The position numbers and the translations under genes are program-made. A stretch of 64,000 nucleotides of DNA from assembly GCF_947501385.1 (NCBI RefSeq), contig NZ_CANMVP010000003.1, positions 62,001-126,000 of the forward strand, given 5' to 3'. Source of the DNA: an uncultured Polaribacter sp. GTDB taxonomy: Bacteria > Bacteroidota > Bacteroidia > Flavobacteriales > Flavobacteriaceae. Shown here piece by piece: positions 1-64,000 of the stretch (its first letter is position 1; the number at the start of each line of letters is the position of its first letter). The notes below the pieces were generated by a model. It did no database searches and had not been told where the DNA came from. It was given only the letters and a program-made list of their open reading frames with translations.

Positions 1-298
1 ATGAATTAAAATTTACCCACATTAAAATACTAAAAGATTCTCCTGCGTCAAAGGTACTATTAGCAGTTATGTAAGGTTTATCATTAAATAAAGCAGCTTT
101 ACCAAATTTACCTGTTTCATAGGTATTTATCGCAATACCAGCTGTTTTTGGATTTAGAGTAACATTTTTTGACGAAGCGTCTGTAACGTTATCATCAAAA
201 GGAAAATACATTAAATATTTACTGGTATCTGCTGTTTGAGCATTTAAAAATTGCATTCCTAATGCAAACGTAAAAAAGGTTATAAGTAATTTTTTCAT
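1..298 (-). CDS. LamG/concanavalin-fold secreted protein, N-terminal part only
   Basis: This is the first 99 codons of a minus-strand gene that runs off the left edge of the window. The protein starts MKKLLITFFTFALGMQ and has a Sec signal peptide ending near NAQ at about residue 20. It continues into a pattern typical of LamG-like (laminin G/concanavalin A) jelly-roll domains: a YFPFDDNVTDAS opening, a GKFGKAALF strand, then SFSILMWVNF. Such domains bind glycans or form part of multimodular secreted enzymes. It is divergent from nothing; it follows the sulfatase at 344-1864 on the same strand but has its own operator/promoter inside that gene's last codons. The rest of the protein, and hence any catalytic domain, is outside the window. 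Confidence 0.8.
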   Translation of the reverse strand, partial: MKKLLITFFTFALGMQFLNAQTADTSKYLMYFPFDDNVTDASSKNVTLNPKTAGIAINTYETGKFGKAALFNDKPYITANSTFDAGESFSILMWVNFNS

Positions 299-323
299 CA
301 TATAAATTGTTTATTATTTAGAA

Positions 324-368
324 CAATACTATGAATACTAGAATTAGTTTCTATCCTGCACAAACCTG
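324..368 (-). promoter_or_regulatory. Operator/promoter of the LamG gene (direct repeat plus -7 box)
   Basis: Reading the minus strand, CAGGTT (368-363), four bases, CAGGAT (358-353), 21 bases, then TAGTATTG (331-324), a relaxed form of the Bacteroidota -7 box TAnnTTTG. The same spacing is found at three plus-strand promoters in this locus (1948, 4030, 9552). The two hexamers are 10 bp apart, one helical turn. The repeat lies inside the last codons of the upstream sulfatase gene (its C-terminal NRFVQDRN). Expected transcription start is near 317, about 20 nt before the ATG. Confidence 0.7.
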
Positions 369-1864
369 TTTCTATATAAATTATTCACTAAAAGTCTTGT
401 TTTTATTCTCGCAGGATTGTTTTCTATATCTCTTGTTTCTTCTCTCCATTTATTTAAAGCAGTTCTTAATTCGATCTTTTTCTCTTGGAATTTAGGCTCT
501 TTTGCAAGGTTTATTAATTGATAAGTGTCATTTTTCATATCATATAGTTCCTCTGCGGGTCTTCCATTTTCTAAAGTTCGTAACAAATCATATTGCATTG
601 GGTGTGTTTCTTTTACTGCAATAGTTGCATCGTAACTTTTATTACTCCAGCCTTTATATGCTCTTAAATCTGCAGGTAATACATAAGATTTTTTAGGCAT
701 TAAATTTTTTATATAATAGAACCTTCCATCAAAAACCATACGGCTTGGATAATGTTCTCTTGGATCTGGCCCATGAGAGTTATGCTCTGCGAAAATGTAT
801 TTTCTACCTGCAACATTTTCTTCTTTTCCATTGAAAACAGCAAGCAAAGACTTTCCCTGTACAGTTTTTGGAATTGGTAAATTCAAGAACTTTAAAATAG
901 TTGGCATCATATCTACGTGAGAAATTAATGCTTTAGAAATTTGCCCTTTTGTTACGTTTGGTCCTGTAACAGCATAAGGAACATGTAAACCCTCAGAATA
1001 TGCAGAGGCTTTTGCTCTATGATATGGCTGCCCTTGGTCTGATGTGAAAATAATTAATGTGTTATCAAATTCTCCTTTTGCTTTTAAAGTTTCTATAATT
1101 GCACCTGCACAAGCGTCTGCCAATTGTACACAACCATAATATTTGCTCAAATCTTCTCGCATCATTGGGGTATCTGGCAAATAATCTGGCACCACAATTT
1201 TATTAGGATTTGGCATGTATTCAGGAAATTTATTCATATGAAGATCGAAATTTCTATGAGGAGGAGAAATATTCGCTTGAAAAAAGAAAGGTTTATCGCC
1301 AGATTCATCAATAAAATTGCTAATTACACTGCTATATTTTTCAGGATCATTGTGTACAGAATTTCTTGCTGTATATGGAAATTTCCAAGGCGGACTCATA
1401 TGAAACTTCTGTGTTATCGCAGTAAAAAAACCATTTTCCTCTAAAATTTCTGGTAAGGTTTTTATATATTCATGAATGCCTACTTTGTCTACTCTCGGTG
1501 CTTGTCTTCCAAAGAATATATCTGGCTGATTTAACTCTGGGGTTATCGTATTTCGCCAATGACCATTTGCATGTGGAAACATTCCTGTATTTATAGAACT
1601 TCTGCTTGGTGAGCAAGAAGGTACCGAAGCGTATGCATTTGTAAAACGCATTCCTTCTTTTGAAAAAGCATCAAAATTGGGCGTCTCTATTCCTTTCATT
1701 CCGTCAATGGAAGTATCATAACCTTGATCGTCCATTAAAATTAAAACAACATTTAATGGTTTTTCAGCTGCTTTTTTATGAGTTATCTCTTTAGATGCTT
1801 TACAATTCAAAATTAGAGTTGTAAAAATCACTACCGTAAAAAATCGAATGCTCAAAGATTTCAT
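344..1864 (-). CDS. Type I sulfatase (S1 family), lipoprotein
   Basis: A 506-residue arylsulfatase-type enzyme that should remove sulfate esters from an algal glycan. The N-terminus is a signal peptide with a probable lipidation cysteine at residue 21 (TLILNC), suggesting a membrane-anchored protein. The metal-binding start LILMDDQGYD is at about 41-50. The maturation signature CSPSR begins at C84, the residue expected to become formylglycine. A TSDQGQPY motif near residue 275 supplies further metal/sulfate-site residues. It is transcribed divergently from the sulfatase at 2037, and a half-operator CAGGAT plus a -7-like TACCTTTA lies between them. Its last codons contain the operator of the next gene. 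The exact S1 subfamily and the regiochemistry cannot be told from sequence alone. Confidence 0.9.
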   Translation of the reverse strand: MKSLSIRFFTVVIFTTLILNCKASKEITHKKAAEKPLNVVLILMDDQGYDTSIDGMKGIETPNFDAFSKEGMRFTNAYASVPSCSPSRSSINTGMFPHANGHWRNTITPELNQPDIFFGRQAPRVDKVGIHEYIKTLPEILEENGFFTAITQKFHMSPPWKFPYTARNSVHNDPEKYSSVISNFIDESGDKPFFFQANISPPHRNFDLHMNKFPEYMPNPNKIVVPDYLPDTPMMREDLSKYYGCVQLADACAGAIIETLKAKGEFDNTLIIFTSDQGQPYHRAKASAYSEGLHVPYAVTGPNVTKGQISKALISHVDMMPTILKFLNLPIPKTVQGKSLLAVFNGKEENVAGRKYIFAEHNSHGPDPREHYPSRMVFDGRFYYIKNLMPKKSYVLPADLRAYKGWSNKSYDATIAVKETHPMQYDLLRTLENGRPAEELYDMKNDTYQLINLAKEPKFQEKKIELRTALNKWREETRDIENNPARIKTRLLVNNLYRNRFVQDRN

Positions 1865-1893
1865 AAATTACAAGTATACTTTATATTAAAATT

Positions 1894-1928
1894 TAAAGGT
1901 ATTATAATTACTACAATAGGGCATCCTG
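1894..1928 (-). promoter_or_regulatory. Half-operator and -7 box of the minus-strand sulfatase
   Basis: On the minus strand CAGGAT (1928-1923) is followed after exactly 21 bases by TACCTTTA (1901-1894), the same geometry as the full operators of this locus. The upstream hexamer is CCTGCA instead of CAGGTT, so only one half is conserved. Together with CAGGTA at 1935-1940 on the plus strand it forms an inverted pair, so the divergent intergenic region may bind more than one protein unit. Confidence 0.5.
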
Positions 1929-1947
1929 TTCTTGCAGGTAGCTTTAG

Positions 1948-1992
1948 CAGGTTGGTACAGGATATAAATAGAAATATTTAGCACCATTTTTG
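1948..1992 (+). promoter_or_regulatory. Operator/promoter of the CVTSR sulfatase
   Basis: CAGGTT (1948-1953), four bases, CAGGAT (1958-1963), 21 bases, CATTTTTG (1985-1992), which differs from TAnnTTTG only at the first base. An additional CAGGTA lies at 1935-1940. Predicted transcription start is about 1999. A start codon at 2001 would therefore be leaderless, which favours the ATG at 2037. Confidence 0.7.
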
Positions 1993-2036
1993 ATGAACTT
2001 ATGGTATTGAGTAAATTAGCTATTAAAATGATTGAA

Positions 2037-4007
2037 ATGAACGTCAAAATAAAACTTTTTTTAACCTTTATTTTATGTACTCAACTATTGAGTTCTCAAA
2101 ATAAAAAACCAAATATTATTTTAATTGTTGCTGATGATTTAGGATATAGCGATGTAAGTTCTTTTGGCGGGGAAATTCCAACACCAAATATTGATAATTT
2201 AGCAGAAAATGGTGCGCGTTTTATTAAATTTTATGTTTCACCAATGTGTGTTACTAGTAGAGTTGCTATCCTTTCTGGAATTGAATTTATAGCTGCAGGA
2301 AAAGGAAGTTTCCCAAAAGGAGAAAGTATTGCAAAGTTAATGCGAGAAGAAGGCTACACCACAAATTTAGTTGGTAAAAATCATGGAATGGGAAATCTTA
2401 AAATTGGGAATAAAAAAACCGATTTTGGTTTCGATCATTTTTTTGGGTTTACTGGCGGACAAATAAATAGTTTTACAGGAAAAGGAAATGCAAAATGGCA
2501 AAATGATGGTAAAATTTTTCCAAATACAGATTTGCCAAAAGATTTTTACGCAACAAATAATTTTACAGATTACGCCATAAAATATATGGATGAGGCCATT
2601 AAAAAAGACAAACCTTTTTTTAGTATGGTTTCATACAATGCACCTCACAGTCCATTAGATGCTCCTGAAAAAAATGTGCGTAAATTTTATGATCCTAAAA
2701 AAGGAATTAATGTTTACAAAAAAGGTTGGATTGAACTTCGAAAAGAGCGCCTAGCCCGAATGAAAAAAATGGGAATTGTAGACAAAGATACACAACTTCC
2801 AAAATTGGGTGTAGAAATTCCAGATTGGGATTTATTACCCGAAAAATCAAGTAAATATTGGGAAATTCAAAAAGATTTTGAAGCCTTGTCTAGAAGTGCC
2901 TATGCAGGTATGGTAGATAATATGGATGAAAATATTGGTAGAATTACTGCTTTTCTAAAAGACCCAAATCAAGATGGAAATACAAACGACAGTCAGTTAG
3001 AAAATACCATTATTATTTTTATTTCAGACAACGGTGGTTGCTACGCTGGTTTGCATACAAATAGAAACGCATTGCCATGGAGTCCCCAAAATAGAGGCGC
3101 AGGTTTTACCACAAATTATGGTTGGGCAGCATTAAGCAACACCCCTTTTAGTTCTTACAAACACGGAAGTGGCGAGGGTGCAATCCGTTCTCCAATGATT
3201 GTACATTGGCCTGAAGGATTAAAATTGAAGAAAAATTCTATTAACAAACAAATGATTCGAATTTGGGATTTATTTCCTACTTTTTTAGAATTGGCAGGAG
3301 GGAAATATCCAAATGATAAAAAAGAATTGATGGGAAAAAGTATGTTGCCATTACTCAAAAATGAAAAATTTCAAGAAGAAAAATTCTTTGTTTCCGCGTT
3401 TTATCGTTCTAAAGGAATTATCAAAGGAGATTGGAAATTGGTTAGTTTTTTTGACAGTCCTTTTGAATTATACAATTTAAAAAATGATCCAACAGAAACA
3501 GAAAACGTTCATAAAAAACATCAAACTAAATACAAAGAGCTTCTAAATTCTTGGAATGACTATACTCAAAAACACGGTTTTAATAACGACAAATTATGGA
3601 ACATGCCTACTGGTGACAAAAAGAGAGGTTTTGGTTATGACAGGGTTAAAAATATGATGGTAAAGGCGTCTCCAGAATTTATGGAAGACAATGTTTGTAT
3701 CAATCAAAAACTAACCTTTACGTTTAATGGTAAAGTGACTTTTGCGAATACAAATGGTAGAAAAATACGCCTACAAAAATATGGAAGCCAAGAAATTTTA
3801 TGGTCAAAAGATTTAGATATAAATAGTGATTTTGAAGGTGAAAAAGAAATCGTTTTTAAAGATTTTCCTACTTTAGAATCCAACACACATTATTATATAA
3901 CTTGGGATGCAGGTTGGGTGAAAATTAAACAAAAAGGAAAAATGAAGCCCATACAACCTGTTAGAGAAAGTGCTTTTGCATACCGTTTTAGAACAAGTTC
4001 TAAATAG
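2037..4007 (+). CDS. Sulfatase-family protein with unusual CVTSR signature
   Basis: A secreted sulfatase-family protein of 656 residues from the preferred ATG at 2037. That start gives a clean signal peptide (MNVKIKLFLTFILC to LLSSQ) and a leader of about 38 nt behind the mapped operator. The metal-binding start NIILIVADDLGYSD and a later FISDNGGCY motif are intact. The maturation site reads CVTSR (cysteine codon at 2247): threonine stands where formylglycine-generating enzymes normally meet proline or, less often, alanine. The usual GKWHLG lysine/histidine motif is GKNHGMG here. A C-terminal extension of about 130 residues after the sulfatase fold looks beta-rich, of unknown role. It may be an active sulfatase with a tolerated variant, or an inactive or differently matured homologue. 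Confidence 0.85.
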   Translation: MNVKIKLFLTFILCTQLLSSQNKKPNIILIVADDLGYSDVSSFGGEIPTPNIDNLAENGARFIKFYVSPMCVTSRVAILSGIEFIAAGKGSFPKGESIAKLMREEGYTTNLVGKNHGMGNLKIGNKKTDFGFDHFFGFTGGQINSFTGKGNAKWQNDGKIFPNTDLPKDFYATNNFTDYAIKYMDEAIKKDKPFFSMVSYNAPHSPLDAPEKNVRKFYDPKKGINVYKKGWIELRKERLARMKKMGIVDKDTQLPKLGVEIPDWDLLPEKSSKYWEIQKDFEALSRSAYAGMVDNMDENIGRITAFLKDPNQDGNTNDSQLENTIIIFISDNGGCYAGLHTNRNALPWSPQNRGAGFTTNYGWAALSNTPFSSYKHGSGEGAIRSPMIVHWPEGLKLKKNSINKQMIRIWDLFPTFLELAGGKYPNDKKELMGKSMLPLLKNEKFQEEKFFVSAFYRSKGIIKGDWKLVSFFDSPFELYNLKNDPTETENVHKKHQTKYKELLNSWNDYTQKHGFNNDKLWNMPTGDKKRGFGYDRVKNMMVKASPEFMEDNVCINQKLTFTFNGKVTFANTNGRKIRLQKYGSQEILWSKDLDINSDFEGEKEIVFKDFPTLESNTHYYITWDAGWVKIKQKGKMKPIQPVRESAFAYRFRTSSK

Positions 4008-4029
4008 TTATGTAAACGAGAAACGTCCA

Positions 4030-4074
4030 CAGGTTGCCACAGGATAGCAAAAAAGAAGTAAAAAAGTACATTTA
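4030..4074 (+). promoter_or_regulatory. Operator/promoter of the rhamnosidase operon
   Basis: CAGGTT (4030-4035), four bases, CAGGAT (4040-4045), 21 bases, TACATTTA (4067-4074), a near-perfect -7 box. Transcription should begin near 4081, giving a leader of about 42 nt to the ATG at 4123. It probably drives the run 4123-9524, in which gaps are only 9 to 29 nt. Confidence 0.75.
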
Positions 4075-4122
4075 CAACTATTGATATATTTTAAAAATTC
4101 AATCATTACAACATTTAAAAAA

Positions 4123-5880
4123 ATGAAAAAATCGTTTCCAATTTTATTGATTTTATTCTTTATGAAAGCAGCAGTATTTGCACAATTACCTCCAGTTTTT
4201 GATTCGAATGACGAAGACAGAGCAAGTCATTCAGAGATGGTGAGAACCTATTTAACCCCTAACAGAATTGTGTGGCAAACAGATACAACGGGTAAATTTA
4301 TACAAAATGAACAAACCTTATTAAAAAAAGGAAATGGGCAAGTTGCTGTAAACGACAAAAATTTATTTAGATTGATAAGTACAGAAGACAACAAGCCAGG
4401 AATTTTGTTAGATTATGGAAAAGAAATTCACGGAGGTGTAAAAATTTCTATGGGAATTAGACCTTCTAAAACACCAATGAAATTAAGAATTCGTTTTGGA
4501 GAATCTGTTTCTGAAGCAATGTCTGATATTGGTGGAGAATACAACGCAACCAACGAACATTCTTTACGTGATTTTATAGTGGAAGTGCCTTGGTTGGGTT
4601 CTGTAGAAATAGGAGAAACAGGTTTTCGTTTTATTCGAATTGATGTTGTTGAAGGTGGAGAAAACGCACCCATTAAATCTATAGAAGCTACATTTGTTTA
4701 TAGAGATTTAGATTATTTAGGTTCTTTTGAAAGTAATAATAAAAGATTGAATGATATTTGGATGACGGGTGCTTACACTGTGCATTTGAATATGCAAAAT
4801 TATCTTTGGGACGGCATTAAAAGAGACCGTTTGGTTTGGGTTGGCGATATGCATCCAGAAGTAATGACAATTAATACCGTTTTTGGAAAAAATGATATAG
4901 TTCCAAAAAGTTTAGACTTGGCAAGAGATCAGCATCCTTTACCACAATGGATGAATACCATTAGTTCCTATTCTATGTGGTGGTTGTTAATTCATAAAAA
5001 CTATTTCGATTATCACGGAGATTTAGCCTATTTAAAAGAGCAAGAAATGTATATGATTGCTTTATTAGATCAGTTAAGTACTTTTATTGATAAAGACAAT
5101 AAGGAGATTTTAAATGGTGGACGATTTTTAGATTGGCCAACAAGTACAGATCCAAAAGCAGTACACGCAGGTTTGCAAGCAATGATGATTATGACGTTTG
5201 AAGCGGGTTCTGAAATGATGGAAACTTTTGGTAGAAAAGATTTATGTAAAAAGTATGAAAAAATTGCTAAAAGATTAAAAAAGCATACTCCAGAAGGCAA
5301 CACTTCTAAACAAGCAGCTTCATTAATGGTGTTGGCAGATTTGGCAAAAGCGAAGAAAACAAATACAGAAATTTTAAGAAAAGATGGTGTTAAAAATATG
5401 TCTACTTTTTACGGATATTATATTTTGGAAGCAATGGCTAAAGCCGATGATTATCAAGGTGGGATTGATGTAATAAGTGAATATTGGGGAGGAATGTTAG
5501 ATTTAGGTGCAACTACTTTCTGGGAAGATTTTAATATTGAAGAAGGAAAGATTAGTGGTAGAATAGATGAACTTCCTAAACAAAATGTTGCAGATATTCA
5601 TACTGATTTTGGTGCATTTTGTTACGTTGGTTTACGCCATAGTTTAGCACATGGTTGGGCAAGTGGACCAACTGCTTGGTTGTCTCAATATGTATTAGGT
5701 GTAAATGTTGCTGATGGTGGAACCACGGTGATTGTTAAGCCTCATTTAGGAGATTTAGAATTTGTAAAAGGAACATTTCCAACAAAATTTGGAGTCTTAA
5801 AAATTAGCCATACAAAAAACGGAAACGGAAAAATAATCACAGAAATTGATGCTCCAAAAGGATTAAAAGTGAAGCAATAA
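4123..5880 (+). CDS. GH78-type alpha-L-rhamnosidase-like protein
   Basis: A 585-residue secreted protein from the ATG at 4123; the upstream TTG at 4081 coincides with the predicted transcription start and is not used. Signal peptide MKKSFPILLILFF to VFAQ. A beta-sandwich of about 200 residues (LLDYGKEIHGGVKISMG, GFRFIRIDVVEGG) precedes an (alpha/alpha)6-barrel with the GH78-like stretch DGIKRDRLVWVGDMHPE and a later ATTFWEDF. These correspond to the segments that hold the acid and base carboxylates in GH78. At the first position the motif reads RDR where many GH78 members have RE(K/R), so the catalytic acid needs checking. It would release terminal L-rhamnose in the periplasm or at the cell surface. 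First gene of a run with the hydrolase candidate, rhaM and a sulfatase. Confidence 0.8.
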   Translation: MKKSFPILLILFFMKAAVFAQLPPVFDSNDEDRASHSEMVRTYLTPNRIVWQTDTTGKFIQNEQTLLKKGNGQVAVNDKNLFRLISTEDNKPGILLDYGKEIHGGVKISMGIRPSKTPMKLRIRFGESVSEAMSDIGGEYNATNEHSLRDFIVEVPWLGSVEIGETGFRFIRIDVVEGGENAPIKSIEATFVYRDLDYLGSFESNNKRLNDIWMTGAYTVHLNMQNYLWDGIKRDRLVWVGDMHPEVMTINTVFGKNDIVPKSLDLARDQHPLPQWMNTISSYSMWWLLIHKNYFDYHGDLAYLKEQEMYMIALLDQLSTFIDKDNKEILNGGRFLDWPTSTDPKAVHAGLQAMMIMTFEAGSEMMETFGRKDLCKKYEKIAKRLKKHTPEGNTSKQAASLMVLADLAKAKKTNTEILRKDGVKNMSTFYGYYILEAMAKADDYQGGIDVISEYWGGMLDLGATTFWEDFNIEEGKISGRIDELPKQNVADIHTDFGAFCYVGLRHSLAHGWASGPTAWLSQYVLGVNVADGGTTVIVKPHLGDLEFVKGTFPTKFGVLKISHTKNGNGKIITEIDAPKGLKVKQ

Positions 5881-5909
5881 ATTTTTTCAATTCATTAAAA
5901 AAAATCATA

Positions 5910-7688
5910 ATGAAATCACTAAAAAAATTATTATTCTTATTAATTTTAATAGTTTCTTTCAATGTTAAAGCTCAGAATTCAACTAAAACAACTCAACTAC
6001 AAAATTACAATACAGATAATTGGATAGCAACAGATGCTTTGGGTAGAGAAACTGTAACTTTTGATGTTGCTGGGCCTGTAAAGCAAAATAAAAAGGTAGG
6101 CGTTTTCTATTACATCTGGCATGGGCATCACTCTAAAAAAGTATATGATATTACTAAAATTTTAAAAGACCCAAAAGGAAAAAGAAAATGGGGTCCAAAA
6201 GGAAAATTTCATTTTTGGGGAGAACCAGAACAAGGATATTACAGAGCTGAAGATCCTTGGGTTTTGCGTAGAGATTTACAAATGCTAACCAATGCAAAAG
6301 TAGATTTCATCTATTTAGATGTTACCAATCATTATATTTATCCAGAAACTGTGAAAGCATTGTTTGAAATGGGAAAAAAAATGCGATCTGAAGGAATTCC
6401 TACTCCAGATATTACATTTACTACAAACTCAAAAAGTGGCTTAACTGTTACCAAAATTTATAATGAATTTTACAGAAAAGGGTTGTACAAAGACCAATGG
6501 TTTATGTGGGATGGAAAACCAGTAATAATGGCAAATCCTAAAGACGAAAATCTAACAAAAGAAGCCAGAGAATTTTTTACAATAAAATACAGTTGGGCTT
6601 GGTCTAAAACAAGAGAAAACCCTAATCATTGGCAATGGGTAGATACAACTCCACAAGATTATGGCTGGAGCAAAAGTCCAGATATTCCAGAGCAAATTCC
6701 TGTTTCTGTTGCTGGACATCCAGTAGAATTAGGGCATGGTTTGTATGGCACAAGTAGATCAAATAATAAACAACCAGAAGTAAATGAATACTATGTAACT
6801 ACAACAACTGGCGAAGGCGCACATTTTCAAGAGCAATGGGACAGAGCTTTAGAAGTTGACCCAGAAATGGTGATGGTTACACAATGGAATGAATGGTTGG
6901 CACAGCGCTTTATTTGGGATGGAAAATTAAAACATCCTGGATATGCAGGAAGATCTATAAAAATAGGCGACACCTATTTTGTGGATGCTTTTACTGAAGA
7001 ATTCAATAGAGATATGGCTCCTATGAAAAATGGGCATACAGATAATTATTATTATCAATTAGTTTCTAATATGAGAAAATTTAAAGGGATGAATCCACCA
7101 GTTAAATTCTCGCAACCAAATTTAATTAAAATCGATGGTAACTTTGAGGATTGGTCAACTGTTCAGCCAGAATTTTATGATCCTACAGGAGATACCATGC
7201 ACAGAGATTTTGCAGGCTATGATCCTGATACAAATTACAAAAACAAAACAGGTAGAAATGATATAATTTCATCAAAAGTTGGTTTAGATAAAAAAGATAT
7301 TTTCTTCTATGTAGAAACACGTAAAAAAATAACAAATTATGAAGATGATAAATGGATGCTGCTTTTTATTGATATCGATAAAAATGCAAATACAGGTTGG
7401 GAAGGATATGATTATGTAGTAAATTATGAGGTAAAATCTTCAAAAAAATCTACCTTAAAAAAATGGAACGGAGCCTCTTGGGTTGATAAAGGAAAGGTTA
7501 ATTACAAAATTAAAAAGAACAAATTAGAATTGTGTGTTGCTAAAACAGCTATTGATTTAGAAGGAACTGCTGATTTTTATTTTAAGTGGGCAGACAATCC
7601 TATAAAGTTAGAAAACATTACCTCCTTTTTCATGAATGGAGATACCGCTCCAGACAGACGTTTTAAATATCATTTTACAGAAAAATAA
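5910..7688 (+). CDS. Putative TIM-barrel glycoside hydrolase with C-terminal CBM9/DOMON-like domain
   Basis: A 592-residue secreted protein (signal peptide to about VKAQ, residue 22). The N-terminal 400 residues look like a GH71/GH99-type barrel: VGVFYYIWHGHHS opening, DLQMLTNAKVDFIYLDVTN, and a WNEW motif (VTQWNEWLAQRF). The last 190 residues (from about IKIDGNFEDW) resemble carbohydrate-binding family 9/DOMON-like beta-sandwiches. I cannot place it in a named family with confidence. Its position, 29 nt after the rhamnosidase and 9 nt before rhaM, argues for a role in depolymerising the same rhamnose-containing glycan. An alternative is a non-catalytic glycan-binding protein. Confidence 0.6.
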   Translation: MKSLKKLLFLLILIVSFNVKAQNSTKTTQLQNYNTDNWIATDALGRETVTFDVAGPVKQNKKVGVFYYIWHGHHSKKVYDITKILKDPKGKRKWGPKGKFHFWGEPEQGYYRAEDPWVLRRDLQMLTNAKVDFIYLDVTNHYIYPETVKALFEMGKKMRSEGIPTPDITFTTNSKSGLTVTKIYNEFYRKGLYKDQWFMWDGKPVIMANPKDENLTKEAREFFTIKYSWAWSKTRENPNHWQWVDTTPQDYGWSKSPDIPEQIPVSVAGHPVELGHGLYGTSRSNNKQPEVNEYYVTTTTGEGAHFQEQWDRALEVDPEMVMVTQWNEWLAQRFIWDGKLKHPGYAGRSIKIGDTYFVDAFTEEFNRDMAPMKNGHTDNYYYQLVSNMRKFKGMNPPVKFSQPNLIKIDGNFEDWSTVQPEFYDPTGDTMHRDFAGYDPDTNYKNKTGRNDIISSKVGLDKKDIFFYVETRKKITNYEDDKWMLLFIDIDKNANTGWEGYDYVVNYEVKSSKKSTLKKWNGASWVDKGKVNYKIKKNKLELCVAKTAIDLEGTADFYFKWADNPIKLENITSFFMNGDTAPDRRFKYHFTEK

Positions 7689-7697
7689 CTAAATAAA

Positions 7698-8012
7698 ATG
7701 ATTAGAAAAGGGTTTAAAATGAAACTATATTCTGATAAAAAGGAGGAATATATTAGAAGACACAATCCAATTTGGGAAGAATTACAGGAAGTTTTAAAAT
7801 CTCATGGAGTTTCTAATTATAGTCTTTTTTTAGATAACGAAACAAATGTTTTATTCGGGTACGCAGAATTAAAAGACGAACAAAAATGGCAAGAAATTGC
7901 AAACACAACAATCTGTAGAAAATGGTGGAGTTTTATGGCAGATTGTATGGAAACAAATCCAGATAATAGTCCAAAATCATCAAATTTAGAAGCAATTTTT
8001 CACATTAATTAA
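7698..8012 (+). CDS. rhaM: L-rhamnose mutarotase
   Basis: A 104-residue cytoplasmic protein, the usual length of RhaM. It interconverts alpha and beta L-rhamnopyranose so that freed sugar can enter rhamnose isomerisation. Visible family features are the opening IRKGFKMKLYSDKKEEYIRRHNPIW with the conserved His, a central SLFLDNETNVLFGYAEL, and the C-terminal WWSFMADCMETNPD signature. It has no signal peptide. It follows the hydrolase candidate by 9 nt and precedes the sulfatase by 15 nt, so it is surely in the same operon. It is the strongest single clue that L-rhamnose is the sugar released by this locus. Confidence 0.93.
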   Translation: MIRKGFKMKLYSDKKEEYIRRHNPIWEELQEVLKSHGVSNYSLFLDNETNVLFGYAELKDEQKWQEIANTTICRKWWSFMADCMETNPDNSPKSSNLEAIFHIN

Positions 8013-8027
8013 AATGAAATATCAACA

Positions 8028-9524
8028 ATGAAAACAGCAAAATTAGCCATTATACTTTTAGTGAGTATCTGTATTTTTTCTTGCAAAAAAGAAGTTGCAA
8101 AGGTTGAAAAAGAAACATTAAAAAGACCAAACATTATCTTTTTAATGGATGATCAACATCGTTTTGACGCTTTAGGAATTTTAAATAAACAGGTAATTAC
8201 GCCAACGTTAGATAATTTAGCTAAAAACGGAGTTTTATATAGTCAGGCTGTTTGCCAAGCGCCAATGTGTGTGCCCAGTAGAAATTCTATGATGTTGGGT
8301 TTGTATCCAAATCAAACCGGTGTTTACAGAAATAGCGATGGGTTAAAAGACGAAGAATTACCTGTAAAAACCATGGCAGAATATTTTAAAGAAGCGGGTT
8401 ATGAAACTGCTGGTTTTGGAAAAACACATTGGGGAAAACACAAAACAAATACAAGAGGTTTTGAAACACGTTACACATCAGAAATTAAAGAAGAAGGTGG
8501 TTTTACAATGTTAGAAATGAATCCTGAAGCAAAGAAAAAATACGATGATGAAATTGCAGATATGGGTCCAGGAGAAGAAAATAATCTCGGGTATTTAGGT
8601 TTTACCAGCAAGTTAGAAGAGGAACAACATAGAGATGGTTGGATAACCAAACAAGTGTTGAATTACATCAACAAAAGAGAAGATGAAAGACCTCTTTTCT
8701 TGTATTTATCTTACATGAAACCGCATGCAGGTCATAATGTGCCAAAAGGGTATGAAGATTTGTACGACGCAGATATTATTAAATATGCGGAACAACCAAA
8801 CTGGACAGCAGACAATTCTCCACATTCAGAAGGTGTAAATAGAAGAGATATGTACAGAGAATATTGGAGTAAAGCTTCTAAAGAAGATTGGCAATTAATG
8901 ACCATGCGTTATTATGCAAATGTAACTTGGATTGATGATATGATGGGAAGAACCTTAGCAGCTTTAAAAGAAAAAGGATTGTTAGAAAATACTTTGATTG
9001 TTTACACCTCAGATCACGGAGAAATGTTAGGAGAACGTTATTACAAGTTTAATAAATACAACTTATATGATGCGAGTGTAAGAATTCCAATGATACTATC
9101 AGGAACGGCACTACCAAAAAAAATCCAGAGAAATTCGGTTGATAATTTATCAGCAGAAAATACAGATTTGTTACCAACTCTATTAGATTTTGCAGATATC
9201 AAACAAGACAACCGGTTGTTAGGTGAAAGTTTATTATCAACAAATAGAAATAAAGCGACATTTGCAGCTTTACACGAAAGAAAAGGAGAAGCTGCTTTTA
9301 TGTGGAGAACAGCAAATTACAAATTAATTTTAGTCTTTAATAAAAAAGAAAACGCCATAAATTATACTGAAAAAGATATTATTACTGGTGAATTCTATAA
9401 CTTAGAAGAAGATCCTAAAGAATGGACTAATTTGTATAATTCTAAAAATATTTTATCATTACAAAAAACATATCAAAAAGAACTAATTAATTTTCTAAAT
9501 CAACAAGAAATGTTAGTGGAATAA
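8028..9524 (+). CDS. Type I sulfatase (S1 family), lipoprotein
   Basis: A 498-residue sulfatase with a lipoprotein signal peptide (probable lipidation at C19, CIFSCKK). Metal-binding start IIFLMDDQHRFDALG, the canonical maturation site CVPSR beginning at C81, the GKTHWGKHK segment matching the GKWHLG region, and a late YTSDHGEMLGE motif are all present. It should hydrolyse sulfate esters, probably on rhamnose-containing oligosaccharides, judging from its operon partners (rhamnosidase, hydrolase candidate, rhaM). Last gene of the run; the next gene has its own operator at 9552. Confidence 0.92.
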   Translation: MKTAKLAIILLVSICIFSCKKEVAKVEKETLKRPNIIFLMDDQHRFDALGILNKQVITPTLDNLAKNGVLYSQAVCQAPMCVPSRNSMMLGLYPNQTGVYRNSDGLKDEELPVKTMAEYFKEAGYETAGFGKTHWGKHKTNTRGFETRYTSEIKEEGGFTMLEMNPEAKKKYDDEIADMGPGEENNLGYLGFTSKLEEEQHRDGWITKQVLNYINKREDERPLFLYLSYMKPHAGHNVPKGYEDLYDADIIKYAEQPNWTADNSPHSEGVNRRDMYREYWSKASKEDWQLMTMRYYANVTWIDDMMGRTLAALKEKGLLENTLIVYTSDHGEMLGERYYKFNKYNLYDASVRIPMILSGTALPKKIQRNSVDNLSAENTDLLPTLLDFADIKQDNRLLGESLLSTNRNKATFAALHERKGEAAFMWRTANYKLILVFNKKENAINYTEKDIITGEFYNLEEDPKEWTNLYNSKNILSLQKTYQKELINFLNQQEMLVE

Positions 9525-9551
9525 ATATTTTAATTCTTAATTTTTATCTCT

Positions 9552-9596
9552 CAGGTTAGGGCAGGATGCTTTTTTAAGTCATTTTTTTGAATTTTG
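9552..9596 (+). promoter_or_regulatory. Operator/promoter of the G8-domain protein
   Basis: CAGGTT (9552-9557), four bases, CAGGAT (9562-9567), 21 bases, GAATTTTG (9589-9596), off the TAnnTTTG consensus at the first base. A second -7-like TACATTTG begins at 9599. A leader of roughly 40 nt would precede the ATG at 9643. Confidence 0.7.
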
Positions 9597-9642
9597 TATA
9601 CATTTGAAATTTTTTTCATCTGTTAAAATTTAAAACAATGCT

Positions 9643-12600
9643 ATGATGAAAAAAACATACTCTTTTATTACTCTTTTACTAGTTGTATTTACAATAGCAT
9701 CATTTACAAACCCAGAATTAAAAGCGAAGTCTGTTAGTTTTAAAAATTCTTATACCCCAAATTCATTAGCACCTATTCAAGCAATTACTACAGGAGATTG
9801 GAATGATGTAGCAACATGGAGTACAAACCAAATACCAACTACTGAAGATGACGTAACAATTCCTAACGGAATTCGAGTGTCGCTTTCTGGAATGATGAAT
9901 GCTAGAACAATTGTAATTGATGGTAATTTAGGACCATCAAATCTTACTACAGATTTTGATTTAACTACCAAAGGGATTATAGTTCGTGATGGTGGTTTGT
10001 TTCAAATAGGAAGTACTACAAACGCTTATACGGCAAATGGTATCATAACACTTACGGGTTCAAATCCTTCAGAAGTATTAATGGGCAATACACTTATGGG
10101 TTCTAAATTAATTGGAGTTATGTCTGGTGCAAAATTAGAATTACATGGTGTTTCAACAAAAACATGGACACAATTAAACGCAACCGCAGAGAAAGGAGCA
10201 ACGGCAATCACATTAAAAGAAATTACCAGTTGGAAAGTTGGTGATGAAATAGTAATTGCATCTACAGACTTTGACCCGCATCAAGCAGAAAAAAGAACAA
10301 TTACAGCTATTAACGGAATGGTTTTAACGTTAAACTCTCCATTAAATTACATGCATTTTGGTGTTGAGCAAATTTATAATAATGGTACTAAAGATCTTAT
10401 TTTAGATGAAAGAGCAGAAGTAGGTTTGTTAACGCATAACTTAAAAATACAAGGAGATGCTGCTAGTGAAACGAATGGTTTTGGTGGTCATATTATGTCG
10501 ATGCCAGGTTCAGTTTCAAAAGCATCTAATATTGAATTGTATAGAATGGGGCAAAAATCTCAGTTGGGTAAATATCCTTGGCATTGGCATTTATTAGGAA
10601 ACGCTGACGGGCAATTTATTAAAAATGCAGGAATTCATACAGCATATAATAGATTGATAACTGTTCATGGAACAAATAACACCGTAGTTGAAGGAAATGT
10701 TGGCTATGACTTTTTAGGGCATGGATATTTTTTAGAAAATGGAAGTGAAACTGGAAACTTATTTAAAAATAATTTAGGTGTTTTATGTAAAAGACCTAAA
10801 GATGGTGAAGAAACAACACCTCATGATATTGGTGTTGGCGCTGGTAGAGGTGCGCATCCTGAAGCTTTTCCCGCTACTTTTTGGATTACAAACCCGAATA
10901 ATGATTTTATAGGAAACGTTTCTGCAGGTTCTGATGGCTCTGGTTTTTGGCATTTAATTTTAGATGAAATTTTAGATGGTCCAGAATCTAGCTATAACCC
11001 AGGAAGACAACCGATGGGAATTTTTGATGATAACAAAGCACATTCTAATTTATTTAGTTGGGGAGTAGATGGAGGAATAGATAGAGATACTGATGAGATT
11101 GTTACTGGTCATTACAGACCTCAAAACTCCAATGGAAGCCAATTTATACCAATTATTAATCGTTTTGATGGCTATAAATCTGTAGATAGAAATGTTTGGA
11201 TTAGAGCCAATAAAATGGATTTTTATGATTGTGATTTTGGAGATAATGGTCGTGCAGATTTTTTCTCTTACCATCAAACATTGTTTAATTCTTTAATTGT
11301 GGGTAAATCTGCAAATATTGGAAACCCTAAATCTGCTAGTGAAATTCAGGCAGGTAGATCTTTACCATACCCCACAAGACCTTTAACACAATTTGGAAAT
11401 GCTTTTAGAGGGCATAGTATTTATGATGGTCCTTCAGGAATTGTTGATACTCATTTTGACGGTTTTAATTCAAACGGTGCTAAATCTTATTGTTTTCAAA
11501 CAAATGGAGCTTCAAGAAAATCTACGAATCATTTTGCTAGAGGTATTACTTATGGACCTGATGTTGAAGAAAACGTAAAATTTGAATTTGGTAATAATTC
11601 TTGGTTGAGTTTTATGTATTTAAGTGGTATTATAGATCAAGATGGAAGTTTAACGGGTTACCCTGGAGCTACTGTTTCACCAATTATAAGAGCAAACCCT
11701 AGCGGTAAAAATTTATACGAAAAAGGAGCAAATACCCAAATGAGAAATGCAATTGAAAAACCAGAATGGGGGGCTTGGATTACACAAAATAAAACATATA
11801 ATTATTTTAAAGATGTAGATTTTACGAATAAAAATGATGGTGCTTTTACACCTCGTTATTTTATTACCGAATATCCAGATAAATCTACGCACGCTGTTTT
11901 TAATACACAAACACAACAACTATATTTTGATGCGCCTGTAATTACAAACGATTTAGATTATACTTATAATTTTCAATATCATAAATTGCCAAAATATATG
12001 TCTGCTTCAGTAGATGGCTGTACAACAAATTCTGAAAATGTTATTGTTGCTTACCCGAATATTCCAGGTATAGCATTTGCTGGCAATGCTGCAAGAGTTA
12101 CTAATATGACACAATTAAAAGCTAGTCCTAGCCAAGCGTATTTAATAAAGGACAATACTATTTATTTTAAATTGATTAGTAAAAATACAAGAAGTGAATT
12201 TTTTCAAAGACAATTTGGACGAGAATACAAATATGAAAACAGAGTATTTATTTGTAATTCAGGTAATTGCAATAGTAGTTCAACTTGGGGAAATATTCTA
12301 AATAGAGTTACCTTAATAGATTATAGTGTTCGCTCTATGAGTTTAGGTTCTATCGATACAAATGATGATTCTAGGGACAATGCAATCGCAACAGATGGAT
12401 TAACAGTACCCACTTTTGCATACGCAAATACCAAAGTAAATTTTACAGTTCAAAACAACGGAAATGGCGTAAATGGTTATACAGATTATGCAATTACATT
12501 AGCTTCTAGACAAGTTTGGGAGTATTTTAATACTATAGGTATAAACTATACTGGACCTGACGTAGAGGTAATTGTTCAAAGTGAAAATGGGCAAGAATTT

Positions 12601-14127
12601 AATGTTGGTACTTATAAATCATCAGACTCAAATAATATTCGTATTGGGCAAGATACAGAATTTGACAAATTTACGAATGTAAAAAAACTAATTTTACGTT
12701 TTCACGAATCTAACATAGGAGATATCAATACAGCATCAACTAGAGAAATTAGCATCAACGTTATAAATTTAGGCTCAGATATTCCAGAAAATTATAGTAT
12801 TTCTTCAACAACTGTAAATCAGGATTCAGATGGAGATGGTATTTTAGACGCTGTTGAATTTAATTTATGCAGAGATCAAAACTCTGCGTCAGATTTTGCA
12901 GTAGAATTTAATGGTGATAGTCATCTTTTTGATGGGTATTCATCTGATTTTATTGATAATTCACAAATAATAAATGGTGTTATAAAGGGTACGTCGAATG
13001 GTAATGATTCTAAAATTATAAAAACTGGTTTTGTTTCGTTTAAAGGTTCAGATATTCGTACAATTACACTTAGATACAAAGCAAATATTGCAGGTACTAA
13101 AGTGCAGCTTTTTTGGCAAACAAGTGAACAGAGTACTTACTCAGCATCTAGATCTGCCACTAACAATTATACGGGTAATGATCAATGGCAAGAAGTAGTA
13201 CTAGATGTTTCTGAAAATGCTGAATGGAATGATAACATTATTACTGGTTTTAGAATAGACCCTACAAACAATACAAATGTTTCTTTTGAAATCGATTGGA
13301 TTCGTGGAAATAACGCTGTAGATCCTTCAAAGTCTTGCGTTCCTGGTATAGATAGTGATAAAGATGGTTTGTTTGATAATGAAGAAGAAGATTTATGTAG
13401 AGATATTAATTCTGCATCAGACTTTGCTATAGAGTTTAATGGTGACGATATTTTTAACGGATTCACAACCAAATCAATCACCGGATCTGAGGAAACAGAT
13501 GGGGTTCTTAAAGGAACAAGTAATAGTGCCGATTCACAAATAATAAATACAGATTTTATAAATATGTCAGGTTCTGAAATTAGTTCCCTGACCATTAAAA
13601 TGAAAGCAGATATTGCAACAACAAAATTTCAGCTATTTTGGGAGAACGAAGATGGTGGAGTTTCGGCTACAAGAACAGCTAGTGTAGATTATACAGGAAA
13701 TGGAGCATGGCAAGAATTAGTAATCGATTTATCTACAAACAATACTTGGCAGGGAAAAACAATAAAAGGCCTCAGAATAGATCCAACAAATAATGGTAAT
13801 GTAAATTTTGAAATAGATTGGATAAGGGCTCAAAGTGCAGAAGATCCTGCAACATCCTGCGCAACAGCTTCGCTTAGTGATGAAATTTTAGAAAAAGATT
13901 TTGTTTTATACCCGAATCCTGCTTCTAAAAAGGCTTTAATTAGTATAAAAAGAATTGGGACTTACAATGAAGTTAAAGTATTTGTTTATGATATTACGGG
14001 GAAAAGAATTCATACTAAAGAAAATAAAAATACAATACAAATTTTAAATGCAAAGGCAGGTATTTATTTTGTGAAATTTATAGTAAATAACTCAAAGATT
14101 ATTACAAAAAAAATAATTATCTTTTAA
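9643..14127 (+). CDS. Giant secreted G8-domain / beta-helix protein with T9SS type A C-terminus
   Basis: A 1494-residue protein. After the signal peptide comes a G8 domain at about 45-155 (GDWNDVATWSTNQIPTTEDDV, VSLSGMMNARTIVIDGNL). A long right-handed beta-helix-like region with right-handed parallel repeats follows to about residue 780. Near the C-terminus are two tandem modules of about 150 residues, each opened by a calcium-type linker (DSDGDGILDAVE, DSDKDGLFDNEEE). Each module ends in a WQE-(LV)-V-(IL)-D ... FEIDWIR strand pair and looks like a carbohydrate-binding jelly-roll. The last 80 residues are a T9SS type A sorting domain (FVLYPNPASKKALI to the KII end), predicting export through the outer membrane. 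G8 proteins act on or bind polysaccharides; no specific activity is claimed. It shares the operator of the sulfatase/rhamnosidase genes. Confidence 0.85.
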   Translation: MMKKTYSFITLLLVVFTIASFTNPELKAKSVSFKNSYTPNSLAPIQAITTGDWNDVATWSTNQIPTTEDDVTIPNGIRVSLSGMMNARTIVIDGNLGPSNLTTDFDLTTKGIIVRDGGLFQIGSTTNAYTANGIITLTGSNPSEVLMGNTLMGSKLIGVMSGAKLELHGVSTKTWTQLNATAEKGATAITLKEITSWKVGDEIVIASTDFDPHQAEKRTITAINGMVLTLNSPLNYMHFGVEQIYNNGTKDLILDERAEVGLLTHNLKIQGDAASETNGFGGHIMSMPGSVSKASNIELYRMGQKSQLGKYPWHWHLLGNADGQFIKNAGIHTAYNRLITVHGTNNTVVEGNVGYDFLGHGYFLENGSETGNLFKNNLGVLCKRPKDGEETTPHDIGVGAGRGAHPEAFPATFWITNPNNDFIGNVSAGSDGSGFWHLILDEILDGPESSYNPGRQPMGIFDDNKAHSNLFSWGVDGGIDRDTDEIVTGHYRPQNSNGSQFIPIINRFDGYKSVDRNVWIRANKMDFYDCDFGDNGRADFFSYHQTLFNSLIVGKSANIGNPKSASEIQAGRSLPYPTRPLTQFGNAFRGHSIYDGPSGIVDTHFDGFNSNGAKSYCFQTNGASRKSTNHFARGITYGPDVEENVKFEFGNNSWLSFMYLSGIIDQDGSLTGYPGATVSPIIRANPSGKNLYEKGANTQMRNAIEKPEWGAWITQNKTYNYFKDVDFTNKNDGAFTPRYFITEYPDKSTHAVFNTQTQQLYFDAPVITNDLDYTYNFQYHKLPKYMSASVDGCTTNSENVIVAYPNIPGIAFAGNAARVTNMTQLKASPSQAYLIKDNTIYFKLISKNTRSEFFQRQFGREYKYENRVFICNSGNCNSSSTWGNILNRVTLIDYSVRSMSLGSIDTNDDSRDNAIATDGLTVPTFAYANTKVNFTVQNNGNGVNGYTDYAITLASRQVWEYFNTIGINYTGPDVEVIVQSENGQEFNVGTYKSSDSNNIRIGQDTEFDKFTNVKKLILRFHESNIGDINTASTREISINVINLGSDIPENYSISSTTVNQDSDGDGILDAVEFNLCRDQNSASDFAVEFNGDSHLFDGYSSDFIDNSQIINGVIKGTSNGNDSKIIKTGFVSFKGSDIRTITLRYKANIAGTKVQLFWQTSEQSTYSASRSATNNYTGNDQWQEVVLDVSENAEWNDNIITGFRIDPTNNTNVSFEIDWIRGNNAVDPSKSCVPGIDSDKDGLFDNEEEDLCRDINSASDFAIEFNGDDIFNGFTTKSITGSEETDGVLKGTSNSADSQIINTDFINMSGSEISSLTIKMKADIATTKFQLFWENEDGGVSATRTASVDYTGNGAWQELVIDLSTNNTWQGKTIKGLRIDPTNNGNVNFEIDWIRAQSAEDPATSCATASLSDEILEKDFVLYPNPASKKALISIKRIGTYNEVKVFVYDITGKRIHTKENKNTIQILNAKAGIYFVKFIVNNSKIITKKIIIF

Positions 14128-14187
14128 AGAAAAATAATTTATTTGCCTATGATATAAGTTCATACATATAGTTTTATAAAAAAATTA

Positions 14188-14195
14188 TATATTTG
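14188..14195 (+). promoter_or_regulatory. -7 box for the PID-CTERM-like mini-gene
   Basis: TATATTTG, a perfect TAnnTTTG box, about 55 nt before the ATG at 14251. The leader ends in an uninterrupted run of six G (14238-14243) seven bases before the ATG, an SD-like placement that is rare in this window. Confidence 0.6.
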
Positions 14196-14250
14196 CACAG
14201 AATTTTACATAACTAAAATATTTCAAAATTTTAATCTGGGGGGATATAAA

Positions 14251-14430
14251 ATGAAGAAAAAAAATTACCTAGTACTTTTTACAGTGCTACTCTTTGCACA
14301 ATCTTTTTTTGGGCAAATGGTACCACCACCAATTCCACCACCACCACCGCCAGGCTTGTCTGTTGATGGTGGTCTTGTTTTCTTGTTGGCTACGGGTTTA
14401 ATTTACGCTATTAGAAAAATAACAAGATAG
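14251..14430 (+). CDS. 59-residue PID-CTERM-like sorting-signal mini-protein
   Basis: A very short gene encoding a signal peptide (MKKKNYLVLFTVLLF to FFGQ), a proline tract (VPPPIPPPPPPG), then LSVDGG, a hydrophobic helix (LVFLLATGLIYAI) and a basic end RKITR. Proline-rich stretch, (P/S)-(I/V)-DGG, membrane helix and basic tail is the layout of the PID-CTERM class of predicted sorting signals in flavobacteria, small relatives of PEP-CTERM exosortase substrates. Here almost nothing lies between signal peptide and sorting signal. It has its own promoter and ends 4 nt before the converging ribE. The product's role is unknown; the family call rests on pattern recognition. Confidence 0.75.
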   Translation: MKKKNYLVLFTVLLFAQSFFGQMVPPPIPPPPPPGLSVDGGLVFLLATGLIYAIRKITR

Positions 14431-14434
14431 CTCT

Positions 14435-15019
14435 TTACTGCTGTGTTAATCGACTAACGTATTTTCCGATGACATCGAATTCTAAATTTACAACATCGTT
14501 TATTGATAACTTTTTAAAGGAAGTATTATTTAGCGTATAAGGTATTATAGCCACACTAAATGAATTTTTTTCAGAATTAATAACTGTTAAACTTACTCCG
14601 TTTACAGTAATAGAACCCTTTTCTATAGTAATGTTGTTTTTATCTGAAGTATAAGAAAAAGTAAAAACAGTACTTCCATTTTGATTTTCAATATGAGTAC
14701 ACACTCCTGTTTCATCTACATGACCTTGTACAATATGCCCATCTAATCGATCACCTAACTTCATAGCACGTTCTAAATTCACTTTACCAGAAATTTTTAA
14801 ATCGCCAATATTGGTTTTATTTAAAGTTTCTTTAATTGCAGTAACCGTATATTCATCATTATGTATAGCAACAACGGTCAAACAGACACCATTATGAGCA
14901 ACACTTTGATCTACTTTCAACTCATGAGTAATTGAACTTTTTACCGTTAAATGTAGGTTTTCTTGCTCTTTAACAGCATTTGTAATGGTCCCTAGTGTTT
15001 CTATTATTCCCGTAAACAT
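14435..15019 (-). CDS. ribE: Riboflavin synthase, alpha chain
   Basis: A 194-residue enzyme that dismutates two molecules of 6,7-dimethyl-8-ribityllumazine to riboflavin plus the pyrimidine. It opens with the family-typical MFTGIIETLG and contains two tandem lumazine-binding domains (about 1-90 and 91-194). Their paired motifs are HNGVCLTVV and TVNGVSLTVI, and IVQGHVDETG marks the second half. Length is normal. Transcribed divergently from pdxA; the two starts are only about 60 nt apart. Confidence 0.96.
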   Translation of the reverse strand: MFTGIIETLGTITNAVKEQENLHLTVKSSITHELKVDQSVAHNGVCLTVVAIHNDEYTVTAIKETLNKTNIGDLKISGKVNLERAMKLGDRLDGHIVQGHVDETGVCTHIENQNGSTVFTFSYTSDKNNITIEKGSITVNGVSLTVINSEKNSFSVAIIPYTLNNTSFKKLSINDVVNLEFDVIGKYVSRLTQQ

Positions 15020-15035
15020 TTCCCTAAATTTTAGT

Positions 15036-15043
15036 TACTTTTG
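15036..15043 (+). promoter_or_regulatory. -7 box of pdxA
   Basis: TACTTTTG fits TAnnTTTG. The upstream TTG that would open a longer pdxA frame (15041) lies inside this box, so translation should begin at the ATG at 15077. Confidence 0.6.
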
Positions 15044-15076
15044 TATGGAATCAAAAATAAGAAGATTACAAGAGTT

Positions 15077-16114
15077 ATGGCTGATAAAAATGATAAAATA
15101 ATTGTAGGAATTTCTATAGGAGACCTCAACGGAATAGGGATAGAGGTTATTTTAAAAACATTTCTCGATAAAAGAATGCTAGAGTTCTGTACACCTGTTT
15201 TATTTGGCGCTACAAAAGTAATTTCTTACCATAAAAAAGCATTAAATCTAGAGGTGCCAGTGCATGGTATTGCGTCAATAACGCAAATAAATCATACCAA
15301 AATAAATGTTTTAAACATTTGGAAAGAAGAGGTTTCGATTGAATTAGGTCAAGCCACTAAAATTTCTGGAGCATATGCAGCAAAATCACTGGAAGCAGCT
15401 GTAAATCATTTAAAAGACAAAACCATAGATATTTTATTAACGGCACCAATTAATAAAGAAACAATTCAATCAGAAAACTTTAATTTTCCTGGACATACAG
15501 AATATTTAGAAGCAAATTTAGAGGGAGATAGCTTGATGATTTTAATGACAGATCAACTAAGAATCGGTTTAATTACAGGTCATATTCCAATTTCTAAAGT
15601 GGCTGAAGCCATTACACCAGAAATTATTAAAGAAAAAGTAAATACGATGTATACTTCTTTAAAAAAAGATTTTGGTATTGGTAAACCTAAAATTGCAGTT
15701 TTGTCATTAAATCCGCATTGCGGAGATAAAGGCGTAATAGGAAAGGAAGATGATGAGATTATAAAACCTGCGATAGCAGAAATTAGAGAAACAGGAAAAT
15801 TGGTTTTTGGACCTTATGCAGCAGATGGATTTTTTGGTTCTGAAACCTATAAACAATTCGATGGAGTTTTAGCAACCTACCACGACCAAGGTTTAGCGCC
15901 CTTTAAAGCGTTGTCTTTTGGTAACGGAGTTAATTTTACTGCTGGTTTAAATGAGATTAGAACTTCTCCAGACCATGGAACTGGTTTTGATATTGCAGGA
16001 AAGAACAAAGCAAATGAATCTTCTTTTAAAGAAGCATTATTTGCTGCAATTCAAATTTATAAAACAAGAACCGAGTACAAAGAACTTACCAAAAACCCAC
16101 TGTTGGTAAAGTAG
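15077..16114 (+). CDS. pdxA: 4-hydroxythreonine-4-phosphate dehydrogenase
   Basis: A 345-residue NAD-dependent enzyme of pyridoxal 5'-phosphate synthesis, acting before PdxJ. Family motifs in order: VGISIGDLNGIGIEV, LLTAPINKE, PGHTEYLEA (metal histidine), LSLNPHCGDKG, ATYHDQGLAPFKAL (metal histidine) and SPDHGTGFDIAGKN. The start at 15077 (MADKNDKIIVG) is chosen because the earlier TTG overlaps the -7 box. Flavobacteria commonly keep pdxA beside the YceD-like/rpmF pair and the fatty-acid genes, as here. Confidence 0.96.
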   Translation: MADKNDKIIVGISIGDLNGIGIEVILKTFLDKRMLEFCTPVLFGATKVISYHKKALNLEVPVHGIASITQINHTKINVLNIWKEEVSIELGQATKISGAYAAKSLEAAVNHLKDKTIDILLTAPINKETIQSENFNFPGHTEYLEANLEGDSLMILMTDQLRIGLITGHIPISKVAEAITPEIIKEKVNTMYTSLKKDFGIGKPKIAVLSLNPHCGDKGVIGKEDDEIIKPAIAEIRETGKLVFGPYAADGFFGSETYKQFDGVLATYHDQGLAPFKALSFGNGVNFTAGLNEIRTSPDHGTGFDIAGKNKANESSFKEALFAAIQIYKTRTEYKELTKNPLLVK

Positions 16115-16168
16115 AAATAAAATAATTTCTTTTTTTAAAAGAAAAGATTGTATGAAAACATTTTTTTA

Positions 16169-16176
16169 TATCTTTG
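16169..16176 (+). promoter_or_regulatory. -7 box of the YceD-like/rpmF operon
   Basis: TATCTTTG, a perfect TAnnTTTG box, 22 nt before the ATG at 16199. Confidence 0.65.
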
Positions 16177-16198
16177 CACGCTCAATTGATGTTTGATA

Positions 16199-16735
16199 AT
16201 GAAAGACTTGAAACAATTCAACATACCGTTTGTAGGATTAAAAGAAGGAAAGCATATATTTGAATATAATATTGACAATACGTTCTTTTCGCTTTTTAAT
16301 TTTGATGAATTTGAAGATGCAACAATACATGTATCCTTAGAATTTGTTAAAAAAAGCACATTATTTGAACTTGTTTTTACAGCTACAGGAACCATAAACG
16401 TTCCTTGTGATGTTTCCAATGAGTTGTACGATCAAGAAATTACTTCAGAATTACCTTTAGTAATAAAGTTTGGTCCAGAATATAATGATGATAATGAAGA
16501 AATTTTAATTCTTCCGAATGAAGCGTATCAATTTAATGTAGCACAATTTATTTATGAAATGATTGTGTTGTCTATTCCTAGTAAAAGGGTGCATCCAAAA
16601 GTATTAGATGGCACTATGGAATCTGAAGCATTAGAAACATTAAAACAATTACAATCAAAAGGAGAAAAAACTGTTGAAATAACAGACCCTAGATGGGATA
16701 AATTAAAGAATTTAATAACAGAAAAAAAGACATAA
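16199..16735 (+). CDS. YceD/DUF177-family protein
   Basis: A 178-residue soluble acidic protein. The ATG at 16199 is preferred over a TTG two codons earlier because it follows the promoter at normal distance. The DUF177/YceD family is found beside rpmF in most bacteria and is linked to accumulation of 23S rRNA (large-subunit assembly). Visible hallmarks are a cysteine-containing core ([11 protein letters not shown]) and the C-terminal (I/V)[11 protein letters not shown], common in this family just before L32. One base separates its stop from rpmF, indicating co-translation. Confidence 0.9.
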
Positions 16736-16736
16736 A

Positions 16737-16931
16737 ATGGCGCATCCTAAAAGAAAAATATCTAAAACAAGAAGAGATAAAAGGAGAACACATTACAAAG
16801 CATCAGCTCAACAGATAGCAACAGACCCTACAACGGGAGAGTCGCATTTATATCACAGAGCTCACTGGCATGAAGGGAAACTTTATTACAGAGGTCAAAT
16901 AGTATTAGAATCTGCAACAGCAGAGGCTTAG
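16737..16931 (+). CDS. rpmF: 50S ribosomal protein L32
   Basis: A 64-residue basic ribosomal protein with the L32 opening [17 protein letters not shown] and the central [14 protein letters not shown] segment. It lacks the paired zinc-binding cysteines of some L32 versions, as is usual in Bacteroidota. It directly follows the YceD-like gene and is closed by a strong hairpin terminator. Confidence 0.97.
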
Positions 16932-16950
16932 AAATTTTTTATTTTATATA

Positions 16951-16978
16951 AAAAACCCTCAATTTTGAGGGTTTTTTT
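16951..16978 (+). terminator. Rho-independent terminator after rpmF
   Basis: Inverted repeat ACCCTCA/TGAGGGT with a tiny T-rich loop and a run of seven T. The A-run in front makes it usable from both strands. Confidence 0.85.
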
Positions 16979-17085
16979 GCGTTTTCACAAGAAAGCTCAT
17001 CGTTTTTGATAAAATTTACATCAAAAAGTGGAATAAATTTCATTACTTTGAATTTCCTTAACATCGGAATTATAAACGAATATAT

Positions 17086-18081
17086 ATGACAAAAATAACT
17101 GCAGCAATTTCAGCTGTTGGGAAATATGTTCCTGAATATGTTCTAACAAATAAAGAGTTAGAAACTTACGTAGAAACAAACGACGAATGGATTACTTCTA
17201 GAACAGGAATAAAAGAAAGAAGAATTTTAAAAGGAGAAGGATTAGGAACTTCATATATGGCTATAAAAGCCTCTGAAGACTTAATTAAAAAATCGAATCT
17301 AAATCCAAAAGAAATAGATTTGGTGATTGTTGCTACTGCAACACCAGATTTAATGGTGGCTTCTACAGCAGTATATGTAGCCACAGAAATTGGCGCAACA
17401 AATGCTTTTGCATATGATTTACAAGCAGCTTGTTCTAGTTTTTTATATGCAATGTCTACAGCGTCAAGCTATATTGAGTCTGGGAGATATAAAAAAGTAT
17501 TGGTAATAGGAGCAGATAAAATGTCTTCAATTATAGATTATACAGACAGAGCAACCTGTATTATTTTTGGTGATGGTGCAGGAGCAGCGTTATTTGAAGC
17601 AAATACAGAAGGTTTAGGTTTGCAAGATGAATATTTAAGAAGTGATGGTATTGGAAGAGAATTTTTAAAAATAGCCGCCGGTGGTTCTATTTTGCCTCCT
17701 TCATTAGAAACTGTTAAAAACGGTCAGCATTTTGTACGTCAAGAAGGTAAAACGGTTTTTAAATATGCCGTTTCTAACATGGCAGCTGTTTCAGAGAAAA
17801 TGTTAGAAAGAAATAATCTTACAGAAAAAGATATTCAGTGGTTAGTAGCGCACCAAGCAAATAAGAGAATTATTGAGGCTACTGCAAAACGAGTGGGTGT
17901 GCATTCTGATAAAGTGATGATGAACATTCATAAATATGGCAATACAACATCTGCCACTTTACCACTTTTACTAGCAGACTACGAAAAAGAGTTAAAAAAA
18001 GGAGATAATCTAATATTTGCCGCATTTGGTGGTGGTTTCACATGGGGAGCTGCGTATTTGAAATGGGCATATAATTCATAA
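17086..18081 (+). CDS. fabH: 3-oxoacyl-ACP synthase III (FabH, KAS III)
   Basis: A 331-residue enzyme that condenses acetyl-CoA (or a branched primer) with malonyl-ACP to start fatty-acid synthesis. The catalytic triad is visible: C116 in LQAACSSFLYA, His in WLVAHQANKRI, and Asn in HKYGNTTSATLPL. Length and the C-terminal FAAFGGGFTWGAAYLKW end are typical. Followed at 26 nt by accB, so primer condensation and malonyl-CoA supply are made from one operon. Confidence 0.96.
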   Translation: MTKITAAISAVGKYVPEYVLTNKELETYVETNDEWITSRTGIKERRILKGEGLGTSYMAIKASEDLIKKSNLNPKEIDLVIVATATPDLMVASTAVYVATEIGATNAFAYDLQAACSSFLYAMSTASSYIESGRYKKVLVIGADKMSSIIDYTDRATCIIFGDGAGAALFEANTEGLGLQDEYLRSDGIGREFLKIAAGGSILPPSLETVKNGQHFVRQEGKTVFKYAVSNMAAVSEKMLERNNLTEKDIQWLVAHQANKRIIEATAKRVGVHSDKVMMNIHKYGNTTSATLPLLLADYEKELKKGDNLIFAAFGGGFTWGAAYLKWAYNS

Positions 18082-18107
18082 ACAAAAACAACTAAACAGT
18101 AAGAAAA

Positions 18108-18590
18108 ATGGATATTAAAGAAATTCAAAATCTTATAAAATTTGTAGCAAAATCTGGCGCTAGCGAGGTAAAGTTAGAAATGGAAGATGTAAAAATTACA
18201 ATTAAAACGGGTACAGAAAAAACAGAAACTACAATTCTTCAAGCTGCACCAACACAAAGTGTCCCCCAAGTTGCAGCTCCTGTGGCAGCAGCACAACCTG
18301 TAGCAGCAAAAACAGCTGCTTCAGAAGAGGAAGAAAGTGACGATGCTAAATACATTACTATTAAGTCTCCAATAATTGGTACTTTTTATAGAAAACCTGC
18401 ACCAGACAAACCAAATTTTGCTGAAGTGGGTACAGAAGTTAGTATTGGTGACACGGTTTGTGTGATTGAGGCGATGAAATTATTTAACGAAATTGAATCT
18501 GAAATTTCAGGTAAAATAGTTAAAATTTTAGTAGATGATTCTTCTCCTGTAGAATTTGATCAGCCTTTATTTTTAGTAGATCCATCATAG
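18108..18590 (+). CDS. accB: Biotin carboxyl carrier protein of acetyl-CoA carboxylase
   Basis: A 160-residue BCCP. The N-terminal domain (1-45) is followed by an Ala/Pro/Gln-rich linker (about 46-80). The biotinyl domain has the biotin-accepting lysine K124 in IEAMKLFNEIE. Cytoplasmic; works with the adjacent accC. Confidence 0.96.
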   Translation: MDIKEIQNLIKFVAKSGASEVKLEMEDVKITIKTGTEKTETTILQAAPTQSVPQVAAPVAAAQPVAAKTAASEEEESDDAKYITIKSPIIGTFYRKPAPDKPNFAEVGTEVSIGDTVCVIEAMKLFNEIESEISGKIVKILVDDSSPVEFDQPLFLVDPS

Positions 18591-18676
18591 TCTCATTAGA
18601 ATTTAGAAGTTAAATGGTTGAAGTATTTCTTCAAGCTCATTTAAAAGAAAATCTAATCACTAAAAAACTAAACAAG

Positions 18677-20014
18677 ATGTTTAAAAAAATATTAATTGCC
18701 AATAGAGGTGAAATAGCATTGCGTGTTATTAGAACCTGTAAAGAAATGGGTATTAAAACTGTAGCAGTATATTCTACTGCAGATGCAGAAAGTTTGCACG
18801 TAAGATTTGCAGATGAAGCCGTTTGTATTGGCCCACCTCCAAGTTCAGAATCGTATTTAAAAATGTCTAATATCATTGCTGCTGCAGAAATTACAAATGC
18901 AGATGCAATACATCCAGGATATGGTTTCTTATCAGAAAATGCTAAATTTTCTAAGTTGTGTGAAGAACATCACATTAAATTTATTGGTGCAACAGGAGAG
19001 ATGATAGACCAAATGGGAGACAAAGCAAATGCCAAGTCCACCATGAAAGCTGCAGGTGTACCTTGTGTATCAGGAAGTGAAGGGATTATTGCAGATTTTG
19101 AAGAATGCGAAAAATTAGCTGTAGAAACAGGATATCCAGTCATGTTAAAAGCTTCTGCCGGTGGTGGTGGTAAAGGAATGCGTGCTGTTTGGAAGCCAGA
19201 AGATTTAAGAGATGCTTGGGATTCTGCAAGACAAGAATCTAAAGCGGCTTTTGGAAATAATGACATGTATATGGAAAAGCTTATTGAAGAGCCAAGACAT
19301 ATAGAAATACAGATTGTAGGCGATTCTTTTGGGAAAGCTTGTCATTTATCAGAAAGAGATTGTTCTGTACAAAGACGTCATCAAAAATTAACAGAAGAAA
19401 CACCTTCTCCTTTCATGACAGATGAATTGAGAGAACAAATGGGGAATGCTGCTGTAAAAGCGTCAGAATTTATTAAATATGAAGGTGCTGGTACTGTAGA
19501 GTTTTTGGTTGATAAACACAGAAATTTCTACTTTATGGAGATGAATACGCGGATTCAAGTAGAACATCCAATTACTGAAGAAGTAGTAAACTACGATTTA
19601 ATTAGAGAACAAATTTTAGTTGCATTTGGTGTGCCAATTTCTGGAAAAAATTATTATCCAAAAATGCATTCTATAGAGTGTAGAATTAATGCAGAAGATC
19701 CAAGTAATAATTTTAGACCTTCTCCAGGTAAAATTACAACTTTTCATGCTCCAGGAGGTCACGGAATTAGAATAGATACTCATGTGTATGCAGGGTATAT
19801 GATTCCGCCAAATTACGATTCTATGATTGCAAAGTTAATTACTACAGCTCAAACTAGAGAAGAAGCAATTAATAAAATGAAGCGTGCTTTAGATGAGTTT
19901 GTCATTGAAGGAGTTAAAACAACCATTCCTTTCCACAGACAATTAATGGACCATCCAGATTATATTGCAGGAAACTATACAACTAAATTTATGGAAGATT
20001 TCGAAATGAAATAA
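18677..20014 (+). CDS. accC: Biotin carboxylase subunit of acetyl-CoA carboxylase
   Basis: A 445-residue ATP-grasp enzyme that carboxylates biotin on AccB. The ATG at 18677 gives the standard start [19 protein letters not shown]; a longer frame from 18614 adds 21 non-conserved residues. Motifs: [12 protein letters not shown], the ATP-binding glycine loop [27 protein letters not shown], and [16 protein letters not shown] in the active site. Ends with a strong terminator. Confidence 0.96.
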
Positions 20015-20049
20015 AATCTAGATATTTAGTGTAATTTATAAAGTTAAAA

Positions 20050-20082
20050 TAGAGAATACAGTTTGTATTCTCTATTTTTTTT
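20050..20082 (+). terminator. Terminator after accC
   Basis: Perfect 11-bp arms around a GTT loop (AGAGAATACA / TGTATTCTCT) followed by a run of eight T. Confidence 0.85.
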
Positions 20083-20089
20083 ACCTTTA
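20082..20089 (+). promoter_or_regulatory. -7 box of the Lrp/AsnC gene
   Basis: TACCTTTA sits at the very end of the preceding terminator's T-run, 17 nt before the ATG at 20107, leaving a very short leader. Confidence 0.45.
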
Positions 20090-20106
20090 TACTAAATATT
20101 TATAGT

Positions 20107-20556
20107 ATGAAAATCGATGGAATAGATAAAGTTATTATAAGAACCTTAGTAAAAGATGCAAGAACACCAATTTTAAGTATTGCTAGAGAAGTTGGTATTT
20201 CTGGCGCAGCAATTCATCAAAGGCTACGTAAACTAGAAAAATCGAAACTCATTGAAGACTATAGAATGATTATAAATCCTAAGTCTATAGGATATACAAT
20301 TACAGCCTTTGTGGGCGTTTATTTAGATGCTTCTCATCAGCTAACAACAACTATTAAAAGATTAAAAGAAATTCCAGAAATAATAGAGAGTCATTATACA
20401 ACAGGGAATTATGCAGTTTTTATAAAAATTTTGTGTAAAAATAACGAGAGTTTAATGCACATTTTAAATGATAAAATTCAACCGATAAAAGGAGTCTCTA
20501 AATTGGAAACATTTATTTCCTTAAATCAACAAATAGATCGACAAGTACGTTTGTAA
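20107..20556 (+). CDS. Lrp/AsnC-family transcriptional regulator
   Basis: A 149-residue DNA-binding protein with an N-terminal winged helix-turn-helix (about 1-60: LVKDARTPILSIAREVGISGAAIHQRLRKLE). A C-terminal RAM/ligand-sensing ferredoxin-like domain follows (YTITAFVGVYLDA to KLETFISL). Members respond to amino acids or related small molecules and form octamers or larger rings. Monocistronic here, between the accC terminator and the signalling cluster. Effector unknown. Confidence 0.92.
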   Translation: MKIDGIDKVIIRTLVKDARTPILSIAREVGISGAAIHQRLRKLEKSKLIEDYRMIINPKSIGYTITAFVGVYLDASHQLTTTIKRLKEIPEIIESHYTTGNYAVFIKILCKNNESLMHILNDKIQPIKGVSKLETFISLNQQIDRQVRL

Positions 20557-20671
20557 TTAAAAACTGAACAGGAAATCTTAGCCACTTAACGAGCTTTTTA
20601 AACAGACAGTCTAACAAATAATTTAGTTCTTTATATTTTATCCACTTTTACCGTGTTGAAAAAAATATATA

Positions 20672-21085
20672 ATGATGAAATCCCTTTCTATTTTGCTTGT
20701 TGATGATGATGAGATTGAAAGAATAAAATTTAAGAAAGTGTGTAAAAACAGTGGTTTTCCTTACGCAGTAGCAGAAGCTGTTAATGGAAAACAGGCATTT
20801 GATTATTTAAAAAATCAAAAAAACTTTTTCAATATTATTATTTTAGATTTGCACATGCCTAAAATGAATGGTTTAGAATTTTTAAGAAAATTAAAAAATA
20901 CTATTGAATTTAAAAACATTCCTGTTATCATCATGTCTAATTCTGAAGATAGTGATGAATTAAAAAAATGTTATGATTTTGGAATTTCTGGCTATTTAAC
21001 AAAACCAGCCCAATATTCTAAATATGCAAAGAAAGTAAAGGTGCTACTAAAGTATTGGAAACAAAATGAACTTATTTGTCAGTAA
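20672..21085 (+). CDS. Single-domain (CheY-like) response regulator
   Basis: A 137-residue receiver domain with no output domain. Acidic pocket LLVDDDE (11-13), phosphoacceptor D59 in IIILDLHMPKMNG, the switch Ser/Thr region PVIIMSNSED and the lysine in YLTKPAQ are all present. First gene of a three-gene cluster (receiver, Hpt, LytTR regulator) spaced 20 and 14 nt apart. With no effector domain it likely passes phosphate to the Hpt protein. Confidence 0.92.
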   Translation: MMKSLSILLVDDDEIERIKFKKVCKNSGFPYAVAEAVNGKQAFDYLKNQKNFFNIIILDLHMPKMNGLEFLRKLKNTIEFKNIPVIIMSNSEDSDELKKCYDFGISGYLTKPAQYSKYAKKVKVLLKYWKQNELICQ

Positions 21086-21105
21086 TAAAATGACTTTAAT
21101 AGACT

Positions 21106-21423
21106 ATGGAAACCCCAAATTTAAAGTATATAAAAAAAATTTCTGAAGGAGATCTTGATTTTGAAGAAAGTCTTTTGAATATCATAACAGAAGAATTTCC
21201 TAAAGAGTATGCAACCTTTATTGAAAAATTTAATAATAAAGATTATGAGGAGAGCGCAAACAATGTTCATAAAATAAAGCATAAGATTAGTCTTCTAGGT
21301 TTGGAAAAAGGCTTAGCACTTGCATCCGTTTTTGAAAAAGATTTAAAAAACGGAAACACCGAATTATATCAAGATTTTATAAATGTCTTACACAAAATTC
21401 ATGTATATTTAGAGGATTATTAA
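21106..21423 (+). CDS. Histidine phosphotransfer (Hpt) domain protein
   Basis: A 105-residue four-helix Hpt protein. The phosphorylatable histidine is H55 in SANNVHKIKHKISLLGL. It should shuttle phosphate between the flanking receiver (20672) and the LytTR regulator (21438). No histidine kinase is adjacent, so the donor must be encoded elsewhere. Confidence 0.85.
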   Translation: METPNLKYIKKISEGDLDFEESLLNIITEEFPKEYATFIEKFNNKDYEESANNVHKIKHKISLLGLEKGLALASVFEKDLKNGNTELYQDFINVLHKIHVYLEDY

Positions 21424-21437
21424 TATCTTTAAACACT

Positions 21438-22142
21438 ATGAATTGTTTAATAATAGATGATGACGCAGCTGCAAGACTAATTATTAGGCAGTTGTGTAAA
21501 AACACTGAGCTAATTGTAAAAGAAGAGTTTTCTTCTGCAATAGAAGCTATAAAGTTTCTAAACTCGAATAGTATAGATGTTGCTTTTTTAGACATTCATA
21601 TGCCTACTTTTTCTGGGTTTGATTTTATGAAGACGCTAAAAAATCCTCCCAAAGTTATTTTAACAACTTCCGATAAAAATCATGCTTTAGAAGCTTTTGA
21701 ATTTGATTGTGTCATAGATTATTTGTTAAAACCTATTGGTGTAGATCGTTTTCAAAAAGCTATAGCAAAACTATCTAATGTGTCCTCAGAGAAATTAAAT
21801 ACTAAAGAAACTGAAGTTCAAAAAGAAAATAAAGATTTTATTTTTGCAAATGTTGATAAAAGATTGGTAAAAATCAATATTCCAGAAATTTTACTAATTG
21901 AAGCAAAAGGAGATTATATAAGTATTAAAACTGAAAAGAAAAGTTTTATTGTACATGCTACTTTAAAGAAAATTGAAGAAAAACTTCCTTCAGATATCTT
22001 TTTAAGAATTCATAGATCTTATATTATCAATACATCAGAAATTATAGATATAGAAGACAATAGTGTTTTAATACAAAAATATGTAATTCCTATCAGTAGG
22101 TCTCACAAACCAGCTTTAATTAAAAAATTGAATCTTTTATAA
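21438..22142 (+). CDS. LytTR-family response regulator
   Basis: A 234-residue regulator: receiver domain 1-115 (LIIDDD, phosphoacceptor D52 in FLDIHMP, lysine in YLLKPIG) and LytTR DNA-binding domain about 135-234 (ILLIEAKGDYISIKTEKKSF, FLRIHRSYIINTSEI). Output member of the kinase-less cluster. Similar in size and layout to the LytTR regulator at 33046. Confidence 0.93.
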   Translation: MNCLIIDDDAAARLIIRQLCKNTELIVKEEFSSAIEAIKFLNSNSIDVAFLDIHMPTFSGFDFMKTLKNPPKVILTTSDKNHALEAFEFDCVIDYLLKPIGVDRFQKAIAKLSNVSSEKLNTKETEVQKENKDFIFANVDKRLVKINIPEILLIEAKGDYISIKTEKKSFIVHATLKKIEEKLPSDIFLRIHRSYIINTSEIIDIEDNSVLIQKYVIPISRSHKPALIKKLNLL

Positions 22143-22281
22143 AATCATTCACCTTAAGATTTAGACCATTCAACCTTATTATTCTTTCATTAATCGAAAT
22201 AAAATTTCCAAGTAGTTAAATACAAGTACCTTTAAATTGTATTTAGTAATACATATTTTGAATTATAAAATCATAGTGAAG

Positions 22282-22289
22282 TACATTTG
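22282..22289 (+). promoter_or_regulatory. -7 box of a very short transcript
   Basis: TACATTTG, a perfect TAnnTTTG box in intergenic DNA 140 nt after the LytTR gene. A terminator hairpin ends only 55 nt further on (22344). Confidence 0.5.
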
Positions 22290-22295
22290 TAAGTT

Positions 22296-22344
22296 GGGGG
22301 ATTTATGAATTGCTCTAGAAAAGCCAAATTTACTTTTGGCTTTT
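22296..22344 (+). ncRNA. Candidate ~50-nt RNA or 18-codon leader-like ORF
   Basis: Lies between the -7 box at 22282 and a terminator hairpin (22319-22344: AAAAGCCAAA / TTTGGCTTTT). It begins with a run of five G (22296-22300), then an ATG at 22305 opening an 18-residue frame (MNCSRKAKFTFGFSFAQT) that runs through the terminator to 22361. It could be a small RNA, a leader peptide, or just the read-through terminator of the LytTR gene with a chance promoter. Confidence 0.3.
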
Positions 22345-22360
22345 CTTTTGCCCAAACATA

Positions 22361-22393
22361 AAAAAACCGTAACAACTAAATGTTACGGTTTTT
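22361..22393. terminator. Terminator hairpin, first copy of a 33-bp direct repeat
   Basis: Stem CCGTAACA / TGTTACGG around ACTAAA, flanked by A and T runs so that the stem extends to about 14 bp and works in both directions. The same 33 bp recur exactly at 26246-26278 on the other side of the sulfatase-rhamnosidase gene; the bases AACAT in front of the A-run also match. Confidence 0.8.
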
Positions 22394-22680
22394 TAGGACT
22401 AGACACAACATTATTATTAAATGTACTAATTTTTAATTCCAATTCACTTAATTCTTTCCTTTGCTAGTTAAATACTTTTTATACAATCATTTTTTTAGCA
22501 TTTTTTTGATATCAATTTTAATTATATATTTAATGATTGTTATTGAGCAAATTATTCCAAGACTAAAAAAGGTTGAAAATAGAACCATTTTACGAGACAG
22601 GTCAAGATAGTGTTTTGGGTCTCATAGTATTATTTTTAAAAGAATATTTGTTTTAGACTTTAGTAATTTATAATTAAAAA
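22394..22680. other. Intergenic DNA upstream of the sulfatase-rhamnosidase gene
   Basis: Very AT-rich, with no open frame of note. Around 22593-22610 it holds GAGACAGGTCAAGATAG, which partly recalls the operators of the 1-10 kb locus, with -7-like TATTTTTA at 22631. The hexamer spacing does not fit, so no operator is called. Confidence 0.4.
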
Positions 22681-25600
22681 ATGAAAAAACGTAACAAAAA
22701 TAATTTTTTTTGGAATACTATTTTAAACCTTGTGCTAATTATTCTTTTAGTAAGTGAAGTGCGTAGCCAGCATAATATTTCAAAAAACGGAACAAATAAA
22801 AAACCCAATATTATATTTATTTTAACAGATGATCAACGTTTTGATGCACTAGGTTATCAAGGAAATACATTGGTATATACTCCAGAAATAGACAAACTAG
22901 CAACTTCTGGAACTTACTTTAAAAATGCATTGGTAACTACACCAATTTGTGCTGCAAGTAGAGCAAGTATTTTTACAGGATTGCAAGAACGGGCGCACAA
23001 TTATAATTTCCAAACGGGTGCAATTCGTGAAGAATATATGAACAATTCATATCCAAAAATTTTAAAAGAAGCGGGTTATTACACAGGTTTCTATGGAAAA
23101 TTTGGCGTTAAGTATGAAGATAAAGAGCAGTTATTCGATGAATATGAAAGTTATGACAGAAATAATAAATTCAAAGATAAACGAGGTTACTACTATAAAA
23201 AAATAGGCAAAGAAACGGTTCATTTAACCCGCTATACAGGTCAAAAAGGACTTGATTTTATTGAAAATGTAGGTACACAAAAACCTTTTTGTTTACAATT
23301 ATCATTCTCTGCACCACATGCACATGACAGTGCAAAAGATCAATATTTTTGGCAGAATGAAACCGATGCGTTGTTGCAAAATACTACAATTCCAAAGCCA
23401 GCGTTGGGCAAAGATAAATACTTTAACCAACAACCAGAAATCGTAAAAGCGGGTTTTAATAGATTGCGTTGGACGTGGCGTTATGATACTCCAGAAAAAT
23501 ATCAGCACAGTGTAAAAGGGTATTACAGAATGATTGCTGGCATTGACTTAGAAATTGAAAAAATTAGAAAAAAATTAGTAGAAAAAGGATTGGCAGAAAA
23601 CACCATTATTATTGTAATGGGCGATAATGGTTATTTTTTAGGCGAAAGACAATTTGCGGGTAAATGGTTGATGTATGACAACTCTATAAGAGTTCCGTTA
23701 ATTATTTACGACCCTAGAATTAACAAACATCAAGATATTGATGTCATGGCTTTGAATACAGATGTACCATCCACTATTTTAGATTTTGCAGGGCTTCAGC
23801 AACCAAAATCATGGCAAGGAAAAAGCTTAAAATCGATTGTAAATGGCAACGTAAAAACAGTAAATAGAGATACTGTGCTGATAGAACATTTGTGGGATTT
23901 TGAAAAAATTCCACCAAGTGAAGGAGTCAGAACAAAAAAATGGAAATATTTTAGATACATAAATGACAAATCTATTGAAGAATTATACGATTTAGAAAAA
24001 GACCCACAAGAGATTTGTAACTTGGTAGAAAAGAAAAAATATGCAAAAATTCTTCAAAATTTAAGAGCTAAATGTGAAGAGTTAATTCAAGAAAAAAGCG
24101 ACAATTATACAAATCCGCCATATGGTTTAACAGTTGAGTTTATCAGAAATACAAAAGGTGTTTTTATCAATGATAAAAAACCAGAGTTTAGTTGGTTGGT
24201 TCCACAAACTGTTGCCTCACAAACTGCATATCAATTGTTGGTTTCCTCATCCGAAGAAAAATTAAGCAATAATATAGGTGATGTTTGGAATAGCCAAAGA
24301 ATCAATACAAATCAATCTTCAAACATAGAGCATAAAGGAAAATCTTTAGAAGCTGGTAAAACCTATTTTTGGAAAGTGAGAATTTGGGATGAGAACAGTA
24401 GACTGCTAAAATATTCAGTACCTCAATCTTTTACCATGTCAGATTCTAAAACGAATTTGACCACACCAAACAGTTTTCAAATTGATACTATCAAACCAAA
24501 AATCTTCAACAAAAACAGTGATAGTTCTTACTTTATAGATTTTGGAAAAGCGGCTTTTGCAACCCTCAATTTTAACTACAAAGCATCTAAAATAGATACG
24601 TTAATTGTTCATATTGGTGAACAATTAAAAGGTAATAAAATTAACAAAAAACCAGCAGGAAGCATTCGGTATCAAAAAATTAAAGTCCCTGTACATCCAA
24701 ATCAAACAAACTATGCTTTATCTATTCATCCAGATAAAAGAAATACAAAAAATATAGCCGTTGCATTGCCTAAAAACTTTCCTGTTTTAATGCCTTTTAG
24801 ATATGCTGAAATAGAAAACGCCACAAGCAATCTGCAAGTTGACGATATTCAGCAATTGGCATATCATAGTTATTGGGAAAATGATCAGAGTGATTTTAAT
24901 AGTTCAAACGATATTTTAAATCAGGTTTGGGATTTGTGTAAATATTCTATCAAAGCAACCACATTCTCTGGATTGTATGTAGATGGCGATAGAGAACGAA
25001 TTCCGTATGAAGCTGATGCGTATTTAAATCAGTTGAGTCATTACACAACAGATCAAGAATATGCAATGGCAAGACAAACAATCGAGTATTTTATGGAACA
25101 CCCAACGTGGCCAACAGAATGGCAACTACATGTAGCATTGCTATTTTATGCCGATTATATGTACACGGGAAATACAGAATTAATCACAAAATATTATGAG
25201 AAATTAAAACACAAAACTTTAAAAGAATTAGCAAGAGCAGATGGTTTGATAAGTTCGTCTAGCGCAACTCCAGAATTTATGAAAAAACTGGGTTTTACAG
25301 ATCCAAAAGTAAAATTAAAAGACATTGTAGATTGGCCTCCAGCACAAAAAGATACTGGCTGGAAATTAGCTACTGCAGCAGGAGAAAGAGATGGTTTTGT
25401 CTTTACACCCATAAATACAGTTGTAAATGCTTTTTATTATAAAAATATGGAAATTATGGCAGCATTTGCCACCATTTTACAAAAGCCAAGTGAAGCTTTA
25501 GAGTTTCAATTATTAGCGCTGAAAGCAAAACAAGCAATCAATACCAAACTATTTAATAAAAATTTAGGAATTTATGTGGATGGTGAAGGCACAGACCACA

Positions 25601-26226
25601 GTTCTTTACATTCAAATATGATGGCCTTGGCTTTTCATATTGTTCCCGAAAAACATAAAAAAACGGTTACTGAATTTATAAAATCAAGAGGCATGGCGTG
25701 TAGTGTTTATGGCTCTCAATATTTATTAGAAGCACTGTACAATGCCAATGAAGCAGATTATGCTTTAGATTTAATGACAGCAACTCACGACAGAAGTTGG
25801 TACAATATGATTAAAATTGGGGCTACAATTACATTGGAAGCTTGGGATATGAAATACAAACCAAATGCCGACTGGAATCATGCCTGGGGCGCGACACCTG
25901 CGAATATTATTTCAAGAAATTTGTGGGGAATTCAGCCAAAAAGTGCTGGTTACGGAACTGCAATGATACAACCACAATTAGGTTCACTTAAAAAAAGCAG
26001 TATAAAAGTGCCAACAATTAAAGGAATTATAAAAGCAGCATATAAATTTTTAAATAATAAAAGACAGGAATACACAATAAAAATTCCTGCAAATATGGTG
26101 GCTGATTTTAAAATAAATAAGTCTTCTGAAACTGTTGTTATTTTAAATGGTAAAAAAGTGAGTGCTGCTTTTGGGGCTATTCGTTTAACATCTGGGATTA
26201 ATAAAATTCAATTAGTTTCTAATTGA
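22681..26226 (+). CDS. Bifunctional sulfatase / GH78 alpha-L-rhamnosidase fusion
   Basis: An 1181-residue secreted two-enzyme protein. After the signal peptide (to about RSQ, residue 30) a full sulfatase domain spans about 41-470: [15 protein letters not shown], maturation site CAASR beginning at C90 (alanine in place of proline), a late [11 protein letters not shown] motif, and a C-terminal subdomain ending near NLVEKKK. From about 485 comes the N-terminal Fn3-like domain of GH78 ([34 protein letters not shown]). The jelly-roll and (alpha/alpha)6-barrel follow with [14 protein letters not shown], the acid segment, and TLEAWDM, the base segment. A comparable sulfatase-GH78 enzyme is known from the Formosa agariphila ulvan locus. 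It would desulfate and then cleave L-rhamnose in one polypeptide. There is no T9SS tail. It lies 8.5 kb from the rest of the locus between duplicated terminators. Confidence 0.9.
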
Positions 26227-26245
26227 ATTTAAGAAGTTTTAACAT

Positions 26246-26278
26246 AAAAAACCGTAACAACTAAATGTTACGGTTTTT
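26246..26278. terminator. Terminator hairpin, second copy of the 33-bp direct repeat
   Basis: Identical to 22361-22393. It ends one base before the 3' end of tRNA-Leu, so on the minus strand it is the natural terminator of the tRNA operon, and on the plus strand it closes the fusion gene. Confidence 0.85.
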
Positions 26279-26279
26279 G

Positions 26280-26365
26280 TACTGAAGGCGGGACTTGAAC
26301 CCGCACGGCCATTACTGACCACTGGATTTTAAGTCCAGCGTGTCTACCAATTCCACCACTTCAGC
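26280..26365 (-). tRNA. tRNA-Leu (anticodon UAA)
   Basis: 86 nt on the minus strand. Acceptor arms GCTGAAG / CTTCAGT (first pair G-U), long variable arm as expected for leucine, anticodon loop CTTAAAA, T-loop GTTCAAGTC. CCA is not encoded. Last of three tRNAs in one minus-strand operon. Confidence 0.95.
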
Positions 26366-26387
26366 ATTGGCACTTTATTCATAATAG

Positions 26388-26459
26388 AGCGAAAGACGGG
26401 ATTTGAACCCGCGACCCCCACCTTGGCAAGGTGATGCTCTACCCCTGAGCTACTTTCGC
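26388..26459 (-). tRNA. tRNA-Gly (anticodon GCC)
   Basis: 72 nt on the minus strand. Acceptor arms GCGAAAG / CTTTCGC, anticodon loop TTGCCAA, T-loop GTTCAAATC. CCA is not encoded. Middle tRNA of the operon, 22 nt from tRNA-Leu. Confidence 0.95.
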
Positions 26460-26481
26460 AGTCAATGTATTATGAACTTTG

Positions 26482-26555
26482 CTCCTCTTCAAGGACTCGA
26501 ACCTTGGACCCTCTGATTAACAGTCAGATGCTCTAACCAACTGAGCTAAAGAGGA
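26482..26555 (-). tRNA. tRNA-Asn (anticodon GUU)
   Basis: 74 nt on the minus strand. Acceptor arms TCCTCTT / AAGAGGA with discriminator G, anticodon loop CTGTTAA, T-loop GTTCGAGTC. First tRNA of the operon; transcribed divergently from sucA. Confidence 0.95.
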
Positions 26556-26690
26556 GTTTGCTACACATTTGTGTTTAGCGAGTGCAAATATATATCTTTT
26601 TAATATATCACCAAATATTTTATCAAAAAAAATATAATTTTTTTTACTCTTTTATCACAAAAATAAATTCTTCTTTAAATTCTAATATCG

Positions 26691-26698
26691 TATTTTTG
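26691..26698 (+). promoter_or_regulatory. -7 box of sucA
   Basis: TATTTTTG, a perfect TAnnTTTG box, 40 nt before the ATG at 26738. It excludes the longer frame that opens at 26582. Confidence 0.6.
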
Positions 26699-26737
26699 CT
26701 ATCACAATATGCTTATTTACAAAGCACAAATTATTAT

Positions 26738-29470
26738 ATGGACAAATTTTCGTTCTTAAACGCAGCACATACAGGCTTTATTGCCGATTTATACGATCAA
26801 TATTTAATCAATCCAGATGCAGTTGAACCGAGTTGGAGAAGCTTCTTTCAAGGGTATGATTTGGCCAACGAAGATTATTCTTTTACTGATGAAGAAATCT
26901 CTACAGAGATTCCTCAAGAAGTAAAAAAGGAGTTTTTAGTAGTAGATTTGATAAACGGATACAGAACTAGAGGTCATTTATTCACCAAAACGAATCCGGT
27001 TAGAGAAAGAAGACAATACGAACCTACGCTAGAATTTGAAAATTTTGGATTGACAAAAGAAGATTTAGACAAAGAATTTTCTGCGGGTGATGTTCTAGGT
27101 TTGGGGAGGGTTAAACTTTCTGTAATTATAAACCACTTAAAAAATATTTATTGCGATTCTATTGGGGTGGAGTATATGTATATGCGAAATCCTGAAAAAT
27201 TGAAATGGTGGCAAAATCGTTTAAACGAAAATGACAATCATCCAAATTATTCTGTAGAATCTAAAAAATATATTTTAGGAAAATTAAACCAAGCAGTTAC
27301 TTTCGAAAGCTTTTTACAGACCAAATATGTGGGGCAAAAACGTTTTTCATTAGAGGGTGGCGAAGCTTTAATTCCTGGAATTAGTGTTGCTTTAAGGGAA
27401 GCGGCAGAAACTTTTGGTGTTAAAGAATGTGTTTTAGGAATGGCACACAGGGGTCGTCTAAATACGTTGGTAAACATTTTTAAAAAACCAGTAAGAGATT
27501 TATTTAGCGAGTTTGAAGGGAAAGACTTTGAAGATGATGATATAGATGGTGATGTAAAATATCACTTAGGTTTAACCTTGAGTAAAACCTATAGAGATGG
27601 TAATGAGATTAAAATGAATTTGGTGCCAAATCCATCTCATTTAGAAACCGTTGCCGCAGTTGCAGAAGGAATTACAAGAGCAAAAATAGATAGAAAATAC
27701 AATGGCGATTCTAGCAAGATTCTACCAATTATTATCCATGGAGATGCAGCCATAGCAGGGCAAGGAATTGCTTATGAAATTGTTCAAATGGCAAAATTAA
27801 ACGGTTATAAAACAGGAGGAACCATTCATATTGTAATAAATAATCAAATTGGTTTTACTACAAATTATTTAGATGCACGTTCAAGTACCTACTGTACAGA
27901 TGTTGGTAAAGTAACGTTATCACCCGTTCTGCATGTAAATGCAGATGATACAGAAGCCGTTTGTCATGCAATGCAAATGGCATTAGAATTTAGAATGAAG
28001 TTTAAAACGGATATTTTTATAGACCTATTAGGATATAGAAAATACGGTCATAATGAAGGTGATGAGCCACGTTTTACACAACCAAAATTATACAAAGCAA
28101 TATCTAAGCACGAAAATGTAAAAGATATTTATGCAGAAAAATTACTTAAAGAAGGAACTGTAGATAAAAATTATTTATCTGAAATCACTTCTGAATTCAA
28201 AGGAATGTTAGAAAAGGAATTCGATTTATCTAAAGAAGATAAAACTTCTAAAGTAAAAGAATTCATGCAATCTACTTGGGAAGGTTTTGATCGAGAAGAT
28301 CTTGCCACGATGTTAGAAACAGTAGATACCACCTACAAAGCAACTCAATTAAAACACATAGCAAAAATAGTTTCTACAGTTCCTGAAGGAGTAAAATTTG
28401 TTAGAAAAGCAGAGCGAATCTTAAAAGGAAGAGCTACCATGGCATTTGAAACCAATAGATTAGATTGGGGAATGGCAGAAACATTGGCTTATGGTTCCTT
28501 AATGGAAGAAGGATTCAATGTACGTATTTCTGGACAAGATGTAGAAAGAGGAACTTTTTCTCACAGGCACGCAATTTTACGCGATGAAGTTACAGAAGAA
28601 AGAATCAATTTATTAAATATAAATCCTGAGAACAAAGGGCAAATGACGATTTACAACTCGTTATTATCTGAATACGGAGTTTTAGGGTTCGATTATGGTT
28701 ATGCGATGGCAAACCCAAATACATTAACCATTTGGGAAGCACAGTTTGGAGATTTTTCTAACGGAGCCCAAATTATGTTCGATCAGTATATTTCTGCAGC
28801 AGAAGACAAGTGGAAGTTACAAAACGGAATTGTAATTTTATTGCCTCACGGATATGAAGGACAAGGTTCTGAACATTCGTCTGCAAGAATAGAACGTTAT
28901 TTACAGTTATGTGCAATAGATAACATGACTGTTGCAAACTGTACAACACCTGCTAATTTCTATCACTTATTGCGTAGACAAATGAAACGCGATTATAGAA
29001 AACCATTAATTGTTTTTACCCCAAAAAGTCTATTAAGACACCAAAAAGTAATTAGTAGTATTGAAGATTTAGCAACTGGTGAATTTCAAGAGGTAATAGA
29101 TGACACAATTCATACAGATAAAGTTACAAAACTAGTTTTCTGTATGGGCAAGTTCTATTATGATTTATTGGAAGAAAGAGAAAATTTAGAAAGAGAAGAT
29201 GTTGCTTTGGTAAGAATAGAGCAATTATTTCCTTTGCATTTAGAGAAGATACAGAAAGTAATAGATAGATATCCGAATGTAGAAAACTACGTTTGGGCAC
29301 AAGAAGAACCAAGAAATATGGGTGCTTGGAGTTTTATGTTAGAACGTTTCGATTTGGTAAAATTGAATGTTCGTTCTCGTAAATATTACGCAGTACCAGC
29401 AGCAGGTTCTAGTACACGATTCAAAAAACGACACAAAGCAGTTATTGATAGTGTTTTTAGTAATGAGTAA
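26738..29470 (+). CDS. sucA: 2-oxoglutarate dehydrogenase E1 component
   Basis: A 910-residue thiamine-diphosphate enzyme that decarboxylates 2-oxoglutarate in the TCA cycle and passes the succinyl group to SucB. The ATG at 26738 gives MDKFSFLNAAHTGFIADLYDQYL, the normal E1 start. Motifs: FLQTKYVGQKRFSLEGGE, GMAHRGRLNTLVNI, IIHGDAAIAGQG with the following NNQIGFTT (ThDP/Mg site), and GHNEGDEPRFTQP. The 52 extra codons upstream are hydrophobic, AT-rich and overlap the promoter. The next gene is sucB after a 199-nt spacer with hairpins. Confidence 0.97.
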   Translation: MDKFSFLNAAHTGFIADLYDQYLINPDAVEPSWRSFFQGYDLANEDYSFTDEEISTEIPQEVKKEFLVVDLINGYRTRGHLFTKTNPVRERRQYEPTLEFENFGLTKEDLDKEFSAGDVLGLGRVKLSVIINHLKNIYCDSIGVEYMYMRNPEKLKWWQNRLNENDNHPNYSVESKKYILGKLNQAVTFESFLQTKYVGQKRFSLEGGEALIPGISVALREAAETFGVKECVLGMAHRGRLNTLVNIFKKPVRDLFSEFEGKDFEDDDIDGDVKYHLGLTLSKTYRDGNEIKMNLVPNPSHLETVAAVAEGITRAKIDRKYNGDSSKILPIIIHGDAAIAGQGIAYEIVQMAKLNGYKTGGTIHIVINNQIGFTTNYLDARSSTYCTDVGKVTLSPVLHVNADDTEAVCHAMQMALEFRMKFKTDIFIDLLGYRKYGHNEGDEPRFTQPKLYKAISKHENVKDIYAEKLLKEGTVDKNYLSEITSEFKGMLEKEFDLSKEDKTSKVKEFMQSTWEGFDREDLATMLETVDTTYKATQLKHIAKIVSTVPEGVKFVRKAERILKGRATMAFETNRLDWGMAETLAYGSLMEEGFNVRISGQDVERGTFSHRHAILRDEVTEERINLLNINPENKGQMTIYNSLLSEYGVLGFDYGYAMANPNTLTIWEAQFGDFSNGAQIMFDQYISAAEDKWKLQNGIVILLPHGYEGQGSEHSSARIERYLQLCAIDNMTVANCTTPANFYHLLRRQMKRDYRKPLIVFTPKSLLRHQKVISSIEDLATGEFQEVIDDTIHTDKVTKLVFCMGKFYYDLLEERENLEREDVALVRIEQLFPLHLEKIQKVIDRYPNVENYVWAQEEPRNMGAWSFMLERFDLVKLNVRSRKYYAVPAAGSSTRFKKRHKAVIDSVFSNE

Positions 29471-29477
29471 GCGCCCC

Positions 29478-29602
29478 TGCCTGCCGCAGGCATGTTAAGG
29501 ATTGAAACAGCATCCTTTTTATTTGACAACTTCTCGACTGCGCTCGAAGAGATAAATAAAAAGATATAGTGGAAAGCCTGTTAAAACCTACCTGTGGTAG
29601 GT
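29478..29602. repeat. Three short hairpin elements between sucA and sucB
   Basis: Three GC-rich inverted repeats in otherwise AT-rich DNA: TGCCTGC C GCAGGCA (29478-29492), an imperfect hairpin around TCTCGACTGCGCTCGAAGA (about 29531-29549), and ACCTACC TGT GGTAGGT (29586-29602). They resemble the dispersed palindromic elements common in flavobacterial genomes. No T-run follows, so they are not ordinary terminators; they might tune sucA/sucB mRNA stability. Confidence 0.6.
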
Positions 29603-29669
29603 GCTCAAAATATAAAAAGTAAAATAATTAAATGCTGATATTTTTTCAGCGCAAGCAAAATAAGAAACC

Positions 29670-30908
29670 ATGAGTGTTTTAGAAATGAAAGTTCCTTCTC
29701 CAGGAGAATCAATTACAGAAGTAGAAATTGCAGCTTGGTTAGTTGAAGATGGAGATTATGTTGAAAAAGATCAGCCAATTGCAGAAGTAGATTCTGACAA
29801 AGCAACCTTAGAATTGCCTGCAGAAGAAAGTGGAATTATCACTTTAAAAGCAGAAGAAGGTGATGCTGTGAATGTTGGTGAAGTAGTTTGCTTAATTGAT
29901 ACAAGCGCTGCAAAACCAGATAGCGATAGTGCTTCACATTCAAAAGAAGAAACGACCTCTAAACCTACAAAAGAAGCGCCAACAAAGGAATACAAAGAAG
30001 CACCAAGTATCGAAAAGAAAGATACCTATGCTTCTAGAGTTGCATCACCTGCTGCGAAAAAAGTCTTAGCAGAAAAAGGAATAGCGTCCTCCTCAGTAAA
30101 AGGAACGGGAAAAGATGGAAGAATTACCAAAGACGATGCTGTAAAAGCAGTACCTTCTATGGGAACGCAACCAGCAAACGGCTCTAGAGGAACAGAGCGT
30201 AAGAAAATGTCGATGTTGCGCAGAAAAGTGGCAGAACGTTTGGTTGCTGTAAAAAGCGAAACAGCCATGTTAACTACGTTTAATGAAGTAAACATGCAGC
30301 CAATTTTCGATTTACGTAAAGAGTACAAAGAAGACTTTAAGGCAAAACACGGTGTTGGTTTAGGCTTTATGTCTTTTTTTACTTTAGCAGTTGTAAGAGC
30401 TTTAAAAATGTATCCTGATGTAAACTCTATGATTGATGGAGATTTTCAAATAAAACACGATTTTCAAGATATTTCTATTGCGGTTTCTGGACCCAAAGGA
30501 TTGATGGTGCCTGTAATTAGAAATGCAGAAGATTTATCTTTTAGAGGTGTGGAAAGTGAAGTAAAACGTTTGGCATTAAGAGCTAGAGACGGTCAAATTA
30601 CAATTGATGAAATGACGGGTGGAACTTTTACCATTACCAACGGTGGTGTATTTGGTTCTATGTTATCTACACCAATTATAAACCCTCCACAAAGCGGAAT
30701 TTTAGGAATGCACAATATTGTAAATAGACCCATGGCAGTAAATGGCGGCGTGGTCATTCAGCCCATAATGTATGTTGCCTTGTCTTACGATCACAGAATT
30801 GTAGATGGTAGAGAATCTGTGGGATTCTTAGTAGCGGTAAAAGAAGCTTTAGAAAATCCAGTAGAATTGTTAATGGACAACAACCCTACAAAAGCATTAG
30901 AAATGTAG
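29670..30908 (+). CDS. sucB: Dihydrolipoamide succinyltransferase (2-oxoglutarate dehydrogenase E2)
   Basis: A 412-residue E2. Lipoyl domain 1-78 with the lipoylated lysine K44 ([12 protein letters not shown]), a Ser/Lys/Glu-rich linker with a peripheral subunit-binding domain near 120-160 ([23 protein letters not shown]). The catalytic domain to 412 carries [17 protein letters not shown] (catalytic His and Asp). Works with SucA immediately upstream. Confidence 0.96.
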
Positions 30909-30934
30909 TCTACTATTTAGACTTATAAATATTA

Positions 30935-30964
30935 AAAATCCTAAGCTGTTGCTTGGGATTTTTT
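30935..30964 (+). terminator. Terminator after sucB
   Basis: 12-bp stem (AAAATCCTAAGC / GCTTGGGATTTT, one G-T pair) with a TGTT loop and a T-run. Confidence 0.85.
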
Positions 30965-31075
30965 GTTTTACTTTTGAAAATACATAAGTAACTAAATTAT
31001 TAAGTGTTATGACATGTTAATATTTAATAAAATAAAAATATAAATTTTATAACTAAGAAAATACTACACAATTAT

Positions 31076-31083
31076 TATTTTTG
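31076..31083 (+). promoter_or_regulatory. -7 box of the TPR histidine kinase operon
   Basis: TATTTTTG fits TAnnTTTG. Predicted transcription start near 31090 leaves only about 9 nt before the TTG start codon at 31099. Confidence 0.5.
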
Positions 31084-31098
31084 ATCTAAAAAAAAACT

Positions 31099-33042
31099 TT
31101 GACTAAAAACTCTATAATTTTAATAATCATCTTTTTTACTATAATTTATAGTAGTTCTTCCCAAATTATTGTTAAAAATCCTATAATTTCTTTACATGAA
31201 TTCAAATACTCTCTGCAACTTTATAATAAACTAAAGAAAAGTGATTTCAAATTAGACAATAATTTCAAGAATTTTAATGAAGCAATTGCCTATTTTGAAA
31301 CTAGTATATATTGGGCGAATAAAAACGGCACACAACTCCAAATTATAAAAGCTAAACAAACTGTTTTAGGTATTTATATTCATCAAGAAAATAATGCAGA
31401 AATAATTGCGCGTTCTAAAAATATTTTAAAATATGAAGAAGTCTATGAGATTGAAGATATAGTAACGATTTATTATGATTTAAAACAAGCTTATAAAAAT
31501 ACAGAGCAATTTGCTTCATTTTTAGATATTCTACCAGAATACTACAAGTATAGTAAAATTTATGGCTATCGCACTAAAACAGAAGAATCTTACGATTGTG
31601 AAATAGCGTATGTTAACTATCGCTTAAAAAATTATCAAAAAGCTATTGAGTCCTACAAAATATGTGCCCAAGAATTAAAAGCTAAAAAAGAATTTTTAGA
31701 GCAAAGTAGCATGATTAATAATATCGGTTTAAGTTTTTCTAAAAAACAACAAACTGATAGTGCTGCTTATTACTTTAAGAAATCAATAGAAGCTATAAGT
31801 TTTTACGCAAATTTTAGTAAAGATGCAGATAAAAAGTATGCAAGTCATTTTAAAAATGTAGTTATCTCTAACTTAAGAGAATTGAATAAAGATATTTCTG
31901 TAGAAAAAAGCTTAATTTTCTATTTTGATGAACTTAAAAGCGGAAAAAAATTTAAAGAAAAAAATATTATTTCTAGCGCTTATTTAAAAATAGCTGAGAA
32001 TTATTTTAAAAGCCAAAAATTTGTATTAACAGATGTTTATTTAGATAGTACTTTTTTAATTTTAGAAAATTATACTAATAATACTACGCGAATACAAGCA
32101 TTAAATCTTAAAGCAAAATCTTTATTAGCACAAGATAAATTTAATGCTTCACAAGTGGCCTTTATTAAACATCAAGATTTTACAGATTCTTTAGAAGTTT
32201 TAAAAACTAAAAAAGAATTTATGTTGGGTGTTGTAAAACATGAAACTGACGTTAGAACTAAAGAGTTAGAGAAAAGTAGGTTGGAGAATGAAAAAGAGCA
32301 AAAAATTATTAATTATCAATATATATTTCTTGGAACACTAATTTTATTTTTAATTGGAGTTTTGTATTTCTTTTTTAGATTAAGAACAAAAAATAAAGTA
32401 ATTAAAAATCAGCAACAAATTGTAACTGCTCAATTGCAGGAAAAAGAAGTTTTATTAAAAGAAATTCATCACCGTGTAAAAAACAATTTGCAAGTAATTT
32501 CTGGTCTGTTATTAATACAATCCAAAAAGAAAAAAACAAATTTTGATGAAATTAGAATACAATCTCAACAACAAATAAAAGCCATGTCTTTAGTACATGA
32601 AATGTTGTATCAAAGAGAAAATGTATCCCAAATAGGGATGCAAGAATACATGGCCAAATTAGCAGAAAGTATAATTGGTGTTCAAAATAACAATTCTATT
32701 TCTACAACAATTATTGCTGATGCTATTTATTTACATATAGATTATGCAAATCCTATTGGTTTAATGTTAACAGAATTAATAACAAATTCTATAAAACACG
32801 GTTTTACAAACACAATAGATGCAAAAATCAAGATTAAGATTACAAAAAAAGACAATACGTATCAATTTATATATGCAGATAATGGTATTGGAATGGATTT
32901 GTCTAATTTAAATAAAAAAGACAAATCTAAATTTGGAAGTCGCTTAATAAAAGCACTTTCATCAGAAATAAATGCAGATTTAGTCATAAGTAGTCATAAC
33001 GGAATTTCTTACACGTTTACATTTAAAAACAAAAAAAAATAG
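31099..33042 (+). CDS. TPR-containing sensor histidine kinase (HisKA_2/HWE type)
   Basis: A 647-residue membrane kinase that starts with TTG; no ATG or GTG lies in or before its signal sequence (MTKNSIILIIIFFTIIYSSSSQ). Residues about 30-390 form TPR-like helical repeats in the periplasm (NYQKAIESYKICAQELK, NNIGLSFSKKQQTDSAAYYF). One membrane helix sits at about 408-427, then a coiled linker. The dimerisation/phosphoacceptor motif EIHHRVKNNLQVISGLL has its histidines at 457-458. The ATPase domain follows (GLMLTELITNSIKHGF, YADNGIGM). The kinase ends 3 nt before its LytTR partner. Such pairs are frequent in Bacteroidota; the stimulus is unknown. Confidence 0.92.
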   Translation: MTKNSIILIIIFFTIIYSSSSQIIVKNPIISLHEFKYSLQLYNKLKKSDFKLDNNFKNFNEAIAYFETSIYWANKNGTQLQIIKAKQTVLGIYIHQENNAEIIARSKNILKYEEVYEIEDIVTIYYDLKQAYKNTEQFASFLDILPEYYKYSKIYGYRTKTEESYDCEIAYVNYRLKNYQKAIESYKICAQELKAKKEFLEQSSMINNIGLSFSKKQQTDSAAYYFKKSIEAISFYANFSKDADKKYASHFKNVVISNLRELNKDISVEKSLIFYFDELKSGKKFKEKNIISSAYLKIAENYFKSQKFVLTDVYLDSTFLILENYTNNTTRIQALNLKAKSLLAQDKFNASQVAFIKHQDFTDSLEVLKTKKEFMLGVVKHETDVRTKELEKSRLENEKEQKIINYQYIFLGTLILFLIGVLYFFFRLRTKNKVIKNQQQIVTAQLQEKEVLLKEIHHRVKNNLQVISGLLLIQSKKKKTNFDEIRIQSQQQIKAMSLVHEMLYQRENVSQIGMQEYMAKLAESIIGVQNNNSISTTIIADAIYLHIDYANPIGLMLTELITNSIKHGFTNTIDAKIKIKITKKDNTYQFIYADNGIGMDLSNLNKKDKSKFGSRLIKALSSEINADLVISSHNGISYTFTFKNKKK

Positions 33043-33045
33043 ACT

Positions 33046-33750
33046 ATGTCTCAACAAAGAGCTGTTTTTATAGTAGAAGATAATGCTATAAATAAACTTA
33101 CTTTAGAAACTATTTTAGAAGAAAATAATTTTGATATCACAGGTAGTGCCTCTAATGCAGAAGAGGCTTGGGAAGATTTAAAAAATACAGTAGTAGATAT
33201 TGTTTTAATAGATATAAATCTGGCAGGAGATAAAAATGGAATCTGGTTAGCTGAAAAAATAAGAAAGGAAAAAAATACAGCACTAATATATCTAACTGCT
33301 TACGGTGATAAAAAAACAATTGATAAGGTAAAAAAAACAAGACCTAATGGCTATTTAATGAAACCTTATAATGAGCCAACATTACTTACAACTATCGAAA
33401 TAGCCATTGAAAGTTTTACTTCTAAAAAAACAAAAACCAGCAAAAATCTATTTATTAAAGACAACTACATTCAAATAAAAATAAATTCTGATGATATTTT
33501 ATACATACAATCTTCAGGTAATTATTTAGAAATTTTTGCAAAAGATAAAAAGTATTTGATAAGAGCAAAAATATCTGACTTTATAAATCAATTGCCGCAA
33601 GAAAATTTCTTAAAAGTTCATAGGCGTTCTATAATAAATTTGCAAAAAGTAGATATGGTTGGTAATGGCTTTGTAAAAATTAATAATCAAGAAATTTCGA
33701 TTTCGAAAACATTTAAAAAAGAATTACATCATAAACTAGAATTTTTATAG
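33046..33750 (+). CDS. LytTR-family response regulator (partner of the TPR kinase)
   Basis: A 234-residue regulator starting 3 nt after the kinase. Receiver domain with VEDNA, phosphoacceptor D56 (VLIDINLAGDKNG) and lysine in YLMKPYN; LytTR DNA-binding domain at about 135-234 (ILYIQSSGNYLEIFAKDKKY, FLKVHRRSIINLQKV). It binds DNA as the output of the pair. Confidence 0.94.
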   Translation: MSQQRAVFIVEDNAINKLTLETILEENNFDITGSASNAEEAWEDLKNTVVDIVLIDINLAGDKNGIWLAEKIRKEKNTALIYLTAYGDKKTIDKVKKTRPNGYLMKPYNEPTLLTTIEIAIESFTSKKTKTSKNLFIKDNYIQIKINSDDILYIQSSGNYLEIFAKDKKYLIRAKISDFINQLPQENFLKVHRRSIINLQKVDMVGNGFVKINNQEISISKTFKKELHHKLEFL

Positions 33751-33819
33751 GTAAAACAAATTACTTCACAAAAAAAAGGGGTTTCATCACATGTTTTCTT
33801 TGCTACATAATTGAATTTT

Positions 33820-33827
33820 TATTTTTG
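33820..33827 (+). promoter_or_regulatory. -7 box of the triple-repeat T9SS protein
   Basis: TATTTTTG fits TAnnTTTG and covers the TTG at 33825 that opens the longest frame, so the ATG at 33846 is the start. Confidence 0.55.
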
Positions 33828-33845
33828 TATAAAATTTCGATTATT

Positions 33846-36800
33846 ATGAATAGAATATTATTTAGTAAAAAAATAAGATGTTTGTATCTTATATTATTTT
33901 GTTTGGCAATTTCAAACTTTAGCTACGCACAATGTATAGAAGAAAATATAGGAACTGGGACTAAAGATTTTACACGAAGTGGTGAAGCTGTCGGTCAAAG
34001 TTTTACAGCAAGTTGTACTGGTAGCCTATTAACTATCGGTTTTGACTTTTATAGCAATGCAACTGTAGATTTTTTAATTTATGAGGGCGCTGGAAATACG
34101 GGTATATTATTAGGGTCTAAATTAAATTATGTCATAAATAACGCTGTTGCAGGTAAAATAGAGAATATTGATATTAGGTCATTAAATATAAATTTGACTA
34201 ATGAACAATTATATACTGTATATTTCAGACCAATAGCTGGTACTAGTATTGATTATTCATTTTTTACTAGTAGTCCTTATCCTAAAGGAAATATTTTTTT
34301 TAATAATACTAGGGCTTCATCTTGGGAGACAGGATTTTCATTTTTTGCTACACCTACTATTGTTGAAAATCCATCTTGTATTGTACAAAATTTAGCAACT
34401 GGCACTGGAACTTTTACAAGACATAAAGAATTTCGTGGGCAAAGTTTCACAGCCGATTGTACAGGTGTTTTAACAACAATAGGTATTGATTTTTCTTCAG
34501 ATGAAACCGTTGATTTTTTAATTTACGATGGTGCTGGTAACACAGGTGCTCTTTTAGGTTTTAAGTTAAATCAAATAATTAGTAATGCGAATTCCGGAGA
34601 TATTGAAACTGTAGATATAAATGATTTAAATATTAATGTAATCCAAGGCCAGCAATACACAGTTTATTTTGATCCCTCTTCTGCGGGTGGTGAAATTGAT
34701 TTCGCATTTCTTACTTCTAGCAGTTATGCTGGTGGAGCTCTTTATTTAGGTAATACAGCATCACCCTATGAAACAAGATTCTCATTTTTAATTACACCTT
34801 TAGTTACAGAAACTGTTTCAATAGAAAATTTAACTCCAGATGGCTCAGGCACTGTACTATCATCTACTAATTTAATTGGGCAGTCTTTTATACCAATTCT
34901 AGGTGGAAAACTGCAATCAGTAGGTTTTGATTTTGCAACAAAAAATTCAATAAATAATTTAGAAGTAAAAATTTACAGCGGTGGTGGCATAGGTACCTTG
35001 ATAGGAACTTTAAGTAATCAATCAATTACTTTTTCTACATCTGGTAGTATAGAATATATTAATGTATCTTCTTTGAACATCAATATTGTTGTAGGGCAAG
35101 AATATACAGTATTACTATCAACTACGGATAGTGGTATAAGCACTTTTAATAACTCTGGAAACCCATATTCAGCAGGAAGTTTTTTTGTTAACAATACGAG
35201 GTTTTCAGATAGGGATATGAGATTCTCTTTTAAAATAGGTAGACCTTCAACTAACAATCGTTTTAATAATACATCTTCTGATAATAAATGGTCTACCATA
35301 GCAAACTGGTCTGCAGGTCTACCAACTTCTACAGACAATATCATTATAAATAAAGATATTATTATAGATGTAGAAGATATAAGTCTAAGAAATCTGACAT
35401 TGAATTATGGTGCTAATCTAAATATCCCAGTAGATAAGGAAATTACTGTAAACAATGATTTTGTTAGTTTCGGAGAAGTAAACATAGCATCAGACGCTAC
35501 AAACAGTGGTGTTTTACTTGTAAAAAGAAGTTCAAAAGGAGAAATAACATATAATAGAGGTGGTTTGTTAGCAAATAAGTGGAGTGTTGTTACACCTCCT
35601 ATTTCAGATCAAAAAATACTATCATTTGCTCAAAACACAGCTGTAAATAATATTCGCAGTAATACAACTGTTTCTCCTGTAAGATATGCTATTGGGTCTT
35701 ATGATGATAACTTATCTAATAAATGGCAATATTTTGATGCCAATACACCTGTTACAGAAGAATTTGTAGCGGGTACAGGTTACAGTATGTCTAGAGGCTC
35801 TGATGGTGCTGTATCTTTTAAAGGATCATTAAATACTGTTTCTATTTTTTCAGCATTACCAGCTAATAAATGGTCTTTAATTGGAAATCCTTTTACAGCA
35901 TATATTCCTGCAAATGAAAATGGAAGTTCAAGTTTTTTAGGAGATAATATTAATTCTTTAGATGACAATTTTAAAAGTATTTATATGTGGGATAATGCTC
36001 AGAATAAATATGTAGCTGTAACACAAGTTGATGGAGTTAATAGATTTCTTACTCCTGGACAGGGTTTTTTTGTTAGGATGAAAACAGGCGAAACTAATAT
36101 TGTATTCTATGAAAATAAAAGACAAGCTAAACCAGTAGCAGGAACAACTACTTTTCAGAAATCTGCATCAACAATACCAAATATTAAATTGTTTATTGAT
36201 AATGGAACAGTAAAAGTTTCAACTGATATAAAATATTTCAACAACGCTACTAAAGGTTTTGACCCAGGTTATGATATTGGAAACTTCAATGGAAGTGATT
36301 TAGATATTTTTACTCATTTAGTGGAAGATAATAAGAATGTTAATTATACCATTCAATCTTTACCTACAAGTAATATTGAAAGTATGGTAATTCCTGTGGG
36401 TATCATTTCAAAAGAAGGCGATATTTCATTTTCTATAGATGCAACAGACTTGCCAATAGAGTACAAAGTCTTTTTAGAAGATAAAGAAAATAACACTTTT
36501 AATCAATTAAACGAGGTAAATAGTAAATATGATGTATCATTTGCTACAGATACAAATACAACAGATCGTTTCTTTTTACATACCACTAATGCAAAAGCGT
36601 TAAGTTTAAATGACGATATGTTGAATGGAGTTTCTATCTATAAAACTTCTAATAATGATTTGAAAATATCTGGTTTACTGAATGAAAATGTTAATTTATC
36701 TGTGTACAATATTTTAGGAAAAGAGGTATTTACTAAACGGTTTCAGGGGAAAACAACAAACACGATTCCATTACCAATTAGAACTGCTGGTGTTTACATT

Positions 36801-36854
36801 GTGTGTATTCAAACAGAAAATGGAAAATTGAGCAAAAAAATAATCCTGGAATAA
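33846..36854 (+). CDS. Secreted triple-repeat protein with T9SS type A sorting domain
   Basis: A 1002-residue secreted protein (signal peptide MNRILFSKKIRCLYL to FSYAQ). Three tandem beta-rich repeats of about 140-150 residues fill 30-465. Each has G-QSF-(T/I)-(A/P), a (I/V)GFDF or similar strand, a YxGxGxxGxLLG turn, LNI(N)-x-xxGQ(Q)YTV, and an FSF end. A linker with a G8-like NKWSTIANWSAGLPTSTDNIII segment follows, then a beta-rich region. The C-terminus is a type A sorting domain (GVSIYKTSNNDLKISG to KKIILE). The role is probably adhesion or surface display; no catalytic motif was recognised. Followed 6 nt later by a 57-codon gene, likely co-transcribed. Confidence 0.85.
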   Translation: MNRILFSKKIRCLYLILFCLAISNFSYAQCIEENIGTGTKDFTRSGEAVGQSFTASCTGSLLTIGFDFYSNATVDFLIYEGAGNTGILLGSKLNYVINNAVAGKIENIDIRSLNINLTNEQLYTVYFRPIAGTSIDYSFFTSSPYPKGNIFFNNTRASSWETGFSFFATPTIVENPSCIVQNLATGTGTFTRHKEFRGQSFTADCTGVLTTIGIDFSSDETVDFLIYDGAGNTGALLGFKLNQIISNANSGDIETVDINDLNINVIQGQQYTVYFDPSSAGGEIDFAFLTSSSYAGGALYLGNTASPYETRFSFLITPLVTETVSIENLTPDGSGTVLSSTNLIGQSFIPILGGKLQSVGFDFATKNSINNLEVKIYSGGGIGTLIGTLSNQSITFSTSGSIEYINVSSLNINIVVGQEYTVLLSTTDSGISTFNNSGNPYSAGSFFVNNTRFSDRDMRFSFKIGRPSTNNRFNNTSSDNKWSTIANWSAGLPTSTDNIIINKDIIIDVEDISLRNLTLNYGANLNIPVDKEITVNNDFVSFGEVNIASDATNSGVLLVKRSSKGEITYNRGGLLANKWSVVTPPISDQKILSFAQNTAVNNIRSNTTVSPVRYAIGSYDDNLSNKWQYFDANTPVTEEFVAGTGYSMSRGSDGAVSFKGSLNTVSIFSALPANKWSLIGNPFTAYIPANENGSSSFLGDNINSLDDNFKSIYMWDNAQNKYVAVTQVDGVNRFLTPGQGFFVRMKTGETNIVFYENKRQAKPVAGTTTFQKSASTIPNIKLFIDNGTVKVSTDIKYFNNATKGFDPGYDIGNFNGSDLDIFTHLVEDNKNVNYTIQSLPTSNIESMVIPVGIISKEGDISFSIDATDLPIEYKVFLEDKENNTFNQLNEVNSKYDVSFATDTNTTDRFFLHTTNAKALSLNDDMLNGVSIYKTSNNDLKISGLLNENVNLSVYNILGKEVFTKRFQGKTTNTIPLPIRTAGVYIVCIQTENGKLSKKIILE

Positions 36855-36860
36855 AAAATT

Positions 36861-37034
36861 ATGAACAATAATAAAAAGAACACAAAAAAAACTGAGATTA
36901 CTAGAAAGGAAGCTTTAAAAAAAATAGGTTCTTATAGTAAATATTCTGCTTTAACAGCTTTAGGTACTTATATGATTTTGAGTCCACAAAAAGCACAAGC
37001 ACAAAGTCCAGAAGCACCTGGAAGTGGATTTTAA
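36861..37034 (+). CDS. 57-residue small protein encoded behind the T9SS cargo gene
   Basis: A short gene starting 6 nt after the T9SS protein. The product begins with a very basic stretch (MNNNKKNTKKTEITRKEALKKIG), then YSALTALGTYMILSP, a weakly hydrophobic helix, and QKAQAQ, which looks like a signal-peptidase site, leaving only SPEAPGSGF. The TRKEALKK-(I/M)-G opening recalls Tat-like signal regions but has no twin arginine. I believe similar mini-proteins occur in other flavobacteria, but no function is known to me. A terminator follows at 37123. Confidence 0.7.
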   Translation: MNNNKKNTKKTEITRKEALKKIGSYSKYSALTALGTYMILSPQKAQAQSPEAPGSGF

Positions 37035-37122
37035 TGCAAAATAATCAGTTATATTGATAAAAATAAACTTTTATTCTTTAAAATTTTAAGAATATTATGT
37101 CCGAAATACTTTATAAAAAAAG

Positions 37123-37149
37123 TTCAAGCATTTTGCTTGGGATTTTTTT
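37123..37149 (+). terminator. Terminator after the 57-codon gene
   Basis: 7-bp stem TCAAGCA / TGCTTGG (one G-T pair) with TTT loop and a run of seven T. Confidence 0.75.
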
Positions 37150-37224
37150 AATTTCTTTATTGCATAAATTCCATGATACTTTTTGTAAAACTAGCACTTA
37201 CAAAGCATATCGAAAACACTACAA

Positions 37225-38640
37225 TTATAATTTGGCATTTTTTACTTCAGAATAAATATCAATAGCTTGAATTTTGCTGTTAATATCTAATTTTCCATAA
37301 ATATTTCTAATGTGAAACTTCACGGTGTTTAAAGAGATAAACAAATCTTCACTAATTCTTTTATTTGTAGCTCCTTTATAGATCAAACGCAATACCTCTG
37401 TCTCTTTTAAAGAGAGATTGTATTTTGATTTTAATAATTTCTGCTCTTTCAGAAAAGTATCTCCTGTAGAATCTTTTAGGATTTTAATCTTATCCAAATA
37501 TTCGTTTATTTCTTTTTTAAACCTGCGATTTTCTTTGTGTAGAATTTTTATACGATAGGTGATTGCATACGTTAAGATCAACATTTCAAATAAAGCACCA
37601 AATTTTATAAAGTTTAGCGAAATAGTATATGTTTGTAAGCCCCAATCTAAAGGAATTACAAATAAAAACGCCGAAAATAACACAAATGAGTATCCAATAA
37701 CAAAGAATCTTGCGAATTCGTGATCTCTTAAAATAAAAACCCCAATTACCCAATAATATAAGAGTACAAGTAATGAAACAGTATTGGCTATGGCAATAAA
37801 AAGATAGTTATAAAAACAAAAAAACAGTATATAATTACAAAGTGCTAGAAAAAGTAAGCCTACACCTATTCGATTTCCGTTGGGCTGGTAGTATTTGATA
37901 TTTAAAAATTGATTTGCCAAAAGCAACCCACATAACGCTACCAAAAAATGCAAAACAGGAATAAAATATAGCAAAAAAAAGGCGGGAAACAGCGCATTTA
38001 AAAGGCCGTCAAATCCGGTAATACTTATGGTAATGGTTAACAAGAACAAGCAATAGTATACAAAAGTTTTATCTTTAAGTGAAAAATAAAAAAACACATT
38101 CACAATAAGTACCATCAATACCAACCCATAAAATACTCCGTTTATAAAAAAATTGTATTTTTCAGATAACTGCGCATTATTATATGCTTTTATTTCTAAT
38201 GGAAAATACACTTTATTCTGAAAGTGAGCTTTTATATAATAGGTGTTTCTTTTTGATGTAGAATTCACCAAAAGTGAAAAAAACCTATTGTCTAATTCTT
38301 GATAGGGTAGGCTTTTAAAATCTTTATAAATGCCAATGCTATCGATACTACTTCTGGGAATATCAAAAACGATGGCTTTAGGAATGCGATCCTCTAACAA
38401 AATAACTTTAAACCAATACACCCCATTTTTATAGCCTAAGTTTGGGTTTTCTAACGGGCGCATTTCTTTGGTGGTGATAGATTGAATAGTTTCTTTTTGT
38501 GCAAGATCTTGAAAATAGAATAAGGAAAATTGTAAAGTATGCTCTTTATTTTCTGCACAAGCACCTAATACTAAAATAATACTCAAATATTGGAGGTAAT
38601 ACCTAATTTTTTTCAACGTAAGTGGCTGTTTTTCTTTCAA
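37225..38640 (-). CDS. 7TMR-DISM membrane regulator with LuxR-type DNA-binding domain
   Basis: A 471-residue one-component membrane regulator. The N-terminus has a signal sequence with a lipobox-like LGAC (C28). Residues about 40-165 form a 7TMR-DISM extracellular beta domain (NPNLGYKNGVYWFKVILLED, FPLEIKAYN). Seven membrane helices run from about 170 to 370, then a short coiled coil, and a LuxR/GerE helix-turn-helix at about 405-465 (LSLKETEVLRLIYKGATNKRISEDLFISLNTVKFHIRNIYGKL, quoted in parts). There is no receiver or kinase domain, so signal and DNA binding are in one protein. The long intergenic region upstream may contain its targets. Confidence 0.88.
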   Translation of the reverse strand: MKEKQPLTLKKIRYYLQYLSIILVLGACAENKEHTLQFSLFYFQDLAQKETIQSITTKEMRPLENPNLGYKNGVYWFKVILLEDRIPKAIVFDIPRSSIDSIGIYKDFKSLPYQELDNRFFSLLVNSTSKRNTYYIKAHFQNKVYFPLEIKAYNNAQLSEKYNFFINGVFYGLVLMVLIVNVFFYFSLKDKTFVYYCLFLLTITISITGFDGLLNALFPAFFLLYFIPVLHFLVALCGLLLANQFLNIKYYQPNGNRIGVGLLFLALCNYILFFCFYNYLFIAIANTVSLLVLLYYWVIGVFILRDHEFARFFVIGYSFVLFSAFLFVIPLDWGLQTYTISLNFIKFGALFEMLILTYAITYRIKILHKENRRFKKEINEYLDKIKILKDSTGDTFLKEQKLLKSKYNLSLKETEVLRLIYKGATNKRISEDLFISLNTVKFHIRNIYGKLDINSKIQAIDIYSEVKNAKL

Positions 38641-38940
38641 ATATATAAAAGAATCTACTTATATGTGCCTGTTTAAGGCTGTTCTTTTTAAAATAAAAAG
38701 GAGGTTTACAACATTTTTACAAATTTTTCTTTGTCGGGTTCTCTTTTGTAAAAAATATAGTTAAATTCGTTTATATTTTTGCTGTTTTCTTATCTGTAAA
38801 AATACAATGCTTCTCAAAAATAGGATTCCTAAACAATTTACCCCTCATGGACAGATTTATATATAAAATCAAGATGAGTGTGTACTATTTTTAAACTTTT
38901 GAAATATAAAAATGTTAAAATTATATACATTTATCAAAAA

Positions 38941-38957
38941 CCACCCATTTTGGGTGG
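38941..38957. repeat. Hairpin CCACCCA-TTT-TGGGTGG, copy 1
   Basis: Perfect 7-bp GC-rich stem in AT-rich DNA. The longer match to copy 2 includes the A-run in front (AAACCACCCATTTTGGG). Confidence 0.8.
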
Positions 38958-39143
38958 GTTGTAGAAGGAAAAGGAAGATTACTTTTGTGCAAGAAGCGCT
39001 AACAAATTAGATCTGTAGTATTTTGGAAAAACCTACTTCCTTTACATAGGAGAAATTGGATCTTGAAATACTATTATCATACCATATTAAAATATAAAGA
39101 GTAATAATTTGTGTTAGATTTAGGGGCTAACATAGATGATTAG

Positions 39144-39170
39144 ACCACGGCAACATTTGTCGTGGTTTTT
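39144..39170 (+). terminator. Intrinsic terminator in the gene-poor region
   Basis: Stem ACCACG / CGTGGT with inner pairing, followed by five T. There is no gene upstream on this strand, which is why an RNA is suspected. Confidence 0.65.
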
Positions 39171-39451
39171 ATATTTAGAGCATAGGTATACCATACGTAG
39201 AGACAAAAGAAAGGATCAAGTCCAAAACTTGTGGGATTTTAAGAAATAAGTAATCAAAGTGCTTTTATAAGTTTAGCATGCTTTGTTAAAAAGTAACCCT
39301 TATTTTAAAAGCATATAGAGATGGTTTTCTAGAGTATGGTTTTGACAATCTTTTAACCCACATGAAAGATTGAAAAATTTATAGGTAAAAATTTAAGATT
39401 GAAAGAAATAGGGTGCTATAAAACATTTTTTTATAAAAAAAAAGATGAAAA

Positions 39452-39468
39452 CCACCCATTTTGGGCGG
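39452..39468. repeat. Hairpin CCACCCA-TTT-TGGGCGG, copy 2
   Basis: Differs from copy 1 by one base that breaks one pair of the stem. It lies 220 nt before the zinc-ribbon gene at 39688, on the same strand. Confidence 0.75.
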
Positions 39469-39687
39469 GGAAAAAGACCTTTTTAAATATTAGATTTGCA
39501 TGTATATTTTTATTTGTTGTAAAAATATATATTCTTTAAATATTAAAAAAATAATAATTAAAGACAAATAAAACCCTATAACAAAAGGTAAGGTTCAAAT
39601 TAAGTAATATATTTTCAATATTATTTTTAAGTGAAACTATCAAAACTCCTAAAAAAAATTAGCAGTCAGTAGTTAAAATTAAGAGTA

Positions 39688-39885
39688 ATGTTAAAGTGCC
39701 CAAAATGTAATTCCTCTTACCGAAAGAAAGTTAAAAGAAGTATTTTACTAAAATTAATATTTCCAGCGTTTAAGTTGTATAAATGTTATAACTGCAAACG
39801 ATATTTTTTATTTTGTTCTAAATCTAATTCATTTGTTAGATATAGATACAGATTAGGATTACATAGAGAAAGAAAATATCATTAA
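39688..39885 (+). CDS. Small basic zinc-ribbon protein
   Basis: A 65-residue protein with two CxxC knuckles (CPKC at residues 4-7 and CYNC near 33-36) separated by a basic/hydrophobic segment. It ends in an arginine-rich tail (RYRYRLGLHRERKYH). This is a typical small zinc ribbon, probably binding nucleic acid or a protein. No family name can be given. It stands alone, followed by a strong terminator at 40007. Confidence 0.6.
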   Translation: MLKCPKCNSSYRKKVKRSILLKLIFPAFKLYKCYNCKRYFLFCSKSNSFVRYRYRLGLHRERKYH

Positions 39886-40006
39886 AAAATTCATGCAGTA
39901 AATTTTTCTAATAGTTTTTATTTTTTAAAGTGTGTAGAAAAGGAAATTTTAACAATAAAAATCATTGCAATTAAGTAATTAAATCCCCCCAATTATTATT
40001 TGTAGG

Positions 40007-40036
40007 AAATCTCAAGCAATTTGCTTGAGATTTTTT
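40007..40036 (+). terminator. Terminator before the helicase gene
   Basis: 13-bp stem (AAATCTCAAGCAA / TTGCTTGAGATTT) with one-base loop and T-run. It covers the start of a longer helicase frame opening at 40021, so translation must begin downstream at 40081. Confidence 0.8.
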
Positions 40037-40080
40037 ATGAAATTATGTTTAATTTTTTACCTTGCTTAAAAAAAGCAAAA

Positions 40081-42486
40081 ATGCCCAAAAATCCTGAATT
40101 AGAACTTGCGCTACAGTTTATTGATAAAACAGATAGAAATTTGTTTATCACTGGAAAAGCAGGTACAGGAAAAACTACTTTTTTACATCAGATTAAGAAA
40201 GAATCTTTAAAAAGAATGGTTATTGTTGCGCCAACAGGTGTGGCAGCAATCAATGCAAAAGGAGTAACGATTCATTCTTTTTTTCAAATGCCATTTGGAC
40301 CTATTCTACCCAATCAGATTGCAAATAATAATCAACAACGGAAGTTTTCGAAGACTAAAATAGATATTATAAAATCGTTAGATTTAGTAATTATTGATGA
40401 GATTTCTATGGTGCGTGCAGATTTGTTAGATGGCATCGATCAAGTGATGCGCAGGTATAAAAATAGAAATAAAGTTTTTGGTGGTGCACAAATTCTTATG
40501 ATTGGCGATTTGCAACAATTGGCGCCAGTTGTAAGGTCTAATGAATGGAGTTTGTTGCAACAATATTATAACACGGTTTATTTTTTTAGTGCTAAAGCCT
40601 ATCAAGAAGCGAATGTGGTTTCTATTGAACTGAAACATATTTATCGTCAGAAAAATGAAGATTTTATTACTATTTTAAATGAAATTAGAAATGATGAATT
40701 ATCGAATAAATCTGCAAAAATTTTAAACGAACGATACAATCCAACGTTTTCACCAGACAAAGAAGATGGGTATATTACCTTAACCACACATAACAGAAGA
40801 GCAGATTTAATTAACAATTCTGAGCTGAATAAATTGAAGAATAAAAGCCATTTTTTTCAAGCCGAAATTTCTGGAAAATTCAATGAAAACTCCTATCCGA
40901 ATTCAGAAAAATTAGAATTAAAGGTTGGAGCGCAGGTAATGTTTATCAAGAATGATTCGTCTTTAGAAAAAAGATATTTCAACGGGAAAATAGGCATTAT
41001 CACAGCTATTTCTAGAGAAAATGTTACGGTACAATGTGCCAATGAAACAGATAAAATTGTTACAGAAAGAGAAAAATGGGAGCATATAAATTATTCCATC
41101 AACGAAGAAACGAAGGAAATAAAAGAAGATATTTCTGGTTCTTTTGAGCAAATTCCTTTGCGTTTAGCTTGGGCAATTACCATTCACAAGAGTCAGGGTT
41201 TAACCTTTGAAAGAGCAATTATAGATGCAGAAGCGTCTTTTGCACACGGGCAAACCTATGTGGCATTAAGTAGGTGTACTTCTTTAGAAGGTTTGGTTTT
41301 AAAGACGCCCATTACAAGTAGTGCAATTATAAATGACAATACTGTAAGTATTTTTAATCAAGGTGTAGCAGAAAATCATCCTGATGAAAGGATTCTAAAT
41401 GAGTCTGAAAAAGAGTTTCAACTGAATTTAATTTCAGAATTGTTAGATTATCAACCATTTTTATATCCGATTTCAAGATTGATTGACATTTTTTATAAAA
41501 ACAGAACAAGTATTAAAGGTGATGTAATTGATCATTTACAAACCATAAAAGATGAAGGAATTGTTGCTTTGATGAAAGTTGCTAACGGATTTAAAAATCA
41601 ATTAAAGGCCATTTCTGAAGAAGGAATTTTACCAGAAAACAGCAGTACAATTCAAGAAAGGTTTAAGAAAGCAATTGATTATTTCTTAACAAACACAAAA
41701 AATAATATTCAGAAACCCTTAGATACAATTTCGTTTTCAACAGATAATAAAGCTGTTAAAAAAGACTTTTCTAAACAGTTTGATTCATTGCAAGAAAAAT
41801 TAGAAGAAAAATTATTTGCACTTCAAAAAATGATTACTGGATTTAAAGTTCAACCTTATTTAGAAGTTAGAGCAAAAGCTGTTTTGCAAAAAACGGAACC
41901 TACTAAAAAGAAAAAAGTAGTTCCTAAACGCGATCCTATTTTAGCTTTAAAATTAAGAGAATTAAGAGATGGAATCGCAAAAGATTTAGGAATTGCTCAT
42001 TTTCAGATTTTCACGCAAGAGACTTTATATGCTATGTGCGACGAATTGCCAAGAACAGAAGCTGCTTTATTAAAAATAGTTGGCATGGGAAAAACGCGTG
42101 TTTCTAAGTATGGTGAAGAAATTTTAGCAGCTATTGAAACCTATTGTAAAGAAAACGGAATTAACAAATTCAATGAGCAAAAAAAGGAAGATAAAAAACC
42201 AACCAAACAAATTTCTTTTGAGTTGTTTAAATCAGGTTTAACCATCAAAGAAATTGCAAAAGAACGCAGTTTAACTGCTGGAACCATTGAAAATCATTTG
42301 GCAAATTATATCACTTCTGGAGACATCGATGTTTTAGAATTGATAGAAATAAAACGCTATAAAAAAATTAGAAATGCAATAGAAGCTGCTGGTGAAGTAA
42401 AAGGCTTAACAGCATTAAAAGAAAAAGTAGACCCAAGTTTTACCTATATGGAATTGAAAATGGTTTTAATGTCTATGGAGATTTAG
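40081..42486 (+). CDS. PIF1/RecD-like helicase with C-terminal HRDC and HTH_40 domains
   Basis: An 801-residue ATP-dependent DNA helicase from the ATG at 40081. Walker A GKAGTGKTTFLH, Walker B LVIIDEISMV, GDLQQLAPV (motif III), and the UvrD/RecD C-terminal SF1 motif AWAITIHKSQGLTFE with ALSRCTSLEGL. Then an HRDC domain near 615-690 (ALKLRELRDGIAKDLGI, LLKIVGMGKTRVSKYGEEIL) and an HTH_40 domain near 715-800 (FKSGLTIKEIAKERSL). HRDC plus HTH_40 is an accessory set better known from RecQ, here on a PIF1-like core. Probably acts in replication-fork or recombination repair. Confidence 0.9.
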   Translation: MPKNPELELALQFIDKTDRNLFITGKAGTGKTTFLHQIKKESLKRMVIVAPTGVAAINAKGVTIHSFFQMPFGPILPNQIANNNQQRKFSKTKIDIIKSLDLVIIDEISMVRADLLDGIDQVMRRYKNRNKVFGGAQILMIGDLQQLAPVVRSNEWSLLQQYYNTVYFFSAKAYQEANVVSIELKHIYRQKNEDFITILNEIRNDELSNKSAKILNERYNPTFSPDKEDGYITLTTHNRRADLINNSELNKLKNKSHFFQAEISGKFNENSYPNSEKLELKVGAQVMFIKNDSSLEKRYFNGKIGIITAISRENVTVQCANETDKIVTEREKWEHINYSINEETKEIKEDISGSFEQIPLRLAWAITIHKSQGLTFERAIIDAEASFAHGQTYVALSRCTSLEGLVLKTPITSSAIINDNTVSIFNQGVAENHPDERILNESEKEFQLNLISELLDYQPFLYPISRLIDIFYKNRTSIKGDVIDHLQTIKDEGIVALMKVANGFKNQLKAISEEGILPENSSTIQERFKKAIDYFLTNTKNNIQKPLDTISFSTDNKAVKKDFSKQFDSLQEKLEEKLFALQKMITGFKVQPYLEVRAKAVLQKTEPTKKKKVVPKRDPILALKLRELRDGIAKDLGIAHFQIFTQETLYAMCDELPRTEAALLKIVGMGKTRVSKYGEEILAAIETYCKENGINKFNEQKKEDKKPTKQISFELFKSGLTIKEIAKERSLTAGTIENHLANYITSGDIDVLELIEIKRYKKIRNAIEAAGEVKGLTALKEKVDPSFTYMELKMVLMSMEI

Positions 42487-42492
42487 AGTTTT

Positions 42493-42520
42493 GGCATTCC
42501 TGCGTAGGCAGAAATCCAAA
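42493..42520. repeat. Degenerate copy of the CATTCCTG dispersed palindrome
   Basis: GGCATTCCTGCGTAGGCAG followed by AAATCCAAA. It matches the left part of the element at 43021 and the copy at 57806, with the arms partly decayed. Confidence 0.55.
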
Positions 42521-42625
42521 CTAAATTTATATAAATTCCTATCTTAACAAGAATGAAAGACCCCACAAATAATCCGAATACGAAATAATTTCATAACTTT
42601 AAGACATCAACCAAAAACTAGAATT

Positions 42626-42997
42626 ATGAAATTAGGTGCATTTTCAATCAGTTTAGCCGTAAAAGATATTCAAAAATCAAAAGCATTTTATGAAAAATTA
42701 GGATTCTCAGTTTTTGCAGGAGAAATAAAAAAAAACTATCTAATTCTTAAAAACGGAAATTCTTTAGTAGGCGTATTTCAAGGAATGTTCGAAAATAATA
42801 TTTTAACTTTTAATCCGGGTTGGGATGAAAGCGCCAATAAATTAGATGAGTTTGATGATGTTAGAACCATACAACAACAATTAAAAAAAGAAGGACTTAA
42901 ATTAGAAACGGAAGCAGATGAAACAACCTCTGGTGCTGCAAGTTTTGTAATTTTAGACCCAGACGGAAATGTTGTGTTAATTGATCAGCATGTTTAA
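42626..42997 (+). CDS. VOC/glyoxalase-fold protein
   Basis: A 123-residue single-domain member of the vicinal oxygen chelate superfamily. It shows SISLAVKDIQKSKAFYEKLGFSVF (quoted in part), the first beta-alpha unit, and the C-terminal FVILDPDGNVVLID. Substrate unknown; members include glyoxalases, dioxygenases and resistance proteins. It sits between two copies of the dispersed CATTCCTG palindrome. Confidence 0.88.
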   Translation: MKLGAFSISLAVKDIQKSKAFYEKLGFSVFAGEIKKNYLILKNGNSLVGVFQGMFENNILTFNPGWDESANKLDEFDDVRTIQQQLKKEGLKLETEADETTSGAASFVILDPDGNVVLIDQHV

Positions 42998-43020
42998 TTT
43001 TAAAAAAGAATTTTTGAGTT

Positions 43021-43084
43021 TGTCATTCCTGTGAAAACAGGAATCCAAACTTCACTTATTACGGATTCCTTCCTAGAAATGACA
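43021..43084. repeat. 64-bp element with TGTCATT ends (MITE/REP-like)
   Basis: Begins TGTCATTCCTGTGAAAACAG and ends with the inverted AAATGACA. Inside are a hairpin ATTCCTG/CAGGAAT and an inner inverted pair GGAATCC / GGATTCC. Two terminal inverted repeats, no coding capacity, and partial copies at 42493 and 57806 suggest a small non-autonomous mobile or REP-like element. It ends 6 bp from the stop of the 43090 gene. Confidence 0.65.
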
Positions 43085-43089
43085 TTCAA

Positions 43090-43416
43090 TTATATTGAAA
43101 ATCTTTTCAACAAGTATTTATTTTCATCTATTTTAGTTAAATTGAATTTAGGAGGATTTTCTTTTTCCCAAGAAATCATTCCGTTTTCAAAAAAACAAAG
43201 ACCAATTTCTAAATGTTTAAACTCTGGACATTTGTTCCAAAATCCTTGAGTTAAATTGACTGTAAAAAAATCATTTCCTTCTATACTTAATAAAACATTT
43301 TTTGGAGTTTCATTAAAACAAAGATTTCTATCTTTAAGTTTTAATCTGATTCCAAAACTTTTACTTCTGTAATTTAGGTTTCCACTATTCCAAGCACTAA
43401 CTTCAAACTTTTCCAT
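43090..43416 (-). CDS. Hypothetical 108-residue protein behind recJ
   Basis: A soluble protein with no signal peptide, beta-rich, with aromatic and charged motifs (WNSGNLNYRSKSFGIRLKLKD, NLTQGFWNKCPEFKHLEIG quoted in part). It starts one base after the recJ stop, so it is translated from the same minus-strand mRNA. I do not recognise the family; the layout suggests a small beta-sandwich. The overlapping plus-strand frame at 43031-43249 is its shadow. Confidence 0.65.
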   Translation of the reverse strand: MEKFEVSAWNSGNLNYRSKSFGIRLKLKDRNLCFNETPKNVLLSIEGNDFFTVNLTQGFWNKCPEFKHLEIGLCFFENGMISWEKENPPKFNLTKIDENKYLLKRFSI

Positions 43417-43417
43417 A

Positions 43418-45103
43418 TTATTTAATATCCTTTAATAACAATTGCACAGATTTAAACCCATTCCATTCATTTTCATCTAATGCATATACAATATCAAATT
43501 CCTCTTGTACAAAGGCCATTTTATCGCCTAGATTAAAACCAATAGCATTATAAGTTTTTTTATTATCGCCCTGAAAAACATTCAGTTTTAGATGTGTTTT
43601 ATCTGCACCCACTTGTTTGCCATAACCATTATCACGAACACAGGTAGATTTAAAAGTAGGTTTCATATTTTGTGGACCAAAAGGAGCCATTTGCTGAATA
43701 ATTCTAAAAAATTTATTTGTAATTTCAGACAAGTCTATTTCGGCATCCACAGCAATTTCAGGAGTTAGCAATTGTTTATCAATTGTATTTTCTACAACTT
43801 CTTCAAACTTAGCCTTAAAATTCTCATAATTTTCTGGCAATAAGGTTAAACCCGCAGCATATTTATGTCCGCCAAATTGCTCTATAAATTCGCTACACGC
43901 TTCCAAGGCAGTATACACATCAAACCCTTTTACGGAGCGCGCAGAAGCGGCTAATTTGTCGCCACTTTTTGTGAAGACCAAAGTAGGTCTGTAATATTTT
44001 TCTATCAATCTAGAAGCTACAATACCAATTACTCCTTTGTGCCAATCTTCTTGAAAAACTACGGAGGTAAAACGTTCTTCCTCTTCATTATCAATAATTT
44101 GAATTAAAGCTTCATTGGTAATTTTCTTGTCTAAATCTTTTCTATCTGCATTAAAAATTTCGATGGCTGCAGCAAATTCTATGGCAGCATCCAAATCCAT
44201 TTCCGTTAATAATTCTACGGCATAATTTCCGTGTTTCATTCTCCCAGCAGCATTAATTCTTGGTGCAATAATAAACACAACATCAGTAATTGTGAGTTCT
44301 GTTTTTTTAATTTGATGAATAATGGCTTTGATTCCGTTTCTTGGTTTTTGGTTGATAACTTGCAAGCCAAAATAAGCCAAGGTTCTATTTTCGCCATTCA
44401 TAGGTACAATATCTGCAGCAATTGCGGTAGCTACCAAATCTAAATAAGGTACAAAATGCTCAATGGTTTGATTTCTAGAAACACCCAGAGCCTGAATGAG
44501 TTTAAAACCGACGCCACAACCACACAATTCGTCAAAGGGATAACTACAATCTTCTCTTTTAGCATTTAAAACAGCAACAGCTTTCGGAATTTCTTTTCCA
44601 GGTTTGTGATGATCACAAATGATAAAATCTACATTTTTTTCTTTTGCATAAGCAACTTTTTCAATGGCTTTGATACCACAATCTAACGCAATAATTAAAG
44701 AGAAATCATTGTCTTCTGCAAAGTCGATCCCTAAATAAGAAACGCCATAACCTTCTGCATATCTATCAGGAATATAGGTGGCAATGTTTGGATAAATGGT
44801 TTTTAAATAAGAGGAAACCAAAGAAACGGCAGTGGTTCCATCCACATCATAATCGCCAAAAACTAAGATGTTTTCGTTGTTAGCAATTGCGCTTTCAATT
44901 CTTTTCACAGCAACATCCATATCTTTCATTAAAAAAGGATTGTGGATATCTTCTAAACTAGGACGAAAGAATTTTTTTGCAGCCTCAAAAGTTTCAATAT
45001 TGCGCTGACAAAGTATGGTTGCAATCGTTTTATCAACCTGAAGATCTTTCGCTAATTTTGCTACTTTTTCTTTTTCTGGATCTGGCTTTACTGTCCATCT
45101 CAT
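43418..45103 (-). CDS. recJ: Single-stranded-DNA-specific exonuclease RecJ
   Basis: A 561-residue DHH-family 5'-3' exonuclease for recombination and mismatch repair. Motifs: VFGDYDVDGTTAVSLV, the DHH motif ICDHHKPGKE, APRINAAGRMKHG, and the DHHA1 signature EQFGGHKYAAGLTL; OB-fold at the C-terminus. Length is normal. Confidence 0.96.
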   Translation of the reverse strand: MRWTVKPDPEKEKVAKLAKDLQVDKTIATILCQRNIETFEAAKKFFRPSLEDIHNPFLMKDMDVAVKRIESAIANNENILVFGDYDVDGTTAVSLVSSYLKTIYPNIATYIPDRYAEGYGVSYLGIDFAEDNDFSLIIALDCGIKAIEKVAYAKEKNVDFIICDHHKPGKEIPKAVAVLNAKREDCSYPFDELCGCGVGFKLIQALGVSRNQTIEHFVPYLDLVATAIAADIVPMNGENRTLAYFGLQVINQKPRNGIKAIIHQIKKTELTITDVVFIIAPRINAAGRMKHGNYAVELLTEMDLDAAIEFAAAIEIFNADRKDLDKKITNEALIQIIDNEEEERFTSVVFQEDWHKGVIGIVASRLIEKYYRPTLVFTKSGDKLAASARSVKGFDVYTALEACSEFIEQFGGHKYAAGLTLLPENYENFKAKFEEVVENTIDKQLLTPEIAVDAEIDLSEITNKFFRIIQQMAPFGPQNMKPTFKSTCVRDNGYGKQVGADKTHLKLNVFQGDNKKTYNAIGFNLGDKMAFVQEEFDIVYALDENEWNGFKSVQLLLKDIK

Positions 45104-45180
45104 CGCATTTTATTTTTGAACTTAAGATACAAACAACGTATTAAAAATAATTCTAGTGAAAAGAATTTACAACTTTATAA

Positions 45181-45609
45181 TTATTCATCATGTAAGAAAA
45201 TTTCAGTTTCTACTACTGCAAATTGTCGAAACATTTCCATCACTCCACAGTATTTTGTTACTGATAAATTTACTGCTTTTTGAATTTTTTCTGGCTGTAA
45301 ATCTTTGCCAGTAAAATGATAATCTACCTTTACTTTATTGTAAAATTTAGGATGCTCATCTGTTAATTCTGCGGTTACTTCAATTTTAAAATCTGCTGTT
45401 TCTACTCGCATTTTTTTTAATAAAGAGATTACGTCTAATGCAGAACAGCCTGCTAAAGAAGAAAGCATCAAAGCTTTTGGTCCGTAACCAACAGTACCTT
45501 TATTTTCTTCATCTGCCACAGAAAACATTGTTAAATGATGTCCGCTTGGATTGTTCGATTCAAACTGTTCTTTTTGTGTCCAAACTGTAGTTACTATATT
45601 TTTAACCAT
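45181..45609 (-). CDS. OsmC-family peroxiredoxin-like protein
   Basis: A 142-residue OsmC/Ohr-type protein that would reduce organic hydroperoxides. Two conserved cysteines are visible, in LAGCSALDVISLLKKM and in KYCGVMEM. Cytoplasmic. Monocistronic, just downstream of recJ's promoter side. Confidence 0.9.
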   Translation of the reverse strand: MVKNIVTTVWTQKEQFESNNPSGHHLTMFSVADEENKGTVGYGPKALMLSSLAGCSALDVISLLKKMRVETADFKIEVTAELTDEHPKFYNKVKVDYHFTGKDLQPEKIQKAVNLSVTKYCGVMEMFRQFAVVETEIFLHDE

Positions 45610-45898
45610 AACTTATTTTTAAAAAATTAACGCATTCAACTCTGCGCAGTTACAAAAATAAGAAAACCCTTATAAGTTCATGGTTGTTTTTAATAAATCT
45701 CTATGATTCTATGGCTCAAAATGAAAAAAAGTAAAATTATACATTTCATAAATTATAGGCTCTTATTTTTATAATTGCATTTTTTTTGCTGTTTATGAAG
45801 TTGTATTGATAATTATTTGCTGTTTTTAGTTTTTGGTTGCTGTTAATTTATTTTTTTTACATATTTTTATAAAAGTTATAACCAATTAAAACCGTTTT

Positions 45899-48800
45899 AT
45901 GAAAAAAAAAATAAGTATTTCAACTGTTTTAGGCTTATTCCTAACCTTCAATTTTTATGCCCAACAGATTACTGTTAAAGGAAAAGTATCAGATAGTTCA
46001 GGGGAATTACTCGGAGTTAATGTTCAGGTAAAAGGAAGTACCAAAGGAACAAGCACTGATTTGAATGGGTTTTATACCCTAAAAGCTTTAAATGGAGATG
46101 TGTTAATTTTCTCTTATCTAGGCTACAAAACCAAAGAAGTTGTAGTAAATACATCTTTAATAGATGTGGTTCTTGAAGAAGATGCTGGATTATTAGACGA
46201 AGTTGTAGTAACTTCTTTTGGTATAAAAAGGCAAAAAAAGTCGTTAGGTTATGCTGCGCAGGCATTAAAATCTGAAGAACTTTTAGAGGGCAACCAAAAT
46301 AACATCATCAACACGCTACAAGGTAAAGTATCTGGTGTTACTGTAACTAGTTCAGGTGGTGCTCCAGGAACTTCTTCTGTAATTATGATTCGTGGAGGTA
46401 CATCTATAACAGGTAATAATCAACCCCTTATTATTGTAGATGGTTTGCCAATTGATAACTCTACAGGTTCTAGTGGAGAGGTTGCCAGTATCAATAGAGC
46501 CTCTGATTTACATCCAGAAGATATTGAAAGTATTACTGTACTTAAAGGTCCGGCAGCCGCAGCCCTATATGGTATTCAGGCAGCTGAAGGTGCTGTAATT
46601 ATTACAACCAAAAGAGGTAAAGAAGGTGTAAGTAAAGTATTTTTATCTACTTCTTTTTCAGTAGATAATGTTATGGGTACACCCTCTATTCAAAGAGTGT
46701 ATGGGCAAGGAGAACAAATTCTTCAAACTAATGGTACTATTACTTATAATAATGATAGCCCGTTATCTTGGGGAGAACAAATTCCTTCAGGCATACAAAC
46801 CTATAATCATATTAATGATTTTTATACCACAGGAATTACGCAAAATTATTTTTTAAGTTATGCTGGAGGAAGCGCAAAAAATAACACTTATTTTTCAGTG
46901 GGAAACATAGCTAATGATGGAATAATACCAACAACCTCTTATGATAAAACAACTTTTAGAATTACACAGAATTCTAAACTTTCAGAGAAGCTTACTTTAG
47001 GAGTTTTAGGAAATTATATTAGAACAAATATTAACAGTACCCGCCAAGGAAATGCAACTGGTGGTAGTATTACAAGTCTATTAAATTACCCGTCTAACGT
47101 TAATATAAATGATTATCTAGATGCAGATGGAGCACAAAAAAGTTTTTTTACAGGACAAGAGTTTGATAATGTTTATTGGAGCATAGAAAATAGTCCTAAC
47201 ACCAACGAATTAAATAGATTTATAGGTTCAATAGCATTAGATTATGCGATACTTGAAAACGTAAACCTTTCTTATAAATTTGGAGCAGATATATACAATC
47301 AACACAGTCGTAGAATAACAGCAAATGGTTCATTAAATGACATTAGAAATGATGGCTATATATCACAATACGAAAGACTTTATAAAAAGTATACATCTAA
47401 CTTTATTGCCACGTATGTTAAAACAATAGCTACTCATTTTGAATTGAATCTATTGGCAGGAAATACTATTGAAGATAGCAATGTTAGAACAGATTATATG
47501 ACAGGTGAAGGGTTTTTGGCACCTGGTATTTATAATATAAGTAATGTTGCTACAGAAAATCAAACAATTACAGAAAATATTGCTAGAAAAAGAAACGTTG
47601 GTGTTTTTGGAGAGGTAAAATTAGGGTATAGAAATGCCTTATTTTTAAATGTTACTGGTAGAAATGACTGGTCTTCTACGCTACCTTCAAACAGTAGATC
47701 TTTCTTTTATCCCTCTATTGGTGGTTCCGCTATTCTTACTGATTTATTCGATATAAAATCAGAAGGAAACGGCTTAAGTTATTTTAAATTAAGGGCTACT
47801 TGGGCACAGGTTGGTAAAGATGCTCCAATAGGGCAGTTAGAAAGTTATTTAGTAACGCAAATTAACCCACTTGGTAGTTCGGGCTATGCGTATAATGGAG
47901 TAGATGTTGGAAATGCAGCATTAGAACCAGAGTTTACCAATAGCTGGGAAGTTGGTTTTGACTCAACTTTTTTAAATAACAGGATTGGTTTTGATGCAAC
48001 TTATTATAAGAGTGTTTCGGACAATCAAATTTTAACGGACATTCGGGTACCTCCAACTGCAGGAACTTTTTATGCAACTTTAAACGGCGGTGCTATCGAA
48101 AATGAAGGTTTAGAAGCATTGTTATCTTTAAAATTAATGCCATCTACTTCCAATTTTCAATGGGATATGAATTTCAATTTTGGTAGCAATAAGACTACAG
48201 TGATAGATTTACCTGGAGAAATTAATGAGGTTTATTTATCAGATTCCTGGACCTTTCTAAACTCTGCAGCAGGAGCAGGCGTTTTAAATGCCTCTTTATT
48301 TTCACTTCGTGGAAAAAGAGCCTTAAAAAATGAAGATGGAGAGGTTATAATTGGAGACAATGGATACCCTACTTTAGCAGATGAAACATATACAGATGTT
48401 GACAGACAACCAGATTTTACGCTAGGAATTTCAAGTAATATAAAGTATAAAAATTTTGGTTTATCTTTTTTACTTGATATTATAGAAGGAAATACAGTTT
48501 ATAATGCTACTGCATCTGCACTAGCATATTATGGCGTTGGTACCAGCACTTTAGATAGAGGAGAAACTACTATTATTCCTGGTGTAAAAGCAGACGGATC
48601 GCCCAATGATATTTCTGTGACTAAAAACCAATCTTATTATCAAGATTATTACTCTATGTTATCTGATAATTTTGTTGAAGATGGTTCGTATACACGTTTG
48701 CGTTATATTAGTTTGAGTTATACATTAAACCAAAAAGTTTTAGATCGTTTATCAATTTCTAATTTAGAATTTTCTTTAACGGGTAGAAATTTATTTACAA

Positions 48801-48937
48801 TTACAAATTATAGTGGTATAGATCCAGAAATAAATACATTCGGTGGAGGCATTCCTGGTGCTGGTTCAGTAGGTGTAGATAATCTTAGTACACCAAACAC
48901 AAAAGGTTTAGATATTGGAATTAAATTAACTTTTTAA
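45899..48937 (+). CDS. SusC/RagA-family TonB-dependent outer-membrane receptor
   Basis: A 1012-residue nutrient importer of the outer membrane. Signal peptide to about FYAQ (residue 21). A carboxypeptidase-regulatory-like domain at 23-100 (VKGKVSDSSGELLGVNVQVKGS quoted in part) precedes the SusC-type hinge DEVVVTSFGIKR. The plug (about 115-230) contains IIVDGLPIDN, IESITVLKGPAAAALYG and GAVIITTKRG. A 22-strand-type beta-barrel runs to the C-terminal F. Forms a complex with the SusD-like lipoprotein encoded 11 nt downstream. No glycan enzymes are near, so the substrate (sugar, peptide or other) cannot be deduced. Its promoter lacks the CAGGTT/CAGGAT operator. Confidence 0.95.
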   Translation: MKKKISISTVLGLFLTFNFYAQQITVKGKVSDSSGELLGVNVQVKGSTKGTSTDLNGFYTLKALNGDVLIFSYLGYKTKEVVVNTSLIDVVLEEDAGLLDEVVVTSFGIKRQKKSLGYAAQALKSEELLEGNQNNIINTLQGKVSGVTVTSSGGAPGTSSVIMIRGGTSITGNNQPLIIVDGLPIDNSTGSSGEVASINRASDLHPEDIESITVLKGPAAAALYGIQAAEGAVIITTKRGKEGVSKVFLSTSFSVDNVMGTPSIQRVYGQGEQILQTNGTITYNNDSPLSWGEQIPSGIQTYNHINDFYTTGITQNYFLSYAGGSAKNNTYFSVGNIANDGIIPTTSYDKTTFRITQNSKLSEKLTLGVLGNYIRTNINSTRQGNATGGSITSLLNYPSNVNINDYLDADGAQKSFFTGQEFDNVYWSIENSPNTNELNRFIGSIALDYAILENVNLSYKFGADIYNQHSRRITANGSLNDIRNDGYISQYERLYKKYTSNFIATYVKTIATHFELNLLAGNTIEDSNVRTDYMTGEGFLAPGIYNISNVATENQTITENIARKRNVGVFGEVKLGYRNALFLNVTGRNDWSSTLPSNSRSFFYPSIGGSAILTDLFDIKSEGNGLSYFKLRATWAQVGKDAPIGQLESYLVTQINPLGSSGYAYNGVDVGNAALEPEFTNSWEVGFDSTFLNNRIGFDATYYKSVSDNQILTDIRVPPTAGTFYATLNGGAIENEGLEALLSLKLMPSTSNFQWDMNFNFGSNKTTVIDLPGEINEVYLSDSWTFLNSAAGAGVLNASLFSLRGKRALKNEDGEVIIGDNGYPTLADETYTDVDRQPDFTLGISSNIKYKNFGLSFLLDIIEGNTVYNATASALAYYGVGTSTLDRGETTIIPGVKADGSPNDISVTKNQSYYQDYYSMLSDNFVEDGSYTRLRYISLSYTLNQKVLDRLSISNLEFSLTGRNLFTITNYSGIDPEINTFGGGIPGAGSVGVDNLSTPNTKGLDIGIKLTF

Positions 48938-48948
48938 AATATAAAGAA

Positions 48949-50460
48949 ATGAAACAGATAATATATACCCTCTTTACATGCATAGCTAGTATCTTTTTTT
49001 TCTCATGTTCTGAAGATTATTTTGATGTAAATAGTTCTGTAACAGCACCAACAACAGAATCATTAGAGCCCCAATATCGTATAAAAGGAGCAATAGAAAA
49101 TATGTTTACTGGTATTATCTATAGAGGTAGTAGAGAGGTGTTAGGAATAACCCAATATGGTTCTCAAAATGTTGCTAATTATTATTCAGAAACATGGAGT
49201 AGTTTTCTTACTACCGGACGCTATTTTTTATGGCAAAATGCCTATGTATATTCTTTGCCAAACACGGCAGATTTAATAGTTTTAGGAGAAAAACATAACT
49301 CACCCAATTTTACAGCTGTTGGTAAAATTTTACGTGCGTATGGTTTTGGCACAACCACCGATCAATACGGAGCTATTGTTTTTAATGAAACGTATGATGG
49401 TGAATCTTCGTTAAATTTAACACCTGAATTCGATGATCAAAAAACAGTTTATCAAGGTATCGCTACAATGCTAGACGAAGCCATTGTAGAAATAAACCAA
49501 CCAAGTGAAATAGCATTAAATGAAGACGGTGGAGATGTTTTTTATAGTGGAAATAAAGAACAATGGACAAGATTGGCATACGCTTTAAAGGCACGTTACT
49601 TAAACCATTTGTCTAAAAAAAGTGCTGGAGATATGGCTTATGATGCAGATGCAATTATAGAGGCCTGTTCTAAAGCATTACAATCAAATGCAGATAATGC
49701 CTTTAGAAGTTATGGCGGTGGTGAAGCAGAAAATGACCGTCAGCCATTTGCTGTGGGAGGTTATGGAAGCTCAAGAGTGGATTACTTTTCACATTTTTTT
49801 GTAGAGTTGTTAAAAAATTCCTTAAACCTTTCTACTACTTATGAAGATCCGCGTCTTAAAATTATTGTTCCAGAAGCTGTAAATGGCGGATACCAAGGTG
49901 TTAAAACAGGACAAGGACCTTTACCAGATAATTCTACTGGAGGCGATAATTATTCTTTAGGAAATGGTGGGTATTATACAAGCCCTACGTCTCCAACCTA
50001 TATGATGACTTATAGTGAAGTTAAATATATTGAAGCCGAAGCAAGATTTAGAAAAGGAGACATGGCTGGTGCTTATACAGCTTTAAAAGCTGGAGTTCAA
50101 GCAGATTTTGAAAAAGCTTCAGTAGATTCAATAGATACAGCAAATTATATAGCTACTATGGACGATGAGGTAGGGGCTACCGGTATTACCTTATCACATA
50201 TTATGATTCAGAAATATATTACACTACTTTTTGATCCAGAAACGTGGGTAGATATGAGAAGAATGGATTATAGCAATACGATATACCCTGGTTTAGAAAG
50301 ACCAGTAAACGTAAACTTGTCTATTTTTCCTGATTCAAATGATTGGATTCAAGCCATGATGTATGAATATAATGAAGAGGATAGAAATTATGAAAACATG
50401 CCAGATAATACCCCCAATGTTAGATTAACTACACCTGTTTGGTGGAATGTAGTTGAATAG
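48949..50460 (+). CDS. SusD/RagB-family substrate-binding lipoprotein
   Basis: A 503-residue surface lipoprotein with lipidation cysteine C20 (SIFFFSCSEDYF). It has the TPR-like SusD fold, e.g. ILRAYGFGTTTDQYGAIVFNETYD, WTRLAYALKARYLNHL and the C-terminal ETWVDMRRMDYSN. Closest in style to the SusD_like_2 type (PF12771). It captures substrate for the SusC-like partner upstream. A terminator follows. Confidence 0.93.
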   Translation: MKQIIYTLFTCIASIFFFSCSEDYFDVNSSVTAPTTESLEPQYRIKGAIENMFTGIIYRGSREVLGITQYGSQNVANYYSETWSSFLTTGRYFLWQNAYVYSLPNTADLIVLGEKHNSPNFTAVGKILRAYGFGTTTDQYGAIVFNETYDGESSLNLTPEFDDQKTVYQGIATMLDEAIVEINQPSEIALNEDGGDVFYSGNKEQWTRLAYALKARYLNHLSKKSAGDMAYDADAIIEACSKALQSNADNAFRSYGGGEAENDRQPFAVGGYGSSRVDYFSHFFVELLKNSLNLSTTYEDPRLKIIVPEAVNGGYQGVKTGQGPLPDNSTGGDNYSLGNGGYYTSPTSPTYMMTYSEVKYIEAEARFRKGDMAGAYTALKAGVQADFEKASVDSIDTANYIATMDDEVGATGITLSHIMIQKYITLLFDPETWVDMRRMDYSNTIYPGLERPVNVNLSIFPDSNDWIQAMMYEYNEEDRNYENMPDNTPNVRLTTPVWWNVVE

Positions 50461-50480
50461 CGCTTAGAATTACAAATAAA

Positions 50481-50511
50481 AAGCTATCAAGAACCAAATT
50501 TTTGGTAGCTT
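50481..50511 (+). terminator. Terminator after the SusC/SusD pair
   Basis: AAGCTA / TAGCTT outer stem and CCAAA / TTTGG inner stem with a bulge, followed by a T-rich run. Confidence 0.65.
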
Positions 50512-50683
50512 CTATATTTTTTTATTATGAGCTACATAAGAGAAATGCTATGCTTATATTTTAATATCAATAGTAAACCCGCCAGATATCAGATTTTCAT
50601 CTGAATAATTTTCCGATAAAACTCACTCGAGTCTGCCAGACCATTTATAAACAATTATTTTTGGTAAATTTTTTAGCTGTATA

Positions 50684-51724
50684 TCAGTTGTTTTTAGCGC
50701 TCAGATTCTTTAAACTTTTTATTAAGAAATTTAATTGTGGTGTTGTATGATTTGCGTTTAAAACAATTCTGTTGATTTTTTTTGAGGATGTAGGATAATA
50801 AAAACTGGTAATTATGATGTGATGTAATAACAGCTCATCAGCAATATATTCATTGTCAATAAAAAAAACAGGGTAGTTTTCAGAAATTGTAATATTTTCT
50901 AAATCTTTAAGAGCATCATAAACATACTTGCAATTATACTGCAATTTTTTTAATTGATTGTAGTACAGTTCTTGTGCATCTAAAAAACTTTGTAAGAAAG
51001 CAGGATTCATTGGTGCACTTCCAATAAAAAGCGGGTTGTGTTTAATGAAATTGATGAATTTCTTCGATCCAGCAATAACGCCACCATTCAAACCAAATGC
51101 TTTTGTGAAAGAAGACACACGAATCATTTCTATTTGATCACTAACTTTAATTTTCGTCGAAATTCCACTTCCGTTTTCACCTAAAACACCTAAGCTATGA
51201 GATTCATCTATAACAAGAAATATTTTTTTATCCGATGAAATTTTATGCAAAAAATCAAAATTAAAAGGCGTTGTTTCTAATGCAGCAATTCCATCTACAA
51301 CAATACATAAAGTTTCTTTTTTACTGTTTTGTAACAAAGAATGTAAACGATTATTTTTAAAAACAGGTTTTGCTTTCTTTGGTAAAATTGCTGGATGTGT
51401 TTTTGGCATATAAAAGAAAGTATCTACCATTTTTTCTAAAGTAGAAATGGCTAATAAACCAGAAAAAGTTCCTGAAGAAACTGTTACACAATCTTCACTT
51501 TTTAAAAAGTTAGACAAAAAGTCTTCTGCTTTTTTATAGACGCTTAATTTTATATTTGCATTTCTAGAACTACCAAAAGAACTTCCCCAGTTTTTAATAT
51601 TTCCAAAAATAATTTCTTGAAACTCTGGTAAAGTAGCAACTCCTAAATAAGAAGTTCCACTAAAATATAGGTAGGCTATATTGTTTATCAGAACAGTTGT
51701 GTCTGGTGCTTTATCTATTTGCAT
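50684..51724 (-). CDS. PLP-dependent aminotransferase / 2-amino-3-oxoacid synthase-like protein
   Basis: A 346-residue fold-type I PLP enzyme of the class I/II aminotransferase group, closest in look to alpha-oxoamine synthases (BioF/Kbl) though shorter. Visible: YLFSGTSYLGVATLPEF near the start, DESHSLGVLGENGSG (PLP aspartate region), and SSFTKAFGLNGGVIAG with the Schiff-base lysine. It follows the epimerase gene by 2 nt in the same operon, so it may act on the products of muropeptide or dipeptide salvage. Substrate not known. Confidence 0.82.
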   Translation of the reverse strand: MQIDKAPDTTVLINNIAYLYFSGTSYLGVATLPEFQEIIFGNIKNWGSSFGSSRNANIKLSVYKKAEDFLSNFLKSEDCVTVSSGTFSGLLAISTLEKMVDTFFYMPKTHPAILPKKAKPVFKNNRLHSLLQNSKKETLCIVVDGIAALETTPFNFDFLHKISSDKKIFLVIDESHSLGVLGENGSGISTKIKVSDQIEMIRVSSFTKAFGLNGGVIAGSKKFINFIKHNPLFIGSAPMNPAFLQSFLDAQELYYNQLKKLQYNCKYVYDALKDLENITISENYPVFFIDNEYIADELLLHHIIITSFYYPTSSKKINRIVLNANHTTPQLNFLIKSLKNLSAKNN

Positions 51725-51726
51725 AA

Positions 51727-52737
51727 TTATAAAAGGCTCGCTCCAATTCCGTTTTTTTCTGAATATGAAATTACGCCATTTTCTATTCTTATTCCTTTGG
51801 CAATATCCTTTTTAAGAAGCAAGCCACCATCCATATCTACATAATCTAAAAGAGGTAATAGATGAGCAATTGCAGAAATACCAATAGTAGATTCTGTCAT
51901 ACAGCCAACCATTGTTTTCATTCCCAATTCTTTTGCTTTTAATAACATTCTTTTCCCGGGAGTTAAACCACCACATTTGGTCAATTTTACATTAACTCCA
52001 TGAAACAAACCAGCGCATTTTTCTACATCACTTTCTACAATACAACTTTCATCTGCAATTATGGGCAATGCAGAGTTTTTAAATAATTTTTTAGCTCCTT
52101 CAATATCATTTGCTTTCAATGGTTGTTCTAAAAATTCTACACCTAATTCTTTTAGTTTGTAAGAATTTTCTATAGCTTTATCTATTGTCCAACCACAATT
52201 TGCATCAATCCTAAAAATAGCATTGCTATGTTTTCTTAACTCGGTTACTATTTCTATATCGTTTTTTGTACCTAATTTTATTTTATAAATTGGCCAAGGC
52301 AATTCTTTCATTTTTGCCACCATATTTTCTATGGAATCAATTCCAATAGTATAATCGGTCATTGGATTTTTATTGATATTTAAACCCCATAAATCATAGA
52401 GTTTTTTCCCTTTCTTTCTAGCATATAAATCATTGAAGGCGATGTCTAGCGCGCATAATGCAAAGAGGTTATTATGAAATAAAGGCTGTAGTTTTTGCCA
52501 GAAAACTGTAGGATGTTCATCTGCTAAAGAAGTAATAAATGATAGATTTTTATGTATAATTTCCATCATATTGGTAACTGTAATATGATAATACGGATTT
52601 GAGGTTGCTTCTCCAAAACCAGAAAATCCGCCGTCAGTTAATTCTACAATTAAACTAGATTGAAAATTGTGTGATTCTCTTGAAATTGTAAATGTGTGTT
52701 TTAATTCTAAGTTATATGCGTGCAATTTAATTTTCAT
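51727..52737 (-). CDS. Dipeptide epimerase (L-Ala-D/L-Glu epimerase type), enolase superfamily
   Basis: A 336-residue enolase-superfamily enzyme. Catalytic residues are visible in order: KIKLG (lysine pair), FRIDANCGW, LEQPL and IADESC (three metal ligands), NVKLTKCGG (second acid/base lysine). Family members epimerise dipeptides such as L-Ala-D-Glu from recycled cell-wall peptides; exact specificity is uncertain. Co-transcribed with the PLP enzyme downstream. Confidence 0.9.
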   Translation of the reverse strand: MKIKLHAYNLELKHTFTISRESHNFQSSLIVELTDGGFSGFGEATSNPYYHITVTNMMEIIHKNLSFITSLADEHPTVFWQKLQPLFHNNLFALCALDIAFNDLYARKKGKKLYDLWGLNINKNPMTDYTIGIDSIENMVAKMKELPWPIYKIKLGTKNDIEIVTELRKHSNAIFRIDANCGWTIDKAIENSYKLKELGVEFLEQPLKANDIEGAKKLFKNSALPIIADESCIVESDVEKCAGLFHGVNVKLTKCGGLTPGKRMLLKAKELGMKTMVGCMTESTIGISAIAHLLPLLDYVDMDGGLLLKKDIAKGIRIENGVISYSEKNGIGASLL

Positions 52738-53129
52738 AATAAATAGCTATTTAAAAAAGGAAATTTAGAGAAAATATTTTAAAAATTTGATTCTTTTTAT
52801 GTGAAAATATTCCCATAATTTCATCGTGTTTTGTGACAGATAGATTTCTTTTTTTTGGTTTCCAGATTCTAAGTTATTATGGTTTTCACAAGAACCAAAA
52901 ATACTTTACTGAATAATACTTGTCTAGTAATTTTAACCGGCTATTTTGTAACGATCCTCTTCATTTGTAACAGAAAATATCGTAAAATGATTCCACTAGA
53001 TTTATGAGATGTAGACTGTTCTTTTAGCATCCAAATAAATTACTGTTTTTTAACCACAATTTATATTATTTTTGAATTTGAAGGACTAAATTGTGCTATC
53101 CATAAAAATAATAAAACCTTTACAAGTTA
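52738..53129. other. 392-nt divergent intergenic region
   Basis: Between the epimerase operon (minus) and the lectin-domain gene (plus). It contains the -7 box TATTTTTG at 53067-53074, about 55 nt before the ATG at 53130. No coding frame, hairpin terminator or repeat was seen in the rest. Confidence 0.6.
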
Positions 53130-55316
53130 ATGATTTTTTTAAATACATCTCTGAATCTTAAATACAATCTATTTTTTGTGTTTAGTTTTCTTTTTATTCC
53201 TGTTTTTCATTCTCAAGACGCTGCTCCAGTTGTTTTTGCAGAAGGTGATCAAGCTTTTTGTATTGGGAATTCTATACCTGTTGTTACAGATTTTACGATT
53301 TCAGATGCAGATGATGCAGGTATCGCATTGTTTTTTATTCAGGTTTCTTCCGGTTATCAAAACGGCTCTGATAGCTTAGAAATAGTGGGCAACAATCCAA
53401 CAATCAATCAATTTTGGAATGCGAACGAGGGGAAACTAACATTATCACCAAAAATAGCAGGAACAGAAATCCTTTTTTCAGACTTAGAAAATGCTGTAAA
53501 AAATGTGGTTTTTACAACTTCTACTACAAATGAAATTATAGAAAGAACGTTTTCTCTGACGATTGATAATGCAAATTACTTACCAGCTACAGATCATTTC
53601 TATGAGTTTGTTTCTAGTCAAGGAATCACTTGGAGAAACGCAAAAATAGCAGCGGAAAACAGAACGTATTTTGGTCGAAAAGGGTATTTGGCAACATTAA
53701 CAAGTCAAGAAGAAGCAGATTTTGCAGGAAAACAAGCTTCTGGCGCAGGTTGGATAGGTGGTTCTGACGAAGAAACAGAAGGCGTTTGGAAATGGGTAAC
53801 AGGACCAGAAACCGGAACCGTTTTTTGGAATGGACAAGTGAATGGAACAACCCCAAATTATGCAAATTGGAATAATAATGAGCCTAATGATTTCAGAAAT
53901 AATAATCCTGCAGGTGAAGATTATGCGCATATTACCGATCCTTCAATCGGAATTCGTGGTGCTTGGAATGATTTACCAAATGAAGGCGGAACCAATTTAT
54001 ACATAGCGAAAGGATATGTTGTAGAATATGGAATACCTAGTGATTTACCATTAAGTATTGTAGCAACTACAAGCATTTATACGCCTCAAATTACAACAAC
54101 AACCGAGACGACCATTTGCGAATCTGGAATTGCCACAATTTCTGCAAATTCAGATGTAGGAGAAATCATTTGGTTTGATACACAAACAGGAGGAACCGTA
54201 TTAAGCAGAGGAACAGATTTTACCACGCCAACAGCAATTAATACGTCAACAACTTATTACGCAACAACATCTGTAGATGGCTGTACAACTTTGCAAAGAA
54301 CAGCTGTTATCATCAACGTAATTCAACCACCAACCATTACCAATACTACAAATGATTTCATTTGTTCTGGAACTGCAAATCTGTCTGCTTCTGCTTCGGC
54401 TGGAAGCGTTCTTTGGTACGATTCCTTAACAAGTACAACCCCCATTTTTACGGGTAATACTTATCAAACACCAAATTTAACAAGTACAACTTCGTATTTT
54501 GTAGCAGCCAGTTCTTTTAATTGTACCTCTAATTTAAGAACAGAAGTAATTGCTGAAGTAAATGCTACAATACCCGTGTTTGAAACAGAAAAAGACGTTT
54601 ACGTGTTGTGTAATAACATTGGTTCTGTAACTTTAAAGACAATCAATTTTAGAGGAAACTATACTTATAATTGGACAAAAGATACGGTAGCTATTGCTGA
54701 AAATGTATCAGAAATAAATGTGAGCGAAACGGGTATTTATAAAGTAAAAGCAATTTCTGAAGCGGGTTGCGAATCTTTAGCGCAAACCATTACTGTGAGA
54801 AATTCTGAAATTGCAACACTCGCTAAAGAGGCTATTTTAATTATTGATGATGCTGATAACAATTCAATCCAAATAATTAGTGAAAATTTAGGATTAGGAG
54901 ACTATGAATTTGCGTTAGACGATAAATTTGGGATTTATAAAGACGAAGGTTTTTTTGAAAATATTTCTACAGGTATGCATTTGTTATTCATTAGAGATAA
55001 AAATGGTTGCGGAATCTTCGCATATTCATTCTCAATTTTAGCATATCCATCTTTTTTTACACCTAACGGCGATGGCAAAAATGATTATTGGCACATCAAA
55101 GGATTTGACAAAGATTTTTATACACTTTCAGACATTTATATTTACAACAGGTTTGGGGTATTATTGTATAGAGTTACTCCAGAAAGTTTAGGATGGGATG
55201 GAATGTATGCTGGTAAAAAATCACCTTCCAATAGTTATTGGTTTCAAACCCTATTAACAGATAAAAATGGTTTGTCTGTGAATAAAAGTGGAAGTTTTAG
55301 TTTGATTAGAAAATAA
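53130..55316 (+). CDS. Secreted C-type-lectin-domain adhesin with T9SS type B (gliding-associated) C-terminus
   Basis: A 728-residue surface protein. Signal peptide to about FHSQ (residue 29). A beta domain at 30-145, then a C-type lectin-like domain at about 150-305 (HFYEFVSSQGITWRNAKIAA, GWIGGSDEETEGVWKWVTG, NWNNNEPND, GAWNDLP). Two Ig-like_2 domains of about 85 residues follow (each with C...I..F/L.A..SAG/VG..IWFD or LWYDS, ATTS/AASS..C), and a third Ig-like unit. The C-terminal 85 residues are the gliding-motility-associated domain (FFTPNGDGKNDYWHIKG, YNRFGVLLY), a type B T9SS signal. Probably a glycan-binding adhesin. Next gene 23 nt downstream. Confidence 0.88.
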   Translation: MIFLNTSLNLKYNLFFVFSFLFIPVFHSQDAAPVVFAEGDQAFCIGNSIPVVTDFTISDADDAGIALFFIQVSSGYQNGSDSLEIVGNNPTINQFWNANEGKLTLSPKIAGTEILFSDLENAVKNVVFTTSTTNEIIERTFSLTIDNANYLPATDHFYEFVSSQGITWRNAKIAAENRTYFGRKGYLATLTSQEEADFAGKQASGAGWIGGSDEETEGVWKWVTGPETGTVFWNGQVNGTTPNYANWNNNEPNDFRNNNPAGEDYAHITDPSIGIRGAWNDLPNEGGTNLYIAKGYVVEYGIPSDLPLSIVATTSIYTPQITTTTETTICESGIATISANSDVGEIIWFDTQTGGTVLSRGTDFTTPTAINTSTTYYATTSVDGCTTLQRTAVIINVIQPPTITNTTNDFICSGTANLSASASAGSVLWYDSLTSTTPIFTGNTYQTPNLTSTTSYFVAASSFNCTSNLRTEVIAEVNATIPVFETEKDVYVLCNNIGSVTLKTINFRGNYTYNWTKDTVAIAENVSEINVSETGIYKVKAISEAGCESLAQTITVRNSEIATLAKEAILIIDDADNNSIQIISENLGLGDYEFALDDKFGIYKDEGFFENISTGMHLLFIRDKNGCGIFAYSFSILAYPSFFTPNGDGKNDYWHIKGFDKDFYTLSDIYIYNRFGVLLYRVTPESLGWDGMYAGKKSPSNSYWFQTLLTDKNGLSVNKSGSFSLIRK

Positions 55317-55339
55317 AATAATAATTTAAAAATAGAAAA

Positions 55340-55942
55340 ATGCCATTAGTAACACCACTGAATGCAGAACACGATTTAGAAACAAAAAAATTAGCTGAAT
55401 TTTTTAATGAAACCTTGGGTTTTTGCCCAAATTCAGTTTTAACCATGCAGCGAAGACCCGCAATTTCAAAGGCATTTATAAACTTAAATAAAGCGGTTAT
55501 GGCGAATGAAGGTCGAGTTACATCTGCCTTAAAAAGAATGATTGCTTGGGTTTCTAGCAACGCTACAGGTTGTAGGTATTGTCAAGCGCACGCAATTAGA
55601 GCTGCAGAACGTTATGAAGCAAACCAAGAACAATTAGATAATATTTGGGAATACAAAACTCATGCTGCGTTTTCTGAAGCAGAAAGAGCTGCCTTAGATT
55701 TCTCTTTAGCAGCTTCTATGGTTCCAAATGCAGTAGATGCAAAAATTAAAGAAGCGTTATATACATATTGGGACGAGGGAGAAATTGTTGAAATGCTCGG
55801 AGTAATTTCTTTGTTTGGATATTTAAATAGATGGAACGATTCTATGGGAACTACTTTAGAAGAAGATGCTATAGAGAGCGGAAATCAGTATTTAGGAAAA
55901 CATGGTTTTGAAGTAGGAAAACACAACGGATCGAAATATTAA
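55340..55942 (+). CDS. Carboxymuconolactone decarboxylase / AhpD-like protein
   Basis: A 200-residue all-helical AhpD-fold protein. The redox-type CxxC is visible in SSNATGCRYCQAHAIRAA, followed by EYKTHAAFSEAERAALDFSLA. Such proteins act as alkylhydroperoxidase partners or related oxidoreductases; the true substrate is not known. No signal peptide. Confidence 0.88.
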   Translation: MPLVTPLNAEHDLETKKLAEFFNETLGFCPNSVLTMQRRPAISKAFINLNKAVMANEGRVTSALKRMIAWVSSNATGCRYCQAHAIRAAERYEANQEQLDNIWEYKTHAAFSEAERAALDFSLAASMVPNAVDAKIKEALYTYWDEGEIVEMLGVISLFGYLNRWNDSMGTTLEEDAIESGNQYLGKHGFEVGKHNGSKY

Positions 55943-55960
55943 AAGATTTTAAAATCTTAC

Positions 55961-55990
55961 AATCCTCATCAATTTGATGAGGATTTTTTT
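55961..55990. terminator. Bidirectional terminator between converging genes
   Basis: 11-bp stem ATCCTCATCAA / TTGATGAGGAT with one-base loop and flanking A and T runs. It serves both the AhpD-like gene (plus) and the peptidase gene (minus), overlapping the peptidase stop region. Confidence 0.85.
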
Positions 55991-57719
55991 AGTCATTTTT
56001 TTGGAGCTTTTCAATGATTTTTAATGTGATGGAATCTATTAATTTCTGAGAGTTTACAACTTCTTTCCTTAGCAAAGAAGAATTTTTAACAATGTCTAAA
56101 GTAGTTTCAAATGATTTTTGATACCAATTGTTCCAAGCAGTAATTATTTCGATTTGAGTTTTTAAAGAATCACCTTTATTGATTGCTATTTTGCTTTGTT
56201 TTAATTCTTCATTCAACCTGTCTTTAGCGGCTTTCTCCAAATCAGAAAGTATTATTTTAGCTGTATTTTTATCCGCATTTAATAAAGTATAAGCTGCAAT
56301 TAAAGCAGTGGTACCCACGTTTTTTAAAGTAGTTTTAGAAACTTTATCAATTCTGTCATTATCGGTATGGTAAAACTGATCTGTAAAGTGCCAAAACAAA
56401 ACACTCGGAATGTTTTCTCGTAAAAAAGGTACATGATCACTTCCTCCTTCAAACGGATTTGTACGTACTACCCAATTTGCTCTTTTACCTTGTTCTTTAA
56501 ATTTATGGATCAAAAAATCATTCAAATAATGAGGTTTCATTTGATCTAAGGTGATTTTAGAACCTCCCCATTCTGTATGTTTGTCATTGCCACGCGTCCA
56601 AATAGCACTTGGATCTGGCATTTTTTCAATCAAGAAAGTTCCACCAGTTTTCTCGGTATCTTCACCAACCATGTCTAAAGAAATTCCCCATTTTATTTCT
56701 TTTGCTCTCAAAGAATCTTCTTGTACATATCTTCGAGTAGATATAATTTCATCTCCCCATAAAAACGTTAATGTTCTATGGAGTGAGATTTCTTTATTGT
56801 TGATGAATTTTGCCGTTAATAAAGCCATTTCTAAAGCAACACCAACTCCAGTTGCGTTATCATTTGCACCTGGTTCTTGAATGTGTGCGCTAAAAACCAA
56901 GCGTTCTTTTGGGTTTTTAGTTCCCTTAATATCTGCAATAATGGTTAATTCTTCAGATTTATAAATATTCGTTTTGACTTTGACATTTAAAATCACTTTC
57001 CCTTTTTCTAAGGATTTTTTTAAACGTTCTTTTGCAGCAAACGATAAGGCAATTGCCCAGGGTTTATGGATAGAATCATGCGGAATTGAACGAAACTGAA
57101 TAGAGGTGGTATTTTTTTCTGGTTGTAAATAATCAGGATTATTATAGGTGATGATTCCTGCTGCTTTTCCGTCTACAATTGCAGCCTTAAAAATTCGATA
57201 CGGACTCGTTTCTGCAAAAACGATTTTTCCTTTTACATCCATTGCTGGAAGTTTTTTTAGATCCTCAATATAAATAACTTCAGCAGAAGTACCTTCTTTT
57301 GGAGTGCTGTAAGAATTTAAAGCAATCATATTTCTGTTGGTGGAATGTTGTAATAATGGCAAAGCATCTCCTTCCATAATTATTGCAGCATCTACAGATT
57401 CCCAAGTTGGTTTTTTAAGCGGACGCTTTTCAATCCTGTAGGTTAACAGATCAGTTTCAGTAGCATTTTCTTCTAAAATATACCCCGTTTTTTCTAATTC
57501 TTCAGCAATTTTATAGACACTTTTGTTAAAACCAGTATTCCCTACAACACGCCAATATTTTTCTACAAATGAAGTGGTTTCAAAAGCTACATCTCCAGAA
57601 AACTCTTCATTCATTACATCAGCATAATTCTCAGTTGATAATTGTATTGATTTTTTTTCATTTTTACATTGAAAAAGGACACATAAAAATACTATAAGAA
57701 AGATTCGTTTTTTAAACAT
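55989..57719 (-). CDS. M28-family zinc peptidase, lipoprotein, with PA domain
   Basis: A 576-residue exported aminopeptidase-type enzyme with a probable lipidation cysteine at 18 (VLFQCKNEKK). A PA-like insert spans about 110-240. The M28 core shows its zinc ligands in order: FSAHIQEPGANDNATG (His, Asp), WGDEIISTRR (catalytic Glu in the place of the more common GEE pair), ISLDMVGED (Asp), and FWHFTDQFYHTDNDRIDKV (His). Likely digests peptides outside the cytoplasm. Confidence 0.9.
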   Translation of the reverse strand: MFKKRIFLIVFLCVLFQCKNEKKSIQLSTENYADVMNEEFSGDVAFETTSFVEKYWRVVGNTGFNKSVYKIAEELEKTGYILEENATETDLLTYRIEKRPLKKPTWESVDAAIIMEGDALPLLQHSTNRNMIALNSYSTPKEGTSAEVIYIEDLKKLPAMDVKGKIVFAETSPYRIFKAAIVDGKAAGIITYNNPDYLQPEKNTTSIQFRSIPHDSIHKPWAIALSFAAKERLKKSLEKGKVILNVKVKTNIYKSEELTIIADIKGTKNPKERLVFSAHIQEPGANDNATGVGVALEMALLTAKFINNKEISLHRTLTFLWGDEIISTRRYVQEDSLRAKEIKWGISLDMVGEDTEKTGGTFLIEKMPDPSAIWTRGNDKHTEWGGSKITLDQMKPHYLNDFLIHKFKEQGKRANWVVRTNPFEGGSDHVPFLRENIPSVLFWHFTDQFYHTDNDRIDKVSKTTLKNVGTTALIAAYTLLNADKNTAKIILSDLEKAAKDRLNEELKQSKIAINKGDSLKTQIEIITAWNNWYQKSFETTLDIVKNSSLLRKEVVNSQKLIDSITLKIIEKLQKND

Positions 57720-57771
57720 AACACCAAATTTTGATGCCTTAAAAGTAATTCTTTTAATTGAAAAAACGACT

Positions 57772-57792
57772 CCTCGAGTATTTGTCTCGAGG
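57772..57792 (-). terminator. Hairpin CCTCGAG-N7-CTCGAGG
   Basis: Perfect 7-bp stem. On the minus strand it is followed within a few bases by six T, so it may terminate the glycosylase gene at 57879. It sits beside a dispersed palindrome at 57806. Confidence 0.5.
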
Positions 57793-57805
57793 TTTCAGTT
57801 AAAAA

Positions 57806-57830
57806 TGTCATTCCTGTGAAGACAGGAATC
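57806..57830. repeat. TGTCATTCCTGTGAAGACAG dispersed palindrome
   Basis: Same left half as the 64-bp element at 43021, with one base different in the loop, ending in GAATC. The right half with AATGACA is missing. Confidence 0.6.
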
Positions 57831-57878
57831 TAAATAAAAGGGTTTTACTATTATTTTCTTATCAATAGTAAAACACTT

Positions 57879-58394
57879 TTATGAGATAATTGCAGCAACT
57901 CTTTTCTGTAATTCAGGTATTACATTTTTCTCAAACCACGGATTTTTAGCAATCCAAAATCTATTTCTTGGTGAAGGATGCGGCAACACGAAATAGTTTG
58001 GTAAATATTCCGGATAATTGTCTACAGTTTCAGTCAGTGTTTTTTTTGCTTGTGCTTTTAAATAATATTTTTGAGCATAGCCACCAATAAGAATCGTTAA
58101 TTGTGCATTTTCTATTTCATGCAATACACGAGAATGCCATTTTGGAGCACATTCTTTTTTGGGAGGTTTGTCTCCAGTTTTCCCTTTGCCAGGATAACAA
58201 AATCCCATTGGTAAGATTGCAAAGTTTTCTACATTGTAAAATACTTCTTCAGAAACTTGCAACCATTTTCGTAAATTTCTTCCTCCAGGATCATCCCAAG
58301 GAATACCTTTTTCGTGCGCAATTCTTCCTGGTGCCTGACTAATTAATAAGATTTTAGATTTTTTATGTATCGAAATTATCGGTTTTGCTCCCAA
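57879..58394 (-). CDS. Uracil-DNA glycosylase-family protein
   Basis: A 171-residue UDG-fold protein: ILLISQAPGRIAHEKGIPWDDPGGRNLRKWL (quoted in two parts: LISQAPGRIAHEKG and DDPGGRNLRKWL) as motif 1, and LPHPSPRNRFWIAKNPW as the C-terminal motif 2. It likely removes damaged bases, or belongs to the less-characterised UDG branch common in Bacteroidota. A cysteine-containing FCYPGKGKTGDKPPKKECAP segment is present but no clear four-cysteine Fe-S set. Confidence 0.85.
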   Translation of the reverse strand: MGAKPIISIHKKSKILLISQAPGRIAHEKGIPWDDPGGRNLRKWLQVSEEVFYNVENFAILPMGFCYPGKGKTGDKPPKKECAPKWHSRVLHEIENAQLTILIGGYAQKYYLKAQAKKTLTETVDNYPEYLPNYFVLPHPSPRNRFWIAKNPWFEKNVIPELQKRVAAIIS

Positions 58395-58459
58395 ATCTAA
58401 ATGAGGCTCGCATAGTGTACATTTTCTAATTTCTGATACTAATTTCTGAATTCAATTAA

Positions 58460-59818
58460 TTATTTAGAACTGAACATACTTTTTAGATCACTAGCATAAG
58501 AAGGATATGTAAATATTAGTTTTTTAAACTCAGGAACTGTCATTTTTTGCTCAATTGCCATCATAAAAATATTAATACATTCATTTGCTTGATTGCTTAA
58601 TAAATGTGCACCAACAATAATTTTAGTTCTTTTATTTACCAATATTTTATAAGCATAGGTATCTTCATTTTCTTTTTTAGCATTATAAAATCCAGCAGCA
58701 TCACCTTTATAAATTTTAATATTCTTATAAGTTTTCTTAGCTTCTTCTTCAGAATAACCAACACTTGCCAAATTCGGATGTGTAAAAACGACAGAGGGCA
58801 CTAACGGACTCAAAAATTCTTTGGAATTTTCTTTCAGAATATTATTTCCAACAATGTCACCTTGCAAACCAGAAAGTGGTGTTAATGGTAAAGATTTATT
58901 AGAAATATCTCCACAAGCATACACGTTTTCATTCGTTTTATTTTGTAGAAAATTATTTACTAGAATACCAGATTCATCATATTTAATAGTTGCTTTTTCT
59001 AAGTCTAATAATGCTGTAGCTGGCACTCTTCCTGAAGTATTAAAAGCAATTTTAGATTTCACAGATTTCTTTTTAGAATTTTGCTTGAAATGAATTCTAA
59101 CATTTTTCCTTAGTTTTTCAACTGATTTAATTTCTGAATCGAAATAGAATTGTACGCCATTCTTTTTCATCTTTTCTACCAACTTTTCTACTAAAAAATC
59201 ATCGAATTGAGACAAGGCTTGTGCACCGCTATCGATAATGGTTACTTTACAGCCTAAGGTAGATAGTAAAAAACAAAACTCCATACCAACATAGCCTGCA
59301 CCAATAAATGTTGCCGATTTTGGTATTTTTTTAAGGTTTAAAAAACTGTCACTTGTTTTTAATATTTCCGCGCCTTGAAAAGGTAATTTTCTTGGAGTTA
59401 AACCAGCAGCAATGACAAAAGTATCTGCAGAAATTGTTTTTCCTTCCAGTAGAACCTCATTTTTACTAATAAATTTTGGCGACTGATGATACAAGTCGAT
59501 TCCTAATTTGGTAAGATTTTCTTCTGTGGCTTTGGGAACTGGTTTGGTAAATTTATTTTTAAATTTCTGAATCGCTTTCCAATCAATCTTTGGTACTTTT
59601 TTAATTCCTAAATCTTTCAATTGACTCGATTTTTGAAGTACATCTGCGAATTGAATCATGACTTTTTTAGGGTCGCAGCCTCTTATGGCACAGGTTCCAC
59701 CAAATGCTTGCTTGTCTGCAATAGCGACTGACAGTCCGTTTTTCACACAAGTTTTAGCAGCTGTTTGTCCAGCGATGCCACTTCCAATAACAAATACATT
59801 GTAATGTTTGGTCTCCAT
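58460..59818 (-). CDS. Flavin disulfide reductase-family oxidoreductase without the usual C-terminal histidine
   Basis: A 452-residue FAD/NAD(P) enzyme of the glutathione reductase / dihydrolipoamide dehydrogenase group. FAD site VIGSGIAGQTAAKTC, redox-active pair CAIRGC (CxxxxC), NAD(P) site FIGAGYVGMEF, VYACGD, and the dimerisation domain with VVFTHPNLASVGYSEEEA. In the C-terminal helix the usual HP(T)xxE base is replaced by TYPSYASDLK, so the His-Glu dyad is missing. The physiological disulfide is unknown. Two strong palindromes lie 113-161 bp upstream of the start. Confidence 0.88.
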   Translation of the reverse strand: METKHYNVFVIGSGIAGQTAAKTCVKNGLSVAIADKQAFGGTCAIRGCDPKKVMIQFADVLQKSSQLKDLGIKKVPKIDWKAIQKFKNKFTKPVPKATEENLTKLGIDLYHQSPKFISKNEVLLEGKTISADTFVIAAGLTPRKLPFQGAEILKTSDSFLNLKKIPKSATFIGAGYVGMEFCFLLSTLGCKVTIIDSGAQALSQFDDFLVEKLVEKMKKNGVQFYFDSEIKSVEKLRKNVRIHFKQNSKKKSVKSKIAFNTSGRVPATALLDLEKATIKYDESGILVNNFLQNKTNENVYACGDISNKSLPLTPLSGLQGDIVGNNILKENSKEFLSPLVPSVVFTHPNLASVGYSEEEAKKTYKNIKIYKGDAAGFYNAKKENEDTYAYKILVNKRTKIIVGAHLLSNQANECINIFMMAIEQKMTVPEFKKLIFTYPSYASDLKSMFSSK

Positions 59819-59930
59819 AAATTTAAGAATTTCGTCAAAAATAGCTTGGAATAAGAATAAAAATTAATGCTTATGAGATAATTATGGACGTTTTTACTTT
59901 AGATTGATGAATAGCAATTCTACAGAAAAG

Positions 59931-59979
59931 TGTTATCTGAAATAACAAAATGTGTAGTAAAATGTTATTTGAAATAACA
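59931..59979. promoter_or_regulatory. Two 17-bp palindromes, centres 32 bp apart
   Basis: TGTTATCTGAAATAACA (59931-59947, one mismatch) and TGTTATTTGAAATAACA (59963-59979, perfect). Centres are 32 bp apart, about three helical turns. They look like paired operators of a dimeric repressor or activator. They lie upstream of the oxidoreductase gene (start 59818) and between it and the HopJ pseudogene. Confidence 0.6.
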
Positions 59980-60087
59980 CAATTTATTTAAAAACGAAAA
60001 CAAAAACACACAGTTTGTCATGCTGGAAGCATCCTATGCAAACATTATATAAAATATTCTTTTAGAATGATCTGTGTTGAAAAAGAG

Positions 60088-60428
60088 TTACCTCACCTCC
60101 AAAGCTTCACCTTCAAAAGATAAACCCTCAAAACCCGTTTTTATAAAATTTCTACTATACTATTTTGATGAGCATCTCCATTCTTATTTTCTAAAACACT
60201 TTTATAATGTTCGTCAAAATATAGAAGCGTTGCTACTTTTGTCAATTGTTGCAATTTTACAAAGGCAAACAACTTACAAGAACCCCAATTTTATCCAGCC
60301 TTATTTTTGAGTTCTCCGTTTGTAAATGCTGTTAGGGTAAAGATGTAATTGTTTTCAATGACTTCCATAGTTTCAGCAAAAGTAATTGTTATTGGATTTG
60401 ATTTTAGATTTTTGATGAATTCTTTCAT
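60088..60428 (-). pseudogene. HopJ-type family pseudogene (premature stop plus frameshift)
   Basis: On the minus strand from the ATG at 60428 the protein reads MKEFIKNLKSNPITITF, ETMEVIENNYIFTLTAFTNGELKNKAG. It then meets a TAA at 60293-60291 where the family has a codon such as Gln. In the same frame it continues NWGSCKLFAFVKLQQL ... YFDEHYKSVLENKNGDAHQN, then shifts frame and ends RNFIKTGF, EGLSFEGEALEVR before a stop at 60090-60088. Order, motifs (GSCKLFAF, HQN-RNF-KTGFEG) and length (about 113 codons) match the small HopJ type III effector-like family common in Bacteroidota. A stop and a shift in one short gene indicate decay, unless the sequence has errors. The plus-strand frame at 60074-60310 is only its shadow. 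Confidence 0.82.
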
Positions 60429-60549
60429 CGTTATTTTTATATTTTTAGATTAAAATCGAATTTAAAAGAGAAAGCAAATTCTATTAGTTTTAAAATAAAT
60501 ATCAATTTTTTTGTTATAGAATTATCTGTTTTTACGTTATATAAATAGA

Positions 60550-61065
60550 ATGAATAAAAAAGATTTTAGACTAAAAGTATTTTCATTATCAGAAAATATA
60601 TTTCCTATGGTTGCACGAATGCTTGGTGGAAATTCAAATGCAGAAGATGCTATTCAAGAAATAATGCTAAAACTTTGGGAAAAACGTAAAAAAATAGAAA
60701 AGCATCCCAACATTAAAGGTCTAGTTTTTTTAACTGCTCGAAATTATTGTATTGATGTGATAAGAAAAAAACCTTTTGTTTTAAATGACTCAACAGCATA
60801 CATTAACACTTTAGAATCTGAAAATGAAAACACACAATTAGAGTGGAAAGAACTAAATAGTATTATTAAAGAAATTCTTAAAAAATTACCAGTACAACAA
60901 GTAGAGGTTTTTATGATGAGAGATTTGGACGGTTATCAATTCTCTGAAATAGCTGCTGCATTAGAAATAAAAATAGAACACGTTAGAGTATTATTATCCA
61001 GAGCAAGAAAACAAATAAGTATAGAACTCGAAAAAATATACAGTTATGAAAGAGGGAGCTATTAA
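60550..61065 (+). CDS. ECF-type RNA polymerase sigma factor
   Basis: A 171-residue sigma-70 family protein with region 2 (FPMVARMLGGNSNAEDAIQE, IMLKLWEKRKKI) and region 4 (LKKLPVQQVEVFMMRDLDGY, FSEIAAALEIKIEHVRVLLSRARKQI in parts). Overlaps the next gene by 20 bp, so the two are translationally coupled. Together with the membrane protein and plug-domain protein downstream it forms a three-gene operon. Confidence 0.93.
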   Translation: MNKKDFRLKVFSLSENIFPMVARMLGGNSNAEDAIQEIMLKLWEKRKKIEKHPNIKGLVFLTARNYCIDVIRKKPFVLNDSTAYINTLESENENTQLEWKELNSIIKEILKKLPVQQVEVFMMRDLDGYQFSEIAAALEIKIEHVRVLLSRARKQISIELEKIYSYERGSY

Positions 61066-61474
61066 AAATCTAATTGAAAAATATAAAGCAGGCACAAGTT
61101 CTTTGGTTGAAGAAAAGAATTTGGTTGAGAATTTAGATAAGTTAGAACCCACATTAAAAATATGGTTTGCTTATGTAAAAATGAATAAAAATGAAGTCCC
61201 AAAAGACTTAAATGCTAAATTATGGAAGTCTTTTGAGAAAAGAAATATTAGAAAACCTAAATTTAGAATTAGCACTATTTCAATAGCTGCATCAATACTA
61301 CTAGTTATTGCTATTTATATTGGGAATGGTACTAATAATAAATTGAACTATCGTAAAAAAGAAGCTTTATTAAAAGAAGCTCAGAATATGTTTAAAGAAC
61401 CAATTCAAAATAAGCAAATACATAATATTATTGTTGAAAGCGATTTGATAGTGGTTTACACAAAAACAGAATAA
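61046..61474 (+). CDS. Putative single-pass anti-sigma factor
   Basis: A 142-residue protein whose ATG lies 20 bp inside the sigma gene. A cytoplasmic N-terminus of about 73 residues (basic, helical), one membrane helix at 75-93 (ISTISIAASILLVIAIYIG), then a periplasmic tail of about 50 residues. Position and topology fit an anti-sigma factor, but the N-terminus lacks an obvious zinc-binding ZAS motif. Inferred function. Confidence 0.7.
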   Translation: MKEGAIKNLIEKYKAGTSSLVEEKNLVENLDKLEPTLKIWFAYVKMNKNEVPKDLNAKLWKSFEKRNIRKPKFRISTISIAASILLVIAIYIGNGTNNKLNYRKKEALLKEAQNMFKEPIQNKQIHNIIVESDLIVVYTKTE

Positions 61475-61514
61475 AGCATTTATATTAAACTAGAACTATT
61501 AAATATTTATAATT

Positions 61515-62027
61515 ATGAGAAAATTATTATTTACTACTGCAGTACTACTATTTTCGAGTTTCGTTATTCAAGCTCAGAAAACAGAAGACAACAAAAATGA
61601 AAAACAAACAAACGAAAAGATTTATATAAAGTTAAAAGATGATGCAAAACCCGATATTTATATAGATGGTAAAAAGTTTGATTTCCCAATGGAATTGATA
61701 GATCAAAGCATGATTGCATCTATATCTGTTATTAAAAATGAACAAGCAATAAAAAGATTTAATGCTCCTAATGGTGTTATCTTAATTGAAACAAAAATAA
61801 TGAAAGATATAGAAGTTTCTGAAATAAATGTAAGCGATAATAATATCTTTACAAGTAAAAATACTCCTAAGGTCATTATAAATGGTAAAGTTTCAAATAA
61901 TAAAATGCTAAAATTATTAGAACCTGATCAAATTAAAAGTATAGATGTTTTAAAAGGTGAAAAAGCAATTCAAAAACACAATGCTCCTAATGGAGTTATA
62001 ATAATTACTACAAAAACTAAACAATAG
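61515..62027 (+). CDS. Periplasmic protein with two TonB-plug-like modules and no barrel
   Basis: A 170-residue exported protein (signal peptide to about IQAQ, residue 21). It has two copies of the core of a SusC-type plug: residues 46-94 (PDIYIDGK ... IASISVIKNEQAI ... NGVILIETK) and 118-167 (PKVIINGK ... IKSIDVLKGEKAI ... NGVIIITTK). The SusC plug in this window has the same pattern (IIVDG ... IESITVLKG ... GAVIITTK). There is no beta-barrel and no carboxypeptidase-like domain. Third gene of the sigma operon, 40 nt after the membrane protein. A role as periplasmic signal or TonB-linked partner is inferred. Confidence 0.75.
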   Translation: MRKLLFTTAVLLFSSFVIQAQKTEDNKNEKQTNEKIYIKLKDDAKPDIYIDGKKFDFPMELIDQSMIASISVIKNEQAIKRFNAPNGVILIETKIMKDIEVSEINVSDNNIFTSKNTPKVIINGKVSNNKMLKLLEPDQIKSIDVLKGEKAIQKHNAPNGVIIITTKTKQ

Positions 62028-62068
62028 AACCTTTATAGATAAAACCTCAATTTTTTAGTGATACTTTC

Positions 62069-62101
62069 AGACCTCAAAGGTTTTTAAAACCTTTGAGGTC
62101 T
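62069..62101. repeat. Perfect 33-bp palindrome between converging genes
   Basis: 16-bp arms around a single T: AGACCTCAAAGGTTTT on the left, its complement on the right. It lies between the plug-domain gene (plus) and rsmI (minus). Could act as a terminator on either strand or be a dispersed palindromic element. Confidence 0.75.
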
Positions 62102-62109
62102 CTTTGTAA

Positions 62110-62781
62110 CTATCGTTTCCCCTCAACAACAACCACAATTTCCCCTTTGGGAGGTTTTGCAATATAATGTGCCAACACTTCTGTGGCAGTTCCTCTAATG
62201 GTTTCTTCAAACATTTTTGTGAGCTCTCTTGAAACCGAAACTTGCCTGTCTGCCCCGAAATACTCTACAAAATTACCCAATGTTTTTATTAGTTTGTGAG
62301 GCGATTCATAAAAAATTATCGTTCTTGTTTCTTCCGCTAATAATAAAAAACGTGTTTGTCTTCCTTTTTTAACGGGTAAAAAACCTTCAAAAACAAACTT
62401 GTCGTTTGGCAAACCAGAATTTACCAAAGCAGGCACAAAGGCAGTGGCGCCAGGTAAACAATCTACTTCAATATTATTTTCTACACAGGCTCTGGTTAAT
62501 AAAAACCCAGGATCTGAAATTGCTGGAGTTCCAGCATCAGAAATTAAGGCACAAGTTTCTCCGTTTTGAATTCTTTGCACAACACCTTTTACAGATTTAT
62601 GTTCATTATGCATGTGATGACTGTGCATTTGCGTAGCAATCTCAAAATGTTTTAAAAGTTTTCCGCTTGTACGTGTGTCTTCTGCTAAAATAAAATCGAC
62701 TTCTTTTAGAATTCTAATAGCTCTAAAAGTCATGTCTTCTAAATTACCGATTGGTGTTGGTACTAAATATAATTTGGACAT
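62110..62781 (-). CDS. rsmI: 16S rRNA (cytidine-1402-2'-O)-methyltransferase
   Basis: A 223-residue SAM-dependent methyltransferase of the tetrapyrrole-methylase fold. The ATG at 62781 gives the normal start MSKLYLVPTPIGNLEDMTFRA; a longer frame adds 20 unlike residues. Motifs: FILAEDTRTSGKLLKHF, GTPAISDPGF, LPGATAFVPALVNSGLP (SAM site), FYESPHKL. It methylates C1402 in the decoding centre. Confidence 0.96.
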   Translation of the reverse strand: MSKLYLVPTPIGNLEDMTFRAIRILKEVDFILAEDTRTSGKLLKHFEIATQMHSHHMHNEHKSVKGVVQRIQNGETCALISDAGTPAISDPGFLLTRACVENNIEVDCLPGATAFVPALVNSGLPNDKFVFEGFLPVKKGRQTRFLLLAEETRTIIFYESPHKLIKTLGNFVEYFGADRQVSVSRELTKMFEETIRGTATEVLAHYIAKPPKGEIVVVVEGKR

Positions 62782-62866
62782 TTTAGTTCTTGGTTTTTTG
62801 TTGTTAGTTAATGGCTTTTGGTTGTTGTGGAAAACCAACAACTAGAACCTAAAAGCCATCAACCAG

Positions 62867-63226
62867 TTATATTTCTTCATACGTTTCCACAGTAATATCT
62901 GCAATAACATCACCCGTATGTTTTATAGAAAGTGGTTCAAATAATACAATATGAACTTCTTCTTTTGCAATAGGTTTGTGTGCTACTCCTTTGGGAACAA
63001 TATAAAATTCACCTTCCTCTACAGTGATGATTTTATCGCGTAATTCAATTGTTAAAGTTCCTTTTATGACCATAAAAAGTTCGTCTTCAAATTCGTGTTT
63101 ATGAAATACAAATTCGCCCTTTAGTTTTGCCAATAAAATTTGTTGTCCGTTTAATTCGCCCACTTTTTTTGGCGACCACAAATCATCAAATAAATTGAAT
63201 TTTTCCTGAATATTAATTGTACTCAT
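62867..63226 (-). CDS. Cupin-domain protein
   Basis: A 119-residue single-domain cupin. Metal ligands in KHEFEDELFMVIKGTLTIELRD (His, Glu of motif 1) and a second motif FYIVPKGVAHKPIAKEEVHIVLFEP. Function open: could bind a metal and a small sugar or acid. Just upstream of rsmI on the same strand with an 85-nt gap. Confidence 0.88.
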   Translation of the reverse strand: MSTINIQEKFNLFDDLWSPKKVGELNGQQILLAKLKGEFVFHKHEFEDELFMVIKGTLTIELRDKIITVEEGEFYIVPKGVAHKPIAKEEVHIVLFEPLSIKHTGDVIADITVETYEEI

Positions 63227-63466
63227 AAAGACAAATTTACAAAACTAAATTCGCGTTACCGATTGAAGCGACATCCTTTTTATGCTTTGATGATTTCAAG
63301 ATCTTTTGTAAAACTTAAAAACCGATGCATTAAAACAGCTGCTGAACTAAATTTAGCATAAAAAGATACAGCGAAAAGCGGGACATTTCTCTTTCAGAAA
63401 TGAACGCCCAAAACATTAATATTTAACGGAAAATGATTAATTTCGCAACTTAAATTATTGAAAGAA

Positions 63467-64000
63467 ATGTATAGAAGTCATTCTTGTGGCGAGTTAAGAG
63501 ATTCGCATGTAAATACAGAAGTAACCTTGGCGGGTTGGGTTCAGAAATCGCGCGATAAAGGGTTTATGATTTGGGTAGATTTACGTGACAGATACGGAGT
63601 TACGCAGCTAATTTTTGATGAAGAGCGCACGCCAAAAGAAATGATGGAAAAAGCAAAATCTTTAGGAAGAGAGTTTGTGATACAAATTACAGGAACTGTC
63701 ATAGATCGTGAGTCTAAAAACTCAAAAATGGCAACTGGAAACATAGAGGTTTTGGTTTCTAAATTAGAAATTTTGAATGCTTCTATTACGCCGCCTTTTA
63801 CCATTGAAGACAAAACAGATGGTGGAGAAGACATTCGAATGAAATACAGGTATTTAGATATTCGAAGAAACCCTGTAAAAGACAGTTTGATCTTTCGTCA
63901 TAAAGTTTCGATGGAAGTTCGTAAATATTTGTCAGATCAAGAATTTATTGAAGTAGAAACGCCCTATTTGATAAAATCTACGCCAGAAGGTGCAAGAGAT
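63467..64000 (+). CDS. aspS: Aspartyl-tRNA synthetase, N-terminal part
   Basis: The first 178 codons of a class II synthetase, cut by the right window edge. [40 protein letters not shown] and [11 protein letters not shown] form the OB-fold anticodon-binding domain. [14 protein letters not shown] and the start of the catalytic domain ([17 protein letters not shown]) follow. It charges tRNA-Asp with aspartate; the remainder is outside the window. Confidence 0.96.

Follow-up and report, generated by a model that had tools for sequence, protein, structure and literature searches.

The 64,000-nucleotide stretch of an uncultured Polaribacter sp. analysed here (the window) carries copies of one short repeat in front of LamG, sulfatase, rhamnosidase and G8 genes, which raises the question of what reads this repeat and to what effect. 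Based on sequence comparison, we consider it very likely that the repeat is the operator of a single rhamnose/ulvan regulon and is read, probably in an activating role, by the GntR protein encoded at C3:26346-27386 on the same contig.

The initial annotation listed four full copies of CAGGTT-N4-CAGGAT, at 368-353 (-), 1948-1963 (+), 4030-4045 (+) and 9552-9567 (+), and one half copy, CAGGAT at 1928-1923 (-), all of which we recovered. The exact full repeat occurs four times in the 4.67-Mb genome, every time inside the window, and has no match in 100 dinucleotide-preserving shuffles of the window; with up to three mismatches allowed, the window count shows no excess over chance (38 versus 36). 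A weight matrix trained on 107 sites of other genomes (107 of 112 sites kept, those of the own genome being left out) calls exactly these five window sites, half copy included, and none in the reversed control. A -7-like box was said to begin exactly 21 bases after the second hexamer, which holds for 5 of 5 promoters: among offsets 5 to 45, only 21 gives agreement with 5 or more of the 6 fixed TAnnTTTG letters in all five, and when the five stretches downstream were shuffled base by base, none of 20,000 shuffles gave a 5/5 box match at any offset. TAnnTTTG is of the sigma-A -7 box type, for which PMC9723704 gives a position of -12 to -5. A near-match, CAGGAT-N4-CAGGAT at 13859-13844 (-), was rejected; this copy falls inside the coding sequence of the G8 gene and lacks a box, and the matrix does not call it.

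The leftmost operator, CAGGTTTGTGCAGGAT (353..368, minus strand), lies upstream of a LamG/T9SS gene that starts at 301/298 and extends beyond the window edge. While the copies do stand in front of target genes, as annotated, this one sits within the last codons of the preceding sulfatase gene (344..1864, minus; Pfam PF00884), itself a target. Its -7 box, TAGTATTG (324..331, minus), is 21 bases past the operator and would place the transcription start at ~319, based on the box position in PMC9723704. Upstream of this sulfatase gene is an operator with a degenerate first half (CCTGCAAGAACAGGAT; 1923..1938, minus; CAGGAT half at 1928-1923), with the -7 box TACCTTTA (1894..1901, minus) 21 bases past the half-site; Polaribacter aestuariivivens shares the half-site, N21 and box of this promoter (TATCTTTA). 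On the plus strand, CAGGTTGGTACAGGAT (1948..1963) and the -7 box CATTTTTG (1985..1992) precede a second sulfatase gene (2001..4007), whose ortholog in P. aestuariivivens has the promoter CAGGTTGGCACAGGAT-N21-CATTTTTG; comparison with this ortholog suggests that the gene probably starts at a later ATG near 2037. The next operator, CAGGTTGCCACAGGAT (4030..4045, plus), with -7 box TACATTTA (4067..4074, plus) and a conserved ortholog promoter, is upstream of a predicted operon on the plus strand. This would comprise a GH78-like alpha-L-rhamnosidase gene (4081..5880; Pfam PF17389) likely to start with MKKSF at about 4123, genes for a 592-aa protein with no Pfam or NCBIfam match (5910..7688) and an L-rhamnose mutarotase (RhaM, 7698..8012; TIGR02625, 148.1 bits, cut-off 99.6), and a sulfatase gene at its end (8028..9524). 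The last window operator, CAGGTTAGGGCAGGAT (9552..9567, plus; CAGGTAACAGCAGGAT in the P. aestuariivivens ortholog), precedes a gene for a G8/CEMIP-like protein with a T9SS tail (9643..14127, plus), the last target, beyond which lie housekeeping genes. The box annotated at 21 is present here in weak form (GAATTTTG, 9589..9596, plus), but a perfect TACATTTG stands 10 bp further, at 9599-9606 (offset 31), and P. aestuariivivens keeps this TACATTTG beside a weaker GAA(T/G)TTTG at 21, so the -7 assignment of the G8 promoter is uncertain.

The full site has the consensus CAG(G/T)ATAGNA-CAGGAT-N21-TAnnTTTR; the annotated copies of the repeat stand, but CAGGTT as its first half is a local variant of CAG(G/T)ATAG. 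As to symmetry, only a direct repeat with a shift of 10 stands out clearly (score 3.0), in agreement with the annotated half-sites 10 bp apart. An inverted symmetry was rejected (0.9 at best), as was a third repeat unit, which is present in single sites only and absent from the column counts. Among 72 distinct exact repeats, an exact TAnnTTTR box stands at offset 21 in 42; there is 1 at offset 20 and none at 22, and no other offset between 5 and 44 exceeds 4. The -33 TTG is present in 1 of 59 sites, a rarity that is partly trivial because the repeat itself occupies the -33 place. With the transcription start inferred from the box, the shared activator-type site, which the annotation had put at about -50 to -33, falls at about -49 to -34 and overlaps the -33/-35 place at a fixed distance, a geometry known by the name of class II activator.

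A matrix scan of all but the last ~8 kb of contig C3 found 11 sites, all within 26.2-71.6 kb, with none in the reversed control. Five of these are the window sites, so the annotated five-promoter regulon holds as to its sites but not as to its extent. All 11 fall in a 45-kb rhamnose/sulfatase locus and precede rhaEW, two SusC genes, LamG and sulfatase genes, the GH78-like gene and the G8 gene; a GH106 site lies just within the annotated ORF start, from which we infer a later start. A genome search with fixed spacing (repeat, N21 and box) revealed no enrichment at unrelated genes: 6 of 6 matches with up to one mismatch fall in this locus, as do 8 of 17 with up to two, and the remaining 9, all with two mismatches, are scattered and on par with 6 control matches. 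The locus has the features of ulvan/rhamnan utilisation loci (SusCD, sulfatases, GH78 and GH106 rhamnosidases, rhamnose catabolism) and encodes a BNR_4 protein; in genome G039, the site is found at the genes for a PL28 ulvan lyase and for a protein with an ulvan-lyase domain. Judging from gene content, the locus is predicted to serve a sulfated, rhamnose-rich (ulvan-type) algal polysaccharide, and the site set represents a real regulon with an unusual predicted GntR operator, a direct repeat.

In line with the annotated absence of the regulator from the window, the GntR gene at C3:26346-27386 lies 35 kb before the window's first site, next to rhaEW, rhaI, a sugar kinase gene and a gene for an FMN-dependent lactate-type dehydrogenase. 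The encoded protein has an N-terminal GntR winged-helix domain (PF00392, 42.0 bits, cut-off 27), the best match of which is Lmo2241 (4ham, 3.6e-9), with AraR (4egy) at E 7.4e-8. Its sensor domain matches Peripla_BP_3 at 24.4, under the Pfam cut-off of 26.5, and the best fold matches of a structure model (mean pLDDT 88), built from 31 sequences and replacing one from 10 close sequences (pLDDT 67), are LacI-family structures; the C-terminal domain as modelled is LacI/periplasmic-binding-protein-like. By protein architecture we file this protein as a variant of the AraR-like subfamily, and with its combination of GntR and LacI-like sensor domains it is the best candidate for the reader of the repeat. 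The operator is not a palindrome, which is typical of the GntR family but not of all its members.

Sites follow this protein across genomes and on C3 are confined to its locus, supporting the annotated view of one regulator for the locus. Within the genus, perfect sites occur in 13 of 95 genomes, the own genome included (control 0), and a GntR relative in 41, with best matches of at least 51% identity in 14 and at most 42% in 27. All 13 site-bearing genomes are among the 14 with at least 51% (Fisher 4e-15, the identity cut having been chosen after the gap between 51% and 42% was seen), and the fourteenth, G009, has an imperfect site adjoining its GntR. The scan of 249 family genomes gave 42 with sites (control 1) and 60 with GntR at E <= 1e-80, the overlap being 40 (Fisher 9e-29); thus 40 of the 42 site-bearing genomes, the own genome included, have a close GntR. 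The two others have perfect sites, that of G282 scoring 32 near a contig end and that of G309 scoring 15, which looks like chance. No perfect site was found under the strict pattern in 20 of the 60 GntR genomes, nor any site at rhaEW in G117, G309 and G343, where no GntR lies in the 9 kb read around it. Since all 60 GntR genomes also have rhaEW, phyletic profiles alone cannot separate the regulator from the pathway.

Of the loci collected solely for their GntR similarity (the best 80 out of 473), 59 contain a total of 89 sites with up to two mismatches (reversed control 0), an adjacency that is partly due to selection because the loci were chosen by GntR. rhaEW was found in 72 of these best 80: 40, with rhaEW at least 80% identical, all have a site (up to three mismatches) 12-36 bp before the rhaEW start, and 32 (63-64% identity) have no site before rhaEW. 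In 35 of 36 Flavobacterium-type loci, a weaker divergent site, AAGGATAGTACAGGA[C/T] with the box TTATTTTA, lies ~300 bp before GntR; its scores, from a matrix version that included own-genome sites, are 17.9 in 26 and 25.3 in 9, with one reversed-control match at 17.6. At 16 exact-repeat loci in other genomes, all 5 intergenic copies have the box at 21 (up to one mismatch), as does 1 of the 11 copies in coding frames; an exact box is present in 4 of 5 and 0 of 11, respectively.

What does separate regulator from pathway is a change of half-site with a diverged GntR. All seven genomes found with a ~40%-identical GntR beside rhaEW have CAGAAC-type repeats (up to two mismatches) in which period, N21 and box (up to one mismatch) are kept, with reversed controls of 0 and no CAGGAT-type site in the 20 kb examined (G307: 40 kb). 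The variant was first noticed in G130, G189 and G284; G307 matched the pattern written from those three, and G355, G396 and G420 were read for it only afterwards, so that four of the seven genomes were unused in finding it. One variant-type match in G265, without linked GntR or rhaEW, is taken as chance. Polaribacter paralogs of ~40% identity show another layout: at 16 loci, a pair of ACYAGT-like half-sites, 10 bp apart, immediately precedes the paralog's own gene. This half-site differs from CAGGAT, is near-palindromic and stands at a variable distance from the box (offsets 13 to 22), with a TTG directly following the second half at 10 of the 16 loci by reading; the rigid 21 is therefore not valid for all paralogs. 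Any 10-bp repeats near these paralogs show no N21 peak (8 matches versus 5-11 at other distances), and the promoter layout looks like autorepression.

Most probably, the reader is a cytoplasmic one-component regulator in which a GntR winged-helix domain is fused to a LacI-like sugar-binding domain. Two of its subunits would occupy the pair of CAGGATAG-like half-sites (about -49 to -34), which are one helical turn apart and so would face the same side of the DNA. The bound GntR would occupy the place of the -33 element, exactly 21 bases before the sigma-A -7 box, and this rigid spacing argues for activation, probably by recruitment of RNA polymerase. The signal is likely to be L-rhamnose, or a metabolite close to it, set free from the polymer; in this way the rhamnose pathway would be coupled to uptake of the SusCD type and to the sulfatases and rhamnosidases.

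The initial annotation favoured an AraC-type or hybrid two-component (HTCS) activator instead, and the AraC-type RhaR is indeed the rhamnose regulator listed for Bacteroides (PMC3878776). The genome has 37 HTH_18 (AraC/HTCS) matches, but none is on C3, and a second rhaEW copy, beside an AraC gene on C4, has no site in the matrix scan. Moreover, predicted Bacteroides HTCS motifs have 21 bp between sites on average (PMC3878776) and AraC-type rhamnose regulator motifs a 21-bp period (PMC3870299), whereas the period here is 10 bp. With the sites following GntR and the half-site changing with the GntR beside rhaEW, the annotated identity is probably wrong, and it is very unlikely that the reader is a regulator of the AraC or hybrid two-component type whose gene lies elsewhere in the genome.

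The same GntR could also act as a repressor that sits at -49 to -34, obstructs RNA polymerase and comes off the DNA upon binding rhamnose. GntR proteins mostly repress, the GntR-family alginate regulator of Zobellia is reportedly a repressor, going by a title, and the layout at the 16 paralog loci is autorepression-like. A repressor, however, needs no fixed 21-base distance, yet the exact box stands there in 42 of 72 repeats, and we regard repression as unlikely. The rigid distance to the -7 box could also be that of an alternative-sigma promoter of which the repeat is a part, with no separate reader, but the box is of the sigma-A type (PMC9723704) and a 10-bp direct repeat with letters changing alongside a GntR paralog would be unexpected for a sigma element, making this extremely improbable. 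Chance or duplicated DNA around promoters might fit five promoters so close together; we regard it as refuted, since the repeat, the box and the distance between them are kept amid differing flanks and spacers, the 20,000 shuffles gave no match, and the arrangement is conserved in ortholog promoters of another species.

Activation by the GntR protein may reach well beyond this locus. We think it fairly probable that the protein represents a family-wide Bacteroidota activator class, in which GntR proteins with a LacI-type sensor bind as a head-to-tail pair to a 10-bp direct repeat and substitute for the absent -33 element, that clades can exchange the letters of the half-site (CAGGAT to CAGAAC) on a fixed architecture, and that rhamnose alone would thereby switch on whole ulvan-degradation systems across Flavobacteriaceae. 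In the open-access titles and abstract openings searched, neither a regulator nor an operator is named for ulvan loci in marine flavobacteria. Our analysis provides a candidate regulator, operator and target list for many genera, and the natural specificity change (CAGGAT versus CAGAAC) makes the regulator claim directly testable. The site suggests a design for a rhamnose-responsive promoter native to Bacteroidota, and the candidate would be an example of a protein of the GntR/LacI type for which activation from a direct repeat is probable.

This protein is similar to AraR of Bacillus subtilis, which has a GntR domain and a LacI-like sugar-binding domain in the same order and is likewise sugar-linked. 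AraR is a palindrome-binding repressor, unlike the candidate, whose site is a 10-bp direct repeat in activator position with a rigid 21 to the Bacteroidota -7 box. The AraR subfamily and structures are treated in PMC4494728, in which GntR proteins are typically described at palindromes, a habit that counts against a GntR protein on a direct repeat. GntR winged helices on direct repeats, as proposed here, are described for NanR, NagQ and FarR (FadR/HutC subfamilies) and for the MocR proteins GabR, TauR and PdxR, several MocR proteins being activators (PMC4494728, PMC5320631). Unlike the candidate, these have other sensor domains and other site sequences, and the excerpts of both sources describe no fixed distance to a Bacteroidota -7 box for them. 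Rhamnose genes including rhaEW are controlled by RhaR/RhaS (AraC) and RhaR (DeoR, LacI), with DeoR-type RhaR using direct repeats of 10-11 bp, comparable to the repeat here (PMC3870299); these belong to the AraC, DeoR and LacI families, as opposed to GntR, a name that appears 0 times in the main text of that source. Within the same phylum, FucR and ManR of Bacteroides share with the candidate the GntR family and a role in monosaccharide pathways, and the ManR regulon includes a SusC/SusD-like system, as does the candidate regulon; FucR controls a single operon (PMC3878776), whereas the sites described here belong to 11 promoters, including those of uptake, sulfatase and glycosidase genes.

The direct repeat CAGGTT-N4-CAGGAT was located exactly where the initial annotation had placed it, as four full copies and one half copy in front of the LamG gene, two sulfatases, the rhamnosidase operon and the G8/CEMIP gene. 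Its claim that a TAnnTTTG-like -7 box starts exactly 21 bases after the second half also held, with at least five of six letters matching in 5/5 promoters and 21 being the sole such offset between 5 and 45; such a match in all five was reached by 0/20,000 single-base shuffles. Four exact repeats occur in the window, none in 100 shuffles of it, and the total for the 4.67-Mb genome is likewise four. The relaxed form CAGGNT-N4-CAGGNT adds one match, within the G8 gene, and at up to three mismatches the window holds 38 copies versus 36 expected by chance, so that only near-exact copies are meaningful. The predicted pattern withstood a genome search for repeat, N21 and box with fixed spacing, as the locus holds 6/6 matches at up to one mismatch and 8/17 at up to two; the nine matches elsewhere all carry two mismatches, a background level (control, 6).

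Among 97 genomes of the genus, that of the window included, the exact repeat was found in 16 places outside the window's genome. With one mismatch allowed, the box lies at 21 in 5/5 intergenic copies versus 1/11 copies within long open frames (exact box, 4/5 versus 0/11), and two of the intergenic copies belong to Polaribacter aestuariivivens (G059), in the promoters orthologous to those of the second sulfatase and the rhamnosidase. A CAGNNT first half combined with N21-TAnnTTTR gave 34 matches in 13/95 genomes and none in the control. When 112 distinct sites were picked on CAGGAT-N21-box only, leaving the first half free, that half emerged as CAG(G/T)ATAGNA; the only clear symmetry in these sites was direct repetition at a 10-base shift, and a third repeat unit was absent from them. 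Picking 72 distinct sites on the repeat only, with the box left free, recovered the box at 21 in 42 cases exactly and in 59 with one mismatch allowed, versus no more than 4 exact boxes (12 with one mismatch) at each of the other offsets between 5 and 44.

A weight matrix trained on 107 sites from other genomes identified 11 sites on C3, the contig carrying the window, scanned up to its last ~8 kb. All lie at 26.2-71.6 kb, with none in the reversed sequence. Five are the window's promoters, and the others are located upstream of the rhamnose catabolic gene rhaEW (C3:26195, minus strand), two SusC genes (C3:27607, plus; C3:58245, minus), a LamG gene (C3:37357, minus) and a sulfatase (C3:37404, plus), and at the start of a GH106 ORF (C3:48946, minus), whose true start probably lies further downstream. 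Relatives carry these sites in front of genes for a PL28 ulvan lyase and for a protein with an ulvan-lyase domain. The gene row led by the rhamnosidase promoter includes an L-rhamnose mutarotase and a 592-aa protein (window 5910-7688) with no Pfam or NCBIfam match; P. aestuariivivens has a 592-aa ORF in the equivalent position. The window's share of the regulon is closed by the G8/CEMIP gene, followed by the housekeeping genes for a lumazine-binding riboflavin synthase type protein and PdxA. This final gene of the locus (window 9643-14127) encodes a protein of 1494 aa that pairs G8 with a CEMIP beta-helix, a combination occurring in animal hyaluronan-related proteins, and carries a T9SS tail. 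Two candidate -7 boxes separated by one helical turn lie in the promoter of this gene (window 9589-9606), one at offset 21 and the other at 31, and both are conserved in P. aestuariivivens.

Among the locus proteins scanned, one regulator fits as reader of these sites, a GntR winged-helix protein with a LacI-like domain (C3:26346-27386), whose gene is flanked by the rhaEW site on one side and the first SusC site on the other. About 12 kb beyond it, out of the site-bearing stretch, lies a TetR gene (L006:13908-14528). GntR orthologs of at least 51% identity are present in 14/95 genus genomes, among them all 13 with perfect sites; the fourteenth (G009) has an imperfect site adjoining the GntR gene. 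Perfect sites number zero in the 27 further genus genomes with relatives at 42% or less only. Across the family, 60/249 genomes encode GntR at E <= 1e-80, including 40 of the 42 that bear sites, the exceptions being G282 and G309. A strong site (score 32; locus L284) lies near a contig end in G282, which has no close GntR. The 80 loci collected by GntR similarity alone (best 80 of 473) contain 89 sites spread over 59 loci, with no reversed matches. The site lies upstream of rhaEW in 40/40 loci with rhaEW of at least 80% identity and in 0/32 with 63-64%, and 35/36 Flavobacterium-type loci have a weaker relative of the site, divergent from GntR. A further GntR paralog of 333 aa has the site in front in G039 (L130:7719) and G076 (L132:6369), an arrangement suggestive of autoregulation or of a cascade of regulators.

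The strongest argument that GntR reads the repeat is a change of half-site accompanying a diverged regulator. In seven family genomes out of 249, rhaEW occurs without a close GntR. A ~40%-identical GntR adjoins rhaEW in four of these (G130, G189, G284 and G307), and in the first three the repeats are of CAGAAC type with N21 and box unchanged; G117, G309 and G343 have neither GntR nor site within the 9 kb read around rhaEW. The pattern derived from G130, G189 and G284 matches 4/249 genomes, namely G189, G284, G307 and G265, the last without a linked GntR. A wider search found the ~40%-identical GntR beside rhaEW in 7/395 genomes, three more than before, and CAGAAC-type sites (up to two mismatches in the repeat, one in the box) near it in 7/7, with none in controls; G355, G396 and G420 were not among the genomes from which the variant was first recognised. 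A CAGGAT-type site occurs in 0/7 within the 20 kb examined in each (40 kb in G307). Since rhaEW stays 81-85% identical in CAGAAC-type genomes, the half-site change follows the regulator.

The own genome has a second rhamnose operon (L275, C4:186001-200000), where a rhaEW copy of 89% identity adjoins an AraC-type regulator gene and the repeat is absent. Elsewhere in Polaribacter, ~40%-identical GntR paralogs (L150-L165) have ACYAGTANNTACYAGT-like repeats, with ACYAGT-like half-sites also 10 bp apart, preceding their own genes at variable distance, an arrangement that looks like autorepression.

The -7 box has been mapped at -12 to -5 in F. psychrophilum (PMC9723704). With the box so placed, the repeat would span about -49 to -34, the place of a -33 element; TTG at -33 spacing is retained in 1/59 sites, in part because the repeat occupies that place. 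The rigid 21 spacing would fit an activator contacting RNA polymerase, as the initial annotation had proposed. The effector of the candidate GntR is predicted from the rhamnose genes; ulvan is rhamnose-rich (PMC12858550).

Among the matches listed, no title or abstract opening in the open-access literature names a GntR protein as regulating the ulvan or rhamnose loci of Flavobacteriaceae; rhamnose motifs of the AraC or DeoR type, like HTCS motifs of about 21 bp, are already described (PMC3878776, PMC3870299). The direct repeat suggests two GntR domains that would be placed head-to-tail, and direct repeats have been reported for MocR proteins, NanR, NagQ and FarR (PMC5320631, PMC4494728).
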